This document shows, piece after piece, positions 1 through 43,036 of a stretch of DNA of 43,036 nt. The translations under genes and the position numbers were made by a program. The stretch spans positions 1 to 43,036 of the forward strand of contig JAJCXZ010000071.1 of the NCBI GenBank assembly GCA_029263175.1. Direction: 5' to 3'. The notes under the pieces were generated by a model. The model did no database searches and was not told the DNA's origin. It saw nothing but the letters and a program-made list of their open reading frames with translations. The DNA is from Acidimicrobiales bacterium (lineage in GTDB: Bacteria; Actinomycetota; Acidimicrobiia; Acidimicrobiales; Aldehydirespiratoraceae). Positions within the stretch are counted from its first letter, which is position 1; each line of letters begins with the position of its first letter.

Positions 1-63
1 CTCATGCGTGCCAACGAGGTCATCGAGATTGATATCGATGACCCTGATGTCGTCAACGCTTGA
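1..63 (+). CDS. 3' end of an unidentified gene (partial)
   Basis: An open frame runs from base 1 to a TGA at 61-63 and encodes about 20 residues ending in an acidic stretch (EIDIDDPDVVNA). Third codon positions are mostly G or C, as in the neighbouring genes, so this is probably the real end of a gene that begins outside the window. It ends 34 bases before the likely topA start and could be co-transcribed with it. Too little is visible to name a function. Confidence 0.5.
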   Translation, partial: LMRANEVIEIDIDDPDVVNA

Positions 64-97
64 CAACACCCCTCTTCATCCGATTGGTTCGACCATC

Positions 98-2857
98 GTG
101 GCTAATGCCCTAGTAATTGTCGAGTCGCCCGCAAAGGCGAAAAAGATCGCTGAGTATCTCGGCGCCGGTTACACCGTCGAGTCATCGATCGGTCATATCC
201 GTGACCTTCCGCGCAACGCCGCGGATGTCCCCGCTGCCTACAAGGGCGAGAAGTGGGCGCGGACCGGAATCGATGTCGACAACGACTTCAAACCCCTCTA
301 TGTCGAGAACCGCGACAAGAAGGACCACATCAAGCTCTTGAAGAGCCTGGTGAAGGATGCCGACGAGGTCTATCTCGCGACGGATGAGGATCGCGAAGGC
401 GAAGCGATTGCCTGGCACCTCATCGAAGTGCTGAACCCGCAAGTTCCCATCAAACGCATGGTGTTCCATGAGATCACCAAGGACGCAATCCAAGCTGCCG
501 TGAACTCGCCGCGTGAACTCGATCGCAAGATGGTCGACGCTCAGGAAGCCCGCCGAATTCTCGATCGCCTGTATGGCTACGAGGTTTCGCCGGTGCTGTG
601 GAAGAAGGTCATGCCGCAACTGTCGGCGGGCCGTGTGCAATCTGTCGCCACCCGCGTGGTGGTGTCCCGCGAACGCGAACGCATGGCGTTCATCGCCGCC
701 GGCTACTGGGATATCGCCGGTTCCTTCGCCGCTGTTGCTGATACTGGGTCAGAAAACACAGACCAGCGCGAATTCAAGGCCAACCTCGCCACCATCGATG
801 GGGTTCGTCTCGCCAGTGGCCGCGACTTCAACGACGACGGCCAATTGTCGCGAGATGACGTCACCGTTCTCGACGAAGCAAAGGCTTCTGCGATGGTCGA
901 GGATCTCGAGGGCGTTCCGTACGAGGTGCGCTCGCGTGAATCGAAGCCGTACCGCCGCCGTCCCGCGGCTCCGTTCATCACCTCCACGTTCCAGCAGGAA
1001 GCCGGCCGCAAGCTGGGTATGGGTTCTGCGATGGCGATGCGCGCCGCGCAGGGCCTCTACGAAAAGGGCTTCATCACCTACATGCGAACCGACAGCACCA
1101 CGCTGTCGGACACGGCGATCAACGCCGCGCGCACGATGATCCGTGAGCGCTACGGCGCGGACAACCTGCCGGACGGCCCCCGCCACTACGCCAACAAGGT
1201 GAAGAACGCACAGGAGGCTCACGAGGCGATCCGCCCTGCGGGCGACTCGTTCCAACTCCCTGAAGAGGTGGCGAAGCAGGTTCCCCAGTCCGAGGCTCGC
1301 GCCTACGAACTGATCTGGAAGCGAACCGTCGCCTCGCAGATGACCGACTGCACCGGCGACACCGTTCAGTTGCGGTTGGGCGCCCACGCCAAATCCGGCA
1401 CCGACGTCGTTTTCAACGCGACCGGCACCGTCATCACCCATCGTGGTTTCCGCGAGGTCTACGAAGAAGACAGCGACGCCGACGCGAACAAGGATCAGGC
1501 CGACGACGAGCGCCGCCTTCCGCCGCTCGAGCAAGGCGATGCCGCGCGCAATGTGTCACTCGAGGCCGATGGGCACGTCACCTCACCGCCGAGTCGATTC
1601 ACCGAGGCGAGCCTCGTGAAGCGGCTCGAAGAACTCGGCGTGGGCCGCCCGTCGACCTACGCATCGATCATCGGCACCATCCAGGACCGCGGCTACGTGT
1701 GGAAGAAGGGTTCGGCACTCGTGCCGTCGCTCACGGCATTCTCGGTGATCAACGTGATGGAGGGCCACTTCCCGAACCTCGTTGACTACGCGTTCACGGC
1801 GCGAATGGAAGATGATCTCGACAAGATCGCGGGCGGCACCGAAGAGGCCGTGCCGTGGCTCGCCAAGTTCTACTTCGGTGAAGAGGGCGGCGAGCCGGGC
1901 CTCCAGGAGAAGGTGTCGAAGCGTCTTCCCGACATCGACGCACGCGCCGTCAATACGATTCCATTGGGCATGACCGAAGACGGCGAACCCGTCGTCGCCC
2001 GTGTCGGCCGCTACGGCCCCTATGTGCAGAAGGGTGTCGTCAGAGACGACGAGCCCGAGTCGGGCAATGTGACCACGGCGTCGATCCCCGACGACATCCC
2101 GCCCGACGAACTCACGCTCGAGAAGGCGCTCGAGTTCTTGGCGATGCCCAAGGAGGGCCGCATCATCGGGCAAGATCCCGAGACCGGCATGGACATCTAC
2201 GCCAAGGCCGGCCGCTTCGGTCCTTACGTGCAGGTGGGCACCTTCGACGAACAGGAGGACAAGCCGAGATCCGCATCGCTGTTCTCCACCATGTCGCTGG
2301 AGACCGTCACGATGGAGGACGCCCTCCAGATCTTGTCGCTGCCCCGAACCGTGGGTGCCGATCCCGCCGATGGCGAAGTCATCACCGTGCAGAACGGCCG
2401 CTACGGCCCGTACCTGGCCAAGGGCAAGGACAGCCGCAGCCTCGAGACCGAAGCGCAACTGCTCACCATCACGCTCGACGAGTGTCTGCAGGTCCTGGCG
2501 CAGCCAAAGACCCGTCGTGGCCAGGCGGCGCCCAAGCCGCCACTGCGCGAGATGGGCGAGGATCCGGAATCCGGCCAACCGATGATCGTGAAGGACGGCC
2601 GCTTCGGACCCTACGTCACCGACGGTGAATACAACGCGTCACTGCGCAAGGGCGACACCGTCGAAGAATTGACTGTCGAACGAGCGGCCGAGCTACTTGC
2701 CGATCGCCGGGCCAAGGGACCGGCCAAGAAGGCAGGCAAGAAGAAGGCTGCCAAGAAGAAGGCGACGAAGAAGAAGGCGACCAAGAAAAAGGCCGCCAAG
2801 AAGGCTGCTGTCGTGCCGACCGACGGCGGCGATGCGCCGTCGACTGCGGGTGGCTAA
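98..2857 (+). CDS. topA: DNA topoisomerase I (type IA)
   Basis: Type IA topoisomerase that relaxes negatively supercoiled DNA through a 5'-phosphotyrosine intermediate. From the GTG at 98 it is 919 residues. The N-terminus carries the Toprim motif LVIVESPAKAKK, followed by the acidic DEDREGEAIAWH motif near residues 94-107. The catalytic tyrosine is Y328 in FITYMRTDST, followed by the strand-binding motif QEAHEAIRP. The C-terminal half holds several Topo_C repeats (GRYGPYV, GRFGPYV, GRYGPYL, GRFGPYV) and no zinc fingers, as in actinobacterial enzymes. It ends in a tail of lysine/alanine repeats, which is family-typical and is thought to bind DNA. An ATG at 8 is in frame but would add 30 non-homologous residues overlapping the upstream gene, so GTG 98 is preferred. 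Downstream genes follow closely. Confidence 0.97.
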   Translation: MANALVIVESPAKAKKIAEYLGAGYTVESSIGHIRDLPRNAADVPAAYKGEKWARTGIDVDNDFKPLYVENRDKKDHIKLLKSLVKDADEVYLATDEDREGEAIAWHLIEVLNPQVPIKRMVFHEITKDAIQAAVNSPRELDRKMVDAQEARRILDRLYGYEVSPVLWKKVMPQLSAGRVQSVATRVVVSRERERMAFIAAGYWDIAGSFAAVADTGSENTDQREFKANLATIDGVRLASGRDFNDDGQLSRDDVTVLDEAKASAMVEDLEGVPYEVRSRESKPYRRRPAAPFITSTFQQEAGRKLGMGSAMAMRAAQGLYEKGFITYMRTDSTTLSDTAINAARTMIRERYGADNLPDGPRHYANKVKNAQEAHEAIRPAGDSFQLPEEVAKQVPQSEARAYELIWKRTVASQMTDCTGDTVQLRLGAHAKSGTDVVFNATGTVITHRGFREVYEEDSDADANKDQADDERRLPPLEQGDAARNVSLEADGHVTSPPSRFTEASLVKRLEELGVGRPSTYASIIGTIQDRGYVWKKGSALVPSLTAFSVINVMEGHFPNLVDYAFTARMEDDLDKIAGGTEEAVPWLAKFYFGEEGGEPGLQEKVSKRLPDIDARAVNTIPLGMTEDGEPVVARVGRYGPYVQKGVVRDDEPESGNVTTASIPDDIPPDELTLEKALEFLAMPKEGRIIGQDPETGMDIYAKAGRFGPYVQVGTFDEQEDKPRSASLFSTMSLETVTMEDALQILSLPRTVGADPADGEVITVQNGRYGPYLAKGKDSRSLETEAQLLTITLDECLQVLAQPKTRRGQAAPKPPLREMGEDPESGQPMIVKDGRFGPYVTDGEYNASLRKGDTVEELTVERAAELLADRRAKGPAKKAGKKKAAKKKATKKKATKKKAAKKAAVVPTDGGDAPSTAGG

Positions 2858-2881
2858 CCCTGGTCGCTAGGGTTCGTGGTC

Positions 2882-4321
2882 GTGGACGACCGGGGCACTA
2901 ATAGCGCAGATCGTCTGAACGAGGCGCTTGATGCCACCAAACCGAGTGGCCGGATAGAACGCGTCTTCGGATCCTGGGAATTCTTCAAGCTCTGGATCGC
3001 CCAGGTCATCTCGGCCACCGGTGACTGGCTGGGCCTGATCGCCATCATCTCGTTGGCCGAGCGCATCAGCGACGGCTCCGAAGGCACGGCCATCGCCCTC
3101 GTGCTCGGCGCCCGAATCGCGCCGGGATTCTTCCTCGCCACGGCCGCCGGCGTCATCGTCGATCGCCTGAACCGCAAGAGAGTGATGCTGGTCTGCGACA
3201 TCGGCCGAGCGGCGGTGCTGTTCACGTTGCCGTTCGTCGACACCATCTACGGACTCGTCATCGCGTCGTTCATCCTCGAGATCTTCACGATGCTCTGGTC
3301 GCCGGCCAAGGAAGCGATCGTTCCGAGCCTGGTGCCGAAGGACAAGCTCACCACGGCCAACTCGCTCAATGTGGCCGCGGCCTACGGCATGTTCCCGGTG
3401 GCTGCGGGTCTCGCCGCATTGCTGGCCAAGTTCTCCGAACGATTCGCCGACGAGGGCTGGGTCCACACTTGGCAACTCAACGAGGAAGGCCTCGCCTTCT
3501 ATGTCGATGGCCTGTCATTCCTCGCGACTGCGCTCATTGTTTCCACCATCGTCTACCGCCGGCGCACTCCCGCTGAGCGGACGGCCGGCGAGCGCGGGAA
3601 ATGGGATCTTGGTGGCGCGCTGCGCGAGCTGCGTGAGGGTTGGCGCTTCATCGCCGTGAACCCGATCGTTCGGGCGGTGAATGTGGGTCTGGCGACCGCC
3701 GTCATCGGTGGCGGCATGCTCGTGCCGCTTGGCGCGATCTTCGTCGACGAGGTGATCTCTGGTGAGCCCGCTGACTTCAACCTCGTGCTCTTCGCGCTTG
3801 GCTGTGGCATGGCGGTCGGCGTGATTTCTGCATCCGTGCTGCAGAACAAGATCAATCGGGCGAAAGCCTTCCCGTTCGCTCTCGTGCTCGCCGGAGGGGC
3901 CCTGTTCGTAGCCGGCTCCGCATCGGTGCTCGGTGTGGTCGTACCGGTGATCGCCGTCGTCGGGTTCGCCGCCGGCCCGATCTATGTGCTCGGGTTCACT
4001 CTGCTCCACGAGAACGTTGATGACGACCTCCGCGGCCGGGTCTTCTCAGCCCTGCTGGTGGTCGTGCGCTTCTGCATGCTGATCGCGTTGGCAGTCGCGC
4101 CCATCGTCTCCGAGCTGCTCGACAGCTTGTCCAACCGATTGTGGGACGGTGAGATCGGCATTGGTGACCTCACCGTGCGGGTGCCGGGAGTGCGGCTCAC
4201 GCTGTGGTTGTCGTCAACGATCATCGTTGCGGCCGGCCTGCTCGCGTCCTGGAGCCTACGGACTGGATCGGGCGCCTTCTTGAGTGAGACGGCTGGTGTC
4301 GTGAAAGAGTCAGCGGAATGA
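2882..4321 (+). CDS. MFS transporter (EntS/MFS_3-like)
   Basis: Integral membrane protein of about 480 residues with alternating hydrophobic segments that fit 10-12 transmembrane helices. The short hydrophilic N-terminus leads into the first helix (about residues 35-55). The loop VDRLNRKRVML between helices 2 and 3 resembles the MFS signature D-R-x-G/N-R-[RK]. This layout (WSPAKEAIVPSLV, LTTANSLN) is typical of MFS_3 exporters; the substrate cannot be told. GTG codons at 2876 and 2882 are both possible. I chose 2882 because a TAGGGT hexamer at 2868-2873 lies 8 nt upstream, the spacing seen before other genes here. The gene ends in an ATGA overlap with tmk, which suggests translational coupling. 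Confidence 0.85.
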   Translation: MDDRGTNSADRLNEALDATKPSGRIERVFGSWEFFKLWIAQVISATGDWLGLIAIISLAERISDGSEGTAIALVLGARIAPGFFLATAAGVIVDRLNRKRVMLVCDIGRAAVLFTLPFVDTIYGLVIASFILEIFTMLWSPAKEAIVPSLVPKDKLTTANSLNVAAAYGMFPVAAGLAALLAKFSERFADEGWVHTWQLNEEGLAFYVDGLSFLATALIVSTIVYRRRTPAERTAGERGKWDLGGALRELREGWRFIAVNPIVRAVNVGLATAVIGGGMLVPLGAIFVDEVISGEPADFNLVLFALGCGMAVGVISASVLQNKINRAKAFPFALVLAGGALFVAGSASVLGVVVPVIAVVGFAAGPIYVLGFTLLHENVDDDLRGRVFSALLVVVRFCMLIALAVAPIVSELLDSLSNRLWDGEIGIGDLTVRVPGVRLTLWLSSTIIVAAGLLASWSLRTGSGAFLSETAGVVKESAE

Positions 4322-4923
4322 GTGGACGTCTGATCGCATTCGAGGGCGCCGACGCTTCGGGCAAGTCCACACAGGCCCGCCGGCTGGCCCGCCGACTCGG
4401 CTTGCCGCTCACCTTTCAGTTCGGCGCTACCGAGATCGGTGGTTCGATTCGCCGGATACTTCTCGACCCCGAACATCGTGAGCTGGATGACCGTGCCGAG
4501 GCGCTTCTCGTCGTGGCCGACAAGGCACAACACGTCGCCGAAGTTGTCGGCCCGGCGTTGGCGCGAGGCGAGACGATCATCTCCGACCGGTTCACGGCTT
4601 CCACGCTCGCGTACCAGGGTTATGGCCGCGGTCTCGACCTGAAGATTCTCGACGACATGATGCGCTTCGCCACCCACGGGATCGAGCCTGATCTCACCGT
4701 GTTGCTCGACGTTGATCTGGCGGTCGCCCGGGAGCGGTTGGGTGATCAGATCGACCGAATCGAGGGTGCCGGCGCCGAGTTTCATCAGCGTGTGCGGCGG
4801 GGCTATCTCGAGATGGCTGCGATGGCACCCGATCACTGGCTGGTGATCGATGCCGGCGGATCGGTGGAAGACGTCGCAGCTCGGGTTGATGCGGCGGTCG
4901 ATGACTGGTTGGCACCCAATTGA
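4318..4923 (+). CDS. tmk: Thymidylate kinase
   Basis: Phosphorylates dTMP to dTDP with ATP in the cytoplasm, the last dedicated kinase step to dTTP. The 201 residues fit the family length. The P-loop is GADASGKST (residues 10-18), the DR(F/Y) motif is D90-R91-F in ISDRFTASTLAYQGYGRGLD, and the base-binding and LID regions follow. The start ATG overlaps the stop of the MFS gene (ATGA) and the end overlaps the TTG start of holB, so the three genes probably form one operon. tmk-holB adjacency is very common in bacteria. Confidence 0.95.
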   Translation: MSGRLIAFEGADASGKSTQARRLARRLGLPLTFQFGATEIGGSIRRILLDPEHRELDDRAEALLVVADKAQHVAEVVGPALARGETIISDRFTASTLAYQGYGRGLDLKILDDMMRFATHGIEPDLTVLLDVDLAVARERLGDQIDRIEGAGAEFHQRVRRGYLEMAAMAPDHWLVIDAGGSVEDVAARVDAAVDDWLAPN

Positions 4924-5960
4924 GTTGGGGGCGAGTCATCGGGCAGAGCGAGGCGGTGAGACGACTTCAGGCCGCCGTCGACGCGCCCGTGCACGCGTAT
5001 CTCTTCATCGGCCCGAGTGGCGCGGGTAAGCGTCGAGCCGCAGCGGTCTTTGCCGGTGAGCTGCTCGCAGCTGCAGATACCGAAGGTGCGGAACGTCATC
5101 GCCGCCTCGCCGAGAAGGAAGAGCACGCCGATGTGCACGTGCTCGACCCTGTCGGCAACTCGTTGCGTCGCGACGAGGAAGCCGAGCCGTTGATTGTGCA
5201 AGCGAGTCGATCCCCGGTTGAGGGCAACCGCAAGGTCCTGGTCGTCAATCGCTTCCACACCGCGACACCGGCTGCCGCCGCATCGCTACTCAAGACCATT
5301 GAGGAACCGCCGGCGACGTCGATCTTTGTGCTGCTCGCCGAGGATGTGCCGCCGGAGCACATCACCATCGCCAGCCGGTGCACGCGGGTCGACTTCGGCT
5401 CGGTTGCGGCCGACGACATCGAGGCGGCGCTCATCGCCGAAGGGCTCGCCGATCCCATGCAGGCCGCCATCGTTGCCGCGGCATCCGGCGGCAGCGTGGA
5501 GCGTGCCCGAGTTCTGGCGACAGACGAGCAGTTGGCGCTTCGTCGCGACGCGTGGTGGTCGGTGCCTGATCGTCTGGATGGCACCGGGGCGGCCGCGGCC
5601 GCGCTGGTCGAGGAAATCCGTGGTCTGATCGATGATGCCGGAAAGGCGAAGGTCCGCCAGCACGAGGGCGAACTCGAAGCCCTCGAACAGCGTGAAGAAG
5701 CGCTCGGCACCCGTGGTTCGGGTCGTCGCGACATGGAAGCCCGGCATCGGCGCGAACAGCGCCAGTTCCGAACCGAAGAGCTGCGGTTCGGGCTGTCGAC
5801 GCTGGCTGCGCGCTATCGCGAGATGATCATCGGCGACGATTCTCGCCAGGGCCCACTTGATGCGGTCAAACACCTGCGAGACGCCTCTGACGCACTCATC
5901 CGGAATCCCAACGAAGCGTTGCTGTTGCAGTCGCTCCTGCTGAAGTTGCCTGCGACCTGA
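4920..5960 (+). CDS. holB: DNA polymerase III delta' subunit (clamp loader)
   Basis: Clamp-loader subunit of 346 residues with an AAA+ N-terminal domain. The N-terminus reads IGQSEAVRRLQ, then the Walker A-like loop GPSGAGK (31-37). The motif LLKTIEEPPATSIFVLLAED and the SRC sequence (IASRCTRVDF) are classic for delta'/tau. The usual Cys4 zinc module is not apparent in the insert after the P-loop, which is instead charged (AEKEEHAD). The start is TTG at 4920, overlapping the tmk stop; no in-frame ATG lies nearby. A region rich in Glu, Gln and Arg (about 235-275) could form a coiled helix. Confidence 0.9.
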   Translation: MSWGRVIGQSEAVRRLQAAVDAPVHAYLFIGPSGAGKRRAAAVFAGELLAAADTEGAERHRRLAEKEEHADVHVLDPVGNSLRRDEEAEPLIVQASRSPVEGNRKVLVVNRFHTATPAAAASLLKTIEEPPATSIFVLLAEDVPPEHITIASRCTRVDFGSVAADDIEAALIAEGLADPMQAAIVAAASGGSVERARVLATDEQLALRRDAWWSVPDRLDGTGAAAAALVEEIRGLIDDAGKAKVRQHEGELEALEQREEALGTRGSGRRDMEARHRREQRQFRTEELRFGLSTLAARYREMIIGDDSRQGPLDAVKHLRDASDALIRNPNEALLLQSLLLKLPAT

Positions 5961-6021
5961 CCGCTGTTTCGGCCGAATCCGGGTCGGGATTCAACGCCGG
6001 ATTTGGTACCTTCTCAGTCCC

Positions 6022-6097
6022 GCCCGAGTAGCTCAGTTGGTAGAGCGACGCTCTCGTAAAGCGTAGGTCAGGAGTTCAATTCTCCTCTCGGGCTCCA
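6022..6097 (+). tRNA. tRNA-Thr (anticodon CGT)
   Basis: A complete cloverleaf can be folded by eye. The acceptor stem is GCCCGAG/CTCGGGC, the D-arm is GCTC...GAGC, the anticodon stem is ACGCT/AGCGT with loop CTCGTAA, and the T-arm is AGGAG-TTCAATT-CTCCT. The anticodon CGT reads the threonine codon ACG. The discriminator is T and the 3' CCA (6095-6097) is encoded. It lies 18 nt upstream of the sigma factor start, so the sigma mRNA may be processed from, or run through, the tRNA transcript. Confidence 0.96.
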
Positions 6098-6105
6098 CTC
6101 TCCTC

Positions 6106-6111
6106 AGGAGG
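6106..6111 (+). promoter_or_regulatory. Strong Shine-Dalgarno of the sigma factor gene
   Basis: AGGAGG lies 4 nt before the GTG at 6116 and only 8 nt after the tRNA CCA end. It supports GTG 6116 as the start. It contrasts with many genes in this window that have no ribosome binding site. Confidence 0.75.
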
Positions 6112-6115
6112 TCTT

Positions 6116-6718
6116 GTGGCCAATCAAGCCACGTTCGCCGACGATTCGATGCCGCTCATGAGTGGCCTCTATTCCGCCGCGTTGCGGATGACTCGCAACC
6201 CCGCCGACGCCGAGGACCTCGTACAGGAGACGTACCTCAAGGCCTACCGCGCCTATGAACGTTTCGAAGCGGGCACAAACCTCAAGGCGTGGATGTATCG
6301 CATCCTCACCAACAGCTACATCAACGAATACCGCAAGAAGCAACGGCGCCCGGACGAGTCCGACATCGACGATGTGGAGGACTTGTATCTCTATCGCCGC
6401 ATAGGTGGGCTCACTGGGTCGACGCTTGGGCGCAGTGCCGAGGACGAGCTCATGGATCTCTTCGGCGAGGCCGAGGTGAAGGATGCCGTCGAGGGTCTGG
6501 CCGAGCACTACCGACTGCCGGTGCTGCTCGCTGATGTCGAGGGATTCGCCTACAAGGAGATCGCCGAGATTCTCGACATTCCCATCGGCACGGTGATGAG
6601 TCGACTCCATCGGGGAAGAAAGCAGCTGCAGAAGCGGTTGTATGACTTTGCCGAGGCTCGGCGCCTGCTTCCGGACCCTGAACCGGCCTGCGTCGGCGCC
6701 GATTGTGATGGTGAGTGA
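6116..6718 (+). CDS. sigR: SigR/SigH-type RNA polymerase sigma factor
   Basis: A group IV (ECF) sigma factor of 200 residues. Region 2 spans about residues 14-78 ([26 protein letters not shown], then [24 protein letters not shown]). Region 4 lies near 125-178, with helix-turn-helix sequence [25 protein letters not shown]. The region-2 end KKQRRP and the following [14 protein letters not shown] are characteristic of the SigR/SigH group that controls disulfide and thiol stress in actinobacteria. The next gene encodes a zinc anti-sigma factor with the expected ligands, which supports the assignment. The known SigR recognition sequence (GGAAT/C, about 18 nt, GTT) occurs upstream of the small Cys/His gene and of clpC in this window. 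Confidence 0.9.
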
Positions 6719-6719
6719 C

Positions 6720-6998
6720 ATGACTTCCGAGAACACAGATTCCGTTGCTCCCGAGCACTGTGACGACGAGTGCCAGAAGGCGCTGCGCGAGCTCTACACG
6801 TATCTCGATGGTCAGCTGACTCTCGAGCGTCGCACCACGATCAAGGCCCACATCGAGTACTGCTCACCGTGTATGGAGAGTTTCAGTTTCGAAGCCGAAC
6901 TGAAACAGGTCGTGGCGCTCCGCTGCCAAGAGCAAGTCCCGGAAGCCCTGCGACTGAAGGTCTTCGAAGCGATTCAGTGGGAAGTCCGCGGCGACTGA
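6720..6998 (+). CDS. rsrA: RsrA-like zinc anti-sigma factor
   Basis: Predicted redox-sensing antagonist of the upstream sigma factor, 92 residues. The ZAS-type zinc site H44-x3-C48-x2-C51 (HIEYCSPC) is present, with additional N-terminal cysteines C14 and C18. In characterised RsrA proteins, oxidation of these cysteines expels zinc and frees the sigma factor. Start codons at 6708 and 6711 are also in frame but would overlap the end of the sigma gene; ATG 6720 lies 2 nt after it. The tandem arrangement implies one operon. Confidence 0.88.
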   Translation: MTSENTDSVAPEHCDDECQKALRELYTYLDGQLTLERRTTIKAHIEYCSPCMESFSFEAELKQVVALRCQEQVPEALRLKVFEAIQWEVRGD

Positions 6999-7042
6999 CC
7001 TCGCGCACGCTGTGACGGCTTCATGACAGTTCCGCGGAATGT

Positions 7043-7069
7043 GGAACTGAAACGACGTCTCACTTCGTT
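7043..7069 (+). promoter_or_regulatory. Predicted SigR-type promoter
   Basis: GGAAC (7043-7047) is followed after 18 nt by CGTT (7066-7069), that is GGAAC-N19-GTT. This matches the published SigR/SigH consensus GGAAT/C with 18-19 nt to GTT. The ATG of the downstream gene is 9 nt after the -10 element, so the transcript would be leaderless or nearly so. The sigma factor it should serve is encoded directly upstream. Confidence 0.65.
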
Positions 7070-7078
7070 AGTGAAGGT

Positions 7079-7261
7079 ATGCGGGTCCACGCCGAACGCT
7101 TCACCAGTACCGAACGCCACACTCCTCGCAATGCCGGAGGCCGTGTCTGTGAAGATCCCGACTGCGAAACACAGTTGAGCGTCTACAACGAACAGGACTT
7201 CTGTTCGCTCCACGCCGTCATGGTCGTCCCCCGGATGCGCGGCAAGGTCCTCGAGGACTGA
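7079..7261 (+). CDS. Small Cys/His protein, probably zinc-binding
   Basis: A 60-residue basic protein with the pattern C24-x4-C29-x12-C42-x2-H45 (VCEDPDCETQLSVYNEQDFCSLH), which looks like a compact zinc ribbon or knuckle. I do not know its function. It lies behind the SigR/RsrA genes and has its own SigR-type promoter, so it may belong to the thiol-stress regulon. A role in transcription or redox zinc handling is inference only. A 49-bp hairpin starts 9 nt after its stop codon. Confidence 0.75.
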   Translation: MRVHAERFTSTERHTPRNAGGRVCEDPDCETQLSVYNEQDFCSLHAVMVVPRMRGKVLED

Positions 7262-7269
7262 ACGTTTCC

Positions 7270-7318
7270 GAACTCGTGCAACGTCGTTGCTCTTGTCGTG
7301 ACGACGTTGCACGAGTTC
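7270..7318. repeat. 49-bp hairpin repeat, copy 1
   Basis: A palindrome with 18 perfectly paired bases and one G-T pair, and an 11-nt loop. The outer arms GAACTCGTGCA / TGCACGAGTTC are identical to copies 2 (25704-25752) and 3 (30820-30868). The inner stem differs but still pairs. It lies between the small Cys/His gene and the next gene, so it could act as a terminator here, though no T-run follows. Confidence 0.85.
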
Positions 7319-7367
7319 AAGAACGCCGCGTGCGCCACAGACCCTGGATCGCCTCTACACTCACGCC

Positions 7368-7499
7368 ATGAGCATTCTCGCGGTTGTTTGGCACTTCTGG
7401 ATCGCTCCGGTTCTCGTGATCGGCGCCCTGGCGGCGGTCGGTGCCTCGGTTGTGGGCTACCTACAGCAGGTCACCTACAAGCGGTACCCGCGCGACTGA
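7368..7499 (+). CDS. 43-residue single-pass membrane protein
   Basis: A very short gene with a near-continuous hydrophobic helix (about residues 2-30, MSILAVVWHFWIAPVLVIGA then small residues) and a basic tail YKRYPRD. Codon use is GC3-rich like its neighbours. Its stop overlaps the ATG of the DUF2342 gene (TGATG at 7497-7501), the arrangement of coupled genes. A TACACT hexamer at 7356-7361 lies 6 nt before the ATG, suggesting a leaderless transcript that covers both genes. Function unknown; it could anchor or assist the downstream zinc protein. Confidence 0.65.
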   Translation: MSILAVVWHFWIAPVLVIGALAAVGASVVGYLQQVTYKRYPRD

Positions 7500-8566
7500 T
7501 GAGCGGCGCCGTCGACTGGGATGTTGCCCGGACGGTTGCGAGCAAGGTCGCGGGCAACGAGCCCTACAAGGCGGCTCGCTACCGTGACGGACTTGAAGAG
7601 GACTTCGATCGCTACACGGCGCAGGCCGAGGATCTGGTCGCGGCGTGTACCGGTCTGCGTTCGCTCGACGGCAATGCCCGTGGCCGTGTAACCAACCGTG
7701 AGGGCTGGGTCGACGCCAACCTCGCCTCGTTCCAGCGTCTGTTACGGCCGATCACCGACAAGCTCGACGACAGGATGGACGGCAAGGCAAATGCCCTGGG
7801 CCCGAAGATCGCCGGCGCCGAGCTCGGAGCGATGCTCGGATGGATGAGCACTCGTGTGCTCGGGCAGTACGACCTGCTGGTCATCGAGGACGAGAATCCC
7901 GACGAGCAGGACATCGTGTACTACGTCGCCCCCAACGTCCTGGCGCTCGAGAAGCGCTACGCGTTCCCTCCTCAGGAGTTCCGACTCTGGCTGGCCCTGC
8001 ATGAGGTCACGCACCGCGCCCAGTTCACCGGCGTGCCCTGGATGCGCGAACACTTCCTGGGTCTGGTCGAGTCCACGATGGACAGCGTCGACCCCGACCC
8101 CAAACGTTTCCTTGCTGCGGCCCAGCGCCTCATGGAGGCCCGCAAGCGGGGCGAAGACCCGATGGACCAGGGTGGCATCATGGCCCTGTTCGCATCGGAC
8201 GATCAGCTTGCCGTGATCAACGAAGTCGCGGGCCTGATGAGCCTTCTCGAAGGCCACGGCGACGTCACCATGGATCGAGCGGGCCAGGGTCTCGTGCCCT
8301 CGGCCGAACGTTTCGCCAAGGTGTTGCGCAACCGTCGCCAGAGTGCCAGCGGGTTCACGAAGGTGTTCCAGAAGCTGGCCGGTCTCGAAGCGAAGATGAA
8401 GCAGTACGCCGAAGGCGAGCACTTCATCTCGATGGTCGAGGCGCATGGTGGGGTCGAGGCTCTTGACTTCGCCTGGGCCGACCCGGTCAACGTGCCGTCG
8501 ATCGGCGAGATCCGTGATCCGCAGCTATGGATCGATCGGGTTGCTGTTCCGGCCCCTGTGGGCTGA
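7499..8566 (+). CDS. DUF2342 zinc-dependent protease-like protein
   Basis: A 355-residue soluble protein with the zincin motif H168-E-V-T-H172 in LALHEVTHRAQF. It belongs to the actinobacterial DUF2342 family, sometimes labelled as an F420-biosynthesis-associated protein; its substrate is unknown. In mycobacteria the homologue sits next to tilS and hpt, exactly as here. ATG 7499 is chosen because it overlaps the stop of the small membrane gene; longer in-frame extensions would run into the 49-bp hairpin. The tilS start follows 6 nt after the stop. Confidence 0.88.
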   Translation: MSGAVDWDVARTVASKVAGNEPYKAARYRDGLEEDFDRYTAQAEDLVAACTGLRSLDGNARGRVTNREGWVDANLASFQRLLRPITDKLDDRMDGKANALGPKIAGAELGAMLGWMSTRVLGQYDLLVIEDENPDEQDIVYYVAPNVLALEKRYAFPPQEFRLWLALHEVTHRAQFTGVPWMREHFLGLVESTMDSVDPDPKRFLAAAQRLMEARKRGEDPMDQGGIMALFASDDQLAVINEVAGLMSLLEGHGDVTMDRAGQGLVPSAERFAKVLRNRRQSASGFTKVFQKLAGLEAKMKQYAEGEHFISMVEAHGGVEALDFAWADPVNVPSIGEIRDPQLWIDRVAVPAPVG

Positions 8567-8572
8567 GTTTCG

Positions 8573-9469
8573 GTGGACCTGGCCGCGCTGCTCGATCGGT
8601 GCGATTTCCCTGACGGATCGCTCGCACTCGGTGTGAGCGGTGGAGCCGACTCGGTCGCCATGGCATTGCTCGCTCAGACCGCAGGCAGAGAGATCACCAT
8701 CTGGCATGTCGACCATGGGCTGCGGCCGTCGTCGTCGATGGATGCGGACATGGTCGATGCGCTTGCATCACGCCTGGGTGTTGCTTTCGAGCTTCGACAG
8801 ATCGCTGTCGATTCGGGAACCAACATGGAAGCCCGCGCTCGGGCCGTCCGCTACGAAGCACTCCCCGCGAACATCTGCGTCGGCCACACGGCCGATGACC
8901 GCGCCGAAACGGTGTTGTTCAACCTGCTTCGTGGTGCCGGCCCGGCCGGCGTGGCCGCGCCGATGGCGCGGGTCAACCGGCCGATCCTCCGACTGCGCCG
9001 GGCGGAGACCGAGGCGGTTTGCGACGACGCCGGGATCACTCCGATCGTCGATGAGCACAACGTCGACCCGTCATTCACGCGCGTGCGGGTGCGCAACGAG
9101 CTTCTTCCGCTGATTGCTGATCTCTTTGATCGGGACCCGGTCCCGCTGCTCAATCGTCACGCTGATCTCGTGGGCGACGCACTCGCTGTCGTTCAGGAGC
9201 AAGCGTCACAGCTCGACGCGACCGATGCCAAGGCTCTGGCAGCCGCGCCGAAGGCGGTCGCCTCTGAAGCTCTGCGAGCCTGGTTGCGACACGACCTGCC
9301 CGAATCCACCTCTCCGGACGCAGCATCAATCGACCGTGTGCTGCAGGTAGCTGGTGGAACGCACGTCGCGACCGAGATCGAAGGCGGACACCGGATCAGC
9401 CGGAGCGGCGGACGCCTTTCGCTGAACGCCTTCGACCGCGATCCCGTAGAGACTGATGGCGAGCGATAG
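8573..9469 (+). CDS. tilS: tRNA(Ile)-lysidine synthase
   Basis: Modifies C34 of the tRNA-Ile CAU anticodon to lysidine so that it reads AUA. The PP-loop SGGADS (residues 22-27) sits at the N-terminus, and the family sequences VDHGLRPSS, GHTADDRAETVLFNLLRG and FTRVRVRNELLP are all present. At 298 residues it is short, like other actinobacterial TilS, with only a small C-terminal domain. The start is GTG 8573. The TAG stop forms part of a TAGGGT hexamer that may be the -10 element of hpt. Confidence 0.94.
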   Translation: MDLAALLDRCDFPDGSLALGVSGGADSVAMALLAQTAGREITIWHVDHGLRPSSSMDADMVDALASRLGVAFELRQIAVDSGTNMEARARAVRYEALPANICVGHTADDRAETVLFNLLRGAGPAGVAAPMARVNRPILRLRRAETEAVCDDAGITPIVDEHNVDPSFTRVRVRNELLPLIADLFDRDPVPLLNRHADLVGDALAVVQEQASQLDATDAKALAAAPKAVASEALRAWLRHDLPESTSPDAASIDRVLQVAGGTHVATEIEGGHRISRSGGRLSLNAFDRDPVETDGER

Positions 9470-9472
9470 GGT
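9467..9472 (+). promoter_or_regulatory. Putative -10 element of hpt
   Basis: TAGGGT overlaps the tilS stop codon and ends 8 nt before the hpt ATG, which would give a leaderless mRNA. The same hexamer precedes folP, radA and the MFS gene at similar distances. Confidence 0.4.
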
Positions 9473-9480
9473 CCGAGCCG

Positions 9481-10014
9481 ATGGTGACTGCACCCGAAGG
9501 ATCGATTGGCCGCGTCGTGATCGGCGCCGAGGAGCTCGCCCAGCGAGTCCGTGAGCTCGGTGCCGCGATCACCGCCGACTATCAGGGGCGCCCGCCGCTG
9601 TTGGTGGGGGTGCTGAAGGGTGCCTATGTCTTCATGGCTGACCTTGCTCGCGAGATCGATCTCCCGGTCGAGTTCGACTTCATGGCCGTGTCGTCCTACG
9701 GCGAGTCGACCCAGTCCTCGGGCGTTGTCCGCATCGTGAAGGACCTGGAGACCGACATCAGCGGCCGCGACGTGATTCTCGTCGAAGACATCGTCGACTC
9801 CGGACTCACGCTTCGGTACCTGCGCCAGCTGCTCGGTGATCGCGAACCGGCGAGCCTCGAAATCTGTGCCCTCCTCGTTCGCGAGGGTGCACAGACCGAC
9901 GACGTGAAGTTCTTCGGGTTCCCGATCCCGCCCGACTTCGTGGTGGGCTACGGGCTCGACGTGGCCGAGCACTACCGCGAGCTCGACTCGATCATGGTGT
10001 TCGACCCCGCGTAG
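9481..10014 (+). CDS. hpt: Hypoxanthine phosphoribosyltransferase
   Basis: Purine salvage enzyme that joins hypoxanthine or guanine to PRPP. It has 177 residues with the PRPP-binding motif VILVEDIVDSGLTL (98-111; E102 and D103 acidic pair), the loop LLVGVLKGAYVFMADL, and the flexible-loop sequence SSYGESTQSSG. The tilS-hpt order is conserved across actinobacteria, although ftsH, which usually follows, is not here. Confidence 0.94.
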   Translation: MVTAPEGSIGRVVIGAEELAQRVRELGAAITADYQGRPPLLVGVLKGAYVFMADLAREIDLPVEFDFMAVSSYGESTQSSGVVRIVKDLETDISGRDVILVEDIVDSGLTLRYLRQLLGDREPASLEICALLVREGAQTDDVKFFGFPIPPDFVVGYGLDVAEHYRELDSIMVFDPA

Positions 10015-10056
10015 CGAGGCGATGCGTTTCATCGAACGACGCTGATCTCGCGGCAC

Positions 10057-10062
10057 TAGGGT
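10057..10062 (+). promoter_or_regulatory. Putative -10 element of folP
   Basis: TAGGGT ends 6 nt before the GTG start at 10069, consistent with a leaderless folP operon transcript. No clear -35 box was recognised. Confidence 0.42.
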
Positions 10063-10068
10063 GAGCTC

Positions 10069-10869
10069 GTGAAAGACGACGGTCGGGCGCTGCCGCGCGT
10101 CATGGGAGTGCTGAACGTAACCCCAGATTCGTTCTCCGACGGTGGGCAATGGGAGAGCATCGATGCCGCCGTCGCCCAGACCGCTCGGATGATCGATGAT
10201 GGCGCCGAGGTGATCGATGTCGGCGGCGAAAGCACCCGTCCCGGAGCGGACGCGATCGACGAAGCCACCGAGAACCGCCGTGTTGTTCCGGTGATCGAGC
10301 AGATTCGTGATCGGTGGCCAGAACTCGAGATCTCGGTCGACACTCAGAAACCGGCCGTGGCTCGCGCCGCGGTAACCGCCGGCGCCACGATCATCAACGA
10401 TGTCTCGGCATCGCTCGAAGAAGTGGCTGCCGAGATGGGGGTGGGCTGGATTGCCATGCATTCCGGCGGGCCGAGCAAGACCATGCAGAATGATCCTCGC
10501 TACGACGATGTGGTCGCGGAAGTCGCCGAGTACCTCGAAGCAGCGACTGAGCGAGCCCGGTCTCACGGGATCGAGCGCGTCTGGATCGATCCGGGGGTCG
10601 GATTCGGCAAGACGGTGGCGCACAATCTCGAACTTGTGGCGAATTTCGACCGTTTCACGCGCATTGCACCGGCTGTTCTTGCCGTCAGCCGCAAGAAGTC
10701 GATCGGTGATCTGCATGCCATGAGCGACGGTGTCGACGCAGTGGCGGCCGATGATCGGCTGGAAGGATCGGTCGCCATGGCCGCGTGGGGCGTTCATATG
10801 GGCGCCGACTTGGTCCGAGTGCATGATGTTCGGGCTACGGTCCACGCCGTGCGTATGGTGGCTTCATGA
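10069..10869 (+). CDS. folP: Dihydropteroate synthase
   Basis: Condenses p-aminobenzoate with dihydropterin diphosphate in folate synthesis. The 266 residues contain MGVLNVTPDSFSDGG, DVGGESTRPGA, ISVDTQKPAVARAA, IINDVSA, DPGVGFGKTVAHNLEL and the SRKKSIG loop. One usual motif, MHMQGTP, is altered to MHSGGPSKTMQ, so substrate affinity may differ, but the fold is clear. It overlaps the next gene (ATGA) and folK lies one gene further on; folE and folB are missing from this cluster. Confidence 0.93.
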   Translation: MKDDGRALPRVMGVLNVTPDSFSDGGQWESIDAAVAQTARMIDDGAEVIDVGGESTRPGADAIDEATENRRVVPVIEQIRDRWPELEISVDTQKPAVARAAVTAGATIINDVSASLEEVAAEMGVGWIAMHSGGPSKTMQNDPRYDDVVAEVAEYLEAATERARSHGIERVWIDPGVGFGKTVAHNLELVANFDRFTRIAPAVLAVSRKKSIGDLHAMSDGVDAVAADDRLEGSVAMAAWGVHMGADLVRVHDVRATVHAVRMVAS

Positions 10870-11495
10870 GGGGTAAGTGGGCGCAAGGGATCCAACCGAG
10901 GAACTTCACGTGGATCGTGAAGGATCGGTTCGCGGTCTGTGAGCGACCTGGCGGATACGGCGCGAACCACCGCAAGGTGCGACGGCAAGAGGAGATCATC
11001 TGGCTGCGTCAGAATGACTTCGACTTCGTCATGTCGTTGTGTGGGTCGACGCAGAATCTCCACAATTACGAAGAGATGGCCGTCCCATTCCATCACGTGC
11101 CGTACGGCGGCCCGGCGGGTGGACCGCTGAGTCTCACCCGGGCGATGTCGTCGATTCGTGACCACGTGAATGCCGGCGAAAAGATCGTCGTGCACCGCGA
11201 AGAAGTCGGCGAGAAGATCACCGGGCTCGTCGCCGCCTACCTGTTGTGGATGGGTCTCGTGCCTGACGGCCCGGCCACGATCAACATCACCGAGCGGCTC
11301 TTTGAGCGCGAACTCGGCCAGCTCGGTCGCGAGGCCGTGGCGATGGTCGAGAAGTGCGATCCGTCCGAAGCGGTGCCGGTCGGCGCGTTCATCGACGTTC
11401 CGATCGAGCTCGACGAGGATGACGGAGATCTCGCCGACGGCGGCGGCGAAGACGGGGCTGAGGCGCTTGCCTCCGAGGCCTCCGGGGACGAATGA
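10866..11495 (+). CDS. Dual-specificity phosphatase-like protein with degenerate active site
   Basis: A 209-residue protein resembling the cysteine-dependent tyrosine/dual-specificity phosphatase fold. It has an N-terminal strand-rich part, a hydrophobic strand ending in IVVH110, then REEVGEK, then helix ITGLVAAYLLWMGL. In active enzymes the loop is H-C-x5-R. Here the cysteine position is R111 and the arginine position is K117, so phosphatase chemistry is not expected. The acidic C-terminal tail (about 170-209) looks disordered. The start overlaps the folP stop (ATGA) and folK follows, so it is translated with folate genes. It may be a pseudophosphatase that binds a phosphorylated partner; that role is inference. 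Confidence 0.7.
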   Translation: MRGKWAQGIQPRNFTWIVKDRFAVCERPGGYGANHRKVRRQEEIIWLRQNDFDFVMSLCGSTQNLHNYEEMAVPFHHVPYGGPAGGPLSLTRAMSSIRDHVNAGEKIVVHREEVGEKITGLVAAYLLWMGLVPDGPATINITERLFERELGQLGREAVAMVEKCDPSEAVPVGAFIDVPIELDEDDGDLADGGGEDGAEALASEASGDE

Positions 11496-11556
11496 GCCAT
11501 GATGGCCGACGTGGTGGCCATCGATTCGGATGTGGTGGCCGGTTGATGAGATCTCG

Positions 11557-12030
11557 ATGACGCACCGCGCCTTTCTCGGACTCGGTTCGAACATCGGTGA
11601 CCGTGTGGCGTACTTGCGGGAGGCGGTGGCGGCGATCCCTGATGTCGTGGCGCAGTCTGATGTGTATGAGACCGACCCCATCGGTGGTCCCGATCAGGAC
11701 ACGATCCTGAACTTCGTCGTACGACTCGACACCGAACTGACCGCTCGCGAGCTGCTCGAGGTCTGCCAGGCGCGTGAATCGGCGGCGGCGCGGGTGCGGG
11801 TGATGCGGTGGGGGCCACGTTCACTTGATATCGATGTCCTGTGGGTCGATGGTGAGACCGTCGACGAAACGGATTTGATCGTGCCCCACCCTCGCATGTT
11901 CGAGCGGGCGTTCGTTTTGGTGCCTCTCGCCGACGTGGGTGCGGATCTGCTGCCCGCCGGCTACGACGTTGCGGCTGCGGCCGCCGCCGAGGGTGTTCGC
12001 AGCGTAGGCCCGCTGGAGTCGCTGGGGTGA
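11557..12030 (+). CDS. folK: 6-hydroxymethyl-7,8-dihydropterin pyrophosphokinase
   Basis: Transfers pyrophosphate from ATP to hydroxymethyl-dihydropterin, giving the FolP substrate. The 157-residue protein has the N-terminal FLGLGSNIGDR, the ETDPIGGPDQDTILNFVV segment, and the signature WGPRSLDIDVLW (85-96; D91 and D93 bind Mg). VPHPRMFERAFVLVPLADV closes the domain. An ATG at 11530 is in frame, but homology begins at the ATG at 11557. The stop overlaps the GTG start of the DUF2520 gene. Confidence 0.94.
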   Translation: MTHRAFLGLGSNIGDRVAYLREAVAAIPDVVAQSDVYETDPIGGPDQDTILNFVVRLDTELTARELLEVCQARESAAARVRVMRWGPRSLDIDVLWVDGETVDETDLIVPHPRMFERAFVLVPLADVGADLLPAGYDVAAAAAAEGVRSVGPLESLG

Positions 12031-12740
12031 GGTCGCTCCGGATCATCGGCGGAGGGCGCGCCGGTGGTGCATTGGCCCATGCTCTCGAGGGTTCTTCGTG
12101 GCATGTCATCGATGTCCTTGGCCGAAACGATGATGTCGCGGGTGCCGCCGAGGCGGTTGATCTGGTCCTCGTTGCAACCCCCGACGCCGCCATTGCTGAT
12201 GTGGCCAAAGCCGTCCGACCGTCGGGCACCACTGTGGTCGCCCACCTCGCAGGCTCTCGCGGTCTCGCCGAACTACATCCTCATCCCCGCCGGGCGGCGA
12301 TGCACCCACTGGTCGCGCTCCCCGACAGCGAGCGCGGCGCCGAGCGCCTTCGCTCCGGTGTCTGGTTCGCCACCGCCGGTGATCCTCTCATCAGCGAGCT
12401 CGTCGCCGAGCTAGGGGGCCATGAGTTCACGATCGCCGACGAGGCTCGAGCGGGTTACCACGCCGCGGCGGCGATCGCATCCAACCATCTCGTCGCCCTC
12501 CTCGGGCAAGCCGAGCGGGTGGGCGCCACGGCGGGCGTGCCTTTCGAGGCGCTGATGGCGCTGGTGCGTGCAACTGTCCACAACGTTGATGAGCTCGGCC
12601 CGGCCGCCGCTCTCACCGGGCCTGCAGCTCGCGGCGACAACGACACGATCGATCGACACCGAGCGGCCTTGGCCAACGATGAGCTCGCTGCCTATGACGC
12701 CCTGGTCGCCGAAGCTCGGCGCCTGGCCGGGGAAGGCTGA
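12027..12740 (+). CDS. Rossmann-fold DUF2520 protein
   Basis: A 237-residue protein with an N-terminal NAD(P)-binding loop GGGRAGGALAHAL (about 8-20) and a C-terminal helical half (YHAAAAIASNHLVALLGQAERV, ALTGPAARGD) of the DUF2520 family. The fold is that of ketopantoate or pyrroline-5-carboxylate reductases, and the family lies next to panC in many actinobacteria. A role near pantothenate synthesis is likely but no specific reaction is proven. The GTG start overlaps the folK stop and panC begins one base after its stop. Confidence 0.87.
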   Translation: MRSLRIIGGGRAGGALAHALEGSSWHVIDVLGRNDDVAGAAEAVDLVLVATPDAAIADVAKAVRPSGTTVVAHLAGSRGLAELHPHPRRAAMHPLVALPDSERGAERLRSGVWFATAGDPLISELVAELGGHEFTIADEARAGYHAAAAIASNHLVALLGQAERVGATAGVPFEALMALVRATVHNVDELGPAAALTGPAARGDNDTIDRHRAALANDELAAYDALVAEARRLAGEG

Positions 12741-12741
12741 C

Positions 12742-13590
12742 ATGGAACTGGTCACCACGATCCCCGAAGTTCGGCAACGCCTCGACGCGGTCCGGAGGGA
12801 AGGCGGCACGGTCGGCCTCGTGCCGACAATGGGCTACCTCCATGAGGGGCATGCCTCGTTGATGGCCTCGGCGGTGGCGGACAACGACTTCACGATGGTC
12901 ACCATCTTCGTCAACCCGCTGCAGTTCGCGGCAGGGGAGGACCTCGAGTCGTATCCGCGCGACCTCGATCGTGATCTTGAGATCTGCGTGGCCGAAGGAG
13001 TTGACCTGGTGCTCGCCCCGTCGGTCGACGAGATGTACCCGACCTCGATCGAGACGACGGTCACGGTCGACAGGATCGCTCGTCTGCTCGAGGGTGGCTC
13101 GCGGCCGGAACACTTTGCCGGCGTCGCCACCGTGGTGGCCAAGCTGTTCTCGATCGCCGGTTCGTGTCGGTCGTACTTCGGCGCCAAGGACTGGCAGCAG
13201 GTGGCCGTGGTACGCAAAATGGCGCACGATCTCTCCATGCCGGTTGAGGTGGTCTCCTGCCCGATTGTGCGAGAGCACGACGGCTTGGCCATGTCGAGTC
13301 GGAATGTGTATCTCACCCCTGACGAGCGAATCCAGGCCCCGGCGTTGCGGCGGGCGCTCGACGCGGGCCTCACGGCGATTGCCAGTGGCGAGCGGGACCC
13401 GACCTCGGTGGAAGCGGCGATGGCCGCGGTGATCGCCGACGCTTCGCGTGCAACGCTCGACTATGTAGCGGCGGTCCAGGCTGACACGCTGACGGCGGAC
13501 GCCTTGTTGCACGGCGAGGTTCGTCTGCTCCTGGCCGTCCACTTCGGGCGTACTCGGCTCATCGACAACGATGGAACCGTGATCCTCTAG
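12742..13590 (+). CDS. panC: Pantothenate synthetase
   Basis: Joins pantoate and beta-alanine using ATP. The 282-residue protein shows VPTMGYLHEGHASL (28-41, the HIGH-like site), IFVNPLQF, the conserved FFGAKDWQQ-type motif as YFGAKDWQQ, PIVREHDGLAMSSRNVYL, and a C-terminal LLLAVHFGRTRLIDN. panD, which normally follows in actinobacteria, is absent here. The stop shares the palindrome CTAG (13587-13590) with the stop of the convergent gene. Confidence 0.96.
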   Translation: MELVTTIPEVRQRLDAVRREGGTVGLVPTMGYLHEGHASLMASAVADNDFTMVTIFVNPLQFAAGEDLESYPRDLDRDLEICVAEGVDLVLAPSVDEMYPTSIETTVTVDRIARLLEGGSRPEHFAGVATVVAKLFSIAGSCRSYFGAKDWQQVAVVRKMAHDLSMPVEVVSCPIVREHDGLAMSSRNVYLTPDERIQAPALRRALDAGLTAIASGERDPTSVEAAMAAVIADASRATLDYVAAVQADTLTADALLHGEVRLLLAVHFGRTRLIDNDGTVIL

Positions 13591-14579
13591 CGGTTGATGA
13601 GCGCGGCAAGCTTTCGCACTGCTTTGATTCGCCGCGGGCGGAAACAGAGGTAGTCGACCGAGCCGCCCTCGGGCGCCCACTTCGTCTTGTAGTAGCTGTG
13701 ATCAGCATCGAAGTCGAACCACTCGACATCGCCTCGCTCGATCCCAGACTCGACCGTGATCTCGATGAGACGATTGCCGAGCCCGTGCCATTCGTAGCCA
13801 TCCTCGCGGTGGATTTCGATCATGTACATGGTCCCGCCCATCACCACCGAGACCTGGCCGCCAATCGGCTTTTGGTCATCGAACAGCCGAATGACCTGCA
13901 GTTCCCCGCGGTCGAGCAGGTGCTGACAGAAGCGAACGTAGCCCGCGAAGCCGACCTGCGACATGTCCCACTTTTCGTAGAACTTCCGTGGCACCCAATT
14001 GGCACCCTCCGGAGCATTCACTTCAAGACGAAAGCCTGCACACCGGGTCTGAGCCTGCTTGAGGGTTCTTCGGTGCTTCTTGCTCCAGTTCTCGCGAATC
14101 TCGCCGGCTCGTGCCCGATGTGAGGTCTTGCGCACGACCACATCAGCGCCGACGTGGTCAGGATCGATCGCGCTGTCCCACAACGAGCAGGCGAGTTCGA
14201 CGCCGAGCGCTCGAGCGGCCGGCTCGAAGGATCCGGCTCGCATCGGGAACGGATCGCCGGGCAGCACCTCGCTCGTCACGACCTCCCACGCCAGGGAGGC
14301 CGCTCGCGCGATGCCGACCACCGCCATCGGCCCACCGCGATCCTCGACGAGTGCGATGCGGTGGTCGCGCTCAAAGGGTCCTTCGCAGAGCAGGCGGTAG
14401 GTCTCCCGGGAATACGGGTGTGGCTGAGGGAGTTGCAGGAGCGCGTCTTCGAGCTCCGGCACCCACGCTTCGAACCACCGCACTCGAATGCCGCCGCGGC
14501 GGCGCGTGATCAGGAAACTCGGCGAGTCCAACAACCGGACCAGCCGGCCCCGGATGCTTGTCTCGTAGGCAGCAGTCAC
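13587..14579 (-). CDS. GNAT-type / FemAB-like acyltransferase
   Basis: A 330-residue protein that looks like the two-domain GNAT (Acetyltransf_6, BioF2-like) or FemAB group. The segments SKKHRRTLKQAQTRCAGFRLEV, FYEKWDMSQVGFAGYVRFCQHLLDRGELQVIRLFDDQKPIGGQVSVVMGG and WFDFDADHSYYKTKWAPEGGSVDYLCF fit this fold. Such proteins transfer acyl or aminoacyl groups in envelope or polysaccharide synthesis; the substrate is unknown. Start chosen: GTG at 14579, preceded by GAGGAG at a good distance. An in-frame ATG at 14666 would leave only 2 nt to the divergent gene. It converges on panC with overlapping stop codons. Confidence 0.75.
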   Translation of the reverse strand: MTAAYETSIRGRLVRLLDSPSFLITRRRGGIRVRWFEAWVPELEDALLQLPQPHPYSRETYRLLCEGPFERDHRIALVEDRGGPMAVVGIARAASLAWEVVTSEVLPGDPFPMRAGSFEPAARALGVELACSLWDSAIDPDHVGADVVVRKTSHRARAGEIRENWSKKHRRTLKQAQTRCAGFRLEVNAPEGANWVPRKFYEKWDMSQVGFAGYVRFCQHLLDRGELQVIRLFDDQKPIGGQVSVVMGGTMYMIEIHREDGYEWHGLGNRLIEITVESGIERGDVEWFDFDADHSYYKTKWAPEGGSVDYLCFRPRRIKAVRKLAALINR

Positions 14580-14654
14580 GTTGGTCTCCTCGACGCGATG
14601 CGCTCGAGGGCGCCCACCGAAGCTTAGGACTCTTCGGATCGCCGACTCGACAAC

Positions 14655-14660
14655 TACCTT
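14655..14660 (+). promoter_or_regulatory. Putative -10 element of the acyl-CoA ligase gene
   Basis: TACCTT ends 8 nt before the ATG at 14669, within the 89-bp divergent region 14580-14668. The opposite gene in that region has a Shine-Dalgarno instead. Confidence 0.35.
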
Positions 14661-14668
14661 CGACATCC

Positions 14669-16258
14669 ATGACGAACCTGGCAGATTCGATCCGGTCCGC
14701 GAAGTTGGCGGTGGAGTCCGGCCGCGACGTTCCCTGGCTGCTGCGCTCGGCAGTCGAAAAGAGCCCGAACAAGCCCTTCCTGATCTGGGAACCGTTCACC
14801 GGTGAGGCAGAGACGTGGTCCTACGCTCGCTTCCGCGACGAGGTTCGCGCCGTGGCTGCCTCGATGCAGGAACGGGGTGTGGAGGTCGGCGATCGTGTGC
14901 TCCTTCATCTCGACAACTCACCGGAGTTCGTCCTGAGCTGGTTCGCGTGTGCGGAGATGGGCGCGGTTGCGGTCTCGACCAATACCCGGTCCGTTGCCCG
15001 CGACATGACGTATTTTGCCGATCACGCCGGCGTGGTGGCGGCGATCACGTCCCCGAAATTCGCCGACCTGGTCAGCGAGAGCGCCCCCAACATCCGCTTC
15101 CTGTCCGTTACCGAATCGGATGCAGGTGAGCCGGCCTCAATCGCTGAGCTTCCCGAGCACGTGCAGTTTGCAGATCTCCTGCGCCCGGAGGGTGGCCTCG
15201 CGGAGCGGTCGGCCGACCCGATGGCCAACCTCGGGATCCAGTTCACGTCGGGAACGACGTCGCGCCCCAAGGCCGTGTTGTGGACTCACGCGAACGCACT
15301 CTGGGGCGCCGAGGTCAACGTGGCTCACATGCGCCTTCACCACGACGACATCACCCTCGCATTCCTACCCCTGTTCCACACCAACGCCCAGTCGTACTCC
15401 ATGCTGAGCACCCTGTGGTCGGGTGGCACGATGGTGGTGCAGCCTCGATTCTCGGCCTCGAGGTTCTGGGACGTGTCGGTGAGAAACCGGGTGACGTGGT
15501 GCTCGCTCATCGGCTTTGCGGTCAAGGCCATTTTGACCCACGACGTGCCGGCCGAGCACTTCTACCGATTCTGGGGACCCGCCGTGCGCCTCCCCGAGGT
15601 GGAGGAAGCGCTCGGTATCCAGACGATCGGCTGGTGGGGTATGACCGAGACCATCACCCAGGGAATCTTGGGGAGTATGGAGCATCCGGGGCCGCGGCTG
15701 TCGATCGGGCGTCCATCGTCGTCCTATGAGATCAGCGTGCGGCGAGACGACGGCACAACCATCGAGCCCGGCGAACGTGGTTCGCTCTACATCCGCGGCG
15801 TGCGGGGGGTCAGCTTGTTCAAGGAGTACTTCGGGAATGCGGAGGCGACCGCGGCAGCGTTCGACGACGATGGTTGGTTCGACACCGGTGATCTCATCAC
15901 GATGGGCGAAGACGGCTCGCTGTTCTTCAGTGACCGAGCCAAAGACATGCTCAAGGTCGGTGCCGAGAATGTGGCGGCATCGGAGATCGAAGCTGTGATC
16001 ATGGAGTCGAGTCTGGTCGCGGAGTGCGCCGTGGTCGGGCAACGGCACACAATGCTCGACGAGGTGCCGGTGGCGTTCGTCATCCCCCGGGTGCCGGGTG
16101 AGGACGTCTCCGCCCGCGTGATCGATGCATGTGTCGCGAATCTGGCGGACTTCAAGGTGCCGTGGGCGGTCCATGTCGTTGATGAGCTGCCGCGGTCCAC
16201 CCTCGAGAAGATTGCCAAAGCCGAGCTTCGGAAGGGTCTGCCGACGCTCACCTCGTAG
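14669..16258 (+). CDS. Acyl-CoA synthetase (AMP-dependent ligase)
   Basis: A 529-residue ANL-superfamily enzyme that activates a carboxylic acid as the AMP ester and transfers it to CoA. The phosphate loop FTSGTTSRPKAVLWTH spans 192-207. GWWGMTET, DDGWFDTGD, FFSDRAKDMLKVGAENVAASEIE and the C-terminal lysine motif STLEKIAKAEL are intact, so it should be active. The substrate is not evident; it is an aryl- or fatty-acyl-type ligase. A longer in-frame ORF from 14558 is rejected because it crosses the promoter region. A thiolase gene downstream suggests a shared role in fatty or aromatic acid degradation. Confidence 0.88.
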   Translation: MTNLADSIRSAKLAVESGRDVPWLLRSAVEKSPNKPFLIWEPFTGEAETWSYARFRDEVRAVAASMQERGVEVGDRVLLHLDNSPEFVLSWFACAEMGAVAVSTNTRSVARDMTYFADHAGVVAAITSPKFADLVSESAPNIRFLSVTESDAGEPASIAELPEHVQFADLLRPEGGLAERSADPMANLGIQFTSGTTSRPKAVLWTHANALWGAEVNVAHMRLHHDDITLAFLPLFHTNAQSYSMLSTLWSGGTMVVQPRFSASRFWDVSVRNRVTWCSLIGFAVKAILTHDVPAEHFYRFWGPAVRLPEVEEALGIQTIGWWGMTETITQGILGSMEHPGPRLSIGRPSSSYEISVRRDDGTTIEPGERGSLYIRGVRGVSLFKEYFGNAEATAAAFDDDGWFDTGDLITMGEDGSLFFSDRAKDMLKVGAENVAASEIEAVIMESSLVAECAVVGQRHTMLDEVPVAFVIPRVPGEDVSARVIDACVANLADFKVPWAVHVVDELPRSTLEKIAKAELRKGLPTLTS

Positions 16259-16374
16259 CGTCGCCGACGTATGGCCGAGGAAGCCCGCCTTGCCTTCCTG
16301 ACCTGAAGGTTGAGCACTGGTGGCACTACTGTCGTGTCCCGGCGTAGCGGTTGTCGACCGGCGGCTGACAATCC

Positions 16375-16381
16375 GGAGGAG
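16375..16381 (+). promoter_or_regulatory. Shine-Dalgarno of the solute-binding lipoprotein
   Basis: GGAGGAG lies 3 nt upstream of ATG 16385 and fixes that start, so the signal peptide begins there rather than at the longer in-frame alternative at 16310. Confidence 0.7.
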
Positions 16382-16384
16382 AAG

Positions 16385-18082
16385 ATGAGCAAACGACTCA
16401 TTGGGCCGGTGGCCCTTCTGTTGAGCCTCACGTTCGTCACAAGTGCGTGCGGAATCATCGGTGGGGACGACGCGGGCGACACCGCCCCGGACGCCGACGT
16501 GGCCGTATCCGTCGAGGACGATGGCACCGATGCATCGGCCACCGACAGCGAAGAGGTCGATGCTTCCGCTGACACGACCGAGGACACCGTCGTATCGCCT
16601 CCGGCCCCTGCCTCTTCCTCATACTCCGGCCCGAGCCTTGCCGGTCTCGATGTGGTCGACGGCCTCACGTTCACTGTCACACTCACCGAGGCCGATCCCG
16701 ACTTTCCCGAGCGTCTCGCCCACATGGGTTTCGCGCCGCTGCCGTCGGCATTCTTCGATGATCCCGTCGCTTTCGAGGACGCCCCGGTCGGGAATGGACC
16801 CTTCATGATGGACGGCGTATGGGAGCACGCGACGTCGATCCGTCTCGTGCCGAACACCAGCTACGCCGGAGCGACCCCCGCGAGTCTCACCAGCCTCACC
16901 TTCAACATCTATGACGAGGTGTGCGCCGACGGATACCTCCACGCCCAAGCCGCCTACATCGACCTTGCCGAGTGCATCCCAGCTGAGCAGTTGTCGTACG
17001 TGGCCGATGACTTCGGCGCCGGCTATGACCGATCAGCAGCGATGGATATCCACTACTACGCGTTCCCGGCCTACCTGTGGGGCGAGTATCCGCTGGACCT
17101 GCGGCGGGCGATGTCGATGGCGATCGACCGTCAGGCGATCGTCGACGAGGTCCTGCTGGGTTCGGTGACCGCGGCCGACCGTGCCGTTCCGCCCGTGCTT
17201 TCCGAGTTCGGGTCAGCAGCGTGTGCCAACTGGGTCTTCGACCCGGAGGGAGCCCGTGCAGCCTTCGCCGCGTACGGTGGACTCGAAGCCCTTGGCGAGA
17301 CACCCATTGTTCTCTGGCACGGTGCGGATGACACGCAGGCGGCGGTCGCAGCCGCAATAGCGGGACAACTCGGCGATGTGCTCGACATCTCCGATGTGGT
17401 GATCGAGAGCCGCCCTTCAACCGAGTATCTCGACCTCGTCGACGACCAGCTGGTCACCGGTCCCGCCCAGGGCGAGTGGACCGCCGGCTACCTGTCGCCC
17501 CTGAGCTTCCTCGAACCCCTCTTCGGTTCGGGCTCCTCGTCGAACTCGATCGGGTACAGCAGCTCCCGGTTCGACCAGGCCGTTGCCAACGGAGACATCG
17601 AGGGAGCCGAGCGGGCCCTGTGTGACGACGTGGGAGTCGTGCCCCTCTACTCCGGCGGCAACCACTACGTGTCGAACCTCGGTGTGGCCAATGCCTTCAA
17701 GGACGTGCGCGGCCACATGAACTGGACGGAGATGACCGGCGGCGACACCGTCGCCGCCCTTGCCGAGCCACAGCGGCTCGCCCCGCCCGTCGCGAAGGAT
17801 TCCGAGGGCCTCGAAGTGCTGGAGACCCTCTTCAGCAATCTTGTCGAGTACGACCACCGCAGTCGCCGACTCGAGAACGTGGTGGCCGAGTCGATCGAGA
17901 CGAACGACGACGGCCGCACATGGACCATCACGGTGGCCGATGGCTGGACATTCCATGACGGGGAGCGGGTTTCCGCCTACTCGTTCGTCGATGCCTGGAA
18001 CTGGACGGCAAACGGCGAGAACGCGGCGGCCAACAACGTCTACTTCAATGTGATCGACGGCTGGGATTCTCTCAACGGTTGA
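16385..18082 (+). CDS. Family-5 solute-binding lipoprotein, circularly permuted
   Basis: A 565-residue secreted lipoprotein. The signal peptide MSKRLIGPVALLLSLTFVTS leads to C22 (TSAC, a slightly atypical lipobox), then an acidic Ser/Thr linker to about residue 80. The rest matches oligopeptide/dipeptide-binding proteins (SBP_bac_5), but in permuted order. Residues 83-450 hold what is normally the middle and end of the domain: VVDGLTFTVTLTEADPDFPE, PVGNGPFMM, the DLRRAMSMAIDRQAIV helix and a terminal VVPLYSGGNHYVSNLG. Residues 452-565 hold what is normally the N-terminus: AEPQRLAPP, LFSNLVEYDHRSRRLENVVAES, DDGRTWTITVADGWTFHDGE, SFVDAWNW. No permease or ATPase genes are nearby, so the ligand and partner are unknown. 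Confidence 0.85.
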   Translation: MSKRLIGPVALLLSLTFVTSACGIIGGDDAGDTAPDADVAVSVEDDGTDASATDSEEVDASADTTEDTVVSPPAPASSSYSGPSLAGLDVVDGLTFTVTLTEADPDFPERLAHMGFAPLPSAFFDDPVAFEDAPVGNGPFMMDGVWEHATSIRLVPNTSYAGATPASLTSLTFNIYDEVCADGYLHAQAAYIDLAECIPAEQLSYVADDFGAGYDRSAAMDIHYYAFPAYLWGEYPLDLRRAMSMAIDRQAIVDEVLLGSVTAADRAVPPVLSEFGSAACANWVFDPEGARAAFAAYGGLEALGETPIVLWHGADDTQAAVAAAIAGQLGDVLDISDVVIESRPSTEYLDLVDDQLVTGPAQGEWTAGYLSPLSFLEPLFGSGSSSNSIGYSSSRFDQAVANGDIEGAERALCDDVGVVPLYSGGNHYVSNLGVANAFKDVRGHMNWTEMTGGDTVAALAEPQRLAPPVAKDSEGLEVLETLFSNLVEYDHRSRRLENVVAESIETNDDGRTWTITVADGWTFHDGERVSAYSFVDAWNWTANGENAAANNVYFNVIDGWDSLNG

Positions 18083-18125
18083 TCGGTACTAGAACGGTGG
18101 CTCCGGAATCACCGTGAGGAGCCCC

Positions 18126-19349
18126 ATGTCTGAGGCCTACATCATTGACGCGTGCCGCACACCCCGCGGTATCGGCAAACAAGGCAAGGGAGCCCTCGCT
18201 CACCTGCACCCGCAGCACCTCGGTTCGACCGTGCTGCGAGCGATCCAGGAGCGCAACGGCTTCGACACCGCCGACGTCGACGACGTCGTCTGGGGTACCA
18301 GTTCGCAAGTCATGGAGCAGTCCGGCGATCTCGGTCGAATGTCGGCCCTCGATGCCGGCTACGACGTCAAGGCCAGTGGCGTGACCCTCGACCGCTTCTG
18401 CGGGTCGGGTATCACCTCGGCCAACATCGCCGCAGCCACTGTGATGGCGGGGATGGAGGATCTCGTGATCTCCGGAGGCACCGAGATGATGTCGCTGCCG
18501 AAGAAGGGGATGATGCCGATGGGAGCCGGCAATGCGCACCTCCAGGAGATTCACCCCCAGTCACACCAGGGTGTGTGCGCTGACGCCATCGCCACCCTCG
18601 AAGGCATCCCCCGCACCGCCCTGGACGCGCTCGCCGCGGAGTCGCAGGCCCGCGCCGAAGTGGCCATCAAGGAGGGCCGCTTCGACAAGTCGCTCATTCC
18701 CGTGCTCAACACGGACGGGTCGGTGGCGCTCGATCGGGAAGAGTTCCCTCGGCCGGGCACCACAGCAGAGTCGTTGGCCGCGCTGGCTCCGAGCTTTCCC
18801 GCCATAGCCGACTACCGCCATGCCGACGACGCCAAAACCTTCCGCGAGCTGATCCTCCAGAAGTTCCCGGACCTCGATATTCAACACGTACATCACGCCG
18901 GCAACTCGTCGGGCGTGGTCGACGGCGCGGCCGCGATCCTGTGGGGCAGCGAGGACTATGTCCAGGCTCATGGGCTCAGACCTCGTGCCCGTCTCGTCGC
19001 CAGTGCGAACATGGGTGACGATCCGACACTGATGCTGAACGCCCCAGTGCCCGCGGCCCACAAAGTCCTGGCCCGGGCCGGCATGACGCTCGACGACATC
19101 GACCTCTTCGAGATCAACGAGGCGTTCGCCGTGGTGGCCGAGAAGTTCCAGCGCGATCTCGATCTTGATCGCAGCAAGGTCAACGTCAACGGGGGAGCGA
19201 TGGCGTTGGGCCACCCCATCGGCGCGACTGGCGCCGTCCTCATCGGCACGGTGCTCGACGAGCTCGAGCGCCAGGACAAGCAGGTGGGTCTGATCACCAT
19301 GTGCGCGGGCGGCGGCATGGCACCTGCCATCATCATCGAACGCGTCTAG
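18126..19349 (+). CDS. Acetyl-CoA C-acyltransferase (thiolase)
   Basis: A 407-residue thiolase that cleaves 3-ketoacyl-CoA or condenses acetyl-CoA. The nucleophile is C92 in DRFCGSGITSAN, the catalytic histidine H363 in ALGHPIGATG, and the second cysteine C393 in MCAGGGMAP; INEAFA is also present. Start ATG 18126 has GAGGAG 4 nt upstream. It probably acts with an acyl-CoA ligase such as the one two genes upstream in beta-oxidation, but specificity cannot be read from sequence. The Ddn-like gene follows 10 nt later. Confidence 0.93.
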   Translation: MSEAYIIDACRTPRGIGKQGKGALAHLHPQHLGSTVLRAIQERNGFDTADVDDVVWGTSSQVMEQSGDLGRMSALDAGYDVKASGVTLDRFCGSGITSANIAAATVMAGMEDLVISGGTEMMSLPKKGMMPMGAGNAHLQEIHPQSHQGVCADAIATLEGIPRTALDALAAESQARAEVAIKEGRFDKSLIPVLNTDGSVALDREEFPRPGTTAESLAALAPSFPAIADYRHADDAKTFRELILQKFPDLDIQHVHHAGNSSGVVDGAAAILWGSEDYVQAHGLRPRARLVASANMGDDPTLMLNAPVPAAHKVLARAGMTLDDIDLFEINEAFAVVAEKFQRDLDLDRSKVNVNGGAMALGHPIGATGAVLIGTVLDELERQDKQVGLITMCAGGGMAPAIIIERV

Positions 19350-19359
19350 GAAGAAGCTC

Positions 19360-19812
19360 ATGACTACAGAAACTGAATACGAACCGAGCACATGGGGCTG
19401 GGTGGCCGACCAGGTCGAGGCCTATGAGGCCAGCGGCGGCACCGAAGCCAACACGCTGCGCGAGACCGGGATCCCGATCATCGTGGTGACGATGATGGGC
19501 CACAAGAGTGGCAAGGTCCGCAAGGTTCCGCTCATGCGCGTTGAGCACGCGGGCGAGTACGCGATCATCGCCTCGAAAGGTGGAGCGCCGCACCATCCGG
19601 GCTGGTACTACAACCTGCTCGCCGATCAGGATGTGGCGATCCAAGACGGCCCTGCACCCGAGACCTTCCGGGTGCGCGAGGTCACCGGTGAGGAGCGCGC
19701 CGAGTGGTACGCCCGCGGCGAGGCCGTCTTTCCCCCCTATACGGAGTACGCGGTCAAGGCCGCTGAGGCCGACCGCACCATTCCCGTTTTCGTGGCCACA
19801 CGGATGATGTGA
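19360..19812 (+). CDS. F420-dependent Ddn-family nitroreductase / quinone reductase
   Basis: A 150-residue protein of the deazaflavin-dependent nitroreductase (Ddn) family. The family motifs GHKSGKVRKVPLM (47-59) and ASKGGAPHHPGWYYNLLADQDV bind the F420 phosphate and deazaflavin. Mycobacterial homologues reduce quinones or activate nitroimidazoles with F420H2. Its presence implies the cell makes F420. AGGAAG upstream serves as ribosome binding site and overlaps the thiolase stop. The stop overlaps the next ATG by one base, so translation is coupled. Confidence 0.92.
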   Translation: MTTETEYEPSTWGWVADQVEAYEASGGTEANTLRETGIPIIVVTMMGHKSGKVRKVPLMRVEHAGEYAIIASKGGAPHHPGWYYNLLADQDVAIQDGPAPETFRVREVTGEERAEWYARGEAVFPPYTEYAVKAAEADRTIPVFVATRMM

Positions 19813-20633
19813 TGAGCGATCACCCGCCAGACTGGCACCCCGATCCAGCGGGCCGGCATCAGCATCGCTATTGGGACGGCACCAACTGGACCGAGCACGT
19901 CTCGGACTTCGGGCGCCAGAGCGTCGACCCCGTCACTGTGAGTGCGCCGCTTCCGGCCACCGGAATGAGCGCGGAGAAGATCCAGCATCAGGTGCAGGGA
20001 AAGGCAGGTTTGCCATCAACCGGCCCCGTTGCGGGCGGGTTGATGGACCAGCGCGTGCTGGTGGTCAACCAGAAGGCCAAGCTGATCGAGATCACAACTG
20101 AATACGCGGTCTACGACGAGACGGGCGCGCAGATCGGAGCGATCCGCCAGGTCGGCCAGAGCAAGTTGAAGAAGGCGGCCCGGTTGGTCTCGAGTTTCGA
20201 CCAGTTCATGACGCACTCACTTCAGCTCGTCGACTTGGAGGGCAACGTGCATCTCACGGTCACTCGGCCGGCGAAATTCGCCAAGTCGAAGGTGCACATC
20301 ACCGACGGCGCGGGCAACGAGGTTGGCTCCATCATCCAGAAGAACATGATCGGCAAGATCCGGTTCTCACTCGAAGCCGGCGGACAGACGATCGGGTCGC
20401 TGAGCGGGGAGAACTGGCGGGCGTGGAACTTCAACCTGCAAGACACCGCCGGCAACGAGGTGGCACGTATCACCAAGACCTGGGAAGGCTTCGCCAAGAC
20501 GATGTTCACCACGGCGGACAACTATGTGCTCCAGATCCATACGGATCTACCCGACCCGCTGCGCACGCTTGTTGTGGCGTCAGCCGTGAGTGTTGATCTC
20601 GCGCTCAAGCAGGACTCTCGCGGATTCGGCTGA
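19812..20633 (+). CDS. DUF2510 plus scramblase/LURP-like protein
   Basis: A 273-residue protein. The N-terminal DUF2510 module is visible as PPDWHPDPAGRHQHRYWDGTNWTEHVSD (residues about 5-33). After a linker, residues about 75-265 form a beta-rich domain (VLVVNQKAKLIEITTEYAVYDETGAQIGAIRQVGQ, IGKIRFSLEAGG, GNEVARITKTWEGFAKTMFTTADNYVLQI) like the tubby/LURP-one/phospholipid scramblase superfamily. DUF2510 is common on actinobacterial membrane or surface proteins, but no transmembrane helix is seen here. Function unknown. It may start at GTG 19809; ATG 19812 overlaps the upstream stop. Confidence 0.85.
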   Translation: MSDHPPDWHPDPAGRHQHRYWDGTNWTEHVSDFGRQSVDPVTVSAPLPATGMSAEKIQHQVQGKAGLPSTGPVAGGLMDQRVLVVNQKAKLIEITTEYAVYDETGAQIGAIRQVGQSKLKKAARLVSSFDQFMTHSLQLVDLEGNVHLTVTRPAKFAKSKVHITDGAGNEVGSIIQKNMIGKIRFSLEAGGQTIGSLSGENWRAWNFNLQDTAGNEVARITKTWEGFAKTMFTTADNYVLQIHTDLPDPLRTLVVASAVSVDLALKQDSRGFG

Positions 20634-20643
20634 GTTCGGTCGC

Positions 20644-21600
20644 CTACGTGCGGCGAAGGTAGAAGGCGCCGGGCTCGTGGTTCTGGCCGAGGAGCGGGCA
20701 GGCGGCGCTCAGCGCGGCGTGTTCGTTGTGCTGGAGATAGTTGAGCGCCAGCACAACGTCCCACGAGTCATTGTGAGTCAGGAACGCCTCCAGCACGTAT
20801 TGCTCGTTCCAGAACAGCACCTTGTCGCGCAGGAGGCTTTCCGGGTAGTTGCGCGGCGTGAAGATGTCGTGGACGTGGACGACGACACCCGGCGCAAGGG
20901 TGGGGAGAATCTGGAGGTACTCGACCACAACATCGCCTTCCGGGCGGATGACGTGCGATGAGTCGATGAATAGCACGTCGCCGTCGCCGAGCTGTTCGAA
21001 GAACGACAACTCGACGTGTTCGACCAGCATCCGCTTGACCGTGACCGGTGTCTTTTCGAGCCACGGCATCTCGTAGGGCTCGATGCAGACGTGGTCGCAC
21101 CGGTAGGTGGGATCGTCGGCTTGGTTGCGGCGGATTGCTTCGACCGCCACCAGCGTGGAGTTGCCGCTGCCGATTTCGATGATGCGACGAGGCTTCGTCG
21201 ACCGGATGAGTTGGAACCAGATCTCGGCGTCGCCTGCTTCGTAGGATCCGTTGTCGAAGCTGAAGTCGACACCGTTGACGTCGAACCCCTTGGCCAAGGA
21301 CCGGATCTCGTCGGCATGGGTGAACGTCTCCAACGTCTGCAGCTGGGCTTGCCGGTTGAAGTCGATGCCGGGGAGCGAACGCTCACGGCCGTCGAGTTCG
21401 TCGGGCCCGAAGTCGAACTGGGGGTCGTAGTAGTGGTCGCGAATGGGCATCACACCGACCTGGCGGAGCGCTTTGCGCGACAGAGGGAGGCGTTGCATGC
21501 CGAGCTCGCGGGCGAGGCGCAGCACGGCGCCGGCGGGGTAGATGAACGGCAACAGGACGAGGTCGATCACCCGGCCGAATCGCTCGACGATTCTCTTCAT
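20644..21600 (-). CDS. Class I SAM-dependent methyltransferase
   Basis: A 318-residue protein with the SAM-binding loop IIEIGSGNSTLVAVEAI and the acidic motif DVLFIDSSH, followed by VVHVHDIFTPRNYPE, typical of the Methyltransf_24 group. The N-terminus has a hydrophobic stretch (VIDLVLLPFIYPAGAVLRLA) that may associate with the membrane. Such enzymes often modify polysaccharide or secondary-metabolite sugars; the target here is unknown. GGAG before the ATG at 21600 supports the start. It converges on the scramblase-like gene with a 10-bp gap and is divergent from coaX (115 bp). Confidence 0.83.
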   Translation of the reverse strand: MKRIVERFGRVIDLVLLPFIYPAGAVLRLARELGMQRLPLSRKALRQVGVMPIRDHYYDPQFDFGPDELDGRERSLPGIDFNRQAQLQTLETFTHADEIRSLAKGFDVNGVDFSFDNGSYEAGDAEIWFQLIRSTKPRRIIEIGSGNSTLVAVEAIRRNQADDPTYRCDHVCIEPYEMPWLEKTPVTVKRMLVEHVELSFFEQLGDGDVLFIDSSHVIRPEGDVVVEYLQILPTLAPGVVVHVHDIFTPRNYPESLLRDKVLFWNEQYVLEAFLTHNDSWDVVLALNYLQHNEHAALSAACPLLGQNHEPGAFYLRRT

Positions 21601-21701
21601 GCTCGGTTCTCCGCCGCAGGGCCTTGGCGATCTTCAGCCGCTCCGGCGGCCCGAGAGTACCGGTCGCCGCGCCGGACCTCGGTGACCCTGCAGTCGTCCG
21701 G

Positions 21702-21707
21702 TAGCGT
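21702..21707 (+). promoter_or_regulatory. Putative -10 element of coaX
   Basis: TAGCGT ends 8 nt before the GTG at 21716, suggesting a leaderless coaX-lysS-epimerase-hydrolase mRNA. It lies in the 115-bp divergent region with the methyltransferase gene. Confidence 0.4.
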
Positions 21708-21715
21708 TCAACTCC

Positions 21716-22510
21716 GTGCTGCTCACGATTGACGTCGGAAACACCCAAACGGTGCTGGGCCTCTATGACCTCGACTCCACCGCGGGGGAGGGAGCGGGGG
21801 TCGGCCTTGTCGACCACTGGCGCCTCTCGACCGATGCGGAGCGCACCAGCGACGAGTACTCGGTGCTCGTGCGCTCGCTCCTCGACACGGTCGACGTCGA
21901 CTTCGACGAGGACCTCCTCGGCGCGTCTGTGTGTTCCGGTGTCCCCCGGATTCTGGCGAACCTGCGCCACATGGTCACGCGCTACCTGCCATTCGAGCCG
22001 ATCGTGATCGAGCCCGGCGTGAAGACCGGAATGCCGATTCTCTACGACAATCCGAAAGAGGTTGGAGCCGACCGGATCGCCAATGCGATCGCGGCCTACG
22101 ACCTCTACGGCGGACCCACCGTGGTAGTCGACTTCGGCACCGGCAACAACTTCGACGTCATCTCTGAGAACGGCGAGTTCCTCGGTGGCGCCATCGCCCC
22201 CGGCATCGAGATCAGCCTCGACGCGCTGTTCGGTCGTGCCGCTGCGCTCCGGGCTGTGGAACTCATCGAGCCGCGAAACGTGATCGGCAAGTCCACCGTC
22301 GAGTCGATCCAGTCCGGCACCGTCTACGGCTTCGCCGCCATGATCGACGGGATGGTTCGCCGTTTCGCTGACGAACTCGGCGACATCAACGTCGTTGCGA
22401 CTGGCGGCCTTGCCCACCTGATCTCGCCCGTGTCTGAAACCATCGAACACGTAGAACCGTTTCTCACCCTCCACGGTCTTCGGATCGTCCATCAACGAAA
22501 CCAACGATGA
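21716..22510 (+). CDS. coaX: Type III pantothenate kinase
   Basis: First step of CoA synthesis, phosphorylating pantothenate. The 264 residues show the N-terminal ATP loop IDVGNTQTVLGLYD (5-18), the pantothenate motif GADRIANAIAAYDLYGG (catalytic D119), and IAPGIEISLDALFGRAA. The phosphate motif, usually DFGTATTFD, reads DFGTGNNFD (139-147), with both conserved threonines replaced by asparagine. Activity is probable but this change deserves attention. The stop overlaps the lysS start (ATGA), the same coaX-lysS proximity seen in mycobacteria. Confidence 0.9.
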   Translation: MLLTIDVGNTQTVLGLYDLDSTAGEGAGVGLVDHWRLSTDAERTSDEYSVLVRSLLDTVDVDFDEDLLGASVCSGVPRILANLRHMVTRYLPFEPIVIEPGVKTGMPILYDNPKEVGADRIANAIAAYDLYGGPTVVVDFGTGNNFDVISENGEFLGGAIAPGIEISLDALFGRAAALRAVELIEPRNVIGKSTVESIQSGTVYGFAAMIDGMVRRFADELGDINVVATGGLAHLISPVSETIEHVEPFLTLHGLRIVHQRNQR

Positions 22511-23934
22511 CCGCGCCTGTTCCTTACCGCTACGACGTCACCCACTCAACCGCCGAGATCATCGACGCGCATGGCGACACGGAGGCAGGCACCGAGACAG
22601 ACGCGGTTGTCACCGTCGCCGGTCGGCTCATGCTTCGCCGCGATCAGGGCAAGCTTGCGTTCGGTTCGTTGCAGGACAGCACTGGCCGTATCCAACTTTT
22701 CGCCATGGCGAAGTCGACGCCCGATTTCGATGGCTTCACCGGTTTGTCGATCGGCGACTGGATCGCCGTGACGGGCGTTGTGATGATGACCCGGAGAGGT
22801 GAGCTTTCAGTCCGCGTCGACGAATGGGCGGTCTTGGCCCACGCCCAACGGCCCTTCCCGGACAAATGGCACGGCATCTCCGACCCTGACACCCGCTATC
22901 GCCAGCGATACGTCGACTTGTGGGTCACCGAGGAGAGCCGCACGTCCTTCCGTCAGCGCTCCCAGATCGTGGCGGAGATTCGCGGCTGGTTGCATGAGCG
23001 CGACTTCGTCGAGGTCGAGACGCCCACGCTGCACCCCATCCCCGGTGGCGCGCTTGCTCGTCCGTTCACCACGCACCACAACGCGCTCGACACCGAGCTG
23101 TTTCTGCGCATCGCCCCCGAGCTGTATCTGAAGCGGCTTGTGGTGGGCGGCATGGAACGGGTCTTCGAGATGGCCCGAGTCTTTCGCAATGAGGGCATGT
23201 CGACCCGGCACAACCCCGAGTTCACGATGCTCGAGCTGTACTGGGCCTACGCCGACTACGACGACATGATGAAGCTCACCGAGGAGATGGTTGCGGCCGC
23301 GTCGGTGGCCGTGCACGGCACCACGGTGATCGAGTACGACGGCCGAGAAGTTGACCTCACCACCCCGTGGCGACGAGCCACGATGGAGGAGCTCATCCTC
23401 GAGCACGCCGGAGTCGACGTCAGCCTCGATATGCCCATCGATGCGCTGCGGGCTCTGTGCGACCAGTTCGGTGTGGAGATCAAGCCGCACTATGGCGCAG
23501 GCAAGCTGATCCTCGAGATCTACGAGAAGACGTGTGAGGCCGAGCTGTGGGGCCCGGTGTTCGTCACCGACTACCCCGTGGAGGTCTCGCCGCTTTCGCG
23601 GGAACATCGTGATCGTCCCGGCTACACCGAACGTTTCGAAGCGATCGTGGCCGGTCGCGAGCTGTGCAACGGCTTCTCCGAGCTCACCGATCCCGTCGTC
23701 CAGCGCGAGCGCTTCGAGGCCCAGGAGGGTGACCGCGACGCCGGCGACGACGAGGCGATGGTTGTCGATGACGACTACATCCGAGCGCTCGAGTACGGCC
23801 TGCCCTGTACCGCCGGTCTCGGCATCGGTATCGACCGCCTGGTGATGCTTCTGACCGACACCACGACGATTCGTGATGTGGTGCTGTTCCCAACTCTCAG
23901 AGCTGCGCAGGGTTCAACCGACGGATACACATGA
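22507..23934 (+). CDS. lysS: Lysyl-tRNA synthetase, class II
   Basis: Charges tRNA-Lys. The 475-residue protein has an N-terminal OB anticodon-binding domain ([31 protein letters not shown]), motif 1 region ([11 protein letters not shown]... [25 protein letters not shown]), motif 2 [25 protein letters not shown], and motif 3 [14 protein letters not shown]. It is slightly shorter than the usual 490-510 residues at the N-terminus. It overlaps both neighbours by 4 nt. Confidence 0.96.
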
Positions 23935-24914
23935 GGATCGCAATTGTCGGAATGGGCGGTGACATCGGCACCGGCGTGGCGTTGCGTTTCGACAAGGACC
24001 GTGAGACCTCGATGTTGGGTATCGACATGGAGCCGCCGCGCCGGCGGATCCGTCGCGCCATCTTCCACCGGGTCGACCCGACCGATGTCGAGGAACGCAC
24101 CCGTCTGCTCGTGGACTTCGATCCCGAGATCATGATCCATGCCGGTATCTACGAGCCGCACTCCCGGTCCAATCCCCACGACGCCGAGGTTCGCACCCGC
24201 GCGGCCACCCGCTCCGTCTTTCGCGCCGCCCTCGATTGCCCCAGCCTCCGCCAAATCGTCATGCGCTCCAGCACCGACATCTACGGGAGAACCCACGGTG
24301 GGGTCAGACCCCCGTTTCAACTGGGGACAGACCTCGAGCCCCATTCCCGCTTCGGGCGGATGATGGCCGACGCCGAAGGCGTTGCTGTCGATTTCAGTGA
24401 GCAGCGGCCTGACGTCACCGTGACCGCCCTGCGCTTCGCCCCGATCGTCGGCCCCTACATCCCGAGCCCGTTGGGCCGCTATCTCCGGTTGCCAGTCGTC
24501 CCAACCGGGCCGTTGTTCTTCGAAGGCCAACTCCAGCTCGTTCACATCGACGATGTCCACGATGCGTTCGCAGCCGCCGTGCGAGCGGGCGTCGGCGGCG
24601 CTTACAACATTGCCGGCGAAGGCACGATCCGCGGATCCGAGGCGGCCCGTATCGGGCGGCGCCCCTTCGTGCCCACGTGGGGACCGGGCTGGTTCGTAGC
24701 TCGAGCCGCCACGGCGGTCCTTGGCGCTCCGCTTCCGGAGCATTCAGTCGAGTCGCTCACCCATGGCCGACCGGTTTCGACCGAGGCTGCTGCACGGGAG
24801 CTCGACTTTGTTGCCTCCCGCTCAACTCGCGACTGCATCGAAGATCTCTACGACTGGAAGTCGGTCGTGCGGCTCCCGGTTGATCGAGATCCTGTCGATC
24901 GGAGTGTGGCGTGA
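23931..24914 (+). CDS. NAD-dependent epimerase/dehydratase family protein
   Basis: A 327-residue short-chain dehydrogenase of the extended type. The N-terminal loop is IAIVGMGGDIGTGVALRF, and HAGIYEPHSR and the SSTDIYGR segment correspond to the usual nucleotide-sugar epimerase core. The C-terminal half reads FAPIVGPYIPSPLGRYLRLP and QLVHIDDVHDAF. A canonical YxxxK catalytic pair is not obvious. Residues about 123-128 are encoded by a half copy of the 31-bp palindrome found elsewhere in the window. The sugar or lipid substrate is unknown. Confidence 0.8.
   Translation: MRIAIVGMGGDIGTGVALRFDKDRETSMLGIDMEPPRRRIRRAIFHRVDPTDVEERTRLLVDFDPEIMIHAGIYEPHSRSNPHDAEVRTRAATRSVFRAALDCPSLRQIVMRSSTDIYGRTHGGVRPPFQLGTDLEPHSRFGRMMADAEGVAVDFSEQRPDVTVTALRFAPIVGPYIPSPLGRYLRLPVVPTGPLFFEGQLQLVHIDDVHDAFAAAVRAGVGGAYNIAGEGTIRGSEAARIGRRPFVPTWGPGWFVARAATAVLGAPLPEHSVESLTHGRPVSTEAAARELDFVASRSTRDCIEDLYDWKSVVRLPVDRDPVDRSVA
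24300..24321. repeat. Half copy of the 31-bp palindrome inside a coding region
   Basis: Twenty-two bases from the centre and right arm of the palindrome at 26587 and 36708 (core GGGGTCAGACCCCC, arm GTTTCAAC) lie in frame within the epimerase gene. The left arm is absent. A related core-like stretch, GGGGACAGACC, follows directly. Confidence 0.7.
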
Positions 24915-25735
24915 GCTCCATCACGACCTCTGACGGCACGGCTATTCACTTCAGCCAGTGGGGCGATCCGAACGGTGAGCCGGTGCTCTTCCTCCACGGT
25001 CTGGGCGCCGACAACATCGGTTGGATCCGCCAACGACACGCGTTCTCGGCGTACCGATGCATTGCGGTCGACAATCGTGGTTCCGGCGGTAGCGACAAGC
25101 CGGCGGGCCCGTACACACTCGACCGAATGGCCCTCGACGCAGTCGAGGTGCTCGACCATCTCGAGGTCGAGCAGGCGCACGTCATTGGCGCGTCGATGGG
25201 CGGTGCGCTCTCACAGATCATCATCGTTGGATTTCCGGAGCGGGTCCGAACGCTCGTGCTGGCTTGCACGGCATGTGATCTGGACTGGCGTCACGAACTC
25301 TTCGACGAGTGGGAAGACCTCATTCGTACACAAGGTATGCGGGCGTTCGCCATCAAGAATTTCGAATGGCTCTTCGGGCCGCGTTCGGTTCGTCGTTGGT
25401 ATCCCATAGCCGCTGTGCTCGGACCGTTCCTGGTTCGTGCGCCGGCTGATGCGTTCATCGCTCAACTCGACGCCATCCGTAGCTTCGAAACGGGCACCAC
25501 CGAAGAGCTCGCCCAGGTCAAGGCACCAACGCTCGTGATCACTGGCAGCCAGGACATCCTCACCCCCGTGGCCGATGCCGAAGAGATCGCCGCTCGCATC
25601 CCGGGCAGCGAACTGGTCGTCGTGCGTGGCCAGGCGCACGGTTTCATGGTCGAGGGCGCCCGCCACTTCAACAGGGTGGTGTTGGACTTCCTCGACCGTT
25701 CTCGAACTCGTGCACGCTCATCCCTCATCTCGTGA
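24911..25735 (+). CDS. Alpha/beta hydrolase
   Basis: A 274-residue alpha/beta-fold hydrolase. The oxyanion region is LFLHGLGAD, the nucleophile is serine in GASMGG, the acid is likely Asp in [10 protein letters not shown], and the histidine sits in [11 protein letters not shown]. The substrate is unknown; the family includes esterases and the 3-oxoadipate enol-lactonase type. The GTG start overlaps the epimerase stop. The last ten residues ([10 protein letters not shown]) and the stop codon are encoded by copy 2 of the 49-bp hairpin, so the original C-terminus may have been replaced. Confidence 0.88.
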
Positions 25736-25752
25736 TGAGCGTGCACGAGTTC
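25704..25752. repeat. 49-bp hairpin repeat, copy 2
   Basis: A perfect 19-bp stem (GAACTCGTGCACGCTCATC and its complement) with an 11-nt loop. It contains the stop codon of the hydrolase gene (25733-25735) and ends 8 nt before the nudC start. Thirty bases from the loop and right arm match the reverse complement of copy 3 at 29 positions. Confidence 0.9.
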
Positions 25753-25760
25753 ATGGACTG

Positions 25761-26591
25761 ATGTTCGAACCACTTTTCGCTCACCCGGATCGGGCCATCG
25801 GCGAGCATCGCCACATCCTCGTGACGGGGTCCCGAGTCGTCGTGCGTGTCGATGTTGCGGGATCCGCTCGAGCGCTCGCTGCGGGGGATGCAGCGGCGCT
25901 GTTGGGGCGCGAGCCCGGTGACCTAATCCTCGGACGGCTCGATGATGTTCACTACTGGGCGTCTCGGCTCCCCGATGGGCAGGAGAAGTCGGGCTCGCTC
26001 GAAGACCACCGTGTCGGTGACCTGCGGTCGTTGCACGGCGTCCTCTCCGATGCGGAGTGGAACATCGCCGGACGAGCCACACAACTGCTCGAGTGGCAGC
26101 GCGACCATCAGTTCTGCGGCCGCTGCGGCGCTCCCAACGAGGCGCTCTCCGACACACGAGCGATGCGTTGCCCTGCGGATGGCACCACGGTGTTCCCGCG
26201 ACTCTCGCCCGCAGTGATCGTGTTGATCGAACGTTCCGACGGTCGCTGTCTTCTCGGCCGTAACCGGGGGTGGGACATCCCGATGTACAGCACCCTTGCC
26301 GGATTCGTCGAGCCGGGAGAAACCTTGGAGGACACCGTGCACCGTGAGGTCTTCGAGGAGGTCGGGGTGCGAGTCGGCAACATTCGCTACTTCGGCAGCC
26401 AACCGTGGCCGTTCCCGAACTCACTGATGCTCGGTTTCGTGGCCGAATGGGCCGAGGGCGAGATCTCGGTCGACGGTGAAGAAGTCATCGACGCCCAGTG
26501 GTTCAGCCCCGATGATCTCCCGATGATCCCACCGCCGATGTCGATCGCCCGCGAACTCATCGACGATTGGCTGGCGCGTGCCGGCAGTTGA
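25761..26591 (+). CDS. nudC: NAD+ diphosphatase / deNADding Nudix hydrolase
   Basis: A 276-residue Nudix enzyme that hydrolyses NADH and, in NudC proteins, removes NAD caps from RNA. The Nudix box is [23 protein letters not shown] (181-203) and the diagnostic NudC motif is SQPWPFPNS (213-221). The zinc ribbon has C119, C122 and C137, but the fourth position is D140 instead of cysteine. The ATG at 25761 is preferred; the longer in-frame extension runs through the upstream hairpin. The stop codon is part of the 31-bp palindrome that separates this gene from the convergent prenyl synthase. Confidence 0.93.
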
Positions 26592-26617
26592 AACGGGGGT
26601 CTGACCCCCGTTTCAAC
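26587..26617. terminator. 31-bp palindrome between convergent genes (copy A)
   Basis: GTTGAAACGGGGGTC and its exact complement flank a single T. The TGA of nudC (26589-26591) lies in the left arm, and the TAG of the opposite gene (26617-26619) begins in the right arm. The position suits a bidirectional terminator, but there is no T-run, and an identical structure occurs at 36708. It may be a REP-like mobile palindrome. Confidence 0.7.
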
Positions 26618-27606
26618 TAGAGGGGGGCGTTGGCGCGGGTGATGAGGTCGTCGCTAGCGGCGCGGAGGGCCCGTGCGCCCGGCGTGTCGGGCAGGTCGGT
26701 CAGAGTGCCCGCTGCTTTGTCGGCAAAGCTCTGGGCGACGTCGAGGGCGACCTGCACACCACTCGTCTGACGGACCAACACCTGTGCGTGATCTCGCTGA
26801 GCGTTGGTGATCTCGGGTGTGAGGAGGCTGCGAAGCTCGTGGCCCACGGTCGGATCGTCAAGCGCATGGATGACCGGGAGCGTGTAGATGCCCTCGAGTA
26901 GGTCGTTGCCGGTGGGCTTGCCGGCTTGCTCGTCGGTGGCGACGATGTCGAGAACGTCGTCGACGATCTGGAACGCCATGCCGTAGGCCAGGCCGAACTC
27001 TGTGAGTGCCTCGACCACTGGCCGCGGGAGATCGCTGACCAGGGCCCCGATACGACAGGCTGTGCCCAGCAGTGATGCGGTCTTTCCGGTGATCGAGCGT
27101 TCGTACGCCTCGACTGAGCGATCGGGGTCGAACTGCGACTGCAATTCCTGGATCTGGCCATCGCACAGCTGGGTGATGGTGGTGGCCAGCAGCCCGGCGA
27201 CCTCGGTGCCCAGCGCGGCGGCCAACTCCGAGGCGCGACCGAGCAGATAGTCGCCCGCCAGGATCGCTCGCAGGTTGCCCCACTGGGCGTTGACCGAGAT
27301 CACCGAGCGCCGCGTGGTGGCATCGTCCATCACATCGTCGTGGTACAGCGAACCGATGTGGACCAGTTCGACCGCACACCCGCCGCGGATCACGTTGATC
27401 GACGCTGCTGTCCCTGATGAGTCGAGAACCGCAGCTGACGCCATCGCAAATCCGGGCCGAACCCGCTTGCCTCCTGCCTTGATCAGGTGACTGGCGATCT
27501 CGGTGAGAAAGTCTCCATCGGCAGCGACCACGCGGAAGAGTTCGTGCTCAGTGCGGGAAAGATCAGCTTCCATCGAGGGAAGGATCGAAAGCGGGTGGGC
27601 AGCCAC
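26617..27606 (-). CDS. Polyprenyl diphosphate synthase
   Basis: An all-trans prenyltransferase of 329 residues that extends allylic diphosphates with IPP, probably making the menaquinone side chain. It shows GGKRVRP (45-51), the first aspartate-rich motif HDDVMDDATTRR (D90, D91 and D94), GDYLLGRA, and the second motif QIVDDVLDIV with GKPTGNDLLEG. The chain length is long-type by overall similarity to HepT/IspB, but this cannot be fixed by eye. The GTG start at 27606 has TAGCGT 6 nt upstream. Confidence 0.9.
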   Translation of the reverse strand: MAAHPLSILPSMEADLSRTEHELFRVVAADGDFLTEIASHLIKAGGKRVRPGFAMASAAVLDSSGTAASINVIRGGCAVELVHIGSLYHDDVMDDATTRRSVISVNAQWGNLRAILAGDYLLGRASELAAALGTEVAGLLATTITQLCDGQIQELQSQFDPDRSVEAYERSITGKTASLLGTACRIGALVSDLPRPVVEALTEFGLAYGMAFQIVDDVLDIVATDEQAGKPTGNDLLEGIYTLPVIHALDDPTVGHELRSLLTPEITNAQRDHAQVLVRQTSGVQVALDVAQSFADKAAGTLTDLPDTPGARALRAASDDLITRANAPL

Positions 27607-27612
27607 ACCCCT

Positions 27613-27618
27613 ACGCTA
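27613..27618 (-). promoter_or_regulatory. Putative -10 element of the polyprenyl synthase gene
   Basis: On the minus strand TAGCGT ends 6 nt before the GTG start, consistent with a leaderless transcript. Confidence 0.42.
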
Positions 27619-27669
27619 CGTGGTTCCTTTACCAGACGGCTATCCCTGCCGACTGGAACTCGGATCATT

Positions 27670-27695
27670 GGAACAGACAGCGATCACCGTACGTT
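27670..27695 (+). promoter_or_regulatory. Predicted SigR-type promoter of clpC
   Basis: GGAAC (27670-27674), 18 nt, then GTT (27693-27695). This fits the SigR consensus and would leave a leader of roughly 60 nt before clpC. In Streptomyces and Mycobacterium Clp protease genes are in, or indirectly under, the SigR/SigH regulon. A TACACT at 27724-27729 could be a second, housekeeping -10 element. Confidence 0.6.
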
Positions 27696-27707
27696 GCGAC
27701 GATCGCA
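27695..27707. promoter_or_regulatory. Inverted repeat TGCGA-CGA-TCGCA in the clpC leader
   Basis: A perfect 5-bp inverted repeat with a 3-nt spacer that overlaps the predicted -10 and transcription start. It could be an operator. It does not match the ClgR consensus (CGC then GCG), so I leave the regulator open. Confidence 0.3.
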
Positions 27708-27762
27708 GGGCTGAGGGTGCCGGTACACTCAGCCAGACAGTCCCCGACTTGGGAGGAAACCG

Positions 27763-30315
27763 ATGTTCGAGCGATTTACCGACAGGGCTCGACGAGTGGT
27801 GGTGCTTGCGCAGGAAGAGGCGCGCCTGCTCAACCACAACTACATCGGGACGGAGCACATCCTTCTCGGTCTCATCCACGAAGGTGAAGGTGTTGCCGCC
27901 AAGGCGCTGGAGTCACTCGGCATCAGCCTCGAAGCCGTGCGCGCCCAGGTTGAGGAGATCATCGGCCAGGGCGGCTCGTCGCCGAGCGGACACATCCCCT
28001 TCACCCCCCGGGCCAAGAAGGTCCTCGAGCTCAGCCTCCGTGAGGCATTGCAGCTCGGCCACAACTACATCGGCACCGAACACATTCTTCTCGGCCTCAT
28101 CCGTGAGGGCGAAGGTGTGGCTGCTCAGGTGCTCGTCAAGCTCGGCGCCGATCTCAGTCGTGTGCGCCAGCAGGTCATCCAGCTTCTCTCCGGTTACGCC
28201 GGTGGAGGCGCCGGCGGCGAAGGCAGTAGCGGGGCCAGTGGCTCGAGCGACAAGGCCGGAGCAACTACCGGCGGCTCGGGCGGCGATTCTGCCTCCGGCT
28301 CGCTCGTGCTCGACCAGTTCGGCCGCAACCTCACCCAGCTCGCCCGTGAGAAGGCTCTCGATCCGGTGATCGGTCGGTCTCGCGAGACCGAGCGCGTCAT
28401 GCAGATCCTCAGCCGTCGCACCAAGAACAACCCGGTGCTCGTCGGCGAACCCGGTGTCGGCAAGACCGCCATCGTCGAGGGCCTCGCCCAGGCGATCGCC
28501 GAGGACACCGTCCCCGAGACTCTCGAGGGCAAGCAGCTCTACACTCTCGACCTCGGTGCTCTTGTTGCCGGCTCGCGTTACCGCGGCGATTTCGAGGAAC
28601 GCCTCAAGAAGGTGCTCAAGGAGATCAAGACCCGCGGCGACATCATCCTCTTCATCGATGAGATCCACACGCTCGTCGGAGCTGGCGCCGCGGAAGGCGC
28701 TATCGATGCGGCATCGATCCTGAAGCCGATGCTTGCTCGAGGTGAGCTCCAGACCATCGGCGCCACGACGCTCGACGAGTACCGCAAGCACCTGGAGAAG
28801 GATGCCGCTCTCGAGCGTCGCTTCCAGAAGGTTGTGGTCGAGGAGCCCACGGTTCCGCACACGATTGAGATCCTCAAGGGTCTGCGTGATCGCTACGAGA
28901 CCCACCATCGGGTCACCATCACCGACCAGGCGCTCGTGGCGGCGGCCAACCTGGCCGACCGCTACATCTCTGATCGTCACCTTCCGGACAAGGCAATCGA
29001 CCTCATCGATGAGGCCGGCTCGCGTCTGCGCATCAAACGTATGGAGACCCCGCCGGAATACAAGGAACTCGAAACCGAGATCTCCGACGTCGTCCGTCAG
29101 AAGAAGGACGCGGTCGAAGGTCAGCAGTTTGAGGAAGCCGGCATGCTCCGCGACCGCGAGAAGGAACTCCTTGCTCGTCGTGAAGCCATGGAGGGCGATG
29201 CCAAGGCATCCGGCGTCGATCTGTTCGACGAGGTCGACGAAGAAGCCATTGCCGAGGTTCTCTCGCTGTGGACTGGCATTCCCGTCTACAAGCTCACCGA
29301 AGAGGAGACCCAGAAGCTCCTCCGGATGGAGGACGAGCTGCACAAGCGGGTCATCGGCCAGCAGGACTCCATCAAGGCTGTCTCGCAGGCGATCCGCCGC
29401 ACCCGTGCCGGGCTGAAGGATCCGAAGCGTCCGAGTGGCTCGTTCATCTTCCTCGGCCCGTCCGGTGGTGGGAAGACCGAGCTCGCCAAGACGCTCGCCG
29501 AGTTCCTTTTCGGCGACGAATCGGCGCTGATCAGCCTCGACATGTCGGAGTACCAGGAGAAGCACACGGTCAGCCGCCTCGTCGGCTCACCTCCCGGCTA
29601 CGTCGGCTACGAGGAGGGTGGCCAGCTCACCGAGAAGGTGCGTCGCAAGCCGTTCTCCGTCGTCTTGTTCGACGAGGTCGAGAAGGCCCACCCCGACGTC
29701 TTCAACACGCTGTTGCAGATCCTCGAGGAGGGTCGTCTCACCGACTCGCAGGGCCGGTCGGTCGACTTCCGCAACACCGTGTTGATCATGACCTCCAACC
29801 TCGGCACCGCTGACCTCCGGAAGGCCAACCTCGGCTTCACGAAGTCTGACGAAGCGGTCAACTACGAGCGCATGAAGGAAAAGGTCAACGAGGCGCTGAA
29901 GGCGCACTTCCGTCCTGAGTTCTTGAACCGCATCGACGACGTGATCGTGTTCCACGAACTCTCGCAGCCCGAGGTCCGCCAGATCGTCGATCTGATGATC
30001 GCCCGCACCGCCATCCAGCTGGCAGGGCAGGGCATGGGCCTTGACCTCAGCGATGCGGCGAAGGATTACCTCGCCGAGAAGGGCTACGACCCCACACTCG
30101 GTGCTCGTCCGCTGCGACGTGCGATCCAACGTCTCGTGGAAGATCCGTTGTCGGAGAAGCTCCTGTACAAGGAGTTCCGTGCCGGTGAGATCATCATCGT
30201 CGACGTGGAGCCGAACCCCGAGGACGAGGGTGCGCTCCATGTCGTGTTCCGTTCGATCGAGGGCTTCGAGCCCCCGGAGCCGGAGCTCGAGGGCGCCGTC
30301 GAAAGCACCTTCTAG
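27763..30315 (+). CDS. clpC: ATP-dependent Clp protease ATPase ClpC
   Basis: Hsp100 unfoldase of 850 residues that feeds ClpP. Two Clp_N repeats (about 1-65 and 78-140, each with [13 protein letters not shown]) are followed by a Gly/Ser-rich linker (145-182). AAA-1 has Walker A GEPGVGKT (228-235) and Walker [17 protein letters not shown]-like region ([21 protein letters not shown]) precedes AAA-2, whose Walker A is GPSGGGKT, a slight variant of GPTGVGKT, followed by [14 protein letters not shown]. The C-terminal D2-small domain ends in [18 protein letters not shown] strong GGGAGG precedes the ATG. Confidence 0.97.
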
Positions 30316-30331
30316 TCAACGGCGAGAGCAT

Positions 30332-30799
30332 CTAGCGAGTCTGTGAGAGCGGCCTGCGGGCCGCTCTCGCCGCGCCTACGGACAATGCAAGGCACAACGG
30401 GCTGTAGACCCGGAGGTCGTTGCGGCGAAACTCCTCGGCGGCTGCGGCCCCGGTGGTGGAGGAGCCGACGATGGCCATCCCCAAGCCTCCGAGCCCTCTG
30501 GCTCGAAGGGTTCGGGCGGCGGTGAGTGAGCCGAGTCGAGCCAGCCGGACGATGGGCCCGTTCGAATCTGAGGTGCCGGCGATGATCACTGCCACGGCTG
30601 CACCGCCAAGGGCGACTGCCACGCCGGCGGAGGCGGCAGGTGGAGGCATCGGTCTCTTGCCGACGACGAGGTCGGCGAGCTTGTCGTCGGTCTCACAGGG
30701 CCAGCTCGAACCCCGTGCCCACGCGGCGTGGACGACCGCAGCCCCTCCCATCACGACCGCGGTGAGCCCGGTCGTCAGCTGGATCGTTCGTTTCGCCAT
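30332..30799 (-). CDS. DUF3995-like membrane protein
   Basis: A 155-residue hydrophobic protein with about four transmembrane stretches (TGLTAVVMGGAAVVHAAWA, ASAGVAVALGGAAVAVIIAG, then near 100-115 and the C-terminus). The HAAWARGSSWPCETDDKLADLVVG segment and following prolines resemble the DUF3995 family; the function is unknown. The ATG has TAGCCT 6 nt upstream on the minus strand, and copy 3 of the 49-bp hairpin lies just beyond it. It converges on clpC with a 16-bp gap. Confidence 0.75.
   Translation of the reverse strand: MAKRTIQLTTGLTAVVMGGAAVVHAAWARGSSWPCETDDKLADLVVGKRPMPPPAASAGVAVALGGAAVAVIIAGTSDSNGPIVRLARLGSLTAARTLRARGLGGLGMAIVGSSTTGAAAAEEFRRNDLRVYSPLCLALSVGAARAARRPLSQTR
30345..30368 (+). 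terminator. Hairpin after clpC
   Basis: GAGAGCGGCC, loop TGCG, GGCCGCTCTC: a perfect 10-bp GC-rich stem 29 bases after the clpC stop. It has no T-run, and it lies within the last codons of the convergent DUF3995-like gene. Terminator activity is plausible but unproven. Confidence 0.5.
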
Positions 30800-30805
30800 G
30801 TCGAC

Positions 30806-30811
30806 AGGCTA
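30806..30811 (-). promoter_or_regulatory. Putative -10 element of the DUF3995-like gene
   Basis: On the minus strand TAGCCT ends 6 nt before the ATG at 30799. The region where a -35 box would lie is occupied by the 49-bp hairpin. Confidence 0.4.
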
Positions 30812-30819
30812 AATCGTCC

Positions 30820-30868
30820 GAACTCGTGCACGCTCATCACGAGAAGAGGGATGACATTGCACGAGTTC
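30820..30868. repeat. 49-bp hairpin repeat, copy 3
   Basis: The same 11-bp outer arms GAACTCGTGCA / TGCACGAGTTC and an 11-nt loop. It is inserted in the opposite orientation to copy 2, judged by loop sequence. The inner stem carries three mismatches. It sits between divergent genes, in both upstream regions, so it is not a terminator here. Confidence 0.88.
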
Positions 30869-30948
30869 AGGAATTGGCGAGGACAAGGGGCACCGGTACA
30901 TCCGGTCCCGTTTCTTGTCGGTGGACCCGCAGAAGGCAAAACTCCGTC

Positions 30949-30954
30949 TAGCGT
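30949..30954 (+). promoter_or_regulatory. Putative -10 element of the LppM/HAD gene
   Basis: TAGCGT ends 7 nt before ATG 30962, consistent with a leaderless transcript. Confidence 0.4.
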
Positions 30955-30961
30955 TCTTCCG

Positions 30962-32449
30962 ATGCTTCGGGTGCGCGCGCTGGTCTTGGGGACGATTCTC
31001 GTCCTCCTGCTCTCTGCGTGCCGCGTCGACTCCACGATCGACGTCGTGATCGACGATGACGGGTCGGGCAGCGTCTCCCTCACAGTCGTTGCCGATGCTG
31101 CCGCAGTCTCGTTGATCACCGACGACCCCTCTGAACTCCGGTTCGACGACCTTGCTGCCGCGGGCTGGGCGCTCGAGGGTCCGACGGTCGAAGACGGCGG
31201 CATCACGCTGATCGCGTCGAAACCGTTCCTGTCGGCGATCGAACTGGAGGATGTCCTGGCCGAACTGCTCGGCGCCGATGTCATCTTCTCCGATGTCGAG
31301 ATCACCCAGGTTCACGAGTTCTCCAAGATCGGGCTGCGTCCTGCGTCCACCGACTACACGTTTGGTGCCACGGTCGACCCGAGCCCGCCGCTGGAACTCC
31401 TCGGCGACGACCTGCTTGCGAGCGAGCTGGATGGCACGCCTCTTGGTCGCACCCTGCTCGGCATCGAGACCGCAGCGGGCACATCGTTCGAGGATTCGCT
31501 CGGCCTCACGGTCAACGTGACCATGCCGAGCGGGGCCTCGTCCGACACCGGTGAAGTCACCGATGAGACGGCTACGTGGGTCTTCACCTACGGCGATTCC
31601 AGCACCGATATCGATGCCCGTTCGTCGATGGACGACATCCTTCCTCGGGTCTGGGCGCTCGTCGCGATCATCGCGTTTGTTCTCCTCGCACTCGTGCTTC
31701 TCTCTCGTCTCGGCAGCTACCTGTTGGCGAAGTGGCGGGTCCCGAAGGGTCGCCGGCGCCGAGATGCCCGGTTGCGCCAGAAGCGTGCGGCTACGCGTGA
31801 AGCCGAGGCCAACCGTCCTCGTCGTCGGCTCCTGCGGCTGCTGATCGTGGATGTGCACGGCGTGATCGTGCGCCCGACAGACCCGGTCGAAGGCCTGCTG
31901 ATCCCGCTGATAACGGCTGAGCGTCCCGAGATCGATCCGCAGGTGATCCGCAACGATCACCGTCAGCTTGTTCTCGGGCGAATCTCACCGGAGGAGTTCT
32001 GGAGTGATGTTGGTCTCGGTCCGATGGCCGACGAGATCGAGACCCGCTACCTGTCCTCGTTCCGGCTCGTGCCGGGCCTGCATCCGTTCCTCGACCGGAT
32101 GGCCACCAGCCGTCTGCCGGTCGCCGCCGTCGGCAACCAGCCCCGCGTCTGGGGTGACCGCCTCCGGCGCATGGCGTCGCTCGAGGGCGTGGTGTCGTCG
32201 TGGATGGTCAGCGGCGATGTTGGTTCGACGCTGCCCGAGCCCGCACTTTTCGAAGCCACCCGTCGCACCATGTCGGTGGACCTCTACGACTGCTTCTATC
32301 TCTCCAACGTGCCCGAGCATCTCGATGCGGCCAAGCAGTTGGGCCTGGCCACCGGTTTCTTCGTCACCGGTGCCGAAGAAGCCCCCGAAACAGAGCACAC
32401 CGTCGTCCGCGGTTTCGAAGACCTCCTCCGAGCCCGACGCTCGAGCTAG
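30962..32449 (+). CDS. LppM-like lipoprotein fused to a HAD-like domain
   Basis: A 495-residue fusion. The signal peptide MLRVRALVLGTILVLLLSA is followed by the lipobox LSAC with C20. Residues about 21-220 resemble the LppM/DUF3153 beta-rich lipoprotein domain (DSTIDVVIDDDGSGSVSLTVV). A transmembrane helix spans about 228-252, then a basic stretch rich in arginine and lysine. A cytoplasmic HAD-like domain starts at about 290 with LLIVDVHGVIV. The nucleophile D297 is kept, but the second aspartate is H299 and the usual acidic motif IV is replaced by YLSNVPEHLDAAKQLG, so catalysis is doubtful. Downstream is radA. Confidence 0.8.
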   Translation: MLRVRALVLGTILVLLLSACRVDSTIDVVIDDDGSGSVSLTVVADAAAVSLITDDPSELRFDDLAAAGWALEGPTVEDGGITLIASKPFLSAIELEDVLAELLGADVIFSDVEITQVHEFSKIGLRPASTDYTFGATVDPSPPLELLGDDLLASELDGTPLGRTLLGIETAAGTSFEDSLGLTVNVTMPSGASSDTGEVTDETATWVFTYGDSSTDIDARSSMDDILPRVWALVAIIAFVLLALVLLSRLGSYLLAKWRVPKGRRRRDARLRQKRAATREAEANRPRRRLLRLLIVDVHGVIVRPTDPVEGLLIPLITAERPEIDPQVIRNDHRQLVLGRISPEEFWSDVGLGPMADEIETRYLSSFRLVPGLHPFLDRMATSRLPVAAVGNQPRVWGDRLRRMASLEGVVSSWMVSGDVGSTLPEPALFEATRRTMSVDLYDCFYLSNVPEHLDAAKQLGLATGFFVTGAEEAPETEHTVVRGFEDLLRARRSS

Positions 32450-32501
32450 TTGCAGCCCGTGCTCCGAGGTGTGTTGCATCTCGGCTGTCATACGAGTCAC
32501 G

Positions 32502-32507
32502 TAGGGT
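32502..32507 (+). promoter_or_regulatory. Putative -10 element of radA
   Basis: TAGGGT ends 6 nt before the radA ATG at 32514, consistent with a leaderless transcript. Confidence 0.45.
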
Positions 32508-32513
32508 GCCGAC

Positions 32514-33866
32514 ATGGCGAAAACGAGAACGGTCTATCGCTGCACTGACTGTGGGTCGGCGGCACCGAAGTGGGCCGGCCGCTGCGATGGCTGCGGAGAG
32601 TGGAACACGATGGTCGAGGAGCTCGAGGTGCGCCAGGCGACCTCCGCTCCGCTCTCGCCTCCCTCAACACCACAGCCGATGGACGCAGTTACTCATGAGG
32701 ACTCCGCAGCCCGGTCGACTGGGCTGAGCGAAGTCGATCGAGTGCTCGGGGGTGGCCTGGTGCCAGGGTCGGTAACGCTGGTTGGCGGCGAACCTGGCAT
32801 CGGCAAATCCACGTTGTTGCTGCAGCTCCTCGGGGCCGCGGCCAAGACCGGGCTGCGCGGGCTCTACGTGTCCGGTGAGGAATCGGCGGCCCAGGTTCGT
32901 GGCCGTGCTGATCGCCTCTCTGCTGTCCATTCCGACGTGTGGCTCGTGGCGGAGACCGTCCTTCCCCACATCGTCGGGCACCTTGAAGAGATCAAGCCGG
33001 ATCTCGTTGTGATCGACTCGGTGCAAACGCTCCACGACCCGATTCTGGCTTCTGCCCCGGGTTCGGTAGCCCAGGTTCGAGAGTGCGCCCACACGCTCGT
33101 ACAGCACGCCAAGCGGGCGGGCACTGCCGTGCTGCTGGTCGGCCACGTCACCAAGGAGGGCACGCTCGCCGGCCCTCGCGTGCTCGAGCATGTCGTCGAC
33201 ACGGTCCTCGAATTCGATGGCGATCGCCATCACGGCCTGCGCTTGCTGCGGGCCAGCAAGCACCGGTTCGGTCCGACCAACGAGGTTGGCCTGTTGCAGA
33301 TGGACGCCGCGGGGCTCACCCCCGTCGATGATCCGAGTGGCCTTTTCCTGTCCGATCGCGTGACCGGTGTTTCTGGTTCGGCCATCGTGCCGACGGTCGA
33401 CGGCAACCGACCGCTGCTCATTGAGGTGCAGGCGCTCGTTGCGCAGAGCCAGCTCACGAACCCGCGGCGAAGCGCGCAGGGGATCGACCAGGGCCGGCTC
33501 GCGATGCTCCTGGCCGTGATCGAGCGGCGGTGCCGCATCGCGGTGATGACCAACGACGTCTATGCACTCGCCGTCGGCGGCGTCAGAGTCACCGATCCGG
33601 GTGCCGATGCTGCGGTCGCTCTGGCGATTGTTTCATCACTCACCGGGCAGCCGCTTCCCGAGGACCTGGTTGTGATCGGCGAGGTCGGCCTCGGCGGCGA
33701 GCTGCGCCACGTGGGTCACCTCGAGCGGCGGCTCACCGAGTCCGCGCGTATGGGGTTCAAGCGGGCGATCGTGTCGAAGGCGGCAACGGTTGATGTCCCG
33801 GAACTCGAGATCTTGCGGGCGCCGACATTGGCGGCGGCCATGGCCCTCGCCGGCCTTGCCGACTGA
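32514..33866 (+). CDS. radA: DNA repair protein RadA
   Basis: RecA-like branch-migration helicase of 450 residues. The N-terminal zinc finger uses C10, C13, C24 and C27 (YRCTDCGSAAPKWAGRCDGCGEW). Walker A is GGEPGIGKST (91-100), and the RadA-specific KNRFG motif appears as KHRFG in RASKHRFGPTNEVG. The C-terminal Lon-like domain follows (ALAIVSSLTGQPLPEDLVVIGEVGLGGELRHV). The KHRFG variant is common in actinobacteria. Confidence 0.95.
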   Translation: MAKTRTVYRCTDCGSAAPKWAGRCDGCGEWNTMVEELEVRQATSAPLSPPSTPQPMDAVTHEDSAARSTGLSEVDRVLGGGLVPGSVTLVGGEPGIGKSTLLLQLLGAAAKTGLRGLYVSGEESAAQVRGRADRLSAVHSDVWLVAETVLPHIVGHLEEIKPDLVVIDSVQTLHDPILASAPGSVAQVRECAHTLVQHAKRAGTAVLLVGHVTKEGTLAGPRVLEHVVDTVLEFDGDRHHGLRLLRASKHRFGPTNEVGLLQMDAAGLTPVDDPSGLFLSDRVTGVSGSAIVPTVDGNRPLLIEVQALVAQSQLTNPRRSAQGIDQGRLAMLLAVIERRCRIAVMTNDVYALAVGGVRVTDPGADAAVALAIVSSLTGQPLPEDLVVIGEVGLGGELRHVGHLERRLTESARMGFKRAIVSKAATVDVPELEILRAPTLAAAMALAGLAD

Positions 33867-33876
33867 CTATGTGGAT

Positions 33877-33893
33877 TGAACCAACTCGGTTCA
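33877..33893. terminator. Small hairpin between convergent radA and crp-like genes
   Basis: TGAACC-AACTC-GGTTCA forms a 6-bp stem with a 5-nt loop in the 24-bp gap, touching the stop of the minus-strand gene. It is weak and lacks a T-run. It may act as a short bidirectional terminator. Confidence 0.3.
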
Positions 33894-34550
33894 GCGGGCG
33901 CGAATTGTCAGTTGTTCGCGATTGGTGATCACGTAGCGACGGTCGGATTGATCCATCCAGCCGAGCTTCACGAACGAGGCGATGGCCTTGTTGACCCGCT
34001 CGCGGCTGGCGCCGACCATGCCGGCCAACTCCTCTTGGGTGACGGGTAGGACGAACTCATCGCTGTCGCCCGCGAGTTCGAGCAGACGCTTGGCCGTTCG
34101 GCCGGTGACATCCAGGAAGACGGAATCGGCGAGCGCCTGGTCCATGGATCGAAGGCGGCGCGCCAGGAGCTTCACCACACTCCACAGCTCTTGCGGGTGG
34201 CGTCCGTAGATCTCGTGCAGTGGCCCATACGGCACCAGAATGACCGTGGACTGTTCGAGGGCTCGGGCTTCCGCGGACCGACCGTGCCGGTCGAACAGGC
34301 CCATCTCGCCGAAGAGGTCGCCCGGCTCCATGAGCGCCACCACTGACTCGCGCCCGTCGACCGACTTGTTGGCGATGGCGATTCGTCCCGAGATCACGAC
34401 GTAGAGCGCATCAGGCTCCTCATGTTCGGCGAAGAGCACGTCGCCACGGCGCAGAGCACGCTCCTCTGAGGCGGCAACGATCTCCTGCATGCTGTCTTCA
34501 TCGAGATCGCCAAAAAGCAAAGTCGAACGGAGAAGGGTGGAGTCAGTCAT
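33891..34550 (-). CDS. Crp/Fnr-family transcription regulator
   Basis: A 219-residue regulator with an N-terminal cyclic-nucleotide-binding domain. FGEMGLFDRHGRSAEARAL (80-98) corresponds to the phosphate-binding cassette, with R91-S92 at the cAMP phosphate positions, so nucleotide binding is plausible. The C-terminal winged helix holds TQEELAGMVGASRERVNKAIASFVKLGW (171-198). It resembles the actinobacterial GlxR/Cmr group. The start ATG at 34550 is 22 bp from the divergent ispD start; minus-strand TAGTGT lies 11 nt upstream of it. Confidence 0.9.
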   Translation of the reverse strand: MTDSTLLRSTLLFGDLDEDSMQEIVAASEERALRRGDVLFAEHEEPDALYVVISGRIAIANKSVDGRESVVALMEPGDLFGEMGLFDRHGRSAEARALEQSTVILVPYGPLHEIYGRHPQELWSVVKLLARRLRSMDQALADSVFLDVTGRTAKRLLELAGDSDEFVLPVTQEELAGMVGASRERVNKAIASFVKLGWMDQSDRRYVITNREQLTIRAR

Positions 34551-34572
34551 GATTCCCGCCCACACTAGTGAG

Positions 34573-35283
34573 ATGACCCCACCCGATGTTGACTCGGTGC
34601 CCCTGAGGGGCGACAGCGACGTACGGCGCGGGGTTTGGGTCATCGTGGTCGCCGCCGGTTCGGGCTCGCGGTTTGGTTCGCCGAAGCAGTTTCTCGACCT
34701 GGCGGGCGAGCGCGTCATCGACCGGTCGGTGGCCGTGGCGGCGGGCCATGCAGAAGGCATTGTCGTCGTTCTCCCAGCCGACCGTTTGGCCGATGCGGCG
34801 CTTGGCACCGAGTGTGCTGGGGCGACGGTCGTGGCGGTGGCGGGCGCAGGCTCGCGTGCCGGATCGGTTCGTGCCGGCCTCGCCGCCGTGCCTGAGGACG
34901 CACACGTGATCCTGGTCCACGACGGCGCTCGCCCTCTCGCCGACGATGCCATCTACGCGGTGGTGGTGGCGGCGGTTCGGAAGGGTGCCGATGCTGCCGT
35001 GCCTTCGGTCCCTGTCACCGACACGATTCGACGCCAGAGCGGCGGAGTGGTCGACCGGTCGGAGCTCGTGGCGGTACAAACGCCCCAGGGCTTTCTCGCC
35101 TCGGCGCTACGTGCTGCACACGCTTCCGGGATGGATGCGACCGACGACGCCACGCTGGTCGAGGCTGCGGGTGGCACAGTGGTGCTCGTGCCCGGGGATC
35201 CTCGCAACCTGAAACTCACCACTCCGGCAGACCAGCTCGTGGCCGAGGCGCTGTTGACCGACCGGACGGAGCACCGCGCGTGA
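34573..35283 (+). CDS. ispD: 2-C-methyl-D-erythritol 4-phosphate cytidylyltransferase
   Basis: MEP-pathway enzyme that attaches CMP to methylerythritol phosphate. The 236-residue protein has the CTP-binding motif VVAAGSGSRFGSPKQFLDL (25-43), VLVHDGARPL-like ILVHDGARPL, and VAVQTPQGF. The first 20 residues are extra and poorly conserved, so a later start is possible. The stop overlaps the ispF GTG (GTGA). Confidence 0.93.
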   Translation: MTPPDVDSVPLRGDSDVRRGVWVIVVAAGSGSRFGSPKQFLDLAGERVIDRSVAVAAGHAEGIVVVLPADRLADAALGTECAGATVVAVAGAGSRAGSVRAGLAAVPEDAHVILVHDGARPLADDAIYAVVVAAVRKGADAAVPSVPVTDTIRRQSGGVVDRSELVAVQTPQGFLASALRAAHASGMDATDDATLVEAAGGTVVLVPGDPRNLKLTTPADQLVAEALLTDRTEHRA

Positions 35284-35768
35284 GCGACGATCCGATCCCG
35301 TTTCGTGTTGGGCAGGCGTTCGATATTCACGCTCGCTGCGATGACCCCGAGCGCCGCCTGGTGCTCGGTGGGGTCACCTTCCCTGAAGCCGCCGGACTCA
35401 CCGGCCATAGTGACGCCGACGTCGTCGCCCATGTGTGTGCCGACGCGATCCTCGGTGCCTGTGGACTGGGCGATATCGGCCAGATGTTCCCCGATACCGA
35501 TCCCGGGCTCGCCGGCGCCGACAGCATCGAGTTGCTTCGCAGGGCAGCCGCCGCCGTGCACGACGAAGGCTGGCGGGTCGGCAACATCGACTGTTCGGTC
35601 GTTCTCGACCAACCCAAGCTCGCCCCTGTGAAGGATGAAATGCAGCACAACTTGAGTGACGCCGCCGGCGCCCCGGTGACGATCACCGGTCGTCGCACCG
35701 AAGGAGTCGGGGCCCTCGGCCGCGGCGAAGGCATCGCGGCGTGGGCTGTAGCCCTGGTGTTGCGATGA
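35280..35768 (+). CDS. ispF: 2-C-methyl-D-erythritol 2,4-cyclodiphosphate synthase
   Basis: Cyclises CDP-methylerythritol phosphate in the MEP pathway. The 162-residue protein keeps the metal ligands D15, H17 (FDIHA) and H51 in GHSDADVVAHVCADAILGA, plus GDIGQMFPDTDP, TGRRTEGVGALGRGEG. ispD-ispF-rlmB are overlapped by 4 nt each, which indicates one coupled operon; the ispD product feeds ispF indirectly through IspE encoded elsewhere. Confidence 0.95.
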   Translation: MSDDPIPFRVGQAFDIHARCDDPERRLVLGGVTFPEAAGLTGHSDADVVAHVCADAILGACGLGDIGQMFPDTDPGLAGADSIELLRRAAAAVHDEGWRVGNIDCSVVLDQPKLAPVKDEMQHNLSDAAGAPVTITGRRTEGVGALGRGEGIAAWAVALVLR

Positions 35769-36712
35769 GCAACGGACGCGGAGGAAAACGCGGCGGTCGC
35801 CCGCCCGGCAGTGCCCCCAAGGGAGCACGGGGCGCAAAGAAGGCCGGCCGCGGCGGCGGCAAGCCCAACAATCGGGGCAAGGGCCAGCCGAAGCAGACCG
35901 GTCGTCGGGGCGAAGGGCAGCGTGGCACCACGCCGCTGCGCCCCACCGACGAGGACCGTCGTAGCTCACTCGGTGGTGATCAGGTCGAAGGCCGCCACGC
36001 CGTTCGTGAACTGTTGATGGCCGGCACGCGGCGCACCCGTGAGGTGGTCCTTGCCGGCGATCTCGACTCGGCGCCGATTCTCGACGACATCATCGATCTC
36101 GCTGACGAACAGAAGGTGACGTTGCGCGAGATCGCGCGCAGCAAGTTCGAGTCCATGACTCGCACTGACGGTGCTCAGGGTGTTCTGGCCATTGCGGCAC
36201 CCCTTCGCGCCACTGAGTTGGCCGACCTCATGGAGCCCGACATCGATGGAACGAAGCCGTTCCTGCTGCTGCTCGACGGCATCACCGACCCCCACAACCT
36301 CGGCGCCATTCTCCGCACGGCCGAGTGCTGCGGCGTGACCGGCATCATCTTGCCTCGCCATCGAGCAGCTCACGTCACACCGACCGTGGCCAAGACGGCT
36401 GCGGGGGCCATCGAGCACCTCCGTATCGCCGCTGTCGGCGGCCTGCCCTCGGCAATGAAGACACTCAGCAGCCGTGGTATCTGGACCGTCGGCCTCGACG
36501 CTGGTGGCGATCGGTCGATCTTCGATCTCCCGATGGCCGACGAACCCGTCGCGCTCATCCTGGGTGCCGAGGGCCCGGGCTTGTCTCGTCTTGTTCGCGA
36601 GCGCTGCGACACCGTCGCAAGCATTCCGATGCTCGGCGTCCTCGGTTCGCTCAACGTCAGCAACGCCGCCGCCGTCGCCTGCTACGAGATAACCCGCCGC
36701 CGCCAGAGTTGA
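35765..36712 (+). CDS. rlmB: 23S rRNA 2'-O-methyltransferase, RlmB/TrmH (SpoU) family
   Basis: A 315-residue SpoU methyltransferase; family members modify G2251 of 23S rRNA. Residues 1-68 are a basic, Gly/Arg/Lys-rich extension. The substrate-binding domain begins at VEGRHAVRELL. SAM-binding motifs are DPHNLGAILRTAECCGV, LILGAEGPGLSRLV and IPMLGVLGSLNVSNAAAVACYE. A longer in-frame ORF starts at 35741 but ATG 35765 overlaps the ispF stop (ATGA). The stop TGA (36710-36712) belongs to the 31-bp palindrome. Confidence 0.93.
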   Translation: MSNGRGGKRGGRPPGSAPKGARGAKKAGRGGGKPNNRGKGQPKQTGRRGEGQRGTTPLRPTDEDRRSSLGGDQVEGRHAVRELLMAGTRRTREVVLAGDLDSAPILDDIIDLADEQKVTLREIARSKFESMTRTDGAQGVLAIAAPLRATELADLMEPDIDGTKPFLLLLDGITDPHNLGAILRTAECCGVTGIILPRHRAAHVTPTVAKTAAGAIEHLRIAAVGGLPSAMKTLSSRGIWTVGLDAGGDRSIFDLPMADEPVALILGAEGPGLSRLVRERCDTVASIPMLGVLGSLNVSNAAAVACYEITRRRQS

Positions 36713-36738
36713 AACGGGGGTCAGACCCCCGTTTCAAC
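36708..36738. terminator. 31-bp palindrome after rlmB (copy B)
   Basis: Identical to the palindrome at 26587 except for the central base (A instead of T). It begins with the rlmB stop codon in the context agTTGA, exactly as in nudC. It may terminate the ispD-ispF-rlmB operon. Confidence 0.7.
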
Positions 36739-36797
36739 GACCGGTGGCCGAGAGCGCGATGGTGGTTCCGGGGAGCCGGCGTCCGGTCATGGAAGGG

Positions 36798-36870
36798 AGC
36801 CCGCGACAGGAGTTGAACCTGCGACCTGCTGTTTACAAGACAGCTGCTCTACCAACTGAGCTACACGGGC
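36798..36870 (-). tRNA. tRNA-Thr (anticodon TGT)
   Basis: On the minus strand the acceptor arms are GCCCGTG/CGCGGGC (one T-G pair), the anticodon stem is GCTGT/ACAGC with loop CTTGTAA, and the T-arm is GCAGG-TTCAACT-CCTGT. Anticodon TGT decodes ACA. No CCA is encoded (CCC follows the discriminator T), unlike the other tRNA-Thr at 6022. Confidence 0.96.
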
Positions 36871-36951
36871 GAGGCCGGTTGAAACCGACTCGGCAACAAG
36901 CGTAGGGGCATGCGGCGCCACCCAGGGCACAGAATCTGGCAGGCTGTCGGG

Positions 36952-37212
36952 ATGGAGCTCTCTGCACGTGATCTCGCGATCCTCTCTTTCGAGCAATCAT
37001 TGTGGACCGAAGCTGGTCCCAAAGAAGAGGCGATCGCGTCTGAGCTCGGCCTCACGGTCACGCGCTACTACGAACTCCTGAACAATCTGATCGACCGTCC
37101 CGAAGCGGAGGCTCACGACCCCATGGTTGTGCGTCGCCTGCGGCGGATGCGAGATCAACGACGCCAAAGCCGCCAGGACCTCCTGGCCAAGGCCAGCGAG
37201 GAGCTCAGCTGA
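36952..37212 (+). CDS. DUF3263 protein
   Basis: An 86-residue basic helical protein with ELSARDLAILSFEQSLWTEAGPKEEAIASELGLTVTRYYELLNNLIDRPEA, typical of DUF3263. The segment looks like a sigma-70 region 4 or helix-turn-helix motif, and DNA binding is probable though unproved. In actinobacteria this family precedes a LytR_C protein, as here, with overlapped stop and start (ATGA at 37210-37213). Confidence 0.87.
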   Translation: MELSARDLAILSFEQSLWTEAGPKEEAIASELGLTVTRYYELLNNLIDRPEAEAHDPMVVRRLRRMRDQRRQSRQDLLAKASEELS

Positions 37213-37886
37213 TGACCGCCCCGGGACGTTATGCATCCAACGACGGGTCCTTTGCCCGTTCCACCGGCAATGCCGCTGCCCGAGGCGGTGCCCTCATCGC
37301 AGTGGCCGTCCTGATCGGCATCCTCCTGCTCTGGAAGGGCGGGGTTGGCGGCGACGGCAGCGCGGTTGCGATCCAAGACGACACCGGCGGCGCCGACACC
37401 GCTGCGACCGATGATTCATCCACCGGCACCGATGACAGCACGGATTCTGCCGACGATGGCAGCGGCTCTGACGACGGCACCGACGATGAGAGCCTCGCGG
37501 TCGACGATGGCACCACCGACGACACCACCACGGACACAACTCCGGTTACGCCCACCGCTCGTCCCGTGGGCGAGGTCAAGGTGATGGTGGCGAACGGTGC
37601 GGGAGTGAACGGCTTGGCCGGCGCCCAGTCTGGTGTGCTGACGACGGCCGGTTATGTCGCAGTTCCGGTCAATGCGGCACTGGGGACAGAGATCTCCACG
37701 GTTTGGTACATCGAGGGCTACGACGTCGACGCCGTCGGTGTGGCCGAGGCGTTGGGCGGGTCTGAGGTCCATCTCCGGCCGCTCGGTGGAACTGATCCGC
37801 TGGCCCTCGTGAAGGAGGGCGACGCACTCGGGAACGAGGACGCCCATGTGTGGGTAGTGCTCGGCAGCGATGGAGCCCTGGGCTAA
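37212..37886 (+). CDS. LytR_C-domain membrane protein
   Basis: A 224-residue single-pass membrane protein. The cytoplasmic N-terminus is followed by a helix at about 25-42 and an Asp/Ser/Thr-rich linker (about 55-108). The C-terminal LytR_C domain (about 118-224) begins with EVKVMVANGAGVNGLAGAQSG. The closest known type is the mycobacterial VirR/Rv0431-like group, which influences cell-envelope and vesicle formation. Its coupling to the DUF3263 gene suggests a shared role, of unknown nature. Confidence 0.85.
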   Translation: MTAPGRYASNDGSFARSTGNAAARGGALIAVAVLIGILLLWKGGVGGDGSAVAIQDDTGGADTAATDDSSTGTDDSTDSADDGSGSDDGTDDESLAVDDGTTDDTTTDTTPVTPTARPVGEVKVMVANGAGVNGLAGAQSGVLTTAGYVAVPVNAALGTEISTVWYIEGYDVDAVGVAEALGGSEVHLRPLGGTDPLALVKEGDALGNEDAHVWVVLGSDGALG

Positions 37887-37907
37887 GCCCCAAACCAAGA
37901 AAGCCGC

Positions 37908-38681
37908 GTGACACATCATCCGCTCGACCGTTTCGGTTGGGCGCCGGGACGAGCTGGGCTGTTCCTCGACTTCGACGGAGTGCTCTCCGACATCGCACCG
38001 ACACCCGACAGCGCGGTGGCGCGAGACGGCATCCCGGAACTGCTCGAAGCACTCCAGGAGCGTCTCGGGCGCGTGGCGATCGTGTCAGGTCGTCCGGTTG
38101 GCTATCTCGAGTCGATGATTCCAGCGTCGGTCGACATCGTCGGCCTTTACGGGCTCGAATGGCGATCCGCTGGTGTTCACCACACGTTGCACGAGGCGGA
38201 ACCGTGGCGGTCGGTCATGCGTGAGCTGGGCGAGGAGGCGGTGGCCGAGTTCGGAAACGATGTGGTCGAGCCGAAGGGCATTTCACTCACCCTCCACTAT
38301 CGCGGCGATGCGACGCTGGCCCAGCCCATCGCGGCGTGGTCCAAGGAAGCGGCTCGTTCCACCGGCGCCGAAGCTCGCCCGGCCAAGCTGTCCTACGAAA
38401 TCCATCCGCCGATCCACCGCGACAAGGGCACGGCGCTTGTGAAACTGGCGGAGGATCTCGACCCGGTGGCCTATATCGGCGACGATCTGGGCGATCTCCC
38501 CGCGTTTGATGGGCTCGATGAGTTGGCTCAGCATGGGGTGGCCACTGTGCGGGTCGCCGTGTCGTCGGAGGAGGCGCCGCCGATCCTTCTCAGCCGGGCC
38601 GACCTTGTGGTCGACGGCCCCGAGGGAGCTCAGGCGCTGCTGGAGGAGCTGCTCGAACGGGTGTCGTCAGCGCCGCGCTGA
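37908..38681 (+). CDS. otsB: Trehalose-6-phosphate phosphatase
   Basis: A 257-residue HAD phosphatase that releases trehalose from trehalose-6-phosphate. The DFDGVLSDIAPTP motif (D21 nucleophile, D23) starts the domain. IVSGRP, GLYGLEWRSAGV, and YIGDDLGDLPAF are the remaining motifs, and SLTLHYRG is the family's cap signature. The GTG start lies 21 nt after the LytR_C gene. It is convergent with otsA and the two coding ends overlap by 15 bp. Confidence 0.91.
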   Translation: MTHHPLDRFGWAPGRAGLFLDFDGVLSDIAPTPDSAVARDGIPELLEALQERLGRVAIVSGRPVGYLESMIPASVDIVGLYGLEWRSAGVHHTLHEAEPWRSVMRELGEEAVAEFGNDVVEPKGISLTLHYRGDATLAQPIAAWSKEAARSTGAEARPAKLSYEIHPPIHRDKGTALVKLAEDLDPVAYIGDDLGDLPAFDGLDELAQHGVATVRVAVSSEEAPPILLSRADLVVDGPEGAQALLEELLERVSSAPR

Positions 38682-40055
38682 TCGAGCGGCCGCGAGCTGA
38701 TCGTCCAGCCAGTCGCCCGGGTCACGTTCGCGGGCAACGATGTCGAGGGCCGCAGCCGCCGTTGCCCGTTCCGCGGACGACCGATCGAGTGCCGTGGCGA
38801 GTGCGGCAGCTTGCGCGGCGATGTCATAGGGGTTCACGCTCAGCACGACGTCCGCCATCTCGTCGTGGATGCCGGCCTCACGGCTGAGGATGACCGAGCC
38901 GTGGCGTTCGTTGACCAAGGGACCTTCTTTGGCAACGAGGTTCAGCCCATCGCGGATCGGATTGACGAGCAGCACGTCGTAGCGGCGCAGGTGGGCCACC
39001 GAACGCGGGAAGTTGTCGCTCAGATCGAGTTCGATCGGACTCCACCCGTCGAAACCCCATCGGCGATTGATGACGTCGGCCAGCGACTCGACTTCCTGGC
39101 GGTACGCCAGGTACTCGGGCAGGCCCTCACGGCTCGGGTACCCCAGCGCACGAAAGATGACCGAGCCACGCAGGTCGGGTCGATTGCTGAGCATCAGGTC
39201 GTAGGCGCGGAAACCGCGAAGGAGATTCTTCGACAGTTCGATTCGATCCACACGAAGGATCAGCTGCCGCTCGCCCAGATGATCGTCGAGTTCAGTGACT
39301 GCGGCCTCGCAGGCTGCGCCGCTCGCCACCGCGCCGATATCCTCGGCATCGGGCGCCAGAGGGGCGACGAACGTGGCCGGGGTGTGACCCAGCACGTCCT
39401 CGCAGGACGCAACGAAGTCAGCCGCCCAGCGTGCCGAATGGAAGCCGCAAACGTCGTGGCCGGCCATCCCCTCGAGGAGTTCGGTCGCAGCATCGTGGGG
39501 CATGACGCGCATCAGCATCGGTGGCGCGAACGGTGTATGCGAGAAGTGAACAGTGGTGACGTCGGGACGAGCAGTTCGAAGCATCGGGCCGAGCAGAGCC
39601 AGGTGGTAGTCCTGCACGAGCACGGTGGCGTTGGCCGGTGCATCAGTGGCGACCACCTCTGCGAACGCCTCGTTGTAGGTGCGATATGACGCCCACGCCT
39701 CGAGCCACCCATCGTCGATCAACGGCCGCCGGCTGAGGTCGTGGAGTCCGTGGTGGAGAAACCAGAGGGTCGCGTTGCAGATGATGTCGTAGGCCTGGCG
39801 TAACACCGTGGGATCGATGGCGAGCGTGCGCACCCGCATGCCCTCGGCTGCGATGACCCCCTCAGCGGCGGCGGCTCGGTCACCGTCTGACAATGCCGCG
39901 GCGATCCACATCGTGTCGGTGCCCACAACCAGGGGGGCGAGTCCGCTGACGAGGCCACCGGCACCTCGTTTCGCGACGAGCTGACCGTCGGTCTCGCTGA
40001 ACGACAGGGGGCCCCGATTCGACACGAGAACAATGGGCGAGGTCACATTTGTCAC
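38667..40055 (-). CDS. otsA: Trehalose-6-phosphate synthase (GT20)
   Basis: Makes trehalose-6-phosphate from UDP/ADP-glucose and glucose-6-phosphate. The 462-residue GT20 enzyme shows IVLVSNRGPLSF, LVQDYHLALLGPMLR, VHFSHTPFAPP, CGFHSARWAADF, the RVDRIELSKNLLRGFRAY motif, and YDVLLVNPIRDGLNLVAKEGPLVN. The GTG at 40055 begins at the family's N-terminus; the longer in-frame ORF to 40442 overlaps the glycerate kinase and is rejected. A related glycosyltransferase specificity, such as glucosylglycerol phosphate, cannot be excluded by eye. Confidence 0.88.
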   Translation of the reverse strand: MTNVTSPIVLVSNRGPLSFSETDGQLVAKRGAGGLVSGLAPLVVGTDTMWIAAALSDGDRAAAAEGVIAAEGMRVRTLAIDPTVLRQAYDIICNATLWFLHHGLHDLSRRPLIDDGWLEAWASYRTYNEAFAEVVATDAPANATVLVQDYHLALLGPMLRTARPDVTTVHFSHTPFAPPMLMRVMPHDAATELLEGMAGHDVCGFHSARWAADFVASCEDVLGHTPATFVAPLAPDAEDIGAVASGAACEAAVTELDDHLGERQLILRVDRIELSKNLLRGFRAYDLMLSNRPDLRGSVIFRALGYPSREGLPEYLAYRQEVESLADVINRRWGFDGWSPIELDLSDNFPRSVAHLRRYDVLLVNPIRDGLNLVAKEGPLVNERHGSVILSREAGIHDEMADVVLSVNPYDIAAQAAALATALDRSSAERATAAAALDIVARERDPGDWLDDQLAAARSARR

Positions 40056-40079
40056 GCTAACCGGCCCATCATGGGGGCT

Positions 40080-41072
40080 ATGCGACTCCTCGCTTGTCCC
40101 GACAAGTTCCGTGGCACCCTCACGGCTACGGAGGCAGGCGCCGCCATCGCAGCCGCCGCCGCGGATGCTGGATGGACGGCGTCGTGCCAGCCAATGGCAG
40201 ATGGGGGGGAGGGCACGCTGGATGCCTTCGGCGGATCCAACCGCACAACCGCGGTCACGGGTCCGCTCGGAGTGCCGGTGGACGCCCGTTGGCGACTCCG
40301 TGCGGATCACGCCGTGATCGAGATGGCAGAAGCGTCGGGCTTGGTGTTGGCAGGGGGTGCCGAGGCGAATGACCCAATGGAGGCGACAACCGCCGGCACC
40401 GGTGAACTCATCGCGGCCGCGGCGGAGGCCGGCGCCCGCCACATCGTGGTGGGACTCGGCGGCTCAGCTACGACCGACGGTGGCCTCGGCGCACTGAAGG
40501 CGATGGCCCCATTGCCGCGTTTTCGCGGGGTCGACCTCGAGGTGGCATGCGATGTCACAACCCTCTTCGCGGACGCTGCAGCCGTGTTCGGTCCGCAGAA
40601 GGGGGCCAGTGCAGCCCAGATCGCCCTGCTCACCCGGCGTCTCGACCGGCTCGCCGAGATCTACGAGCGCGAGCACGGGGTGGCCGTCGGACGGCTGCCG
40701 CGTTCGGGCGCGGCCGGTGGGCTGGGTGGAGGCCTGGCGGCGGCGGGGGCATCGCTTCGAGACGGATTCGAGCTCATCGCGGAGGAGGTGGATCTCTATG
40801 GTCAGATCGAAGCGGTTGACCTGGTCGTCACCGGTGAAGGTGCACTCGACAACACATCGTTTGACGGAAAGGTCGTAGGCGGCGTGCGACGTCTTGCGGA
40901 GGCGGCCGGAGTGCCCGTCGTGGCCGTTGTCGGCTGTGCCGCGCCAGCACCCGATGCGGGTTGGCCGCTCGATCTGATCGATCTGAGCGAGTTGTACGGG
41001 CCGGAGCGGGCGATGAGCGACGCTGCCGGTTGTGTGACTGAAGCGGTCAGCGATTGGCTTTCGCGGAGATGA
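40080..41072 (+). CDS. Glycerate kinase
   Basis: A glycerate kinase of the GlxK/GarK (type I) family, about 330 residues, phosphorylating glycerate with ATP. Features are MRLLACPDKFRGTLTATEA at the N-terminus, QPMADGGEGTLDA, VGLGGSATTDGGLGAL, GPQKGAS, GAAGGLGGGLAA and VVTGEGALDNTSFDGKV. ATG 40071 is also possible; 40080 matches the family start. The gene is divergent from otsA with 24 bp or less between starts. Its C-terminal codons overlap the end of the next, minus-strand gene. Confidence 0.92.
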   Translation: MRLLACPDKFRGTLTATEAGAAIAAAAADAGWTASCQPMADGGEGTLDAFGGSNRTTAVTGPLGVPVDARWRLRADHAVIEMAEASGLVLAGGAEANDPMEATTAGTGELIAAAAEAGARHIVVGLGGSATTDGGLGALKAMAPLPRFRGVDLEVACDVTTLFADAAAVFGPQKGASAAQIALLTRRLDRLAEIYEREHGVAVGRLPRSGAAGGLGGGLAAAGASLRDGFELIAEEVDLYGQIEAVDLVVTGEGALDNTSFDGKVVGGVRRLAEAAGVPVVAVVGCAAPAPDAGWPLDLIDLSELYGPERAMSDAAGCVTEAVSDWLSRR

Positions 41073-41271
41073 CCCAACCGACAGCTGCGACGATGACTAC
41101 GAGTACGAGCCCGAATTTGATGATGCCGATCAGCGAAGCGAGCACCCACTGAACCGCAGTGACGGCGCCGAAGACAGCCAGGGCGGCGATCACCACGATC
41201 GCCGGGAACGGCAGGCTGCCGGAACGACGAGGATTCTGTGCTGAGTTGGCCTTTGCCGGGGTGTTGCCCAC
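41047..41271 (-). CDS. Small two-helix membrane protein
   Basis: A 74-residue protein with a hydrophilic N-terminus (Asn, Lys, Pro and Arg) and two hydrophobic stretches at about 22-46 and 50-69. No family is recognised. A GTG start at 41271 has TAGCCT 6 nt upstream and GGGAG directly before it. The 3' end overlaps the glycerate kinase by 26 bp on the opposite strand. Confidence 0.65.
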   Translation of the reverse strand: MGNTPAKANSAQNPRRSGSLPFPAIVVIAALAVFGAVTAVQWVLASLIGIIKFGLVLVVIVAAVGWVISAKANR

Positions 41272-41277
41272 TCCCTT

Positions 41278-41283
41278 AGGCTA
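41278..41283 (-). promoter_or_regulatory. Putative -10 element of the small membrane protein gene
   Basis: On the minus strand TAGCCT ends 6 nt before the GTG at 41271. Confidence 0.38.
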
Positions 41284-41285
41284 GA

Positions 41286-41480
41286 TCAGGCGGGCGTCTC
41301 CATGGGCTCGCGGAGGTTGACGAGCGCGGCGGCCACGTTGAGCAGGGGATCTCCGTAGCCACCGTGAACGTCGGTGGCGGCGCTGACTGCGCCCCGTGCC
41401 GTGTCGTCGTCGGTTCCGGTGAGGCTCCGTACGAGCTCGGCGAGACGCGTTTCAACGACAGGATGGGTGGCGGTGGCCAT
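41286..41480 (-). CDS. Small hypothetical protein
   Basis: A 64-residue soluble protein, alanine-rich and mildly acidic (LAELVRSLTGTDDDTARGAVSAATDVHGGYGDPLLNVAAALVNLREPME). No family or motif recognised. GAGG lies about 6 nt before the ATG at 41480, supporting expression. It is divergent from the MoaD-like gene with a 188-bp upstream region (41481-41668) in which I see no clear promoter. Confidence 0.55.
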   Translation of the reverse strand: MATATHPVVETRLAELVRSLTGTDDDTARGAVSAATDVHGGYGDPLLNVAAALVNLREPMETPA

Positions 41481-41668
41481 GGTCAACCTCGGCGGTGGTT
41501 GGGGGTATCCGACACCCGATTCATCGACGGGTTGGTGGGCTGACTGAACCCCCTTTTTGGGTATTTTGGCCTGCTTCCGTTGGGTCGTTCGGCCCAGGCG
41601 CCAGACCGCGTCTCCGGCTTATCCCGATAGAGTCGGTCGGGATTCACCGTGTTCGTGAAAGGCATACC

Positions 41669-41950
41669 ATGAGCGTCAACGTTCGAGTTCCCACCACTCT
41701 TCGCACCCTGACAGCGGGGCAGAGTGAGGTATCGGTGGAGGGCGCCACCGTCGCCGACGCGCTCGACAATCTCGAGTCGGCTCACCCCGGGTTCAAGGAG
41801 CGTCTGCTTGACGATGCGGGTGAGCTTCGTCGTTTCGTCAACGTTTTTGTGAGTGACGATGACATTCGCTTCATCGACGGCCTGGCCACGCCGGTGCCCG
41901 ATGGTGAAACCGTTTCGATCGTTCCCGCCGTCGCCGGAGGCGACAACTAG
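41669..41950 (+). CDS. MoaD/ThiS-family sulfur-carrier protein (CysO-like)
   Basis: A 93-residue ubiquitin-fold protein: MSVNVRVPTTLRTLTAGQ, TVADALDNLESAHPGFKERLLDDAGELRRFVNVFVSDDDIRFIDGLATPVPDGETVSIVPAVAGG. The C-terminal GG needed for adenylation and thiocarboxylate formation is present, but two residues (DN) follow, so processing by a protease would be needed before activation. It resembles mycobacterial CysO (ending AVAGG), a sulfur donor for cysteine synthesis, or MoaD for molybdopterin. The last codons form the first unit of a 22-bp tandem repeat. Confidence 0.87.
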   Translation: MSVNVRVPTTLRTLTAGQSEVSVEGATVADALDNLESAHPGFKERLLDDAGELRRFVNVFVSDDDIRFIDGLATPVPDGETVSIVPAVAGGDN

Positions 41951-42041
41951 CAACGCCGGAGGCGACAACTAGCAACGCCGGAGGCGACAACGAGCAACGC
42001 CGGAGGCGACGACGAGCATCGCCGGAGGCGACAAACTCGGC
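41932..42041. repeat. 22-bp tandem repeat, about five units
   Basis: Units start at 41932, 41954, 41976, 41998 and 42020. Each begins CGCCGGAGGCGAC, and later units drift. The first unit covers the last codons and stop of the MoaD-like gene; the rest are non-coding. An inverted partner CCGCCTCCGG occurs near 42070-42080, so a stem with the last unit is possible ahead of groEL. Confidence 0.85.
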
Positions 42042-42086
42042 CGTTCGTGGTCAGACGGTTGCGAAACGGACCGCCTCCGGATTGAA

Positions 42087-42113
42087 TTAGCAGTCGCGAT
42101 AGGAGAGTGCCAA
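42087..42113. promoter_or_regulatory. CIRCE operator (HrcA) of groEL
   Basis: TTAGCAGTC, 9 nt, GAGTGCCAA. The CIRCE consensus is TTAGCACTC-N9-GAGTGCTAA, so the spacing is exact and two of 18 bases differ. It lies 43 nt before the groEL ATG, which indicates repression by HrcA released on heat shock. Confidence 0.9.
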
Positions 42114-42138
42114 CGGCGCTTCCTCTACTGCTCAATAG

Positions 42139-43036
<898 letters not shown>

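Follow-up and report, generated by a model that had tools for sequence, protein, structure and literature searches.

Solute-binding proteins (SBPs) with circularly permuted topology are already known from cluster B and from the betaine-binding proteins, and the surprising part of the results presented here is the repeated origin of such proteins. TpMglB-2 (Tp0684) of Treponema pallidum, classified as 'Type Ic / Cluster Bc', is a naturally permuted, membrane-tethered SBP that, according to the available excerpts of its description (PMC4990184), has its N-terminal strands near the C-terminus; the same excerpts give anchoring as a possible reason for the permutation. The protein analysed here is likewise permuted and, as judged from its sequence only, membrane-anchored. 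However, TpMglB-2 is a Type I/cluster B sugar-binding protein representing one permuted family, whereas the present case concerns cluster C proteins of the peptide type, with several origins and breakpoints. Circularly permuted relations of glycine betaine-binding proteins were reported by CPSARST in the accessible part of that publication (PMC2395249); these proteins form another SBP group, and the relation is a structural one within pairs of PDB entries, not one of repeated events inside a single sequence family. Among the SBP_bac_5 (cluster C) proteins, DppA of Mycobacterium tuberculosis (Mtb; Rv3666c; PDB 7jls, 6e3d and 8wd9) shares with our protein the sequence family, the fold of the main block and the pocket Trp, but the latter is permuted, has Gly in place of D445 and lacks transporter genes beside its own gene. 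No report of a permuted SBP_bac_5 protein was found in the open-licence PMC literature, to which the search was confined.

The window, that is, the whole stretch of 43,036 nucleotides that was analysed, is the entire contig C71 of genome G000, a 4.4-Mb draft in 111 contigs. A preliminary description had interpreted one of its genes as encoding a naturally circularly permuted family-5 solute-binding lipoprotein, read in one continuous frame behind a good ribosome-binding site and starting with a signal peptide, lipobox and acidic linker. All of these elements were recognised again in the nucleotide sequence and its translation, the lipobox Cys also by a script with a permissive pattern (Table 1). 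The complete protein matched PF00496 with 161.1 bits against a curated cut-off of 32.4, and no other Pfam family was matched at E ≤ 1, so that the protein does not fall within the Type I (MglB-like) sugar-binding family. There were two matches to PF00496, and aligning both blocks to this profile, as had been proposed as a check, placed the best stretch, residues 67–386, on profile positions 45–367 and the isolated C-terminal piece on positions 3–61; the two blocks are thus swapped and depart from the co-linear domain order of SBP_bac_5. Mtb DppA was the best relative by sequence among solved structures, and it too aligned in swapped order, residues 461–564 of the window protein corresponding to 18–119 of the Mtb DppA chain and residues 79–422 to 124–486. 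Taken together, these matches place the start of the window domain near residue 120 of the mature normal protein, and its end at the point where that residue would come next. In tblastn comparisons with 19 genome_contigs loci, three records from the same genus were co-linear with the window protein (L047 from residue 27) and the other 16 had the blocks in normal order. The window protein is therefore confirmed as a DppA/OppA-type (family-5) SBP that carries its first ~110 mature residues at the C-terminus. The boundaries originally suggested (domain from about residue 83, moved block from residue 452) were correct to within a few residues, and the new ends, which had been assigned to a loop, fall between predicted secondary-structure elements of the normal-order homologue L033. 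No remnant of a signal peptide was seen in the sequence of the junction EMTGGD.

Table 1. Features of the permuted SBP gene and its surroundings in the window.
Feature	Position	Strand	Evidence
Permuted family-5 solute-binding lipoprotein, 565 aa, single open frame from ATG (16385) to TGA (18080–18082)	16385..18082	+	Frame, PF00496, Mtb DppA alignments, genus homologues
GGAGGAG, ribosome-binding-like site, ATG 3 nt downstream	16375..16381	+	Read in sequence
Signal peptide to Cys22, lipobox-like TSAC	16385..16450	+	Sequence and script pattern
Acidic low-complexity linker, residues 23–82, pLDDT <50 up to residue 72	16451..16630	+	Sequence, model
Main block, residues 83–448, equivalent to mature residue ~120 to C-terminus of a normal protein	16631..17728	+	Pfam, Mtb DppA alignments, tblastn
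Gly368, aligned with the Asp that binds the peptide amine (D436 of E. coli DppA, D445 of Mtb DppA)	17486..17488	+	Alignments
Junction EMTGGD, residues 449–454, old C-terminus meeting old N-terminus	17729..17746	+	Alignments
Moved N-terminal block, residues 455–565	17747..18079	+	Pfam, Mtb DppA alignments, tblastn
AMP-binding enzyme gene, upstream of SBP gene	14558..16258	+	Homologue at the same place in only G001 among three other genus loci
Thiolase gene, downstream of SBP gene	18126..19349	+	Adjacent in 4/4 genus loci

The draft state of the window genome, and the contamination estimated at 6% for the other genomes of the genus, would be compatible with a misassembly, with frameshifted tandem genes or with a decaying pseudogene. 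Such an origin of the swapped order deserves hardly any credence, however, and assembly error and pseudogene were ruled out by conservation in four genomes, common downstream genes and purifying selection. Identical block order and downstream genes were observed in all four genus genomes examined, which were assembled separately; pairwise identities were 65–85%, and the window protein was 69–75% identical to its three genus homologues, with 71–75% in the search that recovered them as full-length, co-linear matches. At E ≤ 1e-20, none of the remaining 47 genomes of the family (51 in total) had a full-length match, and three of them matched the main block alone. Within the genus, dN/dS (Nei-Gojobori) was 0.11–0.23 for the whole SBP gene, 0.34–0.56 for signal and linker, 0.05–0.30 for the junction and 0.065–0.082 for the moved block, which is under the strongest purifying selection; the ratios are rough, since dS reached 2.5. 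The downstream thiolase was 93–95% identical to that of the window in the three other loci, indicating that the SBP gene evolves faster than its neighbour. The same topology class was also present in the single-contig genomes G1414 and G1272. Natural circular permutation, as claimed initially, is hence the supported reading of the window gene. A chimera, in which the C-terminal block would derive from another SBP gene and not from the same ancestral protein, was raised by the authors of TpMglB-2 for their protein (available excerpts of PMC4990184) and would agree with the unequal identities of the two blocks to L033 (52% and 38%), but L033 was the best match for both blocks among the normal-order loci compared by tblastn, and we regard a chimeric origin as very improbable.

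Structure prediction with AlphaFold2 used 20 rows for the window protein and 10 rows for the normal-order control L033. The best model of the window protein had a mean pLDDT of 76.6 and a pTM of 0.70 (80.8 and 0.79 for the control); its five models differed, with mean pLDDT falling from 76.6 to 51.0. Values were below 50 for residues 1–72, and ten-residue means were 66–95 from residue 451 to the end. Solved SBP5 structures matched only residues ~76–453 of the model in VIA-align, 7jls_A being the best match (Z 23.8, rmsd 3.3 over 369 residues), and Foldseek, which printed no ranges, gave many longer alignments at rmsd 7–10. Correct folding of the permuted protein remains an inference: there is no experiment, and how the moved block packs is not shown.

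Further permuted proteins were searched for using profiles of the junction between old C-terminus and old N-terminus, which normal proteins match only by halves. A first profile, comprising four real rows and six joined from normal sequences, gave spanning rows in five of the 397 order genomes searched (E ≤ 1e-22). A second, made from nine real permuted proteins, gave a spanning row in 54 of 395 genomes of the class and in seven of 396 phylum genomes, three of the latter outside the class (E ≤ 1e-26), and, at E ≤ 1e-30, in 4/150 genomes from the family and 10/327 from the order of G983 and in 3/66 from the class of G785. These genome samples overlap and do not constitute a census, and genomes for which no locus was fetched are counted from their junction rows alone. 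Every one of the 82 fetched ORF records with a spanning profile match (duplicates included at that stage) was permuted, and the fetched proteins comprised 68 different verified permuted proteins and 61 of normal order. Left out of this set were L161, which is a duplicate, L163, in which the 5′ part is out of frame, and a second, short ORF of L157. Nearly all of the 68 were from Actinomycetota, with one from Bacillota. Beyond Actinomycetota, only plasmid records were searched, with a single tblastn query, and three were examined among the 20 listed of 63 records: L178 (Bacillota, Subdoligranulum variabile) was permuted at breakpoint 1, and L177 (Deinococcus) and L179 (Rhodobacter) had normal order. 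L177 nevertheless gave an uninterrupted match to residues 22–225 of the junction query, which shows that spanning in tblastn does not by itself prove permutation. The search of related genomes recommended in the preliminary description thus found the same order in all four genus genomes examined and beyond the genus; the permutation described there is real, but it is not a lone case, the window protein belonging to a permuted clade, most other members of which are linked to transporter genes, in a family with several permutation events.

Four different cut points were observed. On a 500-column model, breakpoint 1 lies at column ~120 (54 proteins, including that of the window), breakpoint 2 at column 272 (one protein, L089 = L118), breakpoint 3 at column 340 (12 proteins) and breakpoint 4 at column 394 (one protein, L157). 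The corresponding residues on the predicted model of L033 are ~184, 344, 409–412 and 462–466, all located between predicted helices or strands. L157 (1249–3009) is the lone case of breakpoint 4 inside a clade otherwise of breakpoint 3. Breakpoints 3 and 4 grouped together in a 90-row quick tree (SH-aLRT 98), and four breakpoint-3 proteins (L092, L155, L156 and L162) and L157 had TKADG at the junction in common, from which we infer that one fused ancestor may have been trimmed in two ways.

A 106-row tree, calculated from an alignment that does not depend on how the blocks are ordered, required four changes between permuted and normal order, as did a careful 67-row tree of a subset of these rows; the 90-row quick tree required six. 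The 67-row and 90-row trees omit 39 of the 106 rows, namely 12 long-branch normal sequences, 21 from clade 2 and six from Saccharothrix. Clade 1, in which the SBPs of the window genus sit on a long branch, had support of 99/96 in the 67-row tree, with normal-order L033 as its sister (99/95), and clade 2 had 100/100. Clade 2 represents a different subfamily, among whose closest solved relatives is E. coli DppA (1dpp), a soluble periplasmic protein of normal order; L070 matched it with an E-value of 5.1e-74, the blocks again being swapped, and 8z1y with 1.5e-74. The 14 relatives that a search of 148 class genomes turned up at E ≤ 1e-70 all belong to the rows verified as permuted.

The nearly identical breakpoint and the junction G-x-D of clades 1 and 2 could be taken to suggest a single ancient permutation that was reversed later in many lineages, and since the trees are unrooted, the direction of change is assumed. 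This scenario is very improbable, given that AU tests rejected a single clade of all breakpoint-1 rows (p 1.2e-4) and a union of clade 1 with breakpoints 2–4 (p 1.6e-6), and that the breakpoints differ. Placement of L178 with clade 2 was weakly rejected (p 0.044), that of L158 with clade 1 was not (p 0.40), and breakpoint 2 as a separate origin is based on its place in the tree and its cut point, without an AU test of its own. Despite the six changes in the 90-row tree, we therefore conclude that there were at least four independent permutations, four being a floor.

Outside the genus, DppB/DppC-like peptide-ABC permease genes adjoin 39 of the 41 permuted genes whose neighbours were examined (40 of the 64 verified ones, plus L163), suggesting that these permuted proteins are probably ordinary working binding proteins. 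In longer stretches this applied to 25 of 26 genes, the exception being L114, and the permease genes were usually followed by ATPase genes; in further stretches it applied to 14 of 15 (L163 counted), with none in the 3.6-kb stretch of L170. Only the start of a permease is visible at the contig end of L109, the transporter genes of L178 are upstream of the SBP gene, and at L067–L071 six permeases and one ATPase were confirmed with Pfam. At L070 (2294–11293), a normal-order SBP5 operon is situated directly upstream of the permuted-SBP operon in the same orientation, and the two SBPs fall in different parts of the tree. In the window genus, no Dpp/Opp permease or ATPase genes were found by the SBP gene in the window or in three stretches of 18–20 kb (0/4), and PF00528 is absent from the whole of C71, which agrees with the earlier statement that the window copy has no transporter neighbours.

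According to the parts of the publications that were available, R383 and D436 of E. coli DppA bind the dipeptide ends and a double mutant lacks binding (PMC12136057), and W442 and D445 of Mtb DppA are conserved peptide-pocket residues (PMC6751184). The column of D436/D445 was located from the window–Mtb DppA and L070–1dpp alignments. The pocket Trp is retained in the window protein, but the acidic residue binding the peptide amine is not, Gly being observed in all four genus members. Asp was present in all 64 permuted rows outside the genus and in 45 of 61 normal-order rows, the remaining 16 (one of them a gap) lacking it, so that its loss alone is no proof of lost peptide binding. L114 (6464–8359; G602), a second orphan permuted SBP on a long branch, retains the pocket Asp. 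In addition, 25 of 139 near-invariant columns, defined on 12 related rows from outside the genus (11 permuted of clade-1 type and normal-order L033), were altered in all four genus rows. Given the role of D436/D445 in DppA, the change from Asp to Gly makes a changed ligand likely for the window-genus protein, an inference drawn from alignments and not shown; the ligand is unknown. Being an orphan does not rule out a role in transport, and the window protein could be an extra permuted SBP still serving a peptide importer encoded elsewhere: three other SBP5 genes of G000 are close to permeases (two on C49, one on C101), whose transporters it might serve. As these places have their own SBP genes, and in view of the Gly and the altered columns, we consider this possible but rather unlikely.

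We hold it to be highly probable that the window gene encodes a genuine, conserved circular permutant of a DppA/OppA-type (SBP_bac_5) lipoprotein that is now orphaned and re-specialised. Its ancestral ends are linked through about three residues (GGD), new ends were created in the variable stretch behind the first ~110 mature residues, and the new N-terminus now carries the lipoprotein signal and acidic linker. Circular permutants are usually explained by duplication and fusion with subsequent trimming of the outer parts, and tandem duplication followed by these steps is the most likely origin here as well, although this is inferred and no fused intermediate was seen, none having been specifically sought. 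Within clade 1, its ancestors very probably served a peptide ABC importer as binding proteins, as inferred from the transporter-linked sisters; in the window genus, the gene is remote from any transporter operon, the ligand-amine Asp is lost and the branch is long, and the protein most likely now acts on its own as a membrane-anchored binding protein whose ligand has changed.

Of the permuted proteins that could be judged, 62 of 65 had a lipobox according to a permissive pattern, as did 51 of 57 normal ones, and the median linker length was 45 residues in the permuted set versus 20 in the normal one (the taxa differ). This distribution fits anchoring as the reason for the permutation but does not test it, as normal-order relatives are mostly lipoproteins too, and the explanation remains inferred. 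Tentatively, and with more doubt than conviction, we suggest that cluster C SBPs of mainly Gram-positive bacteria, where they are lipid-anchored, were permuted repeatedly (at least four times, with four cut points) because this moves the tether to another face, and that in the window genus this released a permuted copy from its transporter, allowing it to turn into a new sensor or scavenger anchored in the membrane.

A large nutrient-uptake family with several independent permutations at different cut points, in proteins apparently serving real importers, constitutes a natural experiment on domain order, folding and tether position in binding proteins. It also provides cut points of natural origin that could be used in designing biosensors, and is a warning that annotation by profile hides topology. 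Two further genes were noted. L163 (G1368, 817–2493), from a single-contig genome, is a permuted SBP gene that seems to be out of frame in its 5′ part, through either decay or sequencing error. L057, on contig C72 of the window genome, is a further SBP5-like ORF with only a partial match to PF00496, preceded by genes that, from their sequences, we take to be tpiA and secG.
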